From assembly GCA_030616775.1 (NCBI GenBank), contig JAUWWQ010000034.1:1-45102 (forward strand): a stretch of DNA of 45,102 nt. The letters run 5' to 3'. Origin of the DNA: Planctomycetota bacterium (GTDB lineage: Bacteria > Planctomycetota > Phycisphaerae > UBA1845). Below, one piece after another: positions 1-45,102 of this stretch; positions within the stretch are counted from its first letter, which is position 1, and the number at the start of each line of letters is the position of its first letter. Under the pieces are notes generated by a model. The model searched no databases. It was not told the origin of the DNA and saw nothing but the letters and a program-made list of their open reading frames with translations. The position numbers were made by a program, and so were the translations under genes.

Positions 1-2
1 AA

Positions 3-446
3 ACGGGCCGGGTGGCCGACTTCCACAGCCTACGCAGCACGTTTGCGAGTCTGTTGCTGCGGGCGGGCGTGGACGTGCGGACGGCGAAAGAGCTGATGCG
101 CCATTCGACGATCGCAATGACCGCCGATGTGTATGCCTGCACGTTCCGGGGATCGCTCAGCGAAGCGGTTAAACGGCTGCCCGACCTGACCCGACCGTGG
201 ACCGAACGGGCTAAGGCGACTGGGACCGATTCTGTCTTGCCGCTCTGCTTGCCGGAAAACCGCACCGACCCACGCAATTCAGTGCGCCGCGGTTCGCACG
301 GCATTGATGACGTTGCCGGCGCGCAACGTACTGGGAATACAGGTACTTACGGTGATTCGGAGCGTGTAGCGGCGCAAGGAAGCGCAGCAAGTGACCCCCT
401 CGAAAAACCACCCCCAAGGGGAATCGAACCCCTGTTGCCGGCATGA
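3..446 (+). CDS. Tyrosine recombinase/integrase, C-terminal part (cut by window edge)
   Basis: Only the catalytic C-terminal end is present; the frame is open to the window edge, so the start lies outside. Visible tyrosine-recombinase residues are the HSLR box, the second His in ELMRHST and the nucleophile Tyr in TADVYA. Such enzymes cut and rejoin DNA through a phosphotyrosine link. After the catalytic core there is a low-complexity tail of about 80 residues. Its last residues (PPRGIEPLLPA) are encoded by the antisense strand of tRNA-Glu, and the TGA stop falls in the anticodon-loop DNA. That is a familiar arrangement for planctomycete integrases sitting at a tRNA attachment site, and suggests that an integrated element extends leftwards. 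The family call is firm; the element itself is not visible. Confidence 0.85.
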   Translation, partial: TGRVADFHSLRSTFASLLLRAGVDVRTAKELMRHSTIAMTADVYACTFRGSLSEAVKRLPDLTRPWTERAKATGTDSVLPLCLPENRTDPRNSVRRGSHGIDDVAGAQRTGNTGTYGDSERVAAQGSAASDPLEKPPPRGIEPLLPA

Positions 447-481
447 AAAGCCGGTGTCCTGGGCCACTAGACGATGGGGGC
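409..481 (-). tRNA. tRNA-Glu (UUC)
   Basis: The minus strand folds as a full cloverleaf: a 7-bp acceptor stem (GCCCCCA with TGGGGGT, including one G-U pair), a D-arm with TCTAGTGGCC, an anticodon stem CCGGC/GCCGG around a 7-nt loop TTTTCAT, and a T-arm AGGGG-TTCGAAT-CCCCT. The anticodon is UUC (plus-strand positions 445-447), so it is a glutamate tRNA. The 3' CCA is not encoded. The 3' half is overlapped by the convergent integrase gene, making this the likely attachment site. Confidence 0.93.
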
Positions 482-514
482 TAAGCGCTTTAGAACCTAA
501 TCTCATTGGGTGGG

Positions 515-548
515 GCACCGGTTTTCAACCGGTGCGCGGTTTGCAAAC
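515..548. repeat. Strong hairpin and adjacent palindrome
   Basis: GCACCGGTT and AACCGGTGC form a 9-bp stem around a 3-nt loop (515-535). A second palindrome centred on GTTTGCAAAC (539-548) follows directly. The pair lies in the gene-free stretch 482-756, for which I see no coding support. No T-tract follows, so it is not a clear terminator. It could be a REP-like unit. Confidence 0.5.
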
Positions 549-756
549 CCGCACCACACAGCCTACTGAGACAGGCTCTTAGCTCGATCTTGCAGAGGGT
601 GTCATGCCTTCACCCGGTACGGCCCGGGCGAAGCATGGGTGGCCTCGCAACCGTGTGCGAAAATGTAGCGGGCACGACGCGAAACGTCAATGATCCCTGC
701 CGTTCGCCCGGATTGATCGCGACCCGTCGGCGTCGGCCATCGACGTGCGTCAGCAG

Positions 757-1026
757 CTACCTTATGGGCCGTGCCAATAGCTCCCGGCGGCAGGTGTCAC
801 ACACGTCGAAACGCAGCAGGCGATAGGTCTGATCCTCGACCTCATCGGGATCGGCCTTGGCAAGCTGTCGTACAATCTCTCTAAATCCTTCTCGCGGTGC
901 GCCAGCCGCCTCCTCATCCAGGTCGACATGACCCGCAGCGGCGTAGATCTCGAGGCGGACAATGAATCGCTTCGGATCATTGGCCTTCATCGCCACACCA
1001 CATTTGTCGCATTCGTAACGGATCAT
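757..1026 (-). CDS. Small zinc-ribbon protein, unknown function
   Basis: An 89-residue protein beginning MIRYECDKCG. Two CxxC pairs (CDKC near residue 5 and CDTC near residue 76) are placed to bind one structural zinc. Between them lies an acidic, mainly helical stretch. The start at 1026 is preferred because GGAGG lies about 10 nt upstream; the longer frame upstream to 1122 is Arg-rich and lacks this signal. I do not recognise a named family; small proteins of this type recur in planctomycetes. It stands alone, divergent from mnmE. Function cannot be inferred beyond probable metal binding and perhaps nucleic-acid contact. Confidence 0.6.
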   Translation of the reverse strand: MIRYECDKCGVAMKANDPKRFIVRLEIYAAAGHVDLDEEAAGAPREGFREIVRQLAKADPDEVEDQTYRLLRFDVCDTCRRELLARPIR

Positions 1027-1247
1027 TCGATGACCCCTCCGAGGTCTCCCCGCCAAAGGGTCGGTACCCTGGTATCGCCTGCGGTGGCCGGCGAGCCGAT
1101 CAGTAGACACTCGAGCGGGCATCTACGCAACCTGATCGCCTCCGCTGCCCACGACGAGCGCCTGGGGGCCTATGTGACAAGCGCAGGGTGTTCGCTCCGG
1201 TCGGCGGTGTAATCGTATCCAGCAGCCCAACAACTGCCCGAACCACC

Positions 1248-1253
1248 TATAAT
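1248..1253 (+). promoter_or_regulatory. Possible -10 box upstream of mnmE
   Basis: A perfect TATAAT lies about 70 nt before the mnmE start. No good -35 hexamer sits 16-18 nt upstream, so this is a weak call. Nothing else is evident in 1027-1321. Confidence 0.3.
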
Positions 1254-1321
1254 ACTCCGGCAGACCAAGCGGGAAGCTCGATCAGAGCGTCCCGATGGCG
1301 CAGTGTTGTTGCAGGCAACCT

Positions 1322-2728
1322 ATGCTGGACCGGTTGGACGAGACTATTGTGGCGATTTCCTCAGCCCCCGGGTTTGGGGTGCTCGGGATCGTGCGGCTTA
1401 GCGGTCCCAAGGCGATCACCATCGCGGATTGCATGGCTGCTACCGACACGGGGGAACCATTGGCCGGGCGCCCGGGCTCTACGCGCGTCTCGGGTAACGT
1501 ACAGATTGATGACGGTGCCGGTCTGCCGGCGGCGTTTTACCTGTTCCGTGCGCCGCACAGCTATACGCGTCAGGACATCGTCGAGATTCATACCGTCGGG
1601 TCCCCGGCTGCGTTAGATCTGGTCCGCCGCAAAGCCATCGAGCTGGGTGCTTTGGCGGCCGGGCCCGGTGAGTTCACCGCCCGGGCATTTCTGAGCGGTG
1701 CAATGGACCTGGCATCCGCAGAGGCGGTAGCCGGCATGATTCGGGCCCAGACCGATACTCAGCTTCGGGCCTCGCGCCGGATGATGGATGGGACGCTGGC
1801 CAAGCACATCACGGAAGTGCGAAACGAGCTGGCGGAATTGCTGGCACTTGTTGAAGCAGACATAGACTTCGCCGAGGAGCCCATCGAATTCATCACGCCC
1901 GAGGTGCTGCGCCGCCGGCTGGGCGAGATCACCGAACGTCTGCAGCGGTTGCTCAGGACGGCCACGTCAGTGGAGCGGTTCGACGTGGTGCCGCACATCC
2001 TGCTCTTCGGCCCGCCCAATGCCGGGAAGAGCTCGCTGATGAATCGGCTAAGCGGCACCAACCGGGCCATCTGCGCAGCGGCCTCCGGCACGACCCGTGA
2101 TATCCTTTCAGCGCCTGTTCGTATTGGGCGTGGGGAGGCCATCCTGCTCGATACGGCTGGTGTGAGTCGATCGGAAGATGAGATCATCGCCGCCGCGCGT
2201 GCCATGACCATGTCAACAGCCGAGCGCGTCGACCTGATTTGTATCGTCTTCGATCTAGCCAAACCTGATGACGAACACGTCTTTGACACGGTTGGCTCAC
2301 TCGATACCGGCCGGCTGATCATAGCGGCCAACAAGTGCGATCTGGTATCGGCTGATCAAGCGAGACAAATTGGCGAGCGACTACGTTCCCGCGGGCTTGG
2401 CCCGGTCTGCCTGGTTAGTGCCCTAAACGGCATGGGGATCGACGCCCTTCGCAACGTTCTTGCCGAGGCACTCGGATCGACAATGACGACCACACTGGGC
2501 GAGTCAGTGCTGATCAGCGATCGCCAGGGCGCCGCCGTTAATGAAGCGTCCGAGGCGATCAAGCGCGCCGCCTGCTTGAGTGAGGCCGCCCGGGAGACAA
2601 TCGACTGTGCCGATCTTATGGCATTCGAGCTGCGTGAGGCCCTTGACGCCCTGGGTTCAGTGACCGGCGAGGTAACCACCGAAGACCTGCTCAGCCAGGT
2701 GTTTGCAAACTTCTGCATCGGCAAGTAG
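1322..2728 (+). CDS. mnmE: tRNA modification GTPase MnmE (TrmE)
   Basis: MnmE works with MnmG to put the (carboxymethyl)aminomethyl group on C5 of the wobble uridine of certain tRNAs, using a methylene-tetrahydrofolate unit and GTP hydrolysis. The protein is 468 residues, close to the usual ~450. It has the N-terminal folate-binding domain (starting ETIVAISSAPG), a helical middle domain, and an inserted G domain with G1 GPPNAGKSS (about residue 231), DTAG (G3) and NKCD (G4). It ends FCIGK, keeping the C-terminal Cys motif. Start at 1322 (MLDRLDETIVA) fits family alignment; an upstream in-frame start at 1295 would add nine Cys-rich residues. MnmG is not in the window. The gene appears to be transcribed alone. 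Confidence 0.96.
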   Translation: MLDRLDETIVAISSAPGFGVLGIVRLSGPKAITIADCMAATDTGEPLAGRPGSTRVSGNVQIDDGAGLPAAFYLFRAPHSYTRQDIVEIHTVGSPAALDLVRRKAIELGALAAGPGEFTARAFLSGAMDLASAEAVAGMIRAQTDTQLRASRRMMDGTLAKHITEVRNELAELLALVEADIDFAEEPIEFITPEVLRRRLGEITERLQRLLRTATSVERFDVVPHILLFGPPNAGKSSLMNRLSGTNRAICAAASGTTRDILSAPVRIGRGEAILLDTAGVSRSEDEIIAAARAMTMSTAERVDLICIVFDLAKPDDEHVFDTVGSLDTGRLIIAANKCDLVSADQARQIGERLRSRGLGPVCLVSALNGMGIDALRNVLAEALGSTMTTTLGESVLISDRQGAAVNEASEAIKRAACLSEAARETIDCADLMAFELREALDALGSVTGEVTTEDLLSQVFANFCIGK

Positions 2729-2784
2729 CGAACTACGAATGATGTCCGAGGCACGTGGCCTCACGGCTTCTGCGAGTTCACAAC

Positions 2785-2906
2785 TAGTGCCGCGTTTCAC
2801 AAGTGATACGACTATATGCTATGCCGAGTCCCGATGTGCATCGGGATTCTCGGCACCTGCCAGAGGACATGCAGCATAGTCGTGGAACTTATGAAACACG
2901 GTTAGG
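2785..2906. mobile_element. MITE-like repeat, copy 1 (diverged core)
   Basis: The left end reads TAGTGCCGCGTTTCACAAG and the right end is its approximate inverted complement (CTTATGAAACACGG). ACGACTAT/ATAGTCGT inner arms follow at each side. The core is a different palindrome from the other copies: TGCCGAG...CTCGGCA enclosing CCCGATG/CATCGGG. It lies between the convergent 3' ends of mnmE and the Fic gene. No coding sequence. Confidence 0.75.
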
Positions 2907-2920
2907 CTGGAACCCATAAA

Positions 2921-4249
2921 TCAGGACACCTCAGCGAGCCTTCGCTCAAGGTTGGGAACCGGCGTGAAGTGCCACTCCCTGCCAACTTTCCCTGCCTCGA
3001 GAACGCCGCGTCCCGCCAAGTCGAGCAAATCTATTCGGGCTGTCTGATAGGCGACATTGTGACTGACGCGATGCGACTCGATCGTATATCGATGGTGGGG
3101 GTGTCGGAGGGCATGGCTGATTAGCGCACGCTGCCTGTGGTTAAGCACAACCATCCCCCGCAACTCGCTCTCGAGTGCCTCTAGCTGCTTTGTCTTCCGC
3201 GCGACGTACTTGTGCAATTCGTCAACGGCGCGACGAATGACATCCAGGTGGTATACGAGGAAGTAGGTCAAGTCGTTGTCGTCCGTTTCCGTATATAGAA
3301 ACGCACGACCGTACTTGGCCGGCGCCTTTCGAATGATCTCGGATATCGAGATGAACTCGCACATCCAGTATCTGTAATGCAGCATCGACCAGTAGAACAG
3401 CGCTCTGGCCGTTCGACCATTTCCGTCAATGAATGGATGGTCGTAGGCAAGCCAGAAGTGCAGGATCATTGAGCGGATGACCGGGTGGATAAACTCCCGC
3501 GTGCTCTTTCCGTTGGCGAAATCGCACATTGCCTCCATGCGTTCCTCGAGCTGTTCGCCCGGCGGAGGTTCATGAAACACCTGTCCGTACATATCATCCA
3601 CTACGACCTCTTCCCCTGGTCGTCGGAGTCGCCCCTCCGCCGATGGGTCATCGAGAGTGTCTCGGGTGACGAGCCCATGCAACTTGCGAACGAGTTCCTT
3701 GCTGAGCCGTTCTCGCTTGAGCTTCCCAATCTGCTGCATCGTGCGGAAGTTGTTGAGAATCATTCGCTCGCTGCGGTCGCGCGGAGTTCGGCCGGTACGA
3801 ATCATCTCCTTGGCAACCAGTCGCGTCGTCGCTGCCCCTTCGAGCTGGCTGGAGGTGATCGCTTCCTCGATCAGCGACCCAACGAGGTACCGGTCCTTCG
3901 TATCAGGATTTGTGATGAGATCCGGCATTGCGATCGATCCCGCTGCGCCCTGGTCGACGTAATGAAGCCCTTCGGGAATAGGATCAACCAATCCGTAGCT
4001 GAACGGGGCCCCATTCACATCCATCAATGGAATCGGCCTGCGCTGGGTCCGGCGCTGCGTCTTCAGGGCGAACCACCACTCTTCGCTTGACAGATCGCCG
4101 GGTGGTTTGAGATGGCGGAGCTTGTCCCAATGCAGGTATCTCCCTGCGGGTGTTTGCGCGGAAACTGCGTCGAAAACGGTCTCCCTCCGCTCGATCTCAA
4201 AGTTACGCCACAATTCCCTGTAACCCGGCGGCTTCTGGGGGATTCTCAT
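2921..4249 (-). CDS. Fic-domain AMPylase, class II, with C-terminal DNA-binding-like domain
   Basis: Fic enzymes transfer AMP (or another NMP) from a nucleotide onto hydroxyl groups of target proteins. The full active-site motif HPFIDGNGRTAR is present (around residue 275), with the catalytic His. An N-terminal SSQLEG (around residue 137) fits the (S/T)xxxE(G/N) inhibitory helix, which places the protein in class II, self-inhibited, so no separate antitoxin is needed and none is seen. The N-terminal region resembles Fic_N. The last ~70 residues (from about RQRALISHALRH) look like a winged helix-turn-helix. The 442-residue length is usual for this architecture. The start at 4249 has GGATGAAG upstream. 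The promoter region is AT-rich and carries operator-like repeats, suggesting autoregulation. Target unknown. Confidence 0.9.
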   Translation of the reverse strand: MRIPQKPPGYRELWRNFEIERRETVFDAVSAQTPAGRYLHWDKLRHLKPPGDLSSEEWWFALKTQRRTQRRPIPLMDVNGAPFSYGLVDPIPEGLHYVDQGAAGSIAMPDLITNPDTKDRYLVGSLIEEAITSSQLEGAATTRLVAKEMIRTGRTPRDRSERMILNNFRTMQQIGKLKRERLSKELVRKLHGLVTRDTLDDPSAEGRLRRPGEEVVVDDMYGQVFHEPPPGEQLEERMEAMCDFANGKSTREFIHPVIRSMILHFWLAYDHPFIDGNGRTARALFYWSMLHYRYWMCEFISISEIIRKAPAKYGRAFLYTETDDNDLTYFLVYHLDVIRRAVDELHKYVARKTKQLEALESELRGMVVLNHRQRALISHALRHPHHRYTIESHRVSHNVAYQTARIDLLDLAGRGVLEAGKVGREWHFTPVPNLERRLAEVS

Positions 4250-4280
4250 CGTAACTTCATCCCAGATAATGGGTTGCGAA

Positions 4281-4379
4281 ATACTAATCTTATACTAATT
4301 CATGTCAGATTAGTATTAGCGTTCAAGGGACGGCCTGTCAATATACTAATTTGACAAATCTTAGTACAAAACTAGTATA
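4281..4379. promoter_or_regulatory. Operator-like array of ATACTAAT half-sites upstream of fic
   Basis: ATACTAAT occurs at 4281-4288, 4292-4299 and 4343-4350, and its complement ATTAGTAT at 4309-4316. Related TTAGTAC and CTAGTAT occur near 4361 and 4372. The copies at 4292 and 4309 form a perfect inverted repeat with a 9-nt spacer; those at 4281 and 4292 are exactly 11 bp apart, one helical turn. The stretch is strikingly AT-rich against its surroundings and overlaps the predicted -10 region. The rest of 4250-4559 shows no gene. Confidence 0.6.
4313..4341 (-). promoter_or_regulatory. Predicted sigma70 promoter of the Fic gene
   Basis: On the minus strand a perfect TTGACA (4336-4341) is followed after 17 nt by TAATAC (4313-4318). 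This is the only good promoter-like pair upstream of the Fic gene, about 65 nt before its start. The -10 overlaps an ATACTAAT-type half-site, so a protein bound there would block transcription. Confidence 0.5.
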
Positions 4380-4559
4380 TAGTTATAGGACTATGCTCAT
4401 ACCATCGGTGGGAATCTGGTGAAATGCCAACGCAATATCTGGCGTAGCTTCTGCGATCACCTTGAGACCTATTCAGATGGCCGACCTCCATCCCCGACGG
4501 CGGCGCGCGAGGTAGGTCGCTGGTTGAGAGTCTCTCGGTCCATCCGGGCAGATCCTGGG

Positions 4560-5609
4560 CTACGCAACAGTGATGGACGTGTCGAGGTATACGTCCTGGA
4601 TGACGTTGATGAGCTTGACGCCTTCTTGCATGGGTCGTTGGAAGGCCTTTCGGCCGCAGATCACTCCCATTCCTCCGGCCCGCTTGTTGATAACCGCCGT
4701 TCTGGCGGCATCCTTGAAATCGTTGTCGCCGGAGGCGCCGCCGGAATTGATCATGCCAGCCCGGCCCATGTAGCAGCCGGCCACCTGATACCGCGTCAGG
4801 TCGATCGGGTTGTCGCTGGTCAGCGTACTGTAGACGGCCTTATGGGTCTTGCCGAAGTTGATCGCGGTAAAGCCGCGATTGGTCTCGGCCTGTTTCTGCT
4901 TGATGAGATCAGCCTCGATGGTAACACCGAGGTGATTGGCTTGATTGGTCAGATCGGCTGACACGTGGTAGTCGACCCCGTCTTTCTTGAACGCGCTGTT
5001 TCGCAGATAGCACCAGAGCACGCAGACCATGCCCAACTCATGAGCGATGTGGAAGGCCTCGCTGACTTCCTGTATCTGCCGGGCGGATTCGTCCGAGCCG
5101 TAGTAGATCGTCGCCCCGACCGCGGCGGCACCCAGGTCAGCGGCCTGCCTGACATCGGCGAACATGATTTGATCATAACTGTTCGGGTAGGTTAGCAGCT
5201 CGTTGTGGTTGAGCTTGACGATAAACGGAATCTTGTGGGCGTATTTCCTGGCCACGCTCCCAAGCACTCCGAGCGTCGAAGCCACAGCGTTGCAGCCGCC
5301 TTCGATGGCCAGCCGCACGATGTTTCCCGGGTCGAAGTACATCGGATTGGGCGCAAACGACGCCCCGGCGCTGTGTTCGATGCCTTGGTCGACCGGGAGA
5401 ATCGACAGATACCCTGTGCCTGCGAGCCGCCCGCGATTGAATATCGCCTGTAGGTTACGCAATACCGGCACCGGTCGGTCCGTGTGCGCAACCACACGAT
5501 CGACGAAGTCCGGCCCGGGCAAGTTCAGCATCGACTTGTCAATGGTCCTGCATTTGTGGGTCAGCAGTGGTTCCGCTTGAGGTCCCAACAGGTCAATGGT
5601 AGCGCTCAT
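4560..5609 (-). CDS. fbaB: Class I fructose-bisphosphate aldolase (FbaB/DhnA type)
   Basis: This enzyme cleaves fructose 1,6-bisphosphate to glyceraldehyde 3-phosphate and dihydroxyacetone phosphate in glycolysis, and runs in reverse in gluconeogenesis. The 349-residue length matches FbaB (about 350). Family segments are clear: [10 protein letters not shown] near residue 70, [20 protein letters not shown] in the middle, [20 protein letters not shown] and [13 protein letters not shown] near the C-terminus, and the ending [14 protein letters not shown]. Class I aldolases form a Schiff base with an active-site lysine and need no metal; I do not assign that lysine with certainty. The start has GGAGG about 12 nt upstream. 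It is a single gene between the Fic gene and a MITE-like repeat. Confidence 0.95.
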
Positions 5610-5703
5610 TGTCGATGTACCTCCACGTTCAGAAATCCAGACTAGTCACCAGTGCACATGATACGGCATATCGCCACGTGTCAAGGGGCATGGAGACCGA
5701 GTC

Positions 5704-5841
5704 CGGTTCCGCGTTTCATAAATAGTGCGACGATGATCCTACGCCGAGCCGCGGGCTTCAGCCCGCGCGGACGTCCGCGTCCCGGCGCGCCGGGAAAGCC
5801 TGCGGCTCAGATAGTCGCGAGACTTGTGAAACACGGTACTG
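5704..5841. mobile_element. MITE-like repeat, copy 2
   Basis: The ends are GGTTCCGCGTTTCATAA on the left and TTGTGAAACACGGTACT on the right, an imperfect terminal inverted repeat. The interior holds the double palindrome GAGCCGCGGGCTTCAGCCCGC and a second, altered arm ending GCCTGCGGCTC. It fills most of the gap between fbaB and tig. It is about 138 bp and more diverged than copies 3 and 4. No promoter for tig is evident in the rest of 5610-5965, which is very GC-rich. Confidence 0.75.
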
Positions 5842-5965
5842 GTCCGTCCGCCCGGCGGCCGTTGCCAGGAGGGGCGGGGTCGGGTAGGTTTGTGGCGGAC
5901 GAGAGGTTTGGGCCTGCCCGGGGGCGGATTGGTCCCGGGCGGGCTGCCAGTGAAGGAGCGGCTCG

Positions 5966-7615
5966 ATGAGCGATGAAGATGTGGCTGTAAACCAGGAAGA
6001 CACCGCCGCCGAGCAGGACGAGGAACAGCCGGAACAGGACGCGAAACAGCCGGAGCAGGACGAGGAACAGCCGGAGCAGGACGAGGAACAGCCGGCAGAG
6101 GAGCTGTCCGAAGAAGAACAGGCGATGGCCAAGCTCAAGGAGGCCATCTCGGTCGAGAAGGAGGAGATCGGGCCCCTCCGGCTGAAGCTGACCGTCACGG
6201 TACCCCAGGATACGCTGGATGAGCGTCGCGGCGACCAGTTCGCCGAGCTCAAACGCGACGCCCTGGTCCCCGGCTTCCGCAAGGGCCACGCTCCGTTGCG
6301 GTTGGTCGAGAAGCGCTTCGCCACCGACGTGGGGGAGCAGCTCAAGACCCAGCTCATTGGCAGCGGGTACCTGGCCGCCGTTGAAAAGGAGGATCTCAAG
6401 CCGCTTGGCGATCCGCTTTTTTGGGTCAAGGTCAAGGAGGAGCGCGTCGGGGATGACGACAAGCCATACAAGGTGGAGACCGAGAAGCTGCTCCCCATAG
6501 ACAAGGCGGTCGATAACATGATCCTGCCGAAGGAGGGGCCGCTGACCTTCTCCTGCGAGCTCGAGCTCAAGCCGGAATTCGAGTTGCCCGAGCTGGAGAA
6601 GATTCCAGTCAAGCGTCCGGCCGTTGCCATCGATGATGACGATGTCGAGTCGGAGCTGGAGCGCATGTGCATGATGCGTGGTGTGTTCCAGCCGGTCGAG
6701 GAGGGCGAGGTGGAAGCCGACGACCTGCTCTACGCCGACATGAAAATCACGGTGGACGAGGAGGTGATTGCCCGTGAGGAGAACGTCGAGCTGGCCGCTC
6801 GCGATCTGCGGGTCAAGGGCGTGCCGCTGGTGGGGTTTGGCAAGGCGGTGGTCGGGAAGGCGCTCGGCGATCAGGTCACCTTCGAGGCCGAAGTCCCGGA
6901 CGATCACGAGAATATTGATATTCGTGGGAAGACCGCGCAGTTCGAGTTCGTAATCTGCGAGGTCAAGCGGCTCGAGGTCCCGCCGATCGACGAGGAGTTC
7001 CTGGCGACAACCGGCTTCGACAGCGAGAAGGAATTGCGTGCGGCCACGCGATCCTCACTCGAATCGCAACTCGACGCCACCATCAACCGTGGAATGCGCG
7101 AGCAGATTGGGCAGTATCTCGTTGACAAGACAGTGCTGGAGATTCCCGAAGGCCTGTCGCAACGCCAGACGGACCGATCGATCGCCCGGCGGATGATTGA
7201 GATGTACCAGGCCGGCATCCCCCAGGCCCAGGTCGAAAAGGAGATGGACGAGCTGCGGGCGAGAGCCCACGACCAGGCGGTTCGCGATCTGAAGCTGTTT
7301 TTCATCCTGGAAAAGATCGCCGAGGAGCGCAATATCGATGTCACCGAGGAGCAGCTCAACGGGGCGATCGCCCAGATCGCCCGGCAGTCCAACCGGCGCT
7401 TCGATCGGGTGCGCGACGAGTTGAGCAAGGGTGAGGGTCTCAAAACGCTGTATCTCCAGCTACGCGACCAGCAAGTGCTCAAGGCCTTGCTGGAAGAGGC
7501 CGAGATCACTGAAACGGAAGGCCCGAAGAAGAAAAAAAAGGTAAAGAAGAAGAAAACCGCGAAGAAGAAAAAGACCACCAAGAAAAAAGTGAGCCGGAAG
7601 AAAACCGATGAATGA
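5966..7615 (+). CDS. tig: Trigger factor with acidic N-terminal and Lys-rich C-terminal extensions
   Basis: Trigger factor is the ribosome-bound chaperone and peptidyl-prolyl isomerase that meets nascent chains. The ribosome-binding domain (about residues 60-170) has the signature GFRKGHAP. The central region (about 240-330) fits the FKBP-like domain, ending IRGKTAQFEFVICEVKRLEVP. The helical C-terminal chaperone domain runs to about residue 515. At 549 residues it is longer than usual (about 430-450) because of two odd ends: a head of ~45 residues built from four EQPEQDE-like heptads, and a tail of ~35 residues made mostly of Lys. AAGGAG precedes the start. The stop overlaps the clpP1 start by 8 nt, so the two are translationally linked. 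Confidence 0.93.
   Translation: MSDEDVAVNQEDTAAEQDEEQPEQDAKQPEQDEEQPEQDEEQPAEELSEEEQAMAKLKEAISVEKEEIGPLRLKLTVTVPQDTLDERRGDQFAELKRDALVPGFRKGHAPLRLVEKRFATDVGEQLKTQLIGSGYLAAVEKEDLKPLGDPLFWVKVKEERVGDDDKPYKVETEKLLPIDKAVDNMILPKEGPLTFSCELELKPEFELPELEKIPVKRPAVAIDDDDVESELERMCMMRGVFQPVEEGEVEADDLLYADMKITVDEEVIAREENVELAARDLRVKGVPLVGFGKAVVGKALGDQVTFEAEVPDDHENIDIRGKTAQFEFVICEVKRLEVPPIDEEFLATTGFDSEKELRAATRSSLESQLDATINRGMREQIGQYLVDKTVLEIPEGLSQRQTDRSIARRMIEMYQAGIPQAQVEKEMDELRARAHDQAVRDLKLFFILEKIAEERNIDVTEEQLNGAIAQIARQSNRRFDRVRDELSKGEGLKTLYLQLRDQQVLKALLEEAEITETEGPKKKKKVKKKKTAKKKKTTKKKVSRKKTDE
6016..6099 (+). repeat. 21-bp tandem repeat, four units, inside tig
   Basis: Four in-frame copies of a 21-bp unit (GGACGAGGAACAGCCGGAGCA with small changes) begin at 6016, 6037, 6058 and 6079. 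They encode the acidic DEEQPEQ heptads of the trigger-factor head and are likely to vary in number between strains. Confidence 0.85.
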
Positions 7616-8309
7616 GTTCTTCAGCCCACCGGGCACGTTCAACCAATACCCACCCTACCAGCGCACGCGCGAGATGTCCCTGACGGACATGCTGCTGGAA
7701 AACCGGATTATATTCCTGTCCGGTCCGATCGTGGAGCGGACGGCCAGCACCGTGATTCAGCAGCTCCTTTATCTGCAATCGATCCGGCGGGACCAGGACG
7801 TCAACCTTTACATCAACTCGCCGGGCGGGCTCGTGGATCAGACCTTAGCCGTCTATGACACCATGCAGTTTATGGGTTCGGAGGTGGCCACGTACTGCAT
7901 AGGGCAAGCGGCCAGCGGCGCCGCGGTGATCCTGATGGCCGGTACCAAGAGTAAACGCTACATCCTTCCCAACGCGAAGGTGATGCTCCACCAGCCCTAT
8001 GGCGGGATTACCGGTCAGGCCGAAGATATTCGTATCCAGGCTGAAGAGGTCTTGCGCGACAAAGCCCGTATCAATAACATCATTGCCAAGTGCACGGGCA
8101 AACCCGTCGAGCAGGTTCGTGAAGACACCGAGCGCGACTATTACATGACCGCCGAAGAAGCCCTCGAGTACGGCATGGTCGACGAAATCCTCCACGAGGA
8201 CAAAGACAAGACGAAGAAAAAGAAGAAGTCGGGAAGCCAACGGCTCCCCACGCCGGAAGGCGGGCGGGATCAGCGAAGGGCGAAACAAACCGACGAACCG
8301 AAGGCCTAA
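7608..8309 (+). CDS. clpP: ATP-dependent Clp protease proteolytic subunit, first copy
   Basis: ClpP is the barrel-shaped serine protease that degrades proteins fed by a Clp ATPase. The catalytic triad is visible: Ser in GQAASGAAV (about residue 104), His in MLHQPYGG (about residue 129) and Asp in the ERDYYMT segment. The oxyanion strand INSPGG is present. The protein is 233 residues, about 30 longer than usual because of a basic, disordered-looking tail (KDKTKKKKKSGS onward), echoing the Lys-rich tail of the trigger factor upstream. Its start ATGAATGAG overlaps the tig stop. A second clpP follows 40 nt downstream. Two ClpP paralogues may form mixed or separate barrels; the sequence does not decide. 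Confidence 0.95.
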   Translation: MNEFFSPPGTFNQYPPYQRTREMSLTDMLLENRIIFLSGPIVERTASTVIQQLLYLQSIRRDQDVNLYINSPGGLVDQTLAVYDTMQFMGSEVATYCIGQAASGAAVILMAGTKSKRYILPNAKVMLHQPYGGITGQAEDIRIQAEEVLRDKARINNIIAKCTGKPVEQVREDTERDYYMTAEEALEYGMVDEILHEDKDKTKKKKKSGSQRLPTPEGGRDQRRAKQTDEPKA

Positions 8310-8349
8310 ACGGGGCACGGTTGAACGTTGCAGGAGGCACGTAAACACA

Positions 8350-8961
8350 ATGGGCGAGATCAATCAGCGGGTTCCCTTCGTGATAGAGAGCACCGGTCGC
8401 GGCGACCGGGAGATGGATATCTTCTCGCGGTTGCTGAAGGATCGGATCGTCTTTTTGACCGGCAGTATCGATGATGAGGCCGCCAACCTGGTCATCGCTC
8501 AGCTACTCTTCTTGTCCAACGAGGACCCCAACGCCGACGTCCACGCCTATATCAACAGCCCGGGCGGGTCCATTTCGGCCGGATTGTCCGTTTACGACAC
8601 CATGCAGTATCTGCGCTGCGATGTGGCCACCTACAACGTCGGGCTGGCCGCCAGCATGGGTGCGGTGATCTTGTGCGGCGGAACCAAGGGGAAGCGGTTC
8701 TTGCTTCCCAACGCGCGCACCCTGCTGCACCAGCCGCTTATCGGCGGCGTCATGGAAGGCTCCGCTACGGATCTATCCATCGAGGCGGAAGAGATTATCC
8801 GACTGCGAAAAGCCCTTTACGAGATCCTGTCTGCGCGAACCGGCAAGTCGCTCGAGCAAGTCGAGAAGGACTGCGACCGCAACAAGTGGTTGGATGCCAA
8901 GGCGACGGTGGAGTACGGCCTGGCGGACACCATCCTGGAACAGATGGAATCCCAAGAATAG
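8350..8961 (+). CDS. clpP: ATP-dependent Clp protease proteolytic subunit, second copy
   Basis: A 203-residue ClpP of ordinary length. The triad is intact: Ser in LAASMGAVIL (about residue 102), His in LLHQPLIGG (about residue 127) and Asp in the CDRNKWLDA segment. INSPGGS forms the substrate-binding strand. It differs from its upstream partner in the N-terminus (MGEINQRVPFVIESTGRGDREMD), which would shape the axial gate and contact with the Clp ATPase. GGAGG lies about 13 nt before the start. It closes the tig-clpP-clpP operon; no clpX follows, unlike the common tig-clpP-clpX order, and the convergent gene downstream is unrelated. Confidence 0.95.
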   Translation: MGEINQRVPFVIESTGRGDREMDIFSRLLKDRIVFLTGSIDDEAANLVIAQLLFLSNEDPNADVHAYINSPGGSISAGLSVYDTMQYLRCDVATYNVGLAASMGAVILCGGTKGKRFLLPNARTLLHQPLIGGVMEGSATDLSIEAEEIIRLRKALYEILSARTGKSLEQVEKDCDRNKWLDAKATVEYGLADTILEQMESQE

Positions 8962-9014
8962 GCTGTCATCTTGTTGTCACTTGGCGTGGCCCGGTCAAAT
9001 AGTCATGTGGTATG

Positions 9015-9061
9015 GGTCAACGAAGTTGACCAAGCTCGTTAAGCCAGGTTACCCAACCTGG
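9015..9061. repeat. Two perfect hairpins in the clpP2 / secreted-protein gap
   Basis: GGTCAAC-GAA-GTTGACC (9015-9031) and CCAGGTT-ACCC-AACCTGG (9044-9061) are back-to-back perfect stem-loops between two convergent genes. Neither is followed by a T-tract. They could act as bidirectional transcript ends or be REP-like units. Confidence 0.5.
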
Positions 9062-9107
9062 TGTAGCCGGAGGATATCTCTCGCTGTTACATGCCGCGGA
9101 GGACACC

Positions 9108-10829
9108 TTAAGGACAGGGAGCATCGAACGGATACGGGAATCCCCTGAAGGCATCCAGAGCCATCGTAGCGTCGAGAATCTCGATCACTCCATTGGGAAT
9201 CTGGGGGTGGAGGTCGGCTAACTCCACCGCCGGAGCGGTGGGGAGATTCCTGAACCGGTCGAGGATCGCCGTGGCATCAATGATGTCCACGGAACCATCG
9301 GGCGGCATCCAGCCACCATCAACGAAACGGCCAACCACGTCACCCCATCGAGCGGTGGTCGCGGTGGTAGGCGCAGATAACACGTCACCTCTGTCCGTCT
9401 GAACCGTATATATTGTATCAGGGACAATCTGAGCATCACCCACATGGACGGTGCCCCACTCTTCGGGCAGTTGGAATACGGGCTGATCGACCAGGCGTCC
9501 GTTCGCATCTACATACTTGGATAGACACGGATGGTCTGGTGAGGTCACATGCAGGGCCACGGCGTCCGGCCCTGAGACGGGCGTCAAGGCCAGGTACCGG
9601 CAGCCGGCGGCTATGGCAGTTGGTGGGTCACATTCATCGGGAATGCCGTTGTCGTTGATGTCGTGACTGGTCCCATCAAGAATATCGCATCCGTCGACGA
9701 ATCCGTTCTGGTTACAGTCCAGGCTGTCATCGTAGCCCTCACACCGGTCACACCCATCGGGTACGCCGTCGTTGTCGCCGTCCTGCCGGTCGTCAAATCC
9801 CTCGCAGCGATCGCAAGCGTCGGGAATGGTGTCACCATCGTCGTCCGGCCCGTTATCGTCAAAGCCCTCGCAGCGGTCACAACCGTCGGGGACGCCATCG
9901 GCGTCGGCGTCTTGCAGATCGTCAAAACTCGGACAGACATCGTTGCAGTCAAGCACGCCGTCACCGTCGGTATCATCGTCCGGCAAGCCGCAGCCACACA
10001 CACCCGGGGCCGTCTTGTTGGCGTCGAGTGGACACCCATCGCATTCGTCGATCGTACCATCGTCGTCAGTGTCGGGCTCACATTCGTCAGGCGTATTGTT
10101 CACGTTGCAGTCGTCGCTCGTTCCCTCGCTCAGATCGCATTCGTCGGGTACCGCATTGTAGTTACAGTCTTGGCTGGTTCCCTCTGCGATGTCCACCTCA
10201 TCGGGTATCCCGTTGTTGTTGCAGTCTGAGAAGCACTCATACGCCCCCATGTCGACCGTCTCGTTCACGACCCGTCGGGCGCCGTCGAGGTCATGCGGTA
10301 TTGGTTCGTTCGTGTCACCGTCGGCGTCAAGGTCGTAGGTATCCGGAGGCAGGGCGGTATTGTCGCCCGTGTTGACGCATGGTGAGCCAGCCAATAGCCG
10401 CACGTTGTAGTATGGGATGCCAAAGGTGCCGTCGGGTCCGCCGGGGGCCACGAACAGCGGATCATCGCCGATGTTGCCGGTACCGCCCAGGGCACCGGTC
10501 CAGCCCATGACGCAGGTATGGTTGACAGTCAGGTCTGCATCGGGATCACCGCCTATCTGTGCGGACTCACCCGTTCCGCCGTCGTCGCTGTTGTTCCAGA
10601 AGATACAGTTGTCGAGTGTCGTGACACTGATCGTGCTAGTGCCGCTGTAGCCATACACACCACCTGCGAACTCGGCCGAGTTTGCGGCGAAGGTGCAATT
10701 CGTGGCGGTGACGTTACCGAAGTTAAAGATCGCACCGCCGCGCCTGGCATCGTTTCCAGCGAACATGCAGTTGACTAATGTGGCATTTGCTTCGTATCCG
10801 ACCGATACGGCTCCGGCGTCGCTGGCCCG
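9108..10829 (-). pseudogene. C-terminal half of the secreted metalloprotease/beta-helix protein, after an in-frame TGA
   Basis: This continues in the same frame as the gene ending at 10830; one TGA (10830-10832) separates them. The first ATG in this half is at 10766, with no ribosome site, so it is unlikely to be made independently. It carries the last beta-helix coils (NCTFAANSAEFAGGVYG), Asp-Cys-Asn/Pro-Asp-Glu-Cys calcium-type repeats, a thrombospondin type 3-like stretch (DADADGVPDGCDRCEGFDD and relatives), then a C-terminal module: a CRYLALTPVSG domain followed by a dockerin-like duplication (DGSVDIIDATAILDRFRN and GVIEILDATMALDAFRG). The tail closely matches that of the neighbouring gene. 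If the TGA is a sequencing error, the intact protein would be about 1,362 residues. Confidence 0.7.
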
Positions 10830-13196
10830 TCACCCAACTGTCCGGTTCTCGATAAAAGTGCAGTTGATCAGCGTCACGGTGCACCTGCCGCCGATGTTCA
10901 TCCCGGCTGAATACTGTGCCGTGTTTCCAATGAATGAACAGCCGATCAGCGTCGGACCTACGGCGTACTGCATAGTCAACCCGCCTCCGTGCGAGGCAAA
11001 ACCGCTGGTGGTGTTCTCCGTGAAAACCAAGTTGACCAGCGTCGGGGAGCCGGTACGGATAAACATCCCGCCACCCGAGTTGTAGCCGTTGAGATAGGGC
11101 CCGTCGTAGGGGCCGCTAGCATTGCCCCCGGTGATCGTAAAGCCATCCAACACGGCCGACTCGTCGGTGTTGCTGGCGGTTACCACGTGGTAGGCGTTCT
11201 CGACATTGTTGGCAAAGTACGGTCCGTCGTCGCCGTTGAGATCTCCGGAAAGGATCGTGACATTGTTGTCTGGGTCCCGCTGGTGGCGGCTGATCTCGCC
11301 GCCGGCAAATCCGCCATAAATGCCCATGCCGCTGATCAATTGGAAGGTGGCCGTCCGGGGGCTGCCGGGATCTCTCTCTTCCGACGGACGGTATGTTCCG
11401 GCTGCAACCCAGACCTCTTCTACAAAGCTTCGATCGAGACCTGCGATCCTCAGTGCGTCCTGGAGTTCGTTGAAAGCGTTCGTCCAGCCTTGCCCATTAT
11501 TCAGGCCCACAGCATCCGCGTCGACGAAAAGTATGGGGGGTTCACATTCGTCGGGATAGCCGTTGTCGTTCTCGTCGGGACTTAGGCCGTCCAGAACATC
11601 GCAATAGTCCGAAGTGCCGTTGTTGTTGCAGTCACCCTCGCAGTCGTCGGGTACGCCGTTATTGTTGCAGTCACGACTGGTCGCCGAGGATATATCACAT
11701 TCATCGGGAACAGCGTTTTCGTTGCAGTCCACCTCCAGCTCAATACACTCATCGGGTACGCCGTTATCGTTGCAGTCTTCACTGGTTCCTTCCATGATAT
11801 CGCAGTCGTCCGGGACACCGGTGTTGTTACAGTCGAATTCACACTCGTCCGGTGTGCCGTTGTCGTTACAGTCCTCACTGGTTCCGCCGGCGATGTCCAC
11901 GTCATCGCAGACTCCGTTGTCGTTGCAGTCCCTTGATTTTCTGAAATTTGCAACTGTATCCGCAGTCAGGTTGATCGTAAGCGTGTTGTGAGCGGCGTCC
12001 GCTTCGGTCACCGGCACTCCAGTCGGCAGGCCCGAATAGGTAACATCAGGATTGGAGAAGTGGTCGACGCGCGTACAGCCGCCGGGACAGTTGTAGGCCA
12101 TAACGGACCTGAAGACTTCATCCGGGTCCTGGTAGCCATAGGAAAACTCATACAATCCCGCCACGCTGGCGTTGGCCCGGTCGTGTGCGCAACCCATGTT
12201 ATGGCCCAACTCGTGGGAGAACGAGTAATATCCCGTGGCGCACGAGTGGGTGACGACATTGAAGGCATAGGCTTCAAAATCAAGCGTGAGCTCCTGCATC
12301 ACCCAGGCCACGCCACAGTAACTGCTGTCGTCGACCAGCAGGGTGACCATGTCGGCGCGGTACTCGTCGCGCAGCCGATGGACCTCATCCATGTAGCCGT
12401 CATCCGGGTCTGTCAACCGGTACAGATGACCGGAGTAGCTGTCGGATTCGACGTAGTCGATCTCGCTCTTGTACACCAGGCTCAATTGCGTGCCGATCAG
12501 GCTGTTCGCATAGGCAGTATTGGACTCGGCAACAGCAAGATTGATCAGGGCCTCCATTGCCTCCGTCCCTCCCACTGCCTGACGGGCTAGGGGCGTGTAG
12601 ACTACCAGCACGTCAATCACCGAACCGTCATCATCGCAGCCCCGTGCAGGTTCTCCCCCAGAAGCAGCCTGAGCCGGCATTGGCGCCGCGTGCTCGGTAC
12701 CTGTGGTGCACGGCGGAAACTTGGATTCATCGATCTGACGAACGACGTGCACGCCCTGCCCAAGATAGCGAATCTGGTAATAGGTCCCCCTGCTCGGGAC
12801 GCGGACGTTGGCGACCATCACTTGTTTACGGACGACCAAGGTGAAACTGCTATTCGGTTCGTCCAACAGCCTTCCGATGAACGTGTAGCTGTCGGGTGAG
12901 CGGACTTCGGCGCGCTCTACAATGCCTGTAAACCAGGCATCGTCAAACAGCTCGAACGCCACGGTGCCGTCAGGCCGACGTGCCGCCTGTAGGAGAGGCT
13001 CAAAATCGATCTCTACCGGTCGGCCCCGCATGACCGTGGGGTCTACCGCTGCCCCTGGGTCTTCCCACTCAGCCGCGTCAACGAACAATGCCGGTGATCT
13101 CAGCGGTGTAGGGTATTCTGCATCAGCTGACGCTACAGCTGCGAACGCAAACAGGGCTGCCCCACACAGGAACGCTTGGAAGCTAATAAAGTACAT
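10830..13196 (-). CDS. Secreted metzincin-type zinc metalloprotease with beta-helix region (N-terminal part, ends at in-frame TGA)
   Basis: A signal peptide (MYFISFQAFLCGAALFAF...ASA) directs export. After a propeptide-like region, a metzincin catalytic domain (about residues 190-400) has the zinc motif HELGHNMGCAHD (about 328-339) and the Met-turn VMAYNC, resembling the M12-type reprolysin group. Then come calcium-type repeats of the form DCNDNGVPDEC, and from about residue 550 a right-handed beta-helix of the kind with NCTFxxN and GGG turns. Translation stops at a TGA at codon 789, in the middle of a beta-helix coil, while the frame continues beyond. The start at 13196 has GGAGGTG at good spacing; 13238 is an alternative adding 14 basic residues. 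Substrate unknown; probably extracellular. Confidence 0.8.
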   Translation of the reverse strand: MYFISFQAFLCGAALFAFAAVASADAEYPTPLRSPALFVDAAEWEDPGAAVDPTVMRGRPVEIDFEPLLQAARRPDGTVAFELFDDAWFTGIVERAEVRSPDSYTFIGRLLDEPNSSFTLVVRKQVMVANVRVPSRGTYYQIRYLGQGVHVVRQIDESKFPPCTTGTEHAAPMPAQAASGGEPARGCDDDGSVIDVLVVYTPLARQAVGGTEAMEALINLAVAESNTAYANSLIGTQLSLVYKSEIDYVESDSYSGHLYRLTDPDDGYMDEVHRLRDEYRADMVTLLVDDSSYCGVAWVMQELTLDFEAYAFNVVTHSCATGYYSFSHELGHNMGCAHDRANASVAGLYEFSYGYQDPDEVFRSVMAYNCPGGCTRVDHFSNPDVTYSGLPTGVPVTEADAAHNTLTINLTADTVANFRKSRDCNDNGVCDDVDIAGGTSEDCNDNGTPDECEFDCNNTGVPDDCDIMEGTSEDCNDNGVPDECIELEVDCNENAVPDECDISSATSRDCNNNGVPDDCEGDCNNNGTSDYCDVLDGLSPDENDNGYPDECEPPILFVDADAVGLNNGQGWTNAFNELQDALRIAGLDRSFVEEVWVAAGTYRPSEERDPGSPRTATFQLISGMGIYGGFAGGEISRHQRDPDNNVTILSGDLNGDDGPYFANNVENAYHVVTASNTDESAVLDGFTITGGNASGPYDGPYLNGYNSGGGMFIRTGSPTLVNLVFTENTTSGFASHGGGLTMQYAVGPTLIGCSFIGNTAQYSAGMNIGGRCTVTLINCTFIENRTVG

Positions 13197-13266
13197 GGTC
13201 GCCCACCTCCGTATCAAGCTCTTCCAGCGGAAACTCATCTCGGATTTCCCCTTTGCTTTGTCTTCC

Positions 13267-13396
13267 TAGTACCATGTTTCACAAGTTTCGCGACTATCTG
13301 AGCCGCGGGCTTTAGCCCGCGCGGTGCTCCGCGCAGGCTAAAGCCTGCGGCTCGGCGCGTGATCTATAGTCGTAGTATTTGTGAAACACGGTACTA
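13267..13396. mobile_element. MITE-like repeat, copy 3 (130 bp)
   Basis: It begins TAGTACC and ends GGTACTA, with terminal inverted repeats of about 30 bp (TAGTACCATGTTTCACAAG against CTTGTGAAACACGGTACTA). The core has two adjacent palindromes, GCCGCGGGCTTTAGCCCGC and GCAGGCTAAAGCCTGC. CTAG is found at both outer edges. Its reverse complement matches copy 4 at all but about five positions. It lies between two secreted-protein genes, 8 nt past the end of the upstream one. Confidence 0.85.
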
Positions 13397-13404
13397 GACC
13401 CATC

Positions 13405-16400
13405 TCAAGGACAAGGAAGACCGTAGGGGTATGGCAGCCCCCTGAACGCATCTAAACATAGGGCGGCGTCCAGAATGTCTATGCTACCGTCCGGAGCCTC
13501 CGGATAGAGATCAGCCAACTCCACCACCGGAGCGGTGGGGAGATTTCTGAAGCGGTCGAGGATCGCCGTGACATCGATGATATCAATGGAACCGTCCGGC
13601 GGCCTCCACCCGTCGGGGCCGAAACGGCCGACAACGTCGCCCCATATTTCCGTGGTAGCGACAGCGGGGAGACTGAGGAAACCGCCTCCAAAGTCAGCCC
13701 GCACCTCATAGGTGGTATCTGGGACGATCTCCGCATCGCCCACATGGACTGTTCCCCATTCCAACGGCGTCAAGGAGACCGATGAATCGATCAACCGGCC
13801 GCGTCCCGAATCCAGGGCGACGTACTTGGACAAACACGAGTAGTCCGGTGAGGTAACCAGCAGGGCAACCGGATCGGCACCTTCGGACGGCGTCACCGCC
13901 AGATAGCGGCACCCTTCGGACACTACCACAGGTGGTGCGAATTCACACTCGTCCGGGATGCCGTTTCCGTTTACGTCCGTGCTGGTACCTGTGGCGATGT
14001 CGCAGAAGTCCTGAACGCCATTGGCGTTGCAGTCGTCCGCGGGCTCACACTCGTCCGGGACTACATTCCCATTGCAGTCGCTGCTCACGCCGAAGCTGAC
14101 GTCACACTCGTCGGGGAAGCCGTTGTTGTTGCAGTCCTGGCTCGTGCCCGCGGCAATGTCGTCGGAGTCCAAGACCCCGTTGTCGTTGCAGTCATCCACT
14201 ACCGTAATCAGCGCGGGTGCCAGACTTATTGGCACGATAAGCCAGTACTCCTTATCCGCCAGGTAACTGGCCGGGTGTTCGATGAACCCGACCGTGAAGG
14301 TCCCCGACGCTTCGGAGGATACGTCGAGGATCAATGTGCCGGCGTATTTGGCGAGCCCCGTGTCCGCCACGGCTTCGGTCGACAGCCACGGCATGCCGGC
14401 AAACCGGAAGTCCGGGTCACTGACGTCCACCACTCCAACCGCATCGACCCCGGAAAACACCCAGTCAGGGCGCGACTCGTCGACGTACGCCGCCGGGTGT
14501 GCCTCAAGAGTGACATCGCAGAAACCGGGAATCTGGCTTCCGCACGTCGCCTCACCGAAGCAGTCTTGGTCAGTTGTGCACTCGATCATGGCCGGGTTGA
14601 GATTCCCGCTCGACCCGCTGGTAAGGCCTGAAGAATCCAGGGTGGCCTGGTAAGCCTTGAGCAACGGGTCACCGTCCAGGTCGAGATCCCACCTGGAAAC
14701 TCGGATCTCCAGCGTTACGGTCTCCCCGCCTGGGAGAACCATGATTTCGTTGCCGTTGATGAAGTGCATCCCGGTTGCGCCAACCGGCACCATGACAATA
14801 CCGGGAGGCTCACACTCGTCGGGGATATCGTTGTTGTTGACGTCCTCCGATGTCCCCTCAGCGATGTCGCAGCGGTCGTTAACCTCGTTTTCGTTGCAGT
14901 CCGTAAACTCGCATTCATCCGGGACCCCGTTTCCATCACAGTCGCCGCTCGTCCCGTCGGCGATGTCACAACGGTCGAGAACACCGTTTTCGTTGCAGTC
15001 CGTGAATTCACACTCGTCGGGGACATCATTGCCATCGCAATCATCGCTGGTTCCGTCGAGGATGTCACATACGTCGAGAACACCGTTGTCATTGCAGTCC
15101 GTAAATTCACACTCGTCCGGGACGTCGTTGCCGTTGCAATCATCGCTGGTACCCTGGGCGATGTCGCACTCATCCGCCAGACCGTTGTTGTTGCAGTCAG
15201 ACTCACACTCATCGGGCGTGCCATTGTCATTGCAGTCCTGGCTGGTCCCAGCGGCGATGTCCTCGTGGTCCGGAACGCCATTGTCGTTGCAGTCCGTGAT
15301 TATCTCGATGAGAGCCGGAATGCGCTCGCACGGTTCGATCAGCTCGCTTGTCTCGTCCACGAGGTAACTTGCCGTTGGAGGACTGAAACCCACCGTGAAT
15401 GTTCCCCTGGCGTCGGATGAGACCTCGACAACAAGCGTACCGGCGTATCTGGGTATACCCGGGTCAGGCGCCGAGTCTTCGGGCAGGACCACGAGAGCGG
15501 CAAGCCGGATGTCGGGCCTGTAATCGACCACATCCATCGCGTTCAAGCCGAAGAACACATAATTAGGGTGTGAATCGTCGATCATGAAGGCGGCATTGAT
15601 GTTGCAGATCCCTTCGGCGCATTGCGCAGCATAACCCGGGCAGTCGGCATCCGAAGTACAGGGGATCGGGATTGTCGGTAATGTGAGCGAGCCGGCCTCA
15701 CCGCTGGTGAATCCCGACATGTCGATCTGGGCTTGGTATAGCTTAAGCAGCGGGTCGCCGTCCCGGTCGGAATCCCAGTTGGAAACGCGAATCTCCATAC
15801 TCACAGTCCCGCCGCCTGCTGGCAAGACAATCTCATTACCGGTGATGGTGTGGGACCCGGAGGCATCGACGGGCACCAGGGCCATAGTAGCGAGCTCGCA
15901 CTCGTCAGGAATACCGTTGCCGTTTATGTCTTCCGAGGTACCCTCGGTGATGTCGCACTGGTCAGCCTGCCCGTTGTCGTTGCAGTCCGGCTCACATTCA
16001 TCAGGCGTTCCGTTCTCGTTGCAGTCTTGGCTGGTGCCGGCGGCGACGTCGCAAACATCGAGAACGCCGTTGCCATTGCAGTCCACAAACTCACACTCAT
16101 CGGGTACGCCGTTTTCGTCGCAGTCTTCGCTGATACCCTCGAAGATATCGCACTCGTCAGCCTGGCCGTTGTCGTTGCAATCCGGCTCGCATTCGTCGGG
16201 TATGCCGTTGTCATTGCAGTCTTGGCTTGTTCCACCGGCGATGTCCTGGTCGTCAGGCACACCGTTGCCATTGCAATCCTGGCTCATTGTGATGAGCGCC
16301 GGTATCAGTGCGGAAGGCAGAAAGATCTCATATCCAGCGCTCATAAAGAAGGTCTGGTCCGGATCGCTCGTGAACCCAACCGTAAACGTCCCCCTCGCAT

Positions 16401-16956
16401 CTGTTGATACCTCAAGGATCAGCGTGCCTGCGTACTTGGAAGCCCCGGTGTCTCTCACAGAACCCGATGTATGGTATAGTGTGCTGCTGAGCCGGATATT
16501 GGGCCGGCTTACGTCCGCGCCCGTGATCACCTCCAGGCCGGAAAACACGTAATTGGGATGGAACTCATCGACGATGAAGGCCCCGGTTTGGGTACAAATC
16601 CCCGTTGCCGTGTCGCAGTATCCCGCCGACCCGCAGTTGTCGTCTGTCGTGCAGGGAATCGTGATCATCGGAAGGGTCAGAGTACCGCTCTGAGCACTCG
16701 TGAATCCCGCAGAGTCGATTTGCGCCTGATAGGATTTCAACAGCGGGTCGCCATCCCGATCAGGATCCCAGTCGGAGACGCGAATCTCCAGTGTCACCAA
16801 CGAACCGACAGAGGATACGATTATCTCATTCCCGTTGATGATGTGAGGCCCGGTCGCACCGACGGGGACCAGGGAAAACACACCTCCGTAGGCACGTGTG
16901 CTCAGCGAGCACACGACCAGACAACTCAGCCACAGACCGCACCGATATACGTTCAT
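13405..16956 (-). CDS. Secreted protein with three cohesin-like modules, calcium-type repeats and dockerin-like tail
   Basis: An 1183-residue exported protein; the signal peptide is MNVYRCGLWLSCLVVCSLSTRAYG, and AAAGGG precedes this start, so the longer upstream frame is not used. Three homologous modules lie at about residues 26-225, 358-555 and 719-920. Each runs VPVxAxGxHxIxGNEI, EIRVSxWDxDxDGDPLLKxYQA, a small Cys cluster, a YAGTL strand and GTFTVGF. The pattern, beta-rich with an ending xGTFTVGF strand, recalls cohesin-type domains but is my inference. Between modules are runs of DCNxNGxPDEC/DIxxGTSxDC repeats, Asp/Asn-rich loops likely to bind calcium. The C-terminus (from about 1010) has CRYLAVTP and a dockerin-like duplication (DGSIDIIDVTAILDRFRN and DGSIDILDAALCLDAFRG). 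No enzyme domain is seen. Confidence 0.85.
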   Translation of the reverse strand: MNVYRCGLWLSCLVVCSLSTRAYGGVFSLVPVGATGPHIINGNEIIVSSVGSLVTLEIRVSDWDPDRDGDPLLKSYQAQIDSAGFTSAQSGTLTLPMITIPCTTDDNCGSAGYCDTATGICTQTGAFIVDEFHPNYVFSGLEVITGADVSRPNIRLSSTLYHTSGSVRDTGASKYAGTLILEVSTDARGTFTVGFTSDPDQTFFMSAGYEIFLPSALIPALITMSQDCNGNGVPDDQDIAGGTSQDCNDNGIPDECEPDCNDNGQADECDIFEGISEDCDENGVPDECEFVDCNGNGVLDVCDVAAGTSQDCNENGTPDECEPDCNDNGQADQCDITEGTSEDINGNGIPDECELATMALVPVDASGSHTITGNEIVLPAGGGTVSMEIRVSNWDSDRDGDPLLKLYQAQIDMSGFTSGEAGSLTLPTIPIPCTSDADCPGYAAQCAEGICNINAAFMIDDSHPNYVFFGLNAMDVVDYRPDIRLAALVVLPEDSAPDPGIPRYAGTLVVEVSSDARGTFTVGFSPPTASYLVDETSELIEPCERIPALIEIITDCNDNGVPDHEDIAAGTSQDCNDNGTPDECESDCNNNGLADECDIAQGTSDDCNGNDVPDECEFTDCNDNGVLDVCDILDGTSDDCDGNDVPDECEFTDCNENGVLDRCDIADGTSGDCDGNGVPDECEFTDCNENEVNDRCDIAEGTSEDVNNNDIPDECEPPGIVMVPVGATGMHFINGNEIMVLPGGETVTLEIRVSRWDLDLDGDPLLKAYQATLDSSGLTSGSSGNLNPAMIECTTDQDCFGEATCGSQIPGFCDVTLEAHPAAYVDESRPDWVFSGVDAVGVVDVSDPDFRFAGMPWLSTEAVADTGLAKYAGTLILDVSSEASGTFTVGFIEHPASYLADKEYWLIVPISLAPALITVVDDCNDNGVLDSDDIAAGTSQDCNNNGFPDECDVSFGVSSDCNGNVVPDECEPADDCNANGVQDFCDIATGTSTDVNGNGIPDECEFAPPVVVSEGCRYLAVTPSEGADPVALLVTSPDYSCLSKYVALDSGRGRLIDSSVSLTPLEWGTVHVGDAEIVPDTTYEVRADFGGGFLSLPAVATTEIWGDVVGRFGPDGWRPPDGSIDIIDVTAILDRFRNLPTAPVVELADLYPEAPDGSIDILDAALCLDAFRGLPYPYGLPCP
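14806..15299 (-). repeat. Longest run of degenerate tandem repeats coding DCNxNGxPDEC units
   Basis: Units of roughly 30-45 bp, such as TTGCAGTC followed by CTCATCGGG on the plus strand, recur through this block, with shorter runs at about 13940-14200 and 15895-16290. They encode the calcium-type linker repeats between the cohesin-like modules. The antisense strand stays open through them, an effect of the repeat composition and not evidence of genes. Confidence 0.75.
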
Positions 16957-17227
16957 CGCTGCACCCTTTCGTTTATGGTCAGACCCCATGTACCGTAGAA
17001 ACTCTCGAGGGACACAGTTTCGAGTGAGAAGACTATACTGGGGATGGAGATTGGCTTGCTGCTGCGTGGCCTCAGTAACAGGTTGTACCTGTTCTCCCCC
17101 ACGGCCGACACTCACTTGCTAAGACATACGGGGCCGACCCTACGGACCGATAGCACTGCGCTTCCAAGCGCGAAGCGTTACCGAAATGCACTTGATCGCG
17201 CCGCCCGTCTCCGGCTCACCGCTACAA

Positions 17228-17257
17228 TTGCCCGTGTCCCGCTTAAGAACATAGAAT
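17228..17257 (+). promoter_or_regulatory. Possible promoter upstream of the ABC-F gene
   Basis: TTGCCC (17228-17233), 18 nt, then TAGAAT (17252-17257), about 140 nt before the ABC-F start. It lies in the divergent gap 16957-17396, otherwise without recognisable genes; on the minus strand TATAGT near 17032-17037 could serve the secreted protein gene. Confidence 0.35.
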
Positions 17258-17396
17258 ATCGGGCCTCGCTCGATTAGTCAAGAGGGTTAATGATTTTCTC
17301 GGACACCAATTCCCGCCACGGCCGAGGGCTGGCACCGATCGGTGCTCCCGTTCCCGGCCTCTTTTGGCTCCCCCGTCGATCTTCTATCATGGCTGC

Positions 17397-19310
17397 ATGG
17401 CGGCTGTGACGATTCGCAACGTTACCAAGCAGTTCGGCGATCAGCTCGTACTGGAAAACGTGTCCCTTGAGCTGCGTACAGGGGAGACTGTCGGCCTGGT
17501 TGGCGCGAACGGCGCCGGCAAGACCACGCTCTTTCGACTGATTGCGGGCGAGATCCCCCCGGATATAGGCTCGATCACGCGCTCACGTGGGCTGGAGATC
17601 GGTTTTCTCAAGCAGGAGCCTGACATCGAGCTTGAAGGCACACTGCGCGACGAGGTGGGCAGTGCATTCGCGGGTCTTCTCGCACTTGAAGACAGGCTCC
17701 ACGACGTAGCCGATAAAATTGCCGCCTGCACCGGCAGTGACGCGCTGTCTGCACTGATGGAGACTTACGAGCGGATCAACGCCCAATTCATATCCGCCGG
17801 CGGACTCAGGTTGGAGACAAAGCTTAACGAAGTTCTCGGTGGTCTCGGGTTCGCGCCGGCGGATTACACGCGTCCGATGTCTACGCTATCCGGCGGGCAG
17901 AAGTGTCGCGCGGCGCTGGCCAAGCTGCTCCTGGGCGACCAGGGCTTTCTGCTGCTGGATGAACCGACGAATCACCTGGACATCGACACCGTCCGCTGGC
18001 TGGAGAAGTTTCTGGCGGGCCACCGCGGGGGCGCGGTGATCGTTTCACACGACCGTTATCTTCTTGATCGACTCTGTGATCGGACCATAGAGATCGATCG
18101 TGCCAAGGTTGCCAACTTCCCCGGCAACTACAGCAACTATGCCAAGACGAAAGATATCCGCCTGCTCACCCAACAGCGACAATTCCAGAAGGACTCGGAG
18201 TTCATCAAGAAAGAGCAGGCATTCATTGCCAAACACATTGCCGCACAACGCCCCAAGCAGGCCCGGGGACGACGCACACGGTTGAAGCGGCGCCTGAAAG
18301 CCGGCGAGTTCGTCACCGAAAAACCGCGGGCAAGACGTTCTCCCAGATTCGCATTCGAGAAGACCCGGACCGAAGCCTCCACCGTCCTCCGCTGTGACCA
18401 GCTTGGCATGCACTATGACGACAACGTGCTCTTTACGGATTTGACCTTTCAGGCTGCAGCGGGAACACGCTTCGGTATTACCGGGCCCAACGGAACCGGC
18501 AAGACCACGCTTCTGAAGATCATCCTGGGTGAGGTGACGCCGAGTAGTGGCACTATTGCGCTCGACCCGATGCTCAATCTCGGCTACTACGCCCAAGAGC
18601 ACACCTATCTTGACCCTGACCGACCGATTGTGGAGGAGATCCGTGCCGCCTGCCCCGAGCTGACCGAGCAGGATGCCCGGTCATTACTGGGTCGATACCT
18701 GTTTACGGGAGATGAGGTGTTCAAGCCCCTGGGGTCGCTATCCGGCGGCGAGCAATCGCGTGTTCGGCTTGCGAAGCTGATCCTGCAAGCGCCCGATGTA
18801 CTAATCCTCGACGAGCCCACAAACCACCTGGACATCCCGTCGCTGGAAGCACTCGAAGAGGCGCTTCTCGAGTTTCCAGGCACGATCATCGTGGTAAGCC
18901 ACGACCGCTATCTGCTCGACCGGGTCGTCGATCGGCTTCTGGTCATTCGCCGCGAGGGCCACGCTCTATACGAGGGGAACTACTCGTTCTACATAGAACA
19001 AGTTGAACTAAAGCGCGCCACCGACAAAGCAGAGCAGCCCCCTCCGCGTAAGAAGCGGAAACGTACCACGGCGGCTGATAGGAAGGCCGGATCAAGACCA
19101 TCCCCGTACGATCGCCTGTCGATTGAGGAGATCGAGGCTCTGATCATAGAGCACGAGACTCAACTTGCCGCTCTGAACGAGCGGTTCGGCGATCCCGCCG
19201 TGTACAAGGATCCGGAAGCTCTTGCCGAGCTGCGCCGGCAGGTGAATGCAGTGATTAAGGGACTTGCAGATGTGGACGCGGCCTGGCAGGAGCGGGCCGA
19301 TACCCAGTAG
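17397..19310 (+). CDS. ABC-F family ATPase (Uup/YheS-like)
   Basis: ABC-F proteins are soluble, twin-ATPase proteins that act on the ribosome rather than as transporters. This 637-residue protein has two ABC domains: Walker A GANGAGKTT (about residue 36) and GPNGTGKTT (about 365), signatures LSGGQKCRAALA and LSGGEQSRVRLA, and Walker B LLLDEPTNHLD and LILDEPTNHLD. Both switch His residues occur in VSHDRYLLD. The basic helical linker between domains (about 245-310, rich in Arg and Lys) is where ABC-F proteins reach towards the tRNA. The C-terminal region (about 540 onward) has a basic patch (PPRKKRKR) and a coiled coil. The start at 17397 (MAAVTIRN) matches the family. The exact subfamily is uncertain. 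Confidence 0.93.
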   Translation: MAAVTIRNVTKQFGDQLVLENVSLELRTGETVGLVGANGAGKTTLFRLIAGEIPPDIGSITRSRGLEIGFLKQEPDIELEGTLRDEVGSAFAGLLALEDRLHDVADKIAACTGSDALSALMETYERINAQFISAGGLRLETKLNEVLGGLGFAPADYTRPMSTLSGGQKCRAALAKLLLGDQGFLLLDEPTNHLDIDTVRWLEKFLAGHRGGAVIVSHDRYLLDRLCDRTIEIDRAKVANFPGNYSNYAKTKDIRLLTQQRQFQKDSEFIKKEQAFIAKHIAAQRPKQARGRRTRLKRRLKAGEFVTEKPRARRSPRFAFEKTRTEASTVLRCDQLGMHYDDNVLFTDLTFQAAAGTRFGITGPNGTGKTTLLKIILGEVTPSSGTIALDPMLNLGYYAQEHTYLDPDRPIVEEIRAACPELTEQDARSLLGRYLFTGDEVFKPLGSLSGGEQSRVRLAKLILQAPDVLILDEPTNHLDIPSLEALEEALLEFPGTIIVVSHDRYLLDRVVDRLLVIRREGHALYEGNYSFYIEQVELKRATDKAEQPPPRKKRKRTTAADRKAGSRPSPYDRLSIEEIEALIIEHETQLAALNERFGDPAVYKDPEALAELRRQVNAVIKGLADVDAAWQERADTQ

Positions 19311-19341
19311 GCATGCGTTTTAGTAGTCTTGGCAAGTGAGA

Positions 19342-20277
19342 ATGGCTACACCCCGATTCGACATGGAACTGATCAGCCTGACCGATGGCTGGTCAGGCCA
19401 TGTAGTCACGCAGTGTCATGGCATGGCACCACAAGATGCTGCACCTTCCCTGTTGCCCACCGTTGAGCAATGGCGGGCTCAGCTAAGCCTGCTCGCCGCT
19501 GATCCGAGGTCCCTGTCCGAGTGCACGGCCCTCAAGTACTCCCCAAGCGGCGAGGTGCTTCGGGCCCGACTTAAGGCAGGCGACTCGGCCATTGACGTTA
19601 TTTGCCGGCAAAGCAGGGTTCATGGTATTTGGCGAAAGCTGGCCTCTGCATTTGCACCGTCGCGCGAGCGCCGCAACTTCGCCCGGGCGCTCGAGCTGCT
19701 TAAGATCGGCATCAACACCGCCCTACCGCTAGCTTTAATCGAACGTCGCAGGCCACGCCGCGAAGCCTGGCTCGTCACCGCGTACCTGCCCGACCTGGTT
19801 GACCTCGATCAGGTTGTGCTGCGGCTCTTGCCCCAGTTGGGCCACCGACGTGGACGCAAAGTCAAAGATGCGATTGTCATCGCTATCGTCGAGCTGCTCG
19901 ACCAAATGGCACGAAACAATCTGACCCATCGTGATCTGAAAGCCTCCAACATCTTGCTGAAAAACTGGGAGGGGATTGGCGGGCCTGTTACTGTCTGGTT
20001 GGTGGATCTGGACGGCCTTTGCCGATGCCGTTATCTAGGTGCTGGGCGGCGATGGCGGCCGGTGATGCGGCTGGCAGCCAGCCTCCTGAGCTACACATCG
20101 GTCACACGCAGCGACTATTGCCGGTTTCTGAAAAGATACCTGGCAGGGCGGACCGGCTCGACGCGCGGAACCCGGCGACATCACTATCGCAAACTGGCGC
20201 AACAGACAAGCGAATACGCCCGTCGTGCCATACGCCGCAAAGGCCACAAGCTCAACGGGTTCACGGGTGACGCCTGA
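19342..20277 (+). CDS. Lipopolysaccharide kinase (Kdo/WaaP)-like protein
   Basis: WaaP and related kinases phosphorylate sugars of the LPS inner core. The catalytic loop THRDLKASNILL (about residue 193) and the metal-binding VDLDG (about residue 217) are typical of this protein-kinase-like fold. The N-lobe segment RRNFARALELLKIGINTALPLALIERR also fits. At the usual ATP-anchoring strand the sequence reads VICRQSR, apparently with Arg where Lys is expected, so activity should not be assumed. Length 311 residues. The next two genes (glycosyltransferase and MsbA-like exporter) support a role in envelope glycolipid assembly. The start may be GTG 19336 or ATG 19342; neither has a strong ribosome site. 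Confidence 0.75.
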   Translation: MATPRFDMELISLTDGWSGHVVTQCHGMAPQDAAPSLLPTVEQWRAQLSLLAADPRSLSECTALKYSPSGEVLRARLKAGDSAIDVICRQSRVHGIWRKLASAFAPSRERRNFARALELLKIGINTALPLALIERRRPRREAWLVTAYLPDLVDLDQVVLRLLPQLGHRRGRKVKDAIVIAIVELLDQMARNNLTHRDLKASNILLKNWEGIGGPVTVWLVDLDGLCRCRYLGAGRRWRPVMRLAASLLSYTSVTRSDYCRFLKRYLAGRTGSTRGTRRHHYRKLAQQTSEYARRAIRRKGHKLNGFTGDA

Positions 20278-20361
20278 TATGGCCAGGTCTCGACCTGACC
20301 CGTCGACCTCATCGGTCACACTTTCAACGCCAGCCGGTCTACCCTACAATCCGCGACGATC

Positions 20362-21528
20362 ATGGCGGCGTACGTACTTCATGTAGTCGAGTCACTAAGA
20401 CCGGAAGCGGGTTCCGTTGGGATTTCGTTGCCGGGTTTGTTCGAGCAACTCCGCCTCAACGGGCTCGAATCCGGAATGGTCGCCGAAGGACGAGCCACGG
20501 GCGTAAGCCCGCGCGGACACACCGGCGGTTTAGACCAGACGGCACAATCGGGGGAAGTCGTTCACCTCGTTGAGCAAGCCAAGATCGTTCACCTTCACGG
20601 TTGGGGCTATAGACTTGCCCGAACAGCAGCCGGCACAGCCCGGCGGGTAGGCAGGCCGTATGTCATCTCGCCGCACGGCTCGCTCAGCGACCAGGCCTAC
20701 AACAGGAAGAGCTTTCGGGACAGGCTACGGGCGTCGTTAAGGGAGAGCCGCCTGGTCAAGAAGGCGGCTGCCGTTACTGCGCTGAATGAACCCGAGGAAT
20801 ATGAACTCCGAACCCACCACGTAAACCCCAACATCGTGCGCCTTCCGTACGGCGTTAACGTAGCCGAGTATGAAACGGAGGAGCTATCCAGCGGCGAAGT
20901 TCAGTCTGCGCGGACCTCCGCGCAGGCTAAAGCCCGCGGCTCAGCAGACAAAGCCTGCGGCTCAGCGGACAAACCATGCGGCTCAGTGGACGAACGGTTC
21001 CTGCTGATGCTCGGGCCCATCCATCCTGTTGAAGGATTCGTGCCGCTTTTGAAAGCCCTTTCGGAACTGGGCCCGGAGTCGGACGAGTGGAATGTGGTGA
21101 TGGCCGGACGTGAAATCGGCGAGTGGCGCAAGATGCTCGAAGCGGCCGTCCGCCGGAAAGGCGGCGACGGCCGTGTGCACTTCACGTCGGCGTCTGACGC
21201 AGCCACTCAGCGGTCCTGGCTCGCCCGGGCGTCGGTCCTGGCGGCGCCGAGCCTGCAAGTCAGGTTTCCCGTGTCCATCATGCAGGCCATGGCCGCCGGT
21301 GTCCCCGTACTCGCGACAAGCTGCGTAACGCCCACCGGCGCGGAAGACGTCATCCGGATATGTGCGCCGGTTCGTGGTGATCTAAAGGCGGGTTTGCGCG
21401 CACTTTTTGGAATGTCCGATGAAGACCGGGTCGCTATGGTGCAGCACGCTCGCAGCGTTGCCCGCAGTCAGTTCGACTGGTCTGTGCTCGTCGACCGATA
21501 CGTACGGCTCTATAACAACCTGATCTAA
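20362..21528 (+). CDS. Glycosyltransferase (GT4-like) with in-frame palindromic repeat insertion
   Basis: A GT-B fold transferase by pattern: an N-terminal acceptor-side domain (VHLHGWGYRLAR, SPHGSLSDQAYN), an interdomain linker after LPYGVNVAEY, and a C-terminal nucleotide-sugar domain (LLMLGPIHPVEGFVPLL...AMAAGVPVLAT). Such enzymes add a sugar from an activated donor. Two features are unusual. The linker (about residues 181-212) is a Cys/Ala/Ser/Lys-rich stretch encoded by repeat DNA. The usual E-x7-E motif before AMAAGVP reads VRFPVSIMQ, so both Glu appear to be lost. The protein is otherwise full length (388 residues) and in frame. It may be a low-activity or decaying enzyme. It sits 11 nt before the exporter gene, in an envelope cluster. 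Confidence 0.8.
   Translation: MAAYVLHVVESLRPEAGSVGISLPGLFEQLRLNGLESGMVAEGRATGVSPRGHTGGLDQTAQSGEVVHLVEQAKIVHLHGWGYRLARTAAGTARRVGRPYVISPHGSLSDQAYNRKSFRDRLRASLRESRLVKKAAAVTALNEPEEYELRTHHVNPNIVRLPYGVNVAEYETEELSSGEVQSARTSAQAKARGSADKACGSADKPCGSVDERFLLMLGPIHPVEGFVPLLKALSELGPESDEWNVVMAGREIGEWRKMLEAAVRRKGGDGRVHFTSASDAATQRSWLARASVLAAPSLQVRFPVSIMQAMAAGVPVLATSCVTPTGAEDVIRICAPVRGDLKAGLRALFGMSDEDRVAMVQHARSVARSQFDWSVLVDRYVRLYNNLI
20494..20518 (+). repeat. Fragment of the GC-rich palindrome inside the glycosyltransferase gene
   Basis: GCCACGGGCGTAAGCCCGCGCGGAC matches one arm of the MITE core (GCCGCGGGCTTTAGCCCGCGCGGAC) at most positions. It encodes ATGVSPRG in frame, near residue 45-52. Confidence 0.5.
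20904..20997 (+). repeat. Palindromic repeat plus 21-bp tandem units, in frame in a coding sequence
   Basis: 20904-20944 matches the core of the MITE-like elements (CTGCGCGG, CCGCGCAGGCTAAAGCCCGCGGCTCAG). It is followed by 21-bp units starting GGCTCAG at 20938, 20959 and 20980. All are in frame and encode SADKACG-SADKPCG-SVDE. The insertion falls at the linker between the two glycosyltransferase domains, where extra residues are best tolerated. Confidence 0.8.
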
Positions 21529-21538
21529 GAACCGCTTG

Positions 21539-23713
21539 ATGAATCCGATGCTCATTTCGGTTGATGCCAAGGCCAAAACGCCTAAGGCACGTTTTCGCGC
21601 CCGGGAGTTGCGGCGGATCATCGCCCTGGTATTCCGGTACCGCGTGACCCTTATGTTTGGCCTGGCGGCGACGGTGGCATTCGCCTGCCTCCACACCGCC
21701 AGCGTCGGCGGGGCCTTCCCGATCTTCAAACTCCTTCTGGAAGAGGAGGGTCTGCAGGGATGGACCGACCGCACAATCGCCGGGGCAAGACTCGGGGTGC
21801 ACTTCGCCCCGCCGGCAGCGGACAGACGCATCGCGTTAATCGGCCTGGACTCCGACAGCCTGCTCTATCGCCAGGGTCTCCGACCAGGCAACCGGGTATG
21901 GGATGCGCAAGGACGATCCGCGGCTGAGCTGTTGAGCGACCTGGCACACGTCGGAACCGGTGAAGCGATATCCGTCCAAACGGACTCGGTTACCGATTCA
22001 TCAAGTCAACCTGGTTCACTAACGCTCCAGCCCGGCGATCTCGATGCCTCCTTGGGTCTGCTGCGGTGGGTCGCTTCCTTTATTCCGGGCAACGCGGACC
22101 AGGACAAGTTCCGCACGCTCATGTGTCTTCTGGCCGGCCTCGTAGCGTTAATAGTTCTGGGCAACGTATTCCGGTATTTCGGCGAGGTGCTCATCGCCGA
22201 GGCCATCCTTCGGGCCATGATGCGCCTGCGAAGCGATCTGTATGAGCGAACGCTGCATCTGCCCATGTCGTTCTTTTCGGGGAAGCCCACGTCGGACCTG
22301 GTGGGCCGCTTCGTCCAGGACATCCAGGAAATCCAGCGCGGCATGCTGTCGTTTTTCAGCAAGTTCATACGCGAGCCGCTGCGTGCGGTGTTCATCCTGG
22401 GCCTGGCCCTGACGTTGGACTGGCGGCTGACATTGACAGTCGTAGTAGTCACACCGTTGGCGGTTGTAGTGTTCTGGCGGATCGGTCGAAGCGTAAAGAA
22501 ATCCAATCGCAAGCTCCTGAAGGCTTACGGACGCATGATTGGAGCTTTGACGGCCAGCCTGGAGAACCTCCGCGTGGTCAAGGCCTATACGGCTGAGGAT
22601 CACGAGCGCGAGCGTCTCAAAGAGGTCGATCGTGTGGTTCTCAAGCAGCAAGTCAGGCTGGCCAAGCTCCAGGCCTTCGTCAGCCCGGCGATGGAAACCG
22701 TCGCGGTATTCGCGGGCAGCATCCTGACACTCTGGATTGCCAGTCGCGTGCTCAAACACGAAATACCGGTGTCCAACTTCGCTACGCTCGGTGTAGCGCT
22801 GTCGGTGCTATTCGATCCGGTGCGGAAACTGAGCGATGTCTACGTTCGCGTGATGCGATCCACCGCCGGGGCGGAGCGCGTCTTTCAGGTCATCGATCAG
22901 CCGATTGAAACCGAACTTGCACCGGCTGACATCGAACTCAAACCGCTCGAGAAGAGCATTGAGTATGTCAACGTGACCTTTACCTACCCCGGGGCGGAGA
23001 CACCGGCGCTGCAGGACATCAACCTCTCGATTCGCAAGGGTGAAAGCGTCGCCATCGTCGGGCCGAACGGCTGCGGCAAGACCACCCTGGCCAGCATGCT
23101 GCCGCGGCTCTTTGATCCTGATGTCGGTAAGATCCGTTACGACGGCGTCGATATTCGGAAGGCGACTCTGAAGAGTCTCCGTGGCCAGGTCGGGCTGGTG
23201 ACCCAAGAGGCGGTCGTCTTTTCGGGTACGCCGATCGACAATATCGCCTACGGTCAAACGTCCGTTGACCAGCAGGGCGTCCGCCACGCCGCTCTGCAAG
23301 CGTCCGCCGATGAGTTCATTCAAAACATCCCGGGCGGCTATGACGCCAGCCTGGCAGAACGTGGGACCACGCTCTCCGGCGGGCAGAGGCAGCGGCTGGC
23401 CATCGCCCGGGCCATCTTCCGCAACGCGCCCATCCTGATCTTCGACGAAGCCACCAGCCAGATCGACTCCGAATCGGAGCTGAAGATTCAGACCGCTCTT
23501 CGAGAGTTCGCCAAGCACCGGACCACGCTGATCATCGCCCACCGCCTCAGCACTATTCAGTTTGCCAATCGGATCATCATGATGGACGCCGGGCGAATTC
23601 TCGATACCGGTACCCACGCGGAGCTGTTCGAACGCTGCCCGCTTTACCGGAATCTTTGCGAGACACAGTTTCTCACCGAACCGGCCCCTACGGGCGCGCC
23701 CGGCGTTGCATGA
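21539..23713 (+). CDS. MsbA-like ABC exporter (fused permease-ATPase) with PDZ-like extracytoplasmic insertion
   Basis: A half-transporter that should dimerise and flip a lipid-linked or other amphipathic substrate. The ATPase domain has Walker A GPNGCGKTT (about residue 510), LSGGQRQRLAIARAI, Walker B LIFDEATS and the switch His in IIAHRLS. The membrane domain has about six helices. Between helix 1 (about 30-55) and helix 2 (about 195-215) lies a loop of ~130 residues, far longer than in MsbA. It contains IALIGLDSDSLLYRQGLRPG followed by NRVWDAQGRSAAELL and a GEAISVQ strand, which resembles a PDZ domain. Length is 724 residues, about 140 above the usual 580-600. Start at ATG 21539, or TTG 21536; no strong ribosome site. 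Its neighbours suggest a glycolipid substrate. Confidence 0.88.
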   Translation: MNPMLISVDAKAKTPKARFRARELRRIIALVFRYRVTLMFGLAATVAFACLHTASVGGAFPIFKLLLEEEGLQGWTDRTIAGARLGVHFAPPAADRRIALIGLDSDSLLYRQGLRPGNRVWDAQGRSAAELLSDLAHVGTGEAISVQTDSVTDSSSQPGSLTLQPGDLDASLGLLRWVASFIPGNADQDKFRTLMCLLAGLVALIVLGNVFRYFGEVLIAEAILRAMMRLRSDLYERTLHLPMSFFSGKPTSDLVGRFVQDIQEIQRGMLSFFSKFIREPLRAVFILGLALTLDWRLTLTVVVVTPLAVVVFWRIGRSVKKSNRKLLKAYGRMIGALTASLENLRVVKAYTAEDHERERLKEVDRVVLKQQVRLAKLQAFVSPAMETVAVFAGSILTLWIASRVLKHEIPVSNFATLGVALSVLFDPVRKLSDVYVRVMRSTAGAERVFQVIDQPIETELAPADIELKPLEKSIEYVNVTFTYPGAETPALQDINLSIRKGESVAIVGPNGCGKTTLASMLPRLFDPDVGKIRYDGVDIRKATLKSLRGQVGLVTQEAVVFSGTPIDNIAYGQTSVDQQGVRHAALQASADEFIQNIPGGYDASLAERGTTLSGGQRQRLAIARAIFRNAPILIFDEATSQIDSESELKIQTALREFAKHRTTLIIAHRLSTIQFANRIIMMDAGRILDTGTHAELFERCPLYRNLCETQFLTEPAPTGAPGVA

Positions 23714-23721
23714 GAATGTAG

Positions 23722-23743
23722 CGTCCGGCGTCCCTGCCGGACG
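23722..23743 (+). repeat. Hairpin downstream of the exporter gene
   Basis: CGTCCGGC-GTCCCT-GCCGGACG is a perfect 8-bp stem just after the exporter stop. There is no T-tract. It may limit transcript decay or read-through into ribH, or be a dispersed REP unit. Confidence 0.5.
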
Positions 23744-23896
23744 TAGACTGCTGAAACCACACGGATTCTCCACGGCCGGCACGGGGACCGCCCGCCACGG
23801 GCGAGCCCCGGCAGTTGACACCGGCAGATGCCGCCTTAACCTTGCCGTTCGGTCCGGTCGAGGGGCCTGCATGGATCTTGAAAGGATGGTGGCGAC

Positions 23897-24373
23897 ATGC
23901 CTCACGAGTTACACGGGCAACTGGCGGTCGAGAAGCAGCGGTTCGCAATCGTCGTGAGCCGATTCAACGAGTTCATCACGTCGAAGCTCCTGGACGGTGC
24001 CATCGACGCACTGAAACGCCACGGCTGCGACGCGGACAACATCACCAGTGTTTTCGTTCCCGGTGCGTTCGAGCTGCCGTTTGTGGCCAAGAAACTCGCG
24101 GAGTCCGGTTCGTACGACGCGGTGATCTGCCTGGGTTGCGTCATCCGGGGGCACACGCCCCACTTCGAGTACATAGCGGCCGAGGTGGCCAAGGGAATAG
24201 CTCAGGTCGGGCTCACTACGGGCGTTCCAACGACGCTCGGCGTCATCACCGCTGATACATTGGAGCAGGCGGTGGAGCGTGCCGGATCGAAGGCCGGCAA
24301 CAAGGGGGCCGACGCGGCTCGTAGTGCCATCGAGCTGACAAACCTGCTCACCCAATTGCCGGCCCGCCGCTGA
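23897..24373 (+). CDS. ribH: 6,7-dimethyl-8-ribityllumazine synthase
   Basis: Lumazine synthase joins 5-amino-6-ribitylaminouracil with 3,4-dihydroxy-2-butanone 4-phosphate, the penultimate step of riboflavin synthesis. The 158-residue length is typical. Family segments are clear: [13 protein letters not shown] at the N-terminus, VPGAFELP (about residue 55), the active-site stretch [16 protein letters not shown] with the catalytic His (about 88-92), [10 protein letters not shown], and [12 protein letters not shown]-like [21 protein letters not shown] lies upstream of the start. It leads a tight ribH-nusB-ftsY group (6-nt gap to nusB); ribH-nusB pairing is common in bacteria. Other riboflavin genes are not in this window. 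Confidence 0.97.
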
Positions 24374-24379
24374 TGCCCC

Positions 24380-24805
24380 ATGCCCTCTGAGCGCCGCGAA
24401 GCCCGAATCCTTGCGATGCAGGCCCTGTGCCAATGGGATGTGCAGGGCGACGAGTCGCCCGAGACGCTCAACGATTTTTTGGTGGCTCAAGAGGCTTCCG
24501 AAGCCGCCGCCGGCTACGCGAAAGAGCTTGTTGGGGCGTACTGGTCGCGGCACCAAGGGATTGACGACCGCATCGCGGCGGCGGCCACTAAGTGGGACCT
24601 GTCGCGCATTTCGCCCGTAGAGCGAAATGTCATGCGCGTGGCCCTCGTAGAGCTGCTTGGGGAAGAGATTCCGCGGAAGGTGGCACTGAATGAGGCCATT
24701 GAGATCGGCCGGGAATACGGCGGTGCGGATTCGCCGCGCTTCATCAATGGTGTGTTGGATACAGTCTTCAAGAGACTGGAACGAAGACGGAAGGACCACG
24801 GCTGA
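24380..24805 (+). CDS. nusB: Transcription antitermination factor NusB
   Basis: NusB binds boxA RNA with ribosomal protein S10 (NusE) and keeps RNA polymerase processive on rRNA operons. This 141-residue helical protein has the RREARILAMQALCQWDV start, the DDRIAAAATKWDLSRISPVERNVMRVALVEL core and the conserved ALNEAIEIGREYG...FINGVLD end. It follows ribH after 6 nt, and its TGA overlaps the ftsY ATG by one base (TGATG), so the three genes are almost surely one transcript. Confidence 0.96.
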   Translation: MPSERREARILAMQALCQWDVQGDESPETLNDFLVAQEASEAAAGYAKELVGAYWSRHQGIDDRIAAAATKWDLSRISPVERNVMRVALVELLGEEIPRKVALNEAIEIGREYGGADSPRFINGVLDTVFKRLERRRKDHG

Positions 24806-25719
24806 TGGGACTGTTCGATCGTCTCAAAAACGGTCTTTCGCACACGCGGAAGAAGGTTTCGGCCAGCTTCCGGTCCGTACTGCGAATCGGGAAGAAGATT
24901 GATCAGGATACCATCAACCGCTTGGAAGATGCGATGCTTACCGCCGACTTCGGCCCGGCCACCACACAGAAGCTGGTCGACGTCGTCCGATCCGGGTGGA
25001 AGAAGGGTGAGATCGTCGAAGAGCAGGAGGTTACCGACTATCTAGTGCGGCACATCGTCGCGATGTGGCCGGAGTCGGACCGGCGGATCCATTTCGCCGA
25101 ATCAGGGCCCACAGTCATCCTGGTAAGCGGCATCAACGGGTCGGGGAAAACGACGAGCGTCGCGAAGCTGGGTCACTACTTTACCAATCAAGGAAAACAT
25201 GTGATTCTGGGCGCGTGTGACACCTTCCGGGCCGCCGCTGTCGAGCAGCTTAGCATCTGGTCCGAGCGGATCGGTGTGCAGATCGTCAAGCACGATCAGG
25301 GAGCGGACCCGGGTGCGGTGGCGTATGATGCCTGTGAGGCGGCCACGGCCCGCAAGGCCGACGTTCTGCTGATCGACACGGCCGGTCGGCTGCACACTCA
25401 AGACCATCTCATGCGCGAGCTTGGCAAGATTCAGAGGGTCGTCGAGAAGAAAATCCCCGGTGCCCCTCATGAAGTGCTGTTGGTTTTGGATGCCACCATC
25501 GGGCAGAACGCGGTCAATCAGGCCCGGCAGTTCTCCGAGCACGTGTCTGTGACCGGGATCTTTCTGGCCAAGCTGGACGGCAGTGCCAAGGGCGGCATCG
25601 TCGTGGGCATTCGTGACCAGCTCAACGTGCCGGTCAAGTTCGTGGGGCTTGGTGAAACGCCGGATGACGTCGAACCGTTCGATCCGGGCACCTTTATCAA
25701 GGCGATGTTCGCCGACTAG
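24805..25719 (+). CDS. ftsY: Signal recognition particle receptor FtsY
   Basis: FtsY is the membrane-associated SRP GTPase that docks ribosome-nascent chain complexes to the translocon. The 304-residue protein has the N domain (about residues 1-95) and G domain with G1 GINGSGKTTS (about 110), the DTFRAAA insertion-box segment, DTAGRLHT (G3), AKLDGSAKGG (G4 with TKLD-like AKLD) and the C-terminal GLGETPDDVEPFDP. There is no long acidic A domain, so membrane contact would rely on the N-terminal amphipathic helix (MGLFDRLKNGLSHTRKK). Its TAG stop is provided by the first three bases of a MITE-like repeat. Confidence 0.97.
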   Translation: MGLFDRLKNGLSHTRKKVSASFRSVLRIGKKIDQDTINRLEDAMLTADFGPATTQKLVDVVRSGWKKGEIVEEQEVTDYLVRHIVAMWPESDRRIHFAESGPTVILVSGINGSGKTTSVAKLGHYFTNQGKHVILGACDTFRAAAVEQLSIWSERIGVQIVKHDQGADPGAVAYDACEAATARKADVLLIDTAGRLHTQDHLMRELGKIQRVVEKKIPGAPHEVLLVLDATIGQNAVNQARQFSEHVSVTGIFLAKLDGSAKGGIVVGIRDQLNVPVKFVGLGETPDDVEPFDPGTFIKAMFAD

Positions 25720-25846
25720 AACCGTGTTTCACAAATACTACGACTATAGATCACGCGCCGAGCCGCAGGCTTTAGCCTGCGCGGAGCACCGCGCGGGCTA
25801 AAGCCCGCGGCTCAGGTAGTCGCGGGACTTATGAAACATGGTACTA
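25717..25846. mobile_element. MITE-like repeat, copy 4 (130 bp)
   Basis: It begins TAGAACCGTGTTTCACAAA and ends TTATGAAACATGGTACTA, and is nearly identical to the reverse complement of copy 3 over all 130 bp. The core palindromes GCAGGCTTTAGCCTGC and GCGGGCTAAAGCCCGC are intact, and CTAG borders each end. The left end supplies the ftsY stop codon. The next gene's ribosome site begins a few bases after the right end. In RNA the element would form one long hairpin separating ftsY from the next gene. Confidence 0.87.
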
Positions 25847-25864
25847 GCCGCGGAGTGACGTGGC

Positions 25865-26287
25865 ATGGCCCTTAGCAGTTACGAGCTGGAGCGCATCGCC
25901 GATGACATGTACAAGGATCGTGTCATCACCGGGTGGGCCTACTGCGGCAACTGCGGTTATAACCTGCACAGCCTTCCCTACATATATACCTGTCCCGAGT
26001 GCGGGAACCAGTACAACGCCCGTCCGTTGAAGATGAAGGGTATCTTCGTTCTACATGACACGTACTTTCCGGCCAGTGACATCGCCGCTACGCTGCTGTG
26101 CGCGCCGGTCGTGTACCTTCTCATCACAGGCGGGGTCAATCCGACAGAGTATGGCCAGCTGATCCTGGGCGCGGCCATGGGTGTCATTATGCTGACATTC
26201 GCGCATAAGGCGTGTCGCCAGTTGCCGCGATTCTTCAAGGCCCGCTCGATCGCCCGTCGTATCGCTTTGGAAGAAAAGGAGGAATAA
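25865..26287 (+). CDS. Zinc-ribbon membrane protein, unknown function
   Basis: A 140-residue protein with CGNCGYNL (about residue 27) and CPECGNQY (about residue 42), together a zinc ribbon. Two hydrophobic helices follow (about 67-84 and 90-110), so it is probably an integral membrane protein with the ribbon in the cytoplasm. The C-terminus is basic then acidic. GGAG lies about 9 nt upstream of the start. I do not recognise a named family; ribbons of this style are frequent in planctomycete membrane proteins. It is 7 nt from addB, suggesting co-transcription, but nothing links it to recombination. Confidence 0.65.
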   Translation: MALSSYELERIADDMYKDRVITGWAYCGNCGYNLHSLPYIYTCPECGNQYNARPLKMKGIFVLHDTYFPASDIAATLLCAPVVYLLITGGVNPTEYGQLILGAAMGVIMLTFAHKACRQLPRFFKARSIARRIALEEKEE

Positions 26288-26294
26288 GGAGGGA

Positions 26295-29200
26295 ATGGGG
26301 GTCCGTTTCATCATCGGCCGGGCCGGCAGTGGCAAGACACACTACTGTCTCAACGCCATTCGAGACTGTCTACGGCAAGGCCCTGTCGACGGTCCCCGGC
26401 TCATTTTACTCGTACCGGAACAGGCGAGCCTGCAGATGGAGCGGGCAATCCTCCAGCCGCCCGGGGCACCTGGCTCGGCGGGTGACATCCCAGCTGCTCA
26501 TCGGGCGGAGGTGCTTTCTTTCCGGCGGTTGGCGTACCGGGTTCTTGAATCAGTGGGCGGGCCGGTGCCCCAGGCGCTCAGCGAGCCCGCCCGGGCGATG
26601 GTGCTGCGCCATCTGTTGGCCCAGCGGTCGGGACAGTTGCAATACTACCGGCGTTTTGCCCGGCAGGGCGCTGCCCGTGCGCGTCTCGGCGGGTTCATCG
26701 AGAAGCTCAGCGCGACGATTGCGGAGCTGATTCAGGAGGCGGTTGAACCTGACAAGCTCGCGGAGCTTGCCGAATGCGACGATCTTGGCACCGGGCCGGT
26801 CGGCGAGGACCCGGCTGGGCGAGCCAAGCTGCACGATCTACATTTGATTTATCGGGCCTATCTCGATTACCTCGGCGCCGACCGGCTTGATCCCTCGCAG
26901 CATCTGCAGATTGCCCGCGAGTGTCTGCCGCGATGTGGATGGCTTGAAGAAGCCCTGTTGTGGGTTGACGGGTTTGCCTCTCTGAGCGGCCAGGAGACGC
27001 TGACATTAATCGCCCTGGCCAAGCGCTGTCCGAGCGTTGACATCACGGCAATGATGGATCCGTCCCTCTGTGATGTATCGCCGTCGCGGCCGGCCAGTGT
27101 TCGGGCAACCGGGCGGCTGTTCTCCAGGATTTGCCGGACCTATCAGGACCTACGCGACCGGTTCATCCGGGCAGGCTTTGAAGTGGAGGATCCCCTGCTC
27201 CTCGATGCCCAGCCGCCGCGATTCCGGGCCAACGAGTCACTCGCCCGGTTGGAGCAGTCTCTGTTTGGGGCTCGACCTGCTCACGCAACCGAGACGGATA
27301 CACCGCCGCGTGACCTCGAGCTCGTCGAGCTGCCTTCTCGGCGGGTCGAGGCGGACTACGCAGTGTCGCGTGTCTGTCGCTGGGTGCAGGATCCCCGCAC
27401 GCGGTACCGCTATCGCGACGTTGCCATCATCGTGCGCGACCTGGAGCCTTATCACGACCTGCTCAGCGAAGCGCTGACCGCCCGAAACGTGCCGTTTTTC
27501 ATTGATCGGCGCAGGCCCGTCGCCCATCACCCACTGGTGGAGCTGCTGCGGGCGGGTACAGCCATGGCAGCAGAGGCGATGTCGCTCGAGTCGGTTCGTC
27601 TGGCGATCAAGACCGGGCTTCTGCCCGTTTCGATCGAGGCGGCGGACGAGCTTGAAAACTACCTGCTCGCCCACGGTATCTCGGGTTTCGAGGCATGGCG
27701 CACGGGGGACTGGTCGTTCCGGTCCTTCTCGTCATTGGCTGACACCGTTAAGCAGCCCGATCCTCACGAAACCGAGGCACTCGCCCGGATCAACGCGACG
27801 CGAAGAGAACTTGTTGGCTGCCTTAACGGCTGGCTGACGTTTGCATCATCCCAGCGAGGCAACACCGGGGCGGCCTGGGTGTCGGCGATCATTGATTGGC
27901 TCGATCAGCTCAACGTAGCTCAAATCCTCCGGCAATGGGCCGACGAGGCCGAAGCCGACGGTGATCTGGACCAGGCCGAGGAACATCGACAGGTGTGGCG
28001 TGACACGATGTCCTTTCTTGATGACCTGGCTTTGGCCTTTGCCGATGTCAACTTAACGATTGGGGAGCTGACCGACGTGCTGGAGGCGGGGCTTTCGGGC
28101 CTGACGCTTGGACTTGTGCCGCCGATGGTCGACCAGGTTCTCGTCGGGTCTATCCAGCGGAGCCGTCACCCGGACATCAAAGCGGCGGTGGTGCTCGGTT
28201 TCAATGACGGAGTGTTTCCCAAACAGCTTGCCGAGGATTCGATTCTCAATGATGACGACCGCAGCGTGCTGCAAGGCGCAGGCGTGCATGTCCGACCGGC
28301 GTCGCGCGAACGGATGGTTGACGAATCCCTGCTCGTCTACGTAGCCCTGACCCGGGCGAGCGAGGCCCTGGTGGTGACCTACGCGACGGCAGACAACGAT
28401 GGGAAGTCGCTGAGGCCTTCGCCGTACGGGGATGCACTTTGTGTGGCATGCCCGGGACTTGCGGTGACCCGGATCGGTGACCCGGCCCGCCTGCGCCAGG
28501 CGTGGGATGTCCTCTCGCAGCGCGATTTGACGAAGCGGCTGGTGACGGAGTTTCGCACCCGTCCTGCCCGGGACCAGGACGATTCGCCGGTTCGGGGGCG
28601 ATGGAATGAGCTGTATGATGCGATCCGCACTGGATTGGCGGTAAATAGCGCTTCGCGCATGGCGATGGCCTCACTCGATGAGCGCAGTGACGCCCGGATT
28701 TCACCGGCGGCGGTCGAGCGTTTACACCGCGGTCCATTGCGGACCAGCGTCTCGGAGCTGGAGACCTACGCTGCTTGTCCTTTCCAGCGCTTCGCCCGAT
28801 ATGTTCTGCGCCTGCGTGAGCGGGCGGAGGCAACGCTGCAACCGGTGGACGTCGGACAGGTACATCACGCGATCCTCGAAGACTTCGTTGGCACGCTCTC
28901 GACTCTCGGGCGGGGGTTTGGCCAGTTGAGCGAGAGCGACCTCTTGGACGGTTTGCGTGAGAGCTGCGCGCGGGTAGCGACAAGACTGCCCGTCGCCGGT
29001 GCGCTGTCCGATGCGCGCAGCGCGTACCGCTTGCGTCGCTCAGCCTCCGATCTGGCGAAGGTGATCCAGGCCCAGCGAAAACTGGCACAGTCCGGCAGCT
29101 CCCGCCCGCGAGCAACGGAACTTCCATTTGGATTCGATGAGCCGGACGGCTTGCCGGCAATGGAACTCTCCACGCCGGCCGGTAGACGAGTCTTACTCCG

Positions 29201-29867
29201 CGGCTACATGGATCGCGTGGACCTTGTCGAGCTGGGCGACGAACTACTGGGAATCGTCATCGACTATAAGCGGACACCGGAAAAGCGTCTGAATCTGGGG
29301 GAGGTCTACCACGGTCTATCGCTGCAACTGCTGGGGTATCTGTTGGTGCTGGCCGAGAGGGGGCAGACGCTTGCGGGTCGGCCTGTTCGGCCGATCGGGG
29401 CGCTATATGTCAGCCTGGCGTCACAATACAACAGTGTGGATCATCCAGGTCGTGTCAGCCCTCGCGACCATGGCTTAGGTGGTACGTGCCGGCCTCGGGG
29501 ACTGCTGCTGGCCGACGACTTCGATGCCCTGGATCGATCGTTGGATCCTGGTAGCTGGTCAGACACTTACAGTCTGTATCGCAAGAAGGACGGTGAACTA
29601 GGTCATATTGATGAAAGCGATGCGGCTGATACAGCTTCGTTTCAGGCCTTGCTCGACCATACCCGCCTCAAGTTGGGCCAGCTCGCCGACGGGATACTGA
29701 ACGGGAACGTTGCGGTGAATCCATATCGGTTGGGCACGTTCTCGCCGTGTACATGGTGCCCGATGTCCAGCGTTTGCCGTTTTGAGATGGGCATTTCCGA
29801 GGTTCGCTTCTTGGACTCGCTCAAACGGTCGGATGTGTTCCGTAGGCTCGCTGACAAGCGCGCGTAA
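26295..29867 (+). CDS. addB: Helicase/nuclease AddB subunit (PD-(D/E)xK, Fe-S)
   Basis: AddB, with the helicase AddA, processes broken DNA ends and loads recombinase after a Chi-like signal. This 1190-residue protein opens with FIIGRAGSGKT, the Walker A-like motif retained in AddB, and has a helicase-like but degenerate N-terminal half. Around residue 640-680 is LVGSIQRSRH...KAAVVLGFNDGVFP, typical of the family. The C-terminal nuclease has GYMDRVDL and IDYKRT, the PD-(D/E)xK core. One Cys before the nuclease (YAACPFQ) and three after it (CTWCPMSSVC) form the expected 4Fe-4S staple. AddA is not in the window. Two overlapping purine-rich ribosome-site candidates (GGAGGAATAAGGAGG) precede the start. 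Confidence 0.9.
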   Translation: MGVRFIIGRAGSGKTHYCLNAIRDCLRQGPVDGPRLILLVPEQASLQMERAILQPPGAPGSAGDIPAAHRAEVLSFRRLAYRVLESVGGPVPQALSEPARAMVLRHLLAQRSGQLQYYRRFARQGAARARLGGFIEKLSATIAELIQEAVEPDKLAELAECDDLGTGPVGEDPAGRAKLHDLHLIYRAYLDYLGADRLDPSQHLQIARECLPRCGWLEEALLWVDGFASLSGQETLTLIALAKRCPSVDITAMMDPSLCDVSPSRPASVRATGRLFSRICRTYQDLRDRFIRAGFEVEDPLLLDAQPPRFRANESLARLEQSLFGARPAHATETDTPPRDLELVELPSRRVEADYAVSRVCRWVQDPRTRYRYRDVAIIVRDLEPYHDLLSEALTARNVPFFIDRRRPVAHHPLVELLRAGTAMAAEAMSLESVRLAIKTGLLPVSIEAADELENYLLAHGISGFEAWRTGDWSFRSFSSLADTVKQPDPHETEALARINATRRELVGCLNGWLTFASSQRGNTGAAWVSAIIDWLDQLNVAQILRQWADEAEADGDLDQAEEHRQVWRDTMSFLDDLALAFADVNLTIGELTDVLEAGLSGLTLGLVPPMVDQVLVGSIQRSRHPDIKAAVVLGFNDGVFPKQLAEDSILNDDDRSVLQGAGVHVRPASRERMVDESLLVYVALTRASEALVVTYATADNDGKSLRPSPYGDALCVACPGLAVTRIGDPARLRQAWDVLSQRDLTKRLVTEFRTRPARDQDDSPVRGRWNELYDAIRTGLAVNSASRMAMASLDERSDARISPAAVERLHRGPLRTSVSELETYAACPFQRFARYVLRLRERAEATLQPVDVGQVHHAILEDFVGTLSTLGRGFGQLSESDLLDGLRESCARVATRLPVAGALSDARSAYRLRRSASDLAKVIQAQRKLAQSGSSRPRATELPFGFDEPDGLPAMELSTPAGRRVLLRGYMDRVDLVELGDELLGIVIDYKRTPEKRLNLGEVYHGLSLQLLGYLLVLAERGQTLAGRPVRPIGALYVSLASQYNSVDHPGRVSPRDHGLGGTCRPRGLLLADDFDALDRSLDPGSWSDTYSLYRKKDGELGHIDESDAADTASFQALLDHTRLKLGQLADGILNGNVAVNPYRLGTFSPCTWCPMSSVCRFEMGISEVRFLDSLKRSDVFRRLADKRA

Positions 29868-29969
29868 GCATTCCCGCGGTCGCAGCGCCGAGCGAGCGGA
29901 TTGCACCCGCTTGTATCCGCCTCGTGGGCTCTTCAGCATGCACTGAGGGGAAGGTCAGCGATTTGACCC

Positions 29970-30761
29970 ATGGGTGTTATATTCAATCGCGTCAGAGTGA
30001 TCACCACGTATCTGAGTGAGCGCTCCCGATACGGCCTGCCGGAAGCTGCCGGACCGCTGGATCGCGAAGTACTGTTCCTGCTGGATGGGGTGGGCGGGCT
30101 TCAAGCCGGTCCGCTTATGGTCCGGCGGGCTCTGCGCAACACCGATGCAGGCACACTGGGGACAATCCTGTTTACCTGGCAGTATGGCGTCCCTGGCGAG
30201 ATTTGGACCGATCTTATGTGGCTACGTCGAAACCGTGTGATGGGGGCGAAGCTGGCCGCAAAGCTCCTCGCTTTTCGACGGACCCACCCCAAAACAGTCA
30301 TACACGTCGTCGCGTTCAGTGGTGGCGCGGGAATCGCCGTGTTCGCGTGTGAACGGCTGCGCGGGCCCAGGCTCATCGAGACGCTTATTCTGGCCTGCCC
30401 GGCGCTGTCACCGGCGTACAATCTCGGCCCGGCGCTACAAGCGGTCGAGCGGTGCTACGCGCTTGTCAGCCACCGTGACACGTGGATACTGGGATTTGGC
30501 ACAGGCATCTTCGGTACGGTCGACCGTTGCTTTTCGTCCGCGGCTGGACAGCTCGGCTTTCGCATACCCGTTGGAATCTCTCCTGAAGACGCCTGTGCGT
30601 ACGAGCGACTCAGGGAGATCCGCTGGTCCCCGGTGCTCGGGCAGGTGGGGCACCACGGAGGTCACACCGGCTGGGCCGGCACTGCTTTTCTGCGCCGATT
30701 TCTGCCGGAAATGTTGCGAGGCGAGGTGAGTGTTCCTCTTCATAAGGTGCAACCTGCCTGA
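29970..30761 (+). CDS. Alpha/beta-hydrolase-fold protein, probable serine hydrolase
   Basis: A 263-residue protein without signal peptide. Hydrolase-fold features are LFLLDGVGGLQ (oxyanion strand region), the nucleophile elbow HVVAFSGGAG (Ser about residue 117), VSHRDTWILG with a candidate Asp, and GHHGGHTGW with a candidate catalytic His near the C-terminus. The order Ser-Asp-His fits the fold. The elbow is F-S-G-G rather than the usual G-x-S-x-G. Substrate unknown; nothing nearby points to one. The start ATG 29970 has only a weak, distant ribosome site. Confidence 0.65.
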   Translation: MGVIFNRVRVITTYLSERSRYGLPEAAGPLDREVLFLLDGVGGLQAGPLMVRRALRNTDAGTLGTILFTWQYGVPGEIWTDLMWLRRNRVMGAKLAAKLLAFRRTHPKTVIHVVAFSGGAGIAVFACERLRGPRLIETLILACPALSPAYNLGPALQAVERCYALVSHRDTWILGFGTGIFGTVDRCFSSAAGQLGFRIPVGISPEDACAYERLREIRWSPVLGQVGHHGGHTGWAGTAFLRRFLPEMLRGEVSVPLHKVQPA

Positions 30762-30984
30762 GGGCCACGGGACGTGATCCCCACCGCGCGATGGCTAGTT
30801 TGGCTCTAGCGGTCGCCACACCCGGGCCGATAAGGCCCATGCGGCGGAGGGGCGATTATCAGCGCAGGCGGCGGTGGCTTTGCGCCGTAGTACAAGACTG
30901 GCATGGTTCCGGAACCTTTCATCTGAACCGACGCGGTCGGTTGGCGCATAGCTGTCGCAGCGCGGCTTGGGACGAAGCAGCCCC

Positions 30985-33462
30985 GTGACAAGCGAATCAC
31001 AGCGCAATGCATACCGGTCTGTGCTCTCATCCGTTGGGGCGCTCTCGCTGTGCGCGTTTTTGTGGCCGGCGGTGGTGACCTTTAACCCCGGGGACTGGCC
31101 CAGCTCCAATCAGTACCCTCACCATTCGCCTGCAATTAACGCCTGCGGTGTCGTAGGGGCCTGGTGCGCTTATCAAATTCGCTACTACCTTGGGGACGGC
31201 ACGTATCCGCTTCTGTTATTCGTGACGCTGGCGGCTTTCGTGCGACTCGTTCGAGGCCAGATCGACGGCCTGTGGCAACGGGTGTTCGGGTTGGCCCTGA
31301 TGGTGATATGCACATCGGCGTCGGCCCATCTGATCTCCCAGCCGGGCAGCGGATCGCTGCCGGTTGGCCACGGGGGTGTCATCGGCTATGCCCTGGGGGA
31401 GGTCCTCAGACAGAATCTCGATCGGTTGGGAACCTTGATCGTACTGGTGTCCGCCCTGTTTGTCGGCTTGCTTTTTGCAACGGAGGGGTGGGTGCTGAGG
31501 TTGCCAGCGGTGCTGAAGCGCGTCAGGCGTGTCTCGGGGAGCACCCCGGTGCCGCAGGCCGTTGGTGTGGGTGCCGTCTCTCAGCCGGTTTTGATGAGCG
31601 GAGGCGTGACCTCGGATGAGAGGAAGGTCCTTCTCGGGGTAAAGCATCCCGGTCGCAAGGCCGGTTCGAGCCGCATAAGAAGCACCGCCGGGAAACATGA
31701 CTCGGACCAGACTACGTTTTTCGATGAACAGAAAAGCGACCTGGAAAAAGGTCTCCTTGAAGAGGACGCGAGGCAGGTCGCCGAGGAACCTCAGGTCAAG
31801 CACAAGAGAGGGTTCTTCAGGACGACCAGATCGAAGGAACCGACGAAGCGCCCGGCTGGTCCGATCGTCAACTTCCCCACACCGCAAGTGGCAGCAGCGG
31901 CTGAGCCTTATCCGCGTCAGATCGAAAACTGGACACTACCCTCGCTTGACCTGCTGCATCAGCCTGAATACGGGTTCAGCTCCCAGCAGGAAGTCCTCGT
32001 CCGCAAGCAGGCGCGGGTACTGGAACAGACGCTGGAGGAGTTTCGGCTCGACGCCCGGGTGGTGGAGATTGACACCGGCCCCGTCATCACGGTGTTTGAG
32101 CTGAAGCTCGGTAGCGGAATCAAAGTCTCTCAAATCGCGACGTTATCGAGTGACATCGCCCGGGCGCTGAAGGCCCACGCTATTCGCGTCGTTGCCCCGA
32201 TCTCGGGGAAAAACACCGTGGGCATTGAGGTGCCGAACGTCGAGAAGGAAAGGGTCCGCCTGCACGAGCTGATTACGCTTGCCGGCAAAAAGGCCAGCGA
32301 AATGGCCCTACCCTTGTTTCTGGGCAAAGATGCCGGCGGAGCGCCTTTGGTCGCCAACCTGGCCCAGATGCCCCACCTGCTTGTCGCCGGCACGACCGGC
32401 TCAGGAAAAAGCGTATGTCTAAACGCAATCATCCTGAGCTTGCTGATGACCAAGCGGCCCGACCACGTGAAAATGATCCTCATCGACCCGAAAATGGTCG
32501 AGATGAGCCAGTTCAGAGAGATGCCCCACCTGATGTGCCCGATTGTCACTGACATAGCCCAGGCCGAAAAGATACTTGAATGGGCGGTTGCCAAGATGGA
32601 CGAGCGGTACGAGCTGCTCGCCGAAGCCCGCGTGAAAAACATCGAGGGCTACAATAGTCTCGCTGCGGATAGGCTCTATGCTCGGCTTAAACCGGACAAC
32701 AACCAGGAGAGGGCGAGGATCACAACCCATCTCCCCTATATCGTTATCATCATCGACGAGCTTGCCGACCTGATGATGACCGCTGCGAAGGAAGTAGAGC
32801 ATCATCTGTCGCGGCTGGCACAAAAGTCGCGTGCCGTCGGCCTGCACATCATTGTATCTACGCAGAGGCCGGAGGTAAGGATCGTTACCGGATTGGTCAA
32901 GTCAAACCTGCCCTCACGAATTTGCTTCCGCGTCGCTTCGCGCATGGATTCGCGGATCGTGCTGGACCGCAACGGCGGAGAAGTCCTGCTCGGGCAGGGC
33001 GACATGCTTTTCCTGCCGCCCGGGTCGCACAAGCTCGTCCGTGCCCAGGGCACGTTTATGGAGGAAGCAGAGACCCACGCAGTTTTGGAGGATCTGGCGT
33101 CCCGCGCCAAGCCTGAGTTCCATCCTGAACTGGTGCGCCTGGGACCTCCGGGCTCGAATGCTCCCTGCGACATGCACGATCCGTTGTTCGATAAGGCCGT
33201 CCGCATTATTCTCCAATCGCAGCGCGGCAGTGTGAGCCTTCTCCAACGGCGTCTGACAATCGGCTATTCGCGAGCATCCCGACTGATTGACCGGATGGCT
33301 GAAGCCGGCATTGTCGGTCAGTACAAAGGATCGCAAGCCCGTGAAGTGCTCATGACCTTGGAGCAGTGGGAGGCTTGGCGGGAACAAGTTGCCGTTGATC
33401 GGGAAGCGGGCTATAAAGCCGATCGAGGCGATACGGAGCATAACAAGGTCTCCCGGCGCTAG
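30985..33462 (+). CDS. ftsK: DNA translocase FtsK/SpoIIIE
   Basis: FtsK pumps chromosome DNA through the closing septum. The N-terminus has about four membrane helices (residues ~15-180), then a charged linker. The motor domain has the FtsK beta start (LEQTLEEFRLDARVVEIDTGPVIT), Walker A VAGTTGSGKSVCLNA (about residue 473) and Walker B VIIIDELADLMM (about 590). The C-terminal gamma winged helix (FDKAVRIILQSQRGSVSLLQRRLTIGY cannot be longer than this short linker-bounded segment) should read polar KOPS-type sequences and contact XerD. Length about 825 residues is usual. GTG 30985 is favoured as start; TTG 30967 is also open. The linker is shorter than in E. coli. Confidence 0.94.
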   Translation: MTSESQRNAYRSVLSSVGALSLCAFLWPAVVTFNPGDWPSSNQYPHHSPAINACGVVGAWCAYQIRYYLGDGTYPLLLFVTLAAFVRLVRGQIDGLWQRVFGLALMVICTSASAHLISQPGSGSLPVGHGGVIGYALGEVLRQNLDRLGTLIVLVSALFVGLLFATEGWVLRLPAVLKRVRRVSGSTPVPQAVGVGAVSQPVLMSGGVTSDERKVLLGVKHPGRKAGSSRIRSTAGKHDSDQTTFFDEQKSDLEKGLLEEDARQVAEEPQVKHKRGFFRTTRSKEPTKRPAGPIVNFPTPQVAAAAEPYPRQIENWTLPSLDLLHQPEYGFSSQQEVLVRKQARVLEQTLEEFRLDARVVEIDTGPVITVFELKLGSGIKVSQIATLSSDIARALKAHAIRVVAPISGKNTVGIEVPNVEKERVRLHELITLAGKKASEMALPLFLGKDAGGAPLVANLAQMPHLLVAGTTGSGKSVCLNAIILSLLMTKRPDHVKMILIDPKMVEMSQFREMPHLMCPIVTDIAQAEKILEWAVAKMDERYELLAEARVKNIEGYNSLAADRLYARLKPDNNQERARITTHLPYIVIIIDELADLMMTAAKEVEHHLSRLAQKSRAVGLHIIVSTQRPEVRIVTGLVKSNLPSRICFRVASRMDSRIVLDRNGGEVLLGQGDMLFLPPGSHKLVRAQGTFMEEAETHAVLEDLASRAKPEFHPELVRLGPPGSNAPCDMHDPLFDKAVRIILQSQRGSVSLLQRRLTIGYSRASRLIDRMAEAGIVGQYKGSQAREVLMTLEQWEAWREQVAVDREAGYKADRGDTEHNKVSRR

Positions 33463-33538
33463 GCCCTGCCCGAATCTACCGGGAGCTACCGCACATCCGG
33501 CTAGAGATCGCCTGCGCGTCCGATAGCCGAGGATTGGG

Positions 33539-33547
33539 TTATCCACA
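33539..33547 (+). promoter_or_regulatory. Perfect DnaA-box sequence
   Basis: TTATCCACA, the DnaA consensus, in the gap after ftsK. Only one perfect copy is seen; a weak match (TGTGGACGT) lies near 33585. On its own it may be chance or a local DnaA regulatory site. Confidence 0.35.
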
Positions 33548-33597
33548 GGCTTTGGGAGTGTGCTTCTTTAGGGGGCTGCGTCGCTGTGGACGTGCTA

Positions 33598-33626
33598 TGG
33601 ACAATGGGGTCCGTATGCTCTATAAT
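33598..33626 (+). promoter_or_regulatory. Near-consensus sigma70 promoter
   Basis: TGGACA (33598-33603), exactly 17 nt, then a perfect TATAAT (33621-33626). Expected start of RNA is about 33632-33634, roughly 245 nt before the next coding start. It is the best promoter-like sequence seen in the window. Confidence 0.7.
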
Positions 33627-33631
33627 GGTCC

Positions 33632-33800
33632 GATTAGGCTCCATCGCCCCATAGCTGTGTGCGTTGCTCACCCGTGGCTGGTGTGGCGGGGTGAGATTAT
33701 CGGGACAAGGCCGGGGCGGCTTTGCCCGCCCTGTTGTCACTTGGAGGCGGAGGGATAGGTTCTGTTTTGCATTGCGTTGAGTAACGCATATTAATCGGCT
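33632..33800 (+). ncRNA. Candidate structured RNA or long leader
   Basis: The expected 5' end CCGATTA (33630-33636) can pair with TAATCGG (33792-33798), closing a domain of about 165 nt. Inside are CTC...CGCC with GGCGGAG (bulged), GACAA...TTGTC around GGGCGG/CCGCCC, and a TGCGTT-GAGT-AACGCA hairpin (33773-33788). Size and closed-ends layout recall 6S RNA, but no family sequence was recognised. It could be the 5' leader of the gene at 33878. No T-tract terminator follows. Confidence 0.35.
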
Positions 33801-33877
33801 AAACTAGGTCAACTGAGGAGGCGGTAGCGGTGCGTCTGCCGTGTCGGTGAATCACTGTGAGGAGAAGGGGACGAGCA

Positions 33878-35233
33878 ATGAAGAGCTTTTCTTGCTGTTT
33901 GTCATTGGTTTTTTTGAGTGTCTGGGTGCTCGGTGCGAGTGGTGTCCCAGCGGCCAAGTTCTCGCTTGTGGCCGTTAGGATTAACGGAACGTGTGTCGGT
34001 GGTGCCGACGCCGGGGAGCATTGCACCAGGGACATCGATTGTGACTCTCCCGGCGTATGCGGGGGTAGTATTGCACCAACGGCCAGCGTGTCTGCTAACC
34101 CTGGAGACAAGATTCAGTGCGAGATATTTGCCTCCGAATGGACGCCGGAGAATCAGGACGAGCCCGTGCTCAGTGAGTTTTCGGTTACGTTCCTCGTCGA
34201 AAAGTTTCAGGCTGTACCCCCCGCACAGGGCGAACTCATACCCTTCAGAGGTCTGCGACCATGCGTGCACAACGACGAGTGTTGGGGCCTGCCTGAGGGC
34301 TGCGTGGGCGGGTTCTGCGTCTCGTCCGACGACAAGGCAGGCGGTGCGTTCATCCGCGTATTGAGGGAGGATTATGTGTTTCTGTGGCCGTGGCCACAGA
34401 TAGGGGGTGTAGACTTTTCTTATAATTATCGATTTGGAGCTGCCCTTTCCAGCCCAAGCAGCGGGCTAGTATATGAGGTCCCCAAGTATTGCGGGACCCT
34501 GATACTGACTGTCTCGGACGACGCCTGCGGTGTGTTCACTGTCGTCATGGAGGATTGTGACCCTCAGCAATCATCCTCCTGTATGCGAGATTTATGGCGG
34601 ATTCCCATCCTCCCACTCGTAGTAGAGCCGCTGACCATCGATGCCGGTGAGGACTGCGGTGGATGCGAAGTAATCGAATCGACGTATCCTCCGAATTGCG
34701 CGCTGGATGCCCGTCAGCTTACCAAGCCGGACGGCACGGCCAGGAAGGGATGGAGCTCAATCGAGTTTACGTTCGAGAACACCGAGGCGAACCCATGCCG
34801 TGATACATCCTACATGACCACCGACAACTTTTCTGTTCGCGAGTATCCTTCGGGGCCTCTCCCTCCCACCATCTCTAGCGTGACGCCGAACGGCAACAAG
34901 ATAACGGCGACGTTGAACAGGCGGATTACGTTGCAAAAGTGGACCTGCGTCACGTATCACGGTCCGGATCCGCCTGGGGACCAAGAGATTTGCTTTGGCC
35001 ATCTGCCGGCTGACGTGAGCAATGACGAAACGAGCGCCCCGGCAGACATCCTGTGGCTGATTGACTGTCTCAACGGTGTCAGAACGTGCGAAGACTACCA
35101 GTGCGACGTTGACCGCAGTGTCATGTGCGGGCCGCCGGACATCCTTCGAGTGATCGACCTACTCAACGGCGCCGAGCAGTACGACCAGTGGCTGAACGAG
35201 TCGATGCCTATCGCGTGCCCGACGGCACCGTAG
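33878..35233 (+). CDS. Secreted protein with one cohesin-like module and dockerin-like tail
   Basis: A 451-residue exported protein (signal peptide MKSFSCCLSLVFLSVWVLGASGVPA). The N-terminal ~230 residues match the repeated module of the protein at 13405-16956: FSLVAVRING, ASEWTPENQDEPVLSEFSVTF, a Cys cluster (CVHNDECWG...GGFC), DYVFLWP, YCGTLILTVSDDACGVFTV. A beta-rich middle follows, then a C-terminal duplication (SAPADILWLIDCLNG and GPPDILRVIDLLNG) that looks like a dockerin pair. Here the DCNxNG repeats are missing. GGAGAAGGGG lies upstream of the start; an earlier in-frame start at 33857 lacks it and would spoil the signal peptide. It has its own likely promoter and terminator. Function unknown; probably extracellular assembly. 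Confidence 0.8.
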   Translation: MKSFSCCLSLVFLSVWVLGASGVPAAKFSLVAVRINGTCVGGADAGEHCTRDIDCDSPGVCGGSIAPTASVSANPGDKIQCEIFASEWTPENQDEPVLSEFSVTFLVEKFQAVPPAQGELIPFRGLRPCVHNDECWGLPEGCVGGFCVSSDDKAGGAFIRVLREDYVFLWPWPQIGGVDFSYNYRFGAALSSPSSGLVYEVPKYCGTLILTVSDDACGVFTVVMEDCDPQQSSSCMRDLWRIPILPLVVEPLTIDAGEDCGGCEVIESTYPPNCALDARQLTKPDGTARKGWSSIEFTFENTEANPCRDTSYMTTDNFSVREYPSGPLPPTISSVTPNGNKITATLNRRITLQKWTCVTYHGPDPPGDQEICFGHLPADVSNDETSAPADILWLIDCLNGVRTCEDYQCDVDRSVMCGPPDILRVIDLLNGAEQYDQWLNESMPIACPTAP

Positions 35234-35292
35234 GCGAGAGTGGTAGAGGGCGCCCCTAACACAATACGTTGGACATTGTCCGACCCGTATTC

Positions 35293-35338
35293 GGTGGCGT
35301 GGCGGCAACAACCTTGGCTGTCACGCCACCGTTTTTTC
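35293..35338 (+). terminator. Rho-independent terminator
   Basis: GGTGGCGTGGC and GTCACGCCACC form an 11-bp stem (one G-U pair), followed by GTTTTTTC. It ends the secreted-protein transcript on the plus strand. The minus strand lacks a T-tract, so it does not serve the convergent SGNH gene. Confidence 0.85.
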
Positions 35339-35366
35339 TCCAGTGACATGTCGTAGGGCGCGAATC

Positions 35367-36791
35367 CTAATGCCCGTTGGCGGTAAGTTCGCTCGTTGGG
35401 ACCATGTCGGCCAGGAACTCGTGGATCGCTTCCGCCACGACCTCGTGGCCGTGGGGTGTCCAATGCTGGTCATATGTGTAATAGACCTGCGTCCCGTCGA
35501 TCGCGGCGTTACCCAACGCCTTCGTCAACCTGATGAAGGGGATCGAATCTCGTCGGCACCAATCACCAACCACGGACTCCTTCGCGTCGACCCATTCCAA
35601 TAGACTCGCCAAAAAAGTTGTTGGTTCGGGCAAATCCTTCTTGTAGCTGATCGCGGTAAATGCCCGCACGTTCCCCGCGGGCAGACGATCCGCGACGATC
35701 GGCAACGTGACATGCGCCTTGGTCGGGGCGTAGACAACGATGAGGCGACAACCTGCCTGCCGGCAGAGCTCATTCATCTCGGTGAGCAGCCGCCGCGTAT
35801 TAAGCCAATGCCTGTCGCGAGAGAAATCCTCCTTACTTTGGCATAGGTCACGCAACTGCTTGGGGGCGAATGCATAGTATTTCGCGCTGGGGCCGGTGGG
35901 GATGGCCAACGGTAGCCAATCGAGGACCTCGATGCCCTTGACCGGGCCGTCACAATTGATGGGGCCGAAGGTGCTGATCAGAAAATTGTCTACTGTGCTG
36001 ATGATGGGCGACTGCTTCAAATGCCTCTTGAGCCGCTTGGAGAAGCTGGGATTCTTGCGCTTCCGATCACTCTTGGCCGACCGGAAATCATTGCCTTCGT
36101 ACAGCATGCAGAGAACGTATCGCGGCTTTAGCGCCAGACCGTACCGCTCCAGCGAGGCAAGGTAGTGCAGCGGGTCGTAACCGGACATCCCCAGGTTGTA
36201 GACGGTAAGGCCGCTTTTTTCCGCAAGCCGCACGGTCCAGGCATGCTCGTCTGATACCTTGGATCCTTCCGCAAAGGAATCCCCCAGGACAACAATGTCA
36301 TACTCCTTAAGGTCGGTTTGATTGCGAAACCCTCGCTTGTCCGTGCGCCCGGTGCAATTCACACTGCCGTACCCCGGCGGCGCTTTCGGATAAGTGCGAT
36401 AGGCCTCCGGCTTATCTTCGAACGTTATCTCAAACCCGGCGTTGACCGGGCGGTGATAGGCCAGGGCGCCGTGCACGTAGTGGCCGGCTCCCGGTGCCCG
36501 CACGACAAAATCAATCACTCCCAGGATGGGGATGAGACACAGCAGCGTAGCCATAACCTGAAACCATCGACGTTTGTATTTTTTGCCGGTGGACCAATCG
36601 ATATAGAAGCTTACCAGCGACACGATCGCGACACCGATGATCCACGTGAAATGCTGTCGCGAATACCTCCCCAGCATTGTATGCCGGTCGCGGGCGATCT
36701 GCTCGACGATATCACTGGGGATCAGCCAAAGCGCCAGGTTGGCCAGGATAACCACAACCAGCCAGATCTTCTGCCTTCGTATCAACTTCAT
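35367..36791 (-). CDS. Membrane-anchored SGNH/GDSL-family hydrolase (O-acyl transfer or hydrolysis)
   Basis: A 474-residue protein with three N-terminal hydrophobic helices (about 8-26, 48-66, 80-100) and a large domain probably outside the membrane. SGNH residues are visible: VVLGDSFAEGS (nucleophile Ser, about residue 171), an Asn-containing YNLGMSGYDP, YEGNDF (about 233) and the catalytic pair in DQHWTPHGH (about 449). The HWTPxGH ending recalls AlgX/AlgJ-type enzymes that acetylate or deacetylate polysaccharides, so a role in modifying an envelope or extracellular glycan is plausible. No partner acyltransferase (MBOAT) is nearby. It stands alone between convergent and same-strand neighbours. 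Ribosome site is weak. Confidence 0.78.
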   Translation of the reverse strand: MKLIRRQKIWLVVVILANLALWLIPSDIVEQIARDRHTMLGRYSRQHFTWIIGVAIVSLVSFYIDWSTGKKYKRRWFQVMATLLCLIPILGVIDFVVRAPGAGHYVHGALAYHRPVNAGFEITFEDKPEAYRTYPKAPPGYGSVNCTGRTDKRGFRNQTDLKEYDIVVLGDSFAEGSKVSDEHAWTVRLAEKSGLTVYNLGMSGYDPLHYLASLERYGLALKPRYVLCMLYEGNDFRSAKSDRKRKNPSFSKRLKRHLKQSPIISTVDNFLISTFGPINCDGPVKGIEVLDWLPLAIPTGPSAKYYAFAPKQLRDLCQSKEDFSRDRHWLNTRRLLTEMNELCRQAGCRLIVVYAPTKAHVTLPIVADRLPAGNVRAFTAISYKKDLPEPTTFLASLLEWVDAKESVVGDWCRRDSIPFIRLTKALGNAAIDGTQVYYTYDQHWTPHGHEVVAEAIHEFLADMVPTSELTANGH

Positions 36792-36853
36792 GACTTCTCG
36801 GGTAGGTGGGCGCCTAGCGCGTCGGTCTAACGGCTATCGTAGACGTTCTTAAG

Positions 36854-37435
36854 CTAAATCGGCCTCACAACGATGGCCTTCGGACTGGTCGGGCAATACA
36901 ACTGGCATACGCCGCAGCCCACGCAGCCCGGTGTCAGCACTGTAGGCGGTCCCTCGCCCCTAAGGCCTATCGCCGTCTCACCCAACGGACATCGATCGAC
37001 ACACAGCGTACACGCTTCACCGCGAGTCTGCACGCAATTCGGTTTGTACACCTCAGCAACTCCCATCCGAATCTTGCGGGGATCATGCACCGGTTGCAGA
37101 GCGCCACTCGGACAGGCTTTCGTGCACATCAGCCCGTCACATACAACACAGGCTGCACGGTCCGGGTCGATGGCCGGCGTTCCTGCGGCATCGCCTTCGC
37201 CCTTGTCGAGTGGGAAGATGGCGTCAGCCGGGCATGCTTCAATGCACCCGCCACAACGGTAGCACGTATCGATGAACTGGGACTCTTCAACTGCCCCCGG
37301 CGGCCGAAGTGCCACCCGCCCCGCAGGAAGATCCATGCGTTGTTCGATGTAGTCTGACAATGGGCGGACAACACGCACGACGGCCTCGCGAAAGAACACA
37401 CGACGTGGTGAGCTGCCGGCCCTATCGGCGGTCAT
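36854..37435 (-). CDS. Ferredoxin-type protein with four 4Fe-4S cluster motifs (NapG/MauM-like)
   Basis: Four cluster-binding motifs appear in order: CYRCGGCIEACP (about residue 58), CVVCDGLMCTKACP (about 94), CTLCVDRCP with an upstream Cys (about 140) and CVGCGVCQLYCP (about 170). This is an electron carrier with multiple clusters, similar to NapG/MauM-type proteins. An N-terminal SPRRVFFREAVVRVVRP resembles the family start but lacks a clear Tat hydrophobic segment. About 193 residues. Start ATG 37435 or GTG 37444; both overlap the end of a small upstream gene, implying coupling. No obvious redox partner lies in the window, so the pathway is unknown. Confidence 0.82.
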   Translation of the reverse strand: MTADRAGSSPRRVFFREAVVRVVRPLSDYIEQRMDLPAGRVALRPPGAVEESQFIDTCYRCGGCIEACPADAIFPLDKGEGDAAGTPAIDPDRAACVVCDGLMCTKACPSGALQPVHDPRKIRMGVAEVYKPNCVQTRGEACTLCVDRCPLGETAIGLRGEGPPTVLTPGCVGCGVCQLYCPTSPKAIVVRPI

Positions 37436-37607
37436 CGGTTTCACATACTCTCAGCGAACACTTACGGTGATCCGGCACGAAAGCGCGGGCGACGGGGATC
37501 AGTGCCGCTATAGCGTCTACGGTGCCCGTCCATGCTTCCCGAACCTTGGGAGATGATACAGTATCGCAAGACTCCCGTCGAAGCTCGACACCCTCAGCCT
37601 GATCCAT
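37422..37607 (-). CDS. Possible 61-residue protein upstream of the ferredoxin gene
   Basis: A short frame beginning MDQAEGVELRR with a good GGAGG site 8 nt upstream, which is the main reason to consider it real. It ends with TAG inside the ferredoxin start region (overlap of about 14-23 nt). The sequence has no recognised domain; it includes Cys residues near positions 14, 50 and 55. It could be a coupled leader peptide or a small partner protein. Confidence 0.4.
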   Translation of the reverse strand: MDQAEGVELRRESCDTVSSPKVREAWTGTVDAIAALIPVARAFVPDHRKCSLRVCETDDRR

Positions 37608-37753
37608 TCGGACAGCCTCCGCACGGCAAGCGCGCAAACATCAATACACACGCTTAATGCGAGCGGAGTCCAACCGATTGGACATAGCCTCCCAGGGCGA
37701 CTATGGTGCCGCCCATGGCGCGGTTATCCTCCGGCGCGGCAGGAAGACACATC

Positions 37754-38698
37754 ATGGGGCAGCGGATCGCGTACGGCACGCTGGCAATCATTCTGCTCGT
37801 GTTGCTTTTCGGGCTCGACATCGCCATTGCCCGTTGGGCTGAGGGACTGGAAGGGGCGGTCGGGGCTCTTCTTAGGCGGGGTAGTCTCCTGCCGTTACTC
37901 TTTCTCGTGATGTTATTGGGTGGGGCGGTTGAGCTGGTTCGTCTCCTGCGCGCCAAGGCGGTGCGTCCTCACGCGGTGTACGCGTACTCTATGATTGCCG
38001 TGCTGGTCCTGACGCCGTGGCTGTCGGCAGCCGGCTGGCTGGGCTCGGGGATCGGGGAGGCCGATGGACTCTACTGGCAAGCGATCTGGGTCGCAGTTGC
38101 GGTCATCGGTGCGGGCATACTTGTCGTAATTCGCCGTGACCCGGAGGGAACGTTCCGCGACATCGGTGCGACGCTCCTTGTGATTCTGCATCTGGGTTTT
38201 TTGGCATCCTTCGGCCTGCTGTTGCGCTGTGGAGGCGGTATACCGGCCCAGGAGGGGGCCTGGCTGCTTTTGGTCGCCGTACTTGTAACCAAAGCCTCGG
38301 ACATCGGGGCATTCTTCGTCGGCTCGGCGTTCGGGCGACACCAGCTCATACCGGCGATAAGCCCGGCCAAATCTATCGAGGGGGTAGTTGGGGGCCTGGC
38401 TGGCAGTGCCCTTGCGGCGATATTGATCAGCAGTGTTAGCCTGCCGGAGTCGTTCGGAATCGAACACAAGCTACGGGAAATCTTGCCTGTCTGGCGGGCT
38501 GTTTTTTTCGGGATCTCCCTGTCAGTTGCTGGCCAATTGGGCGATCTCGTAGAGTCCTGCTTTAAACGTGACGCCGGAATTAAAGACTCGGGCGAGGTGA
38601 TTCCGTGCTTTGGCGGTATACTTGACTTGATCGATAGTCCGGTGTTGGCCATGCCGGTGGCGTGGTTTCTACTGACGGTGGTCTGGACCGCCGTCTAG
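37754..38698 (+). CDS. cdsA: Phosphatidate cytidylyltransferase (CDP-diacylglycerol synthase)
   Basis: CdsA makes CDP-diacylglycerol from phosphatidic acid and CTP, the branch point of phospholipid synthesis. This 314-residue protein has about eight membrane helices. The C-terminal signature is present as ESCFKRDAGIKDSGEVIPCFGG-type sequence, with KR, KD, P, GG and D spaced as in the family (about residues 270-298); it reads LDLID where the classic consensus has a DR pair. VTKASDIGAFFVG and SPAKSIEGVVGG are further family segments. Start at 37754 (MGQRIAYG) has GGCAGGAAG upstream, so earlier in-frame starts are not used. Downstream is phoH, about 100 nt away. Confidence 0.9.
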   Translation: MGQRIAYGTLAIILLVLLFGLDIAIARWAEGLEGAVGALLRRGSLLPLLFLVMLLGGAVELVRLLRAKAVRPHAVYAYSMIAVLVLTPWLSAAGWLGSGIGEADGLYWQAIWVAVAVIGAGILVVIRRDPEGTFRDIGATLLVILHLGFLASFGLLLRCGGGIPAQEGAWLLLVAVLVTKASDIGAFFVGSAFGRHQLIPAISPAKSIEGVVGGLAGSALAAILISSVSLPESFGIEHKLREILPVWRAVFFGISLSVAGQLGDLVESCFKRDAGIKDSGEVIPCFGGILDLIDSPVLAMPVAWFLLTVVWTAV

Positions 38699-38794
38699 AA
38701 TGTGTGCGGCACCGGAGACAAACAGGCTGGAGTGTACCGCCGGACGGCTCGCCGTCGATCGCGCCGGATGATGTGACGGCCAGAGCGAAAGCGC

Positions 38795-39736
38795 TTGGAA
38801 ATCACAATACCCATTGAGGACCCTTCGCGCCAAAGTGCGTTATACGGTACGGCGGATCGGAACCTGCGGCTGATTCGAGCTGCGTTCCACGTTCGGATCA
38901 GCGCCCGCGACAACGCGGTCCGAATCAGCGGATCGGTCGACGCCGTCCACAAGGCCGCCCACGCTATCGAAGCCCTTCAACGCTCGTTGCGGCATCGACC
39001 GGAGCTCAGCGACGAGTTCATTCAGGAGTCCATTCGGCAAGCCGCCAACGATGGCAAGACAGCCAGCGGGGAAACCATCGAGGTGTTTCTCCCGTCCACG
39101 ACGATCGTTCCGAGAGCGGAAGGGCAGCGTGAGTATGTCGAAGGAATTCGGCAGGACGATCTGACGTTCTGCCTGGGACCGGCTGGGACAGGCAAGACAT
39201 ATCTTGCCGTGGCGGTGTCCGTATCACTCCTGAAGCGTCAGAAGATCAAGCGAATCGTACTGGTGCGGCCGGCGGTGGAAGCAGGGGAAAAGCTCGGCTA
39301 CCTTCCGGGCGACCTTCAGGCGAAGGTAAATCCATATCTGCGTCCCCTGTTCGATGCCATGCACGACATGATGACCTTCGATCAGATCAAGCGTTTCATG
39401 CAGAACGACGTAATTGAAGTGATTCCGTTGGCGTTCATGCGGGGACGCACTCTGAACAACGCGGCGATCATTCTGGATGAGGCCCAGAACGCCACTGTGG
39501 CGCAGATGTTGATGTTCCTTACCCGGATGGGGCATCACAGCAAGATGATCGTCACCGGGGATGACAGTCAAAGCGACCTAGCCGACGGTGAGCCGAGCGG
39601 GCTTATCGATGCGGTCCGGAAACTCGAGGGCACCGCTGGTGTCTCCGTGGTGCGCCTGACCAAGCGCGACATCGTCCGGCACCCGTTGGTGCAGAAGGTT
39701 GTGGAGGCCTACGGGCGCAGCGAGCCCGGCGTCTGA
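38795..39736 (+). CDS. phoH: PhoH-family ATPase (YbeZ-like)
   Basis: PhoH/YbeZ proteins are cytoplasmic ATPases that act with YbeY in RNA quality control and rRNA processing. The 313-residue protein has an N-terminal KH-like region (LIRAAFHVRISARDNAVRISG), then the ATPase with Walker A LGPAGTGKTYLA (about residue 130), RPAVEAGEKLGYLPGD, and Walker B AAIILDEAQN (about 227), and VTGDDSQSDL. The start is TTG 38795: an in-frame stop at 38774 excludes longer forms, and no ATG precedes the conserved region. ybeY lies two genes downstream, in keeping with the conserved gene neighbourhood. Confidence 0.94.
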   Translation: MEITIPIEDPSRQSALYGTADRNLRLIRAAFHVRISARDNAVRISGSVDAVHKAAHAIEALQRSLRHRPELSDEFIQESIRQAANDGKTASGETIEVFLPSTTIVPRAEGQREYVEGIRQDDLTFCLGPAGTGKTYLAVAVSVSLLKRQKIKRIVLVRPAVEAGEKLGYLPGDLQAKVNPYLRPLFDAMHDMMTFDQIKRFMQNDVIEVIPLAFMRGRTLNNAAIILDEAQNATVAQMLMFLTRMGHHSKMIVTGDDSQSDLADGEPSGLIDAVRKLEGTAGVSVVRLTKRDIVRHPLVQKVVEAYGRSEPGV

Positions 39737-39856
39737 TGATAAGGCATATGGCGCGATACGGGGTGGTATGCGTGATCCTGTTTGATGGAGCGATCCAGGC
39801 AAGTCGATACATACCGGGTACGGATTGAGACCCGGTAAACGGCGGAGTCCATCACC

Positions 39857-42187
39857 ATGGCATCCTGGATGACAAAACGCAAGATCAGGCGCCAACAGGT
39901 GCGCGAGCAACGCGCCAAAGCGTCGGGTACGTGGCAGACCCGGTTGTTGAGGCGGGTTGCTTCCTGGCCGGTCCTTGTGAGCGCGCTGTTTATTCTTGCG
40001 GCTTCAGCCATCGCGCTTCTCGGGGAGGTCATGCTTGGCTACTCGGTCGGCCAGAATATGGACAAGCCGATCTACGCCCGGGTGGATTTTCAGGTTCCCG
40101 ATGAGGAGCAGACCGCGGCGGACAAGGAAGCGGCCCGAGCGTCGACCCCGAGTTGCTACACGATGAACCCGCCGGCTCTGACCTTCGATCGCATCCGTGC
40201 TGATTTGATGCGAGTCTACCAGGCTGCCGTCGATGCAGACACGTTCGAGAAATATAGCGAAACGCTGGGAGAACTCGGGTGGCCGGCTGTGAGAACAGCG
40301 TACGAGCGTCTCCGCGATCTGGGAGACGAGGCCGGGCGGTCGCGCTTTCAGGGATGGGTCGACGGACTGCCTTTGGAGGAGGAGTACGTCGTTCGGGGCC
40401 TTTTTCGCGAAGACCGCGACCCGGATAGCGCGAAGGACTTCATCCGGCTCGAAATCCCCGAACCACAGGGTGGCAGGACGGTCCTGGACATCCGTCATGC
40501 CGACTTGGTGCCCCACGGCAATGAAAAGGCGTTGCGGGGTACCGCCAGCGCCGCAGCAAGGAAGTTCACTCTGCGCGAGATGACCTCAACCGTAGAGGCA
40601 GTCGTACTGGCTGTGTTACGTGATCAGCCGACCATCCTCTACAACCGAGACCGCACTGTTGCGGAGATGCGCAAGGCGGAGGAGGCGACGCCCGTAGCCC
40701 TGACGACCTACGAGATGGGGAAACCATTCGTAAATCCAGGTGTTCTCGGCCCCGAAGACTACGAGCTGCTTAGGGCAGAGCACACTACATATCTGGAGTT
40801 CATCAATCAGGATGTACCCGAGGCATTCAAAGAGCGGCAGCGAAGGTGGTTGCAGCGATCCGGATTGGTCACATTGGTGACACTGCTTTCCATCGGTTTG
40901 CTCGTCTATACGGGATTGCATCAGCCGCGGGTGTTCGAGATCGGCTCGCGCACGTTGGCGTTCACGGTACTGATGCTGGGCACCCTGCTGGCGGCGCGGG
41001 TGCTTGATATGAACTGGCCTCAAAGACCGGAACTAGTCTACGCTCCGTGCCTGTTGGCGGGCAGCGTTCTGGCGATTGCTTATCCGCGGCGGTTTGCGAT
41101 GGGGGCCACATGCATAATGGCGGTGCTGGTGAGCACCGTGGTCGACGCCGACTTGTTCTTTCTGTTGACGCTGTTTACCGGTGTGGTGGTGGCGGTCTAT
41201 CAGCTCGACGAGATCCGATCGCGGCTGAAGCTGGCCACCTCGGGCGCTGTGACGGCGTTAGCCATCATGGTGGCGTCCGCAGGCGGCGGGTTGACGGAAG
41301 GGCACTCGCCCGGATTCATCATAGAACATGCCGGGTGGGCGGGTGCCTGCGCGCTGTCGGCGCTCTTTGTAGTTTCCGGCATGCTGCCGCTTATCGAACG
41401 GTTGTTCCGCATTGCCACGTCGCTGACGCTCATGGAGTGGCGTGACCCGACACGCAAGTTGTTGCAGCTCTTGGCCCGCGAAGCGCCCGGAACGTACAAC
41501 CACAGCCTTGCTCTGGGTACTCTGGCGCAAGCGGCTTGCGAACGCATCGGTGCCAACGGTCTGCTCGCCCAGGTCGGTGCCCTGTACCATGATATTGGGA
41601 AGATCCACAAGGCTGATTACTTTGCGGAGAATCAGGCGGGGCAGATTAGCCGCCACGATAACCTGGCGCCGACCATGAGCCTGCTGATCATTCTCGGCCA
41701 CGTCAAGGATGGAGTCGAAATGGCCAAGGAATACAAGTTGCCGCGCGTGCTGCACCAGTTCGTCGAAGAGCACCACGGCACGACGGTAGTTCGCTACTTC
41801 CATCACGTGGCCAGTGAGAAGCAACCGCACATCGCCCAGGGTAAGCACGATCGCGAAGTGCCGGAGGCTGGATTCCGCTACAGCGGACCGAAGCCGCGAT
41901 CCCGGGAGTCAGCCGTGCTGATGGTCTGTGACGCTGTGGAAGGAGCAGTCCGGGCTCTCCACGAGCCGACGCCCAGCCGAATTGAGAGCACGGTTCATCA
42001 AATGGTCACCGACCGTCTCAGCGACGGTCAGCTAGACGACTGCGATATTACGTTGAAGGAGATCAGTCAAGTAGAAGACTCGCTGGTCAAGAGCCTGTGT
42101 GCCATCTATCATGGACGAGTGGCGTATCCGAAAGCACGGAAGCCGGTAACAGGGGAACCCTCACAGCAGGAGAGGCTGAGCGTCTGA
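39857..42187 (+). CDS. 7TM HD-domain phosphodiesterase (PgpH/YqfF family)
   Basis: PgpH-type proteins hydrolyse the second messenger c-di-AMP in the bacteria studied; whether this organism uses c-di-AMP is not shown here. The 776-residue protein has one N-terminal helix (about 38-60), a large extracytoplasmic 7TMR-HDED-type region (about 65-325), seven clustered helices (about 335-520) and a cytoplasmic HD domain (about 545-740). The HD motif is complete: YNHSLALGTLA, LYHDIGKIHKADYF (about residue 577), RHDNLAPTMS and VEEHHGTTVVRYF. Position between phoH and ybeY is also seen in Firmicutes (phoH-yqfF-ybeY), which supports the assignment. Confidence 0.92.
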   Translation: MASWMTKRKIRRQQVREQRAKASGTWQTRLLRRVASWPVLVSALFILAASAIALLGEVMLGYSVGQNMDKPIYARVDFQVPDEEQTAADKEAARASTPSCYTMNPPALTFDRIRADLMRVYQAAVDADTFEKYSETLGELGWPAVRTAYERLRDLGDEAGRSRFQGWVDGLPLEEEYVVRGLFREDRDPDSAKDFIRLEIPEPQGGRTVLDIRHADLVPHGNEKALRGTASAAARKFTLREMTSTVEAVVLAVLRDQPTILYNRDRTVAEMRKAEEATPVALTTYEMGKPFVNPGVLGPEDYELLRAEHTTYLEFINQDVPEAFKERQRRWLQRSGLVTLVTLLSIGLLVYTGLHQPRVFEIGSRTLAFTVLMLGTLLAARVLDMNWPQRPELVYAPCLLAGSVLAIAYPRRFAMGATCIMAVLVSTVVDADLFFLLTLFTGVVVAVYQLDEIRSRLKLATSGAVTALAIMVASAGGGLTEGHSPGFIIEHAGWAGACALSALFVVSGMLPLIERLFRIATSLTLMEWRDPTRKLLQLLAREAPGTYNHSLALGTLAQAACERIGANGLLAQVGALYHDIGKIHKADYFAENQAGQISRHDNLAPTMSLLIILGHVKDGVEMAKEYKLPRVLHQFVEEHHGTTVVRYFHHVASEKQPHIAQGKHDREVPEAGFRYSGPKPRSRESAVLMVCDAVEGAVRALHEPTPSRIESTVHQMVTDRLSDGQLDDCDITLKEISQVEDSLVKSLCAIYHGRVAYPKARKPVTGEPSQQERLSV

Positions 42188-42273
42188 GGAATGAGGATTC
42201 CCAATGGCGGATGGCGAATGGCAAGACTGCTCTTTCTCGCTGTTCCGGGTTCGATATCTGCATTGACAGTCTA

Positions 42274-42792
42274 ATGGACGAGGAGCCGGCGTACGATATA
42301 GCGATTGCCCGAGTCAATGGGGATGCACCAGGCTGTGAGGCAATACTACGTAGGGCAATCGAAGCGACGCTTCGCCGACACCGGACACCGGCGGCGCGGA
42401 TTAGCGTGGGTCTCGTTGACGACGTCCACATGGCCCATCTAAACGAGTTGCATCTCAACTGCAAAGGTACGACCGACGTGCTGTCATTCGATTTGCGCGA
42501 CGCCCCCTCCACACCCACGGTTTCAAACGGGGAGCCAAAACGCGTTACGCCCGGCACTGCCGATGGGCCGGTGGAAGGAGAGATCGTCCTCTCGATTGAC
42601 ACCGCTGCGAGGGAGGCCCACCAGCGCGGGCACACTCTCGATGCGGAGCTGGCCCTTTACGCTGTACACGGCACACTCCATCTTCTGGGATATGTTGACC
42701 GGCGCGAGCCGGATGCAGCTCACATGCATGATATAGAGGACGATATCCTTTCGGGGATCGGGTTGGGAACGGTCTACGGGGCGAACCCGTAA
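42274..42792 (+). CDS. ybeY: Endoribonuclease YbeY (rRNA maturation factor)
   Basis: YbeY is a metal-dependent RNase needed for 16S rRNA 3'-end maturation and ribosome quality control. The 172-residue protein has the family core SVGLVDDVHMAHLNELHL, TDVLSFDL, GEIVLSIDTA and the zinc motif VHGTLHLLGYVDRRE. The classic motif is H-x3-H-x5-H; here the third position appears to be Asp (GYVD), a variation also expected to bind metal. Between DVLSFDL and GEIVLS there is an insertion of about 25 residues. The start is uncertain: 42274 fits the alignment but has no ribosome site; 42211 is an alternative. The stop overlaps the next start (TAATG). Confidence 0.88.
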   Translation: MDEEPAYDIAIARVNGDAPGCEAILRRAIEATLRRHRTPAARISVGLVDDVHMAHLNELHLNCKGTTDVLSFDLRDAPSTPTVSNGEPKRVTPGTADGPVEGEIVLSIDTAAREAHQRGHTLDAELALYAVHGTLHLLGYVDRREPDAAHMHDIEDDILSGIGLGTVYGANP

Positions 42793-43520
42793 TGAGGGTG
42801 GCGTTATTACAGATTCGATTGGATCCGAAGAGCCGCGCGGCGAACTTGCAGGATTTAAGCGAGGTGATCGACGAGGCGGCCAACGCCAGCGTCGCACCCG
42901 ACCTGCTGGTATTGCCCGGTGCCTGTGACACCGGCGGGGCCGTGTCGGGTCGCGGCTGGAGCAACGCCAGTCTCGAGGGTGTGAAAGAGTACCTTGCCTG
43001 GAAAGCGCGGGATTGGGGCGTTTTCATTGCCGCCGGGTTGCACGTTCGGCATGGTGACACGTGGGGGCCCTGTGCGGTTTTGTTCGATCCGGACGGCGAC
43101 GCTGTTGCCCGCAGCAGTTCGCCGGACGGCGATAAGTCCACTCAATCCGTCAGAGGGATCGAGATGTGGGCGTCTGATATCGGTGACTTGGGCGTGTTTG
43201 AGCCTAGCATCGTCGAGTCATTACCAGAGCACACAGAGATTGGCAAGCGGGGCGCAGTGATTGCAGTGCCAACGGTGGCTTCCCTGGCGGGAAAGCGGGG
43301 ACGTAATGTGGATGCCAACGTAGCCTTGCTGCAAAGCGGCGCCACCCTGGGCTATTACGCGTATTGGGCCGTTGTTGCGGAGGCTGGAGCGAAAGGAGCG
43401 CCGGGTGACGGAAGCGGACCGGGTACTTTCCTGCGCGCACCCAACGGTACGATCCTTGCCTCCGCCGATAGTCCAAACAAAGCGATTGTGGTTGCGGAAA
43501 TCCCGATTGGGGGTACCTGA
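42792..43520 (+). CDS. Carbon-nitrogen hydrolase (nitrilase)-fold protein, apparently without catalytic triad
   Basis: The 242-residue protein has the nitrilase-superfamily layout: MRVALLQIRLDPK...NLQDLSEVIDEA at the start, DLLVLPG, the WGVFIAAGLHVRHGDTWGPCAVLFDPDG hairpin and GTFLRAPNGTILASAD near the end. The Glu-Lys-Cys triad expected in this family is not visible: Glu is Gly in LVLPGACDT, the Lys after the hairpin is missing (AVARSSSPDG) and the Cys segment reads DLGVFEPSIVE. It is therefore likely a pseudoenzyme, or a very distant member. It is coupled to ybeY by a 1-nt overlap. In proteobacteria the related gene lnt follows corC; this smaller soluble relative occupies a similar neighbourhood. 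Confidence 0.7.
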   Translation: MRVALLQIRLDPKSRAANLQDLSEVIDEAANASVAPDLLVLPGACDTGGAVSGRGWSNASLEGVKEYLAWKARDWGVFIAAGLHVRHGDTWGPCAVLFDPDGDAVARSSSPDGDKSTQSVRGIEMWASDIGDLGVFEPSIVESLPEHTEIGKRGAVIAVPTVASLAGKRGRNVDANVALLQSGATLGYYAYWAVVAEAGAKGAPGDGSGPGTFLRAPNGTILASADSPNKAIVVAEIPIGGT

Positions 43521-43523
43521 CTT

Positions 43524-43541
43524 CGCAGGCGTTAGCCTGCG
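43524..43541 (+). repeat. Palindrome fragment of the MITE-core type
   Basis: CGCAGGC-GTTA-GCCTGCG, a 7-bp stem 3 nt after the nitrilase-fold gene, followed by GCGGATCC. It resembles one arm of the MITE core. The remaining gap to 43694 holds an AGACA/TGTCT small hairpin near 43660 and no gene. Confidence 0.55.
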
Positions 43542-43694
43542 CGGATCCATCGCGTAGGGAAGTATCGTGAATGGACGCGGCTGGGTCTAAGCGCGAGGGT
43601 CATGCAGACTGACCTGTCTCGCGCGAAGAAGCGGTCAGTACCTAACCGGTACCTGTCCGTCAGACAGTGTTGTTGTCTGTGCTGAGTCGAAGTA

Positions 43695-44978
43695 GTGGAC
43701 GAATGGGTAATCTGGCTCGGGCTGGTGGTGCTCGTTGCATTGACGCTCTTCGCAACGCTGAACCTGGCCCTGCGTCTTCCGTCAAGAGTGCGGATCGCGG
43801 AACAGTTCGAGAAGGCGGGTCGGGGTGATGCTTTTGAGGATTTCATTGCCGTCCGCCCGCGGTACATGCTGGCCACCGCGGTGCTGCGCACGGTTGCAAC
43901 GCTCGCCCTGCTCCTGGTGGTCCTCTACAACGTCGACACCGCTGACCCGTTGGCACGCGTAGCAGACACTATCGTTGCATGTGTCATAGCTCTGACACTA
44001 GTCCTGATATTCGGTGTTGCCATACCCAATGCCTGGGCGAAATATGCGGGTGAACCACTCATTGTGCGGACGCTGCCGCTGTTGAGTGCTGTTGGCCTGG
44101 TCTGCTATCCGGTGATCATCTTCCTCGAGCTGTTCGACCCGCTGGTAAGGCGCCTTTCGGGTGTGCCCGTGCGCAACGCCAGATCCTACGCGGATGAACT
44201 GGAGCAGGAGATCCTTGATGTGGTCAGCGAAGGAGAGCGACACGGGGCCGTCGACGAGGAAGAGAAGGAGATGATCGAGTCGGTCATCGAGCTGACTGAC
44301 ACCCGCGTCGAGAAGATTATGACACCGCGCACGGACATCGTGGCGGTGCCCAAAGACGCCGACCTGGACACGGTATTGGAAGCGATCCGCGTGAAGGGCC
44401 ATTCGCGCATCCCGGTCTACGACAAGACCATTGATACGATTCTCGGCGTTTTGTACGCAAAGGATCTGCTGCAGCGCAAGGAGGACACCCCTTTCGCGCT
44501 TACCGCAATCATACGGAAGGGGCTGTTCATTCCAGAATCCAAGCCGGTACGGGAACTGCTGCACGAGTTTCAAGAGCGGAAAGTGCACCTCGCCGTGGTC
44601 CTGGATGAGTACGGCGGCACGGCTGGTCTGGTCACAATTGAGGATATCCTCGAGGAGTTGGTCGGAGAGATCACCGACGAGTATGACCGGGCGGCGCCTG
44701 CCGAGTTCAAGCGCATTGACGACAATACTGTTGAGGTCGACGCCCGGATGCGGATCGACGACCTCAACGATGAATTCGACCTCTCATTGCCGGAGGACGA
44801 GGACTTCGAAACCATCGGAGGCTTCGTGTTCAGCCGGATGGGCAAGATCCCCCAGGTCGGGGAGTGCTGCGAGCACGATAACGTAGGGATTCAAGTGATC
44901 GCGGCTGAGCCACGGAGGATCACCCGTCTTCGTCTCGAGGTCACCCCGTTAGCGAAGAATAACCACCCTGCCAATTAG
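43695..44978 (+). CDS. CorC/HlyC-family membrane protein with CNNM and CBS domains
   Basis: CNNM/CorC proteins are linked to magnesium (and sometimes cobalt) transport. The 427-residue protein has the N-terminal membrane domain with about four helices (residues 5-25, 55-75, 90-115, 125-150), a linker rich in acidic residues (DELEQEILDVVSEGERHG), a CBS pair (about 205-330; VEKIMTPRTDIVAVP, GHSRIPVYD, HLAVVLDEYGGTAGLVTIEDILEELVGEI) and the C-terminal CorC_HlyC domain (VEVDARMRIDDLNDEFDL...ETIGGFVFSRMGKIP). GTG 43695 is the start with no strong ribosome site. Neighbours phoH and ybeY fit the conserved ybeZ-ybeY-ybeX order. Confidence 0.92.
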   Translation: MDEWVIWLGLVVLVALTLFATLNLALRLPSRVRIAEQFEKAGRGDAFEDFIAVRPRYMLATAVLRTVATLALLLVVLYNVDTADPLARVADTIVACVIALTLVLIFGVAIPNAWAKYAGEPLIVRTLPLLSAVGLVCYPVIIFLELFDPLVRRLSGVPVRNARSYADELEQEILDVVSEGERHGAVDEEEKEMIESVIELTDTRVEKIMTPRTDIVAVPKDADLDTVLEAIRVKGHSRIPVYDKTIDTILGVLYAKDLLQRKEDTPFALTAIIRKGLFIPESKPVRELLHEFQERKVHLAVVLDEYGGTAGLVTIEDILEELVGEITDEYDRAAPAEFKRIDDNTVEVDARMRIDDLNDEFDLSLPEDEDFETIGGFVFSRMGKIPQVGECCEHDNVGIQVIAAEPRRITRLRLEVTPLAKNNHPAN

Positions 44979-44996
44979 TCAGTAGTTTCTAAGATT

Positions 44997-45101
44997 TCAG
45001 GCAGCGAGATCGGCCCGTTGGAAGGCGTGGATCGTTACCTGAGGGACTTTTTCAATCTCTTCCAATCGCAGCAAGAGTTTCGAAAACCTCGCGCGGTGGC
45101 G
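44997..45101 (-). CDS. Possible C-terminal end of a gene running off the right edge
   Basis: On the minus strand a frame entering from the window edge reads RHRARFSKLLLRLEEIEKV and ends in ADLAA before TGA at 44997-44999. Its composition looks protein-like, but 34 residues are too few to identify. The plus strand here is also open from a TTG, with no ribosome site. Confidence 0.3.
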   Translation of the reverse strand, partial: RHRARFSKLLLRLEEIEKVPQVTIHAFQRADLAA

Positions 45102-45102
45102 C

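Follow-up and report, generated by a model that had tools for sequence, protein, structure and literature searches.

Covariation between a recognition helix and promoter half-sites suggests that a class II Fic enzyme controls its own production

Introduction

Self-repression by a Fic protein with a helix-turn-helix domain has one experimental precedent, CccR of Yersinia pseudotuberculosis. Passages of PMC9755527 report a CccR footprint, AGATAATCAT-N26-ATGATAATCT, over its own promoter and derepression in the mutant, and give the authors' view that the regulatory and toxic activities are independent. For CbFic2 of Coxiella burnetii, the relevant part of PMC10628234 describes DNA that is bound via the winged helix-turn-helix (wHTH) domain and stimulates the enzyme; the same text states that DNA binding by SoFic of Shewanella oneidensis had not been demonstrated. 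Our search of the open-licence literature found no autoregulating Fic-HTH protein besides CccR, and no family-wide Fic operator or residue-base rule. The role of the DNA-binding domain remains open in most Fic-wHTH proteins. Here we analyse a fic gene and its upstream repeats in a stretch of DNA of 45,102 bases (the window), for which an earlier note had proposed that the Fic protein binds its own promoter.

Results

The window encodes a class II Fic protein with a C-terminal wHTH domain

A Pfam search of the window protein returned the Fic domain alone (E 7.9e-18), and the PADLOC SoFic profile matched it with E 1.4e-36; only this profile match points here to a possible anti-phage role of the SoFic type. 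Against the SoFic equivalog NCBIfam NF046030 the protein scored 51.1 bits, below the curated cut-off of 550, and it is not among the 7 of 21 family members matched by Pfam SoFic-like_C. The AlphaFold model (pLDDT 89.5, pTM 0.82) ends in three helices (371-382, 390-397 and 401-413) and two wing strands (417-422 and 425-430) that together form a wHTH, with residue 401 as the first residue of the modelled recognition helix. The solved folds nearest to the model include SoFic, Dde_2494 and CbFic2, with SoFic matching at Z 27.2, rmsd 5.7, 331 aligned and 18% identity. The fold model and the Foldseek and VIA matches to 3eqx/3zcn display the SoFic-type domain order, a Fic core followed by a C-terminal wHTH. 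Since the VIA-align rows scarcely extend past residue 357 of the window protein, we make no claim as to the closest solved wHTH.

The class II catalytic motif HxFx[DE]GNxRxxR is intact in the window protein and in 122 of 123 family rows. Of the 117 family rows that cover the inhibitory motif (S/T)xxxE(G/N), 116 keep it, as does the window protein. Both protein-level claims of the earlier note were supported, the winged-helix-like C-terminus by the fold model and the self-inhibited enzyme by SSQLEG together with an intact HPFIDGNGR. We classify the window protein as a class II Fic and putative AMPylase. The sole exception to both motifs in the family, locus L022, carries QPFPDANCRAAR and SAQLDG on a long branch. 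Despite its altered motifs this locus retains a pair of exact CTACTAAT sites in its upstream DNA, and its protein is perhaps a regulator without enzyme activity.

A dyad-symmetric array lies over the fic promoter

The octamer ATACTAAT/ATTAGTAT occurs in four exact copies in the window, all at the array upstream of fic, against 0.19 expected (Table 1). At least four copies were reached in 0 of 100 window shuffles, and none of 5,000 dinucleotide shuffles of positions 4250-4400 produced any 8-mer in four copies. The four exact half-sites, the perfect inverted pair with 9-nt spacing and the direct pair 11 bp apart described by the earlier note are all present; the array is larger than it had claimed, with two degenerate sites added. 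Read against CTACTAAT on the fic strand, it runs F''-3-F''-9-R'-26-F'-9-R'-3-R', so that the six sites (four exact, two degenerate) form two three-site modules in dyad symmetry with spacers of 3-9-26-9-3. A scan of the whole genome for TACTAAT-N9-ATTAGTA found perfect or one-mismatch matches at the fic array alone, and the next three matches each carry two mismatches. With this inverted pair confined to fic, an operator elsewhere in the genome was rejected.

Table 1. Coordinates of the features discussed, in window positions
Feature	Position	Strand	Basis or remark
fic gene, 442 aa, class II Fic with C-terminal wHTH	2921..4249	-	ORF, profiles, fold model
Catalytic motif HPFIDGNGRTAR (contains HPFIDGNGR, intact), residues 271-282	3404..3439	-	sequence
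Inhibitory motif SSQLEG (SxxxEG), residues 133-138, N-terminal	3836..3853	-	sequence
wHTH domain, residues 371-430	2960..3139	-	fold model
Recognition helix, residues 401-413 (Y401/Q402 at 3044-3049)	3011..3049	-	fold model and covariation
Half-site R3	4281..4288	.	exact; outer, nearest start codon
Half-site R2	4292..4299	.	exact; 3 nt from R3
Half-site F1	4309..4316	.	exact, reversed; 9 nt from R2; overlapping -10 region
Promoter-like TTGACA-17-TAATAC	4313..4341	-	consensus scan; between two three-site modules
Half-site R1	4343..4350	.	exact; 26 nt from F1; adjoining -35 box
Degenerate half-site CTTAGTAC	4360..4367	.	9 nt from R1
Degenerate half-site ACTAGTAT	4371..4378	.	3 nt beyond CTTAGTAC site
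DeoC/LacD-family aldolase gene	4560-5609	-	other fic flank

The inverted half-sites span the promoter-like region of fic itself, a CccR-like layout. In the TTGACA-N17-TAATAC promoter that the earlier note had placed under the half-sites, the TTGACA box (4341-4336, minus strand) is exact, but TAATAC (4318-4313) is weak, agreeing with TATAAT at 3 of 6 positions, and a consensus scan favours AATACT as the -10 with an 18-nt spacer. In one module the inner half-site adjoins the exact TTGACA; in the other it overlaps the -10 region. A second promoter-like pair, TTGACA-16-TAGTAT, lies at 4351-4378 (+) within the upstream module and is directed away from fic; divergent transcription from it is possible.

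The gene at 1295-2728 (+), which we take from a reading of its protein to be mnmE-like, flanks fic opposite the aldolase gene. The surroundings also hold an element of 110-130 bp with inverted ends, CCRYGTTTCAYAA...TTRTGAAACRYGG, in four window copies (2790-2901, 5709-5836, 13272-13391 and 25722-25841). It was found in nine places in the 4.45-Mb genome, where the reversed control pattern had no match, and it resembles a small palindromic repeat that does not code for protein.

Relatives are scattered and carry arrays of their own

Relatives were counted as genomes with a match to the window protein at E<=1e-50. Such matches occur in 27/392 genomes of its own phylum, its own genome included, and in 10/398, 9/395, 7/194, 8/198, 13/193 and 16/194 genomes of six other groups built around Pseudomonadota, Bacteroidota, cyanobacterial, actinobacterial, myxobacterial and Lentisphaeraceae seeds, where each tally includes the seed genome. 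By count, 18 plasmid records and 3 phage records hold relatives. The plasmid matches H1-H11 are 33-39% identical and lie on plasmids of 90-220 kb from Vibrio and from one Klebsiella; of the 18 plasmid records, 17 were called non-mobilizable. The Fic-wHTH family is sparse and scattered over phyla, a distribution that would fit horizontal spread.

With additional relatives taken from genome contigs and viral contigs, 135 candidate loci were collected, from which removal of 6 duplicates, 6 loci without a recognisable ORF and 12 without a usable start left 111. The best upstream dyad score was at least 8 in 82.0% of these loci (20.6% of shuffles), at least 9 in 67.6% (5.3%) and at least 12 in 34.2% (0.2%). 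The majority of relatives have inverted arrays upstream, in which the half-site letters vary by lineage. Dyad scoring was used in place of a histogram of all inverted 8-mers, which was uninformative on the spacing of inverted pairs because long arms smear across distances. Peaks for direct 8-mer repeats stand at 10 bp (32 loci, 8.0 expected), 11 bp (30 loci, 7.8 expected) and 21 bp (24 loci, 7.4 expected). Half-site letters were assigned by core counting, as an automatic caller mis-framed loci such as L162 and L163. Spacing statistics covered 50 loci of four helix classes, of which L173 yielded no site. Among convergent pairs the spacer was 9 nt in 53 of 276, 20 nt in 27 and 10 nt in 21, the 20-nt spacer corresponding to the outer half-site of a 3-9 module; same-orientation pairs had spacers of 3 nt (33 of 308) and 2 nt (23). 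In the 34 loci with the residue pair Y-[QE] at 401-402, as in the window protein, the upstream 170 bp contain ACTAAT at 132 times the density found elsewhere in these loci (68 copies in 5,747 bp against 12 in 133,433 bp).

Flanks of up to about 1.5 kb were surveyed for neighbouring reading frames of at least 60 aa. Among the 12 largest groups listed, no adjacent gene of the kind expected for a toxin-antitoxin pair recurred in the 111 loci beyond close relatives, such as L152-L155 or L009/L012. A mechanical ORF of at least 35 aa lies just downstream of fic in 68 of 104 loci; the frames of at least 60 aa share no family, and a partner gene directly downstream was rejected.

Two recognition-helix residues track the half-site letters

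Helix columns are missing in 2 of the 111 loci, leaving 109 for residue analyses. Core words were picked after inspecting the first loci, and the residue rule was set on these ahead of viewing the later ones. It pairs residues 401-402 with the half-site core as follows: Y with Q or E goes with ACTAAT, R with Q with GCTAAT, N with Q with CCTAAT, and Y with A or G with ATCAAT. ACTAAT lies upstream of 32/34 Y-[QE] loci, the relatives with the window's helix type, against 4/18 with another residue 401 (P=1.7e-7); the sites are therefore conserved near orthologues, whereas the earlier note had named lack of such conservation as part of what would refute its proposal. GCTAAT was found in 5/7 R-Q loci and 8/45 others (P=0.0076), CCTAAT in 2/2 N-Q loci and 2/50 others (P=0.0045), and ATCAAT in 6/7 [YW]-[AG] loci against 2/34 (P=4.1e-5). 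Histidine at 401 fits poorly, with TCTAAT in 3/6 loci.

We then ranked all alignment columns by how well they predict the core, using the 46 of 109 loci with a single commonest core in at least two copies. Since one phylogeny is common to all columns, this ranking is a fair control. With both sets pooled, Y401 ranks first by both measures for base n of nCTAAT (31 loci, 438 columns), with a corrected mutual information of 0.89 against 0.34 for the next column and a leave-one-out accuracy of 0.90 against a baseline of 0.71. For CT versus TC (46 loci, 435 columns) Q402 is likewise first by both, with mutual information of 0.58 against 0.35 and accuracy of 0.91 against 0.67. In the hold-out alone, Y401 is first for base n by mutual information and ties T64 in accuracy (0.82 each), and Q402 comes second for CT versus TC when ranked by mutual information (0.45, behind K248 at 0.47), with an accuracy of 0.89, the highest among the five top columns listed.

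The rule applies to the 57 of 109 loci with a named residue pair, 28 in the first set and 29 in the hold-out, which was drawn from 67 later loci in total. In the hold-out it names the single commonest core in 24/29, a result equalled by 0 of 20,000 permutations; the misses are L140, L141, L146, L147 and L173. In the first set the predicted core is not the single commonest in 6/28. Dropping hold-out loci whose Fic part is at least 70% identical to that of a first-set locus or of another hold-out locus left 17/22 correct, and filters at 60% and 50% identity left 13/17 and 4/4. With the wHTH columns left out of the tree, and with independent pairs taken on well-supported branches, Y-[QE] and ACTAAT are concordant in 5.7/6 pairs on average and opposite in 0.0 (p=0.031); other such tests (R/GCTAAT, N/CTCAA) had too few pairs and are underpowered. 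Contrasts between tree neighbours include L007 (YA, ATCAAT) next to L009 and L012 (YQ, ACTAAT), and L048 (NQ, CCTAAT) next to L124 (YQ, ACTAAT).

Other Fic subfamilies

Upstream dyads scoring at least 9 are present in 65/111 loci of other Fic subfamilies (58.6%), a set that includes some near copies, against 7.2% of shuffles and 3.6% of within-gene regions. Their palindromes differ: by eye, GCGGTGAATA accompanies helices of the form S-x-D-T-A-x-R-D and GAGCCGAATA accompanies S-K-A-T-A. Strong upstream palindromes of other sequence, apparently varying with the helix, are seen at the other Fic genes L056-L111 and L194-L256.

Discussion

A half-site word that changes in step with two residues of its putative reader is a strong indication that the enzyme regulates its own synthesis, and this covariation over many lineages supports the part of the earlier note's proposal in which Fic binds its own promoter. 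We consider it very probable, on these comparative grounds, that the array serves as operator for an autoregulatory circuit of a single gene in which the Fic wHTH represses fic from TACTAAT half-sites; Fic is most likely an autorepressor. We infer binding, the use of a dimer and repression as follows. Fic, probably dimeric, would set the recognition helices of its C-terminal wHTH onto the half-sites, with base 3 of CT[n][CT]AAT picked by residue 401 and bases 4-5 by residue 402. Each promoter flank holds one three-site module, F-3-F-9-R or its mirror image. Occupied sites would therefore cover both the -35 and the -10 box, repressing the gene.

Any operator would be expected to overlap a promoter, as this array does, and another host regulator might bind it and control fic, with the Fic wHTH serving some other purpose. 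We regard this as highly improbable: the half-site letters track Fic's own residues 401-402 best among about 435 columns in the pooled scan, the array moves with fic across phyla while neighbouring genes recur in close relatives only, and the perfect inverted pair is found in the genome solely at fic. An operator of a neighbouring gene was rejected because the neighbours are not recurrent across loci. We give almost no credence to the repeats being an AT-rich accident, the end of a mobile element or an RNA hairpin without a regulatory role, even though the genome holds other short palindromic elements such as that at 2790-2901. Their spacing is conserved with lineage-specific letters, and chance or an AT-rich artefact was rejected by the window shuffles, by the 0/5,000 local shuffles that match the array and by the strong enrichment upstream of fic across the family.

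It is less easy to set aside the view that Fic binds the array mainly as an activator, or docks there so that DNA stimulates the enzyme, in place of repressing, yet we think this unlikely. For CbFic2, the portion of PMC10628234 concerned gives a stimulation of more than 8-fold with 10-bp double-stranded DNA and of more than 22-fold with 20-bp; this coupling runs from DNA to enzyme, opposite to the link from AMPylation state to expression that the earlier note had imagined. However, the sites overlap the -10 and adjoin the -35, where they would be expected to block RNA polymerase, and CccR, with a similar layout, represses according to the text of PMC9755527.

If the code that we favour for the autorepressive operator is true, Y401R should shift preference from CTACTAAT to CTGCTAAT, and Q402A to CTATCAAT. 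It would make sequence-specific self-regulation testable, and operators could be predicted for numerous Fic genes that are as yet uncharacterised. The code also hints at a way in which an AMPylating enzyme that is potentially harmful and has no recurrent partner gene might stay low and move between lineages with its own control element. A much broader and doubtful proposal would unite Fic-wHTH enzymes in a superfamily of self-addressed single-gene circuits. Each would have a private operator co-evolving with the recognition helix, and occupancy of that operator would repress the gene and alter enzyme activity, DNA acting as a built-in antitoxin or switch. Were this so, the residue-base rule would hold as a code in general, and other Fic subfamilies would have a code parallel to it.

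Among known systems, CccR, as characterised in the pertinent sections of PMC9755527, resembles the window protein in being a class II Fic with a C-terminal DNA-binding domain and inverted half-sites near its own -35/-10 with an inner spacer of 26 nt. It differs in having two 10-bp half-sites of other letters, whereas the window has six of 8 bp, and in being a secreted T6SS effector. CbFic2 shares the combination of Fic and wHTH (PDB 8cil, fold match Z 26.8, rmsd 11.0, 336 aligned); in the corresponding passages of PMC10628234 its DNA binding was measured with random sequences, the authors are undecided on sequence specificity and the target is histone H3. SoFic (PDB 3eqx, 3zcn) is also a class II Fic with a wHTH, from which the window protein is set apart by an equivalog score of 51 against the cut-off of 550. 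Relative to these known Fic systems, what appears new is a rule, drawn from sequence comparison, by which two helix residues would predict bases of the protein's own operator.
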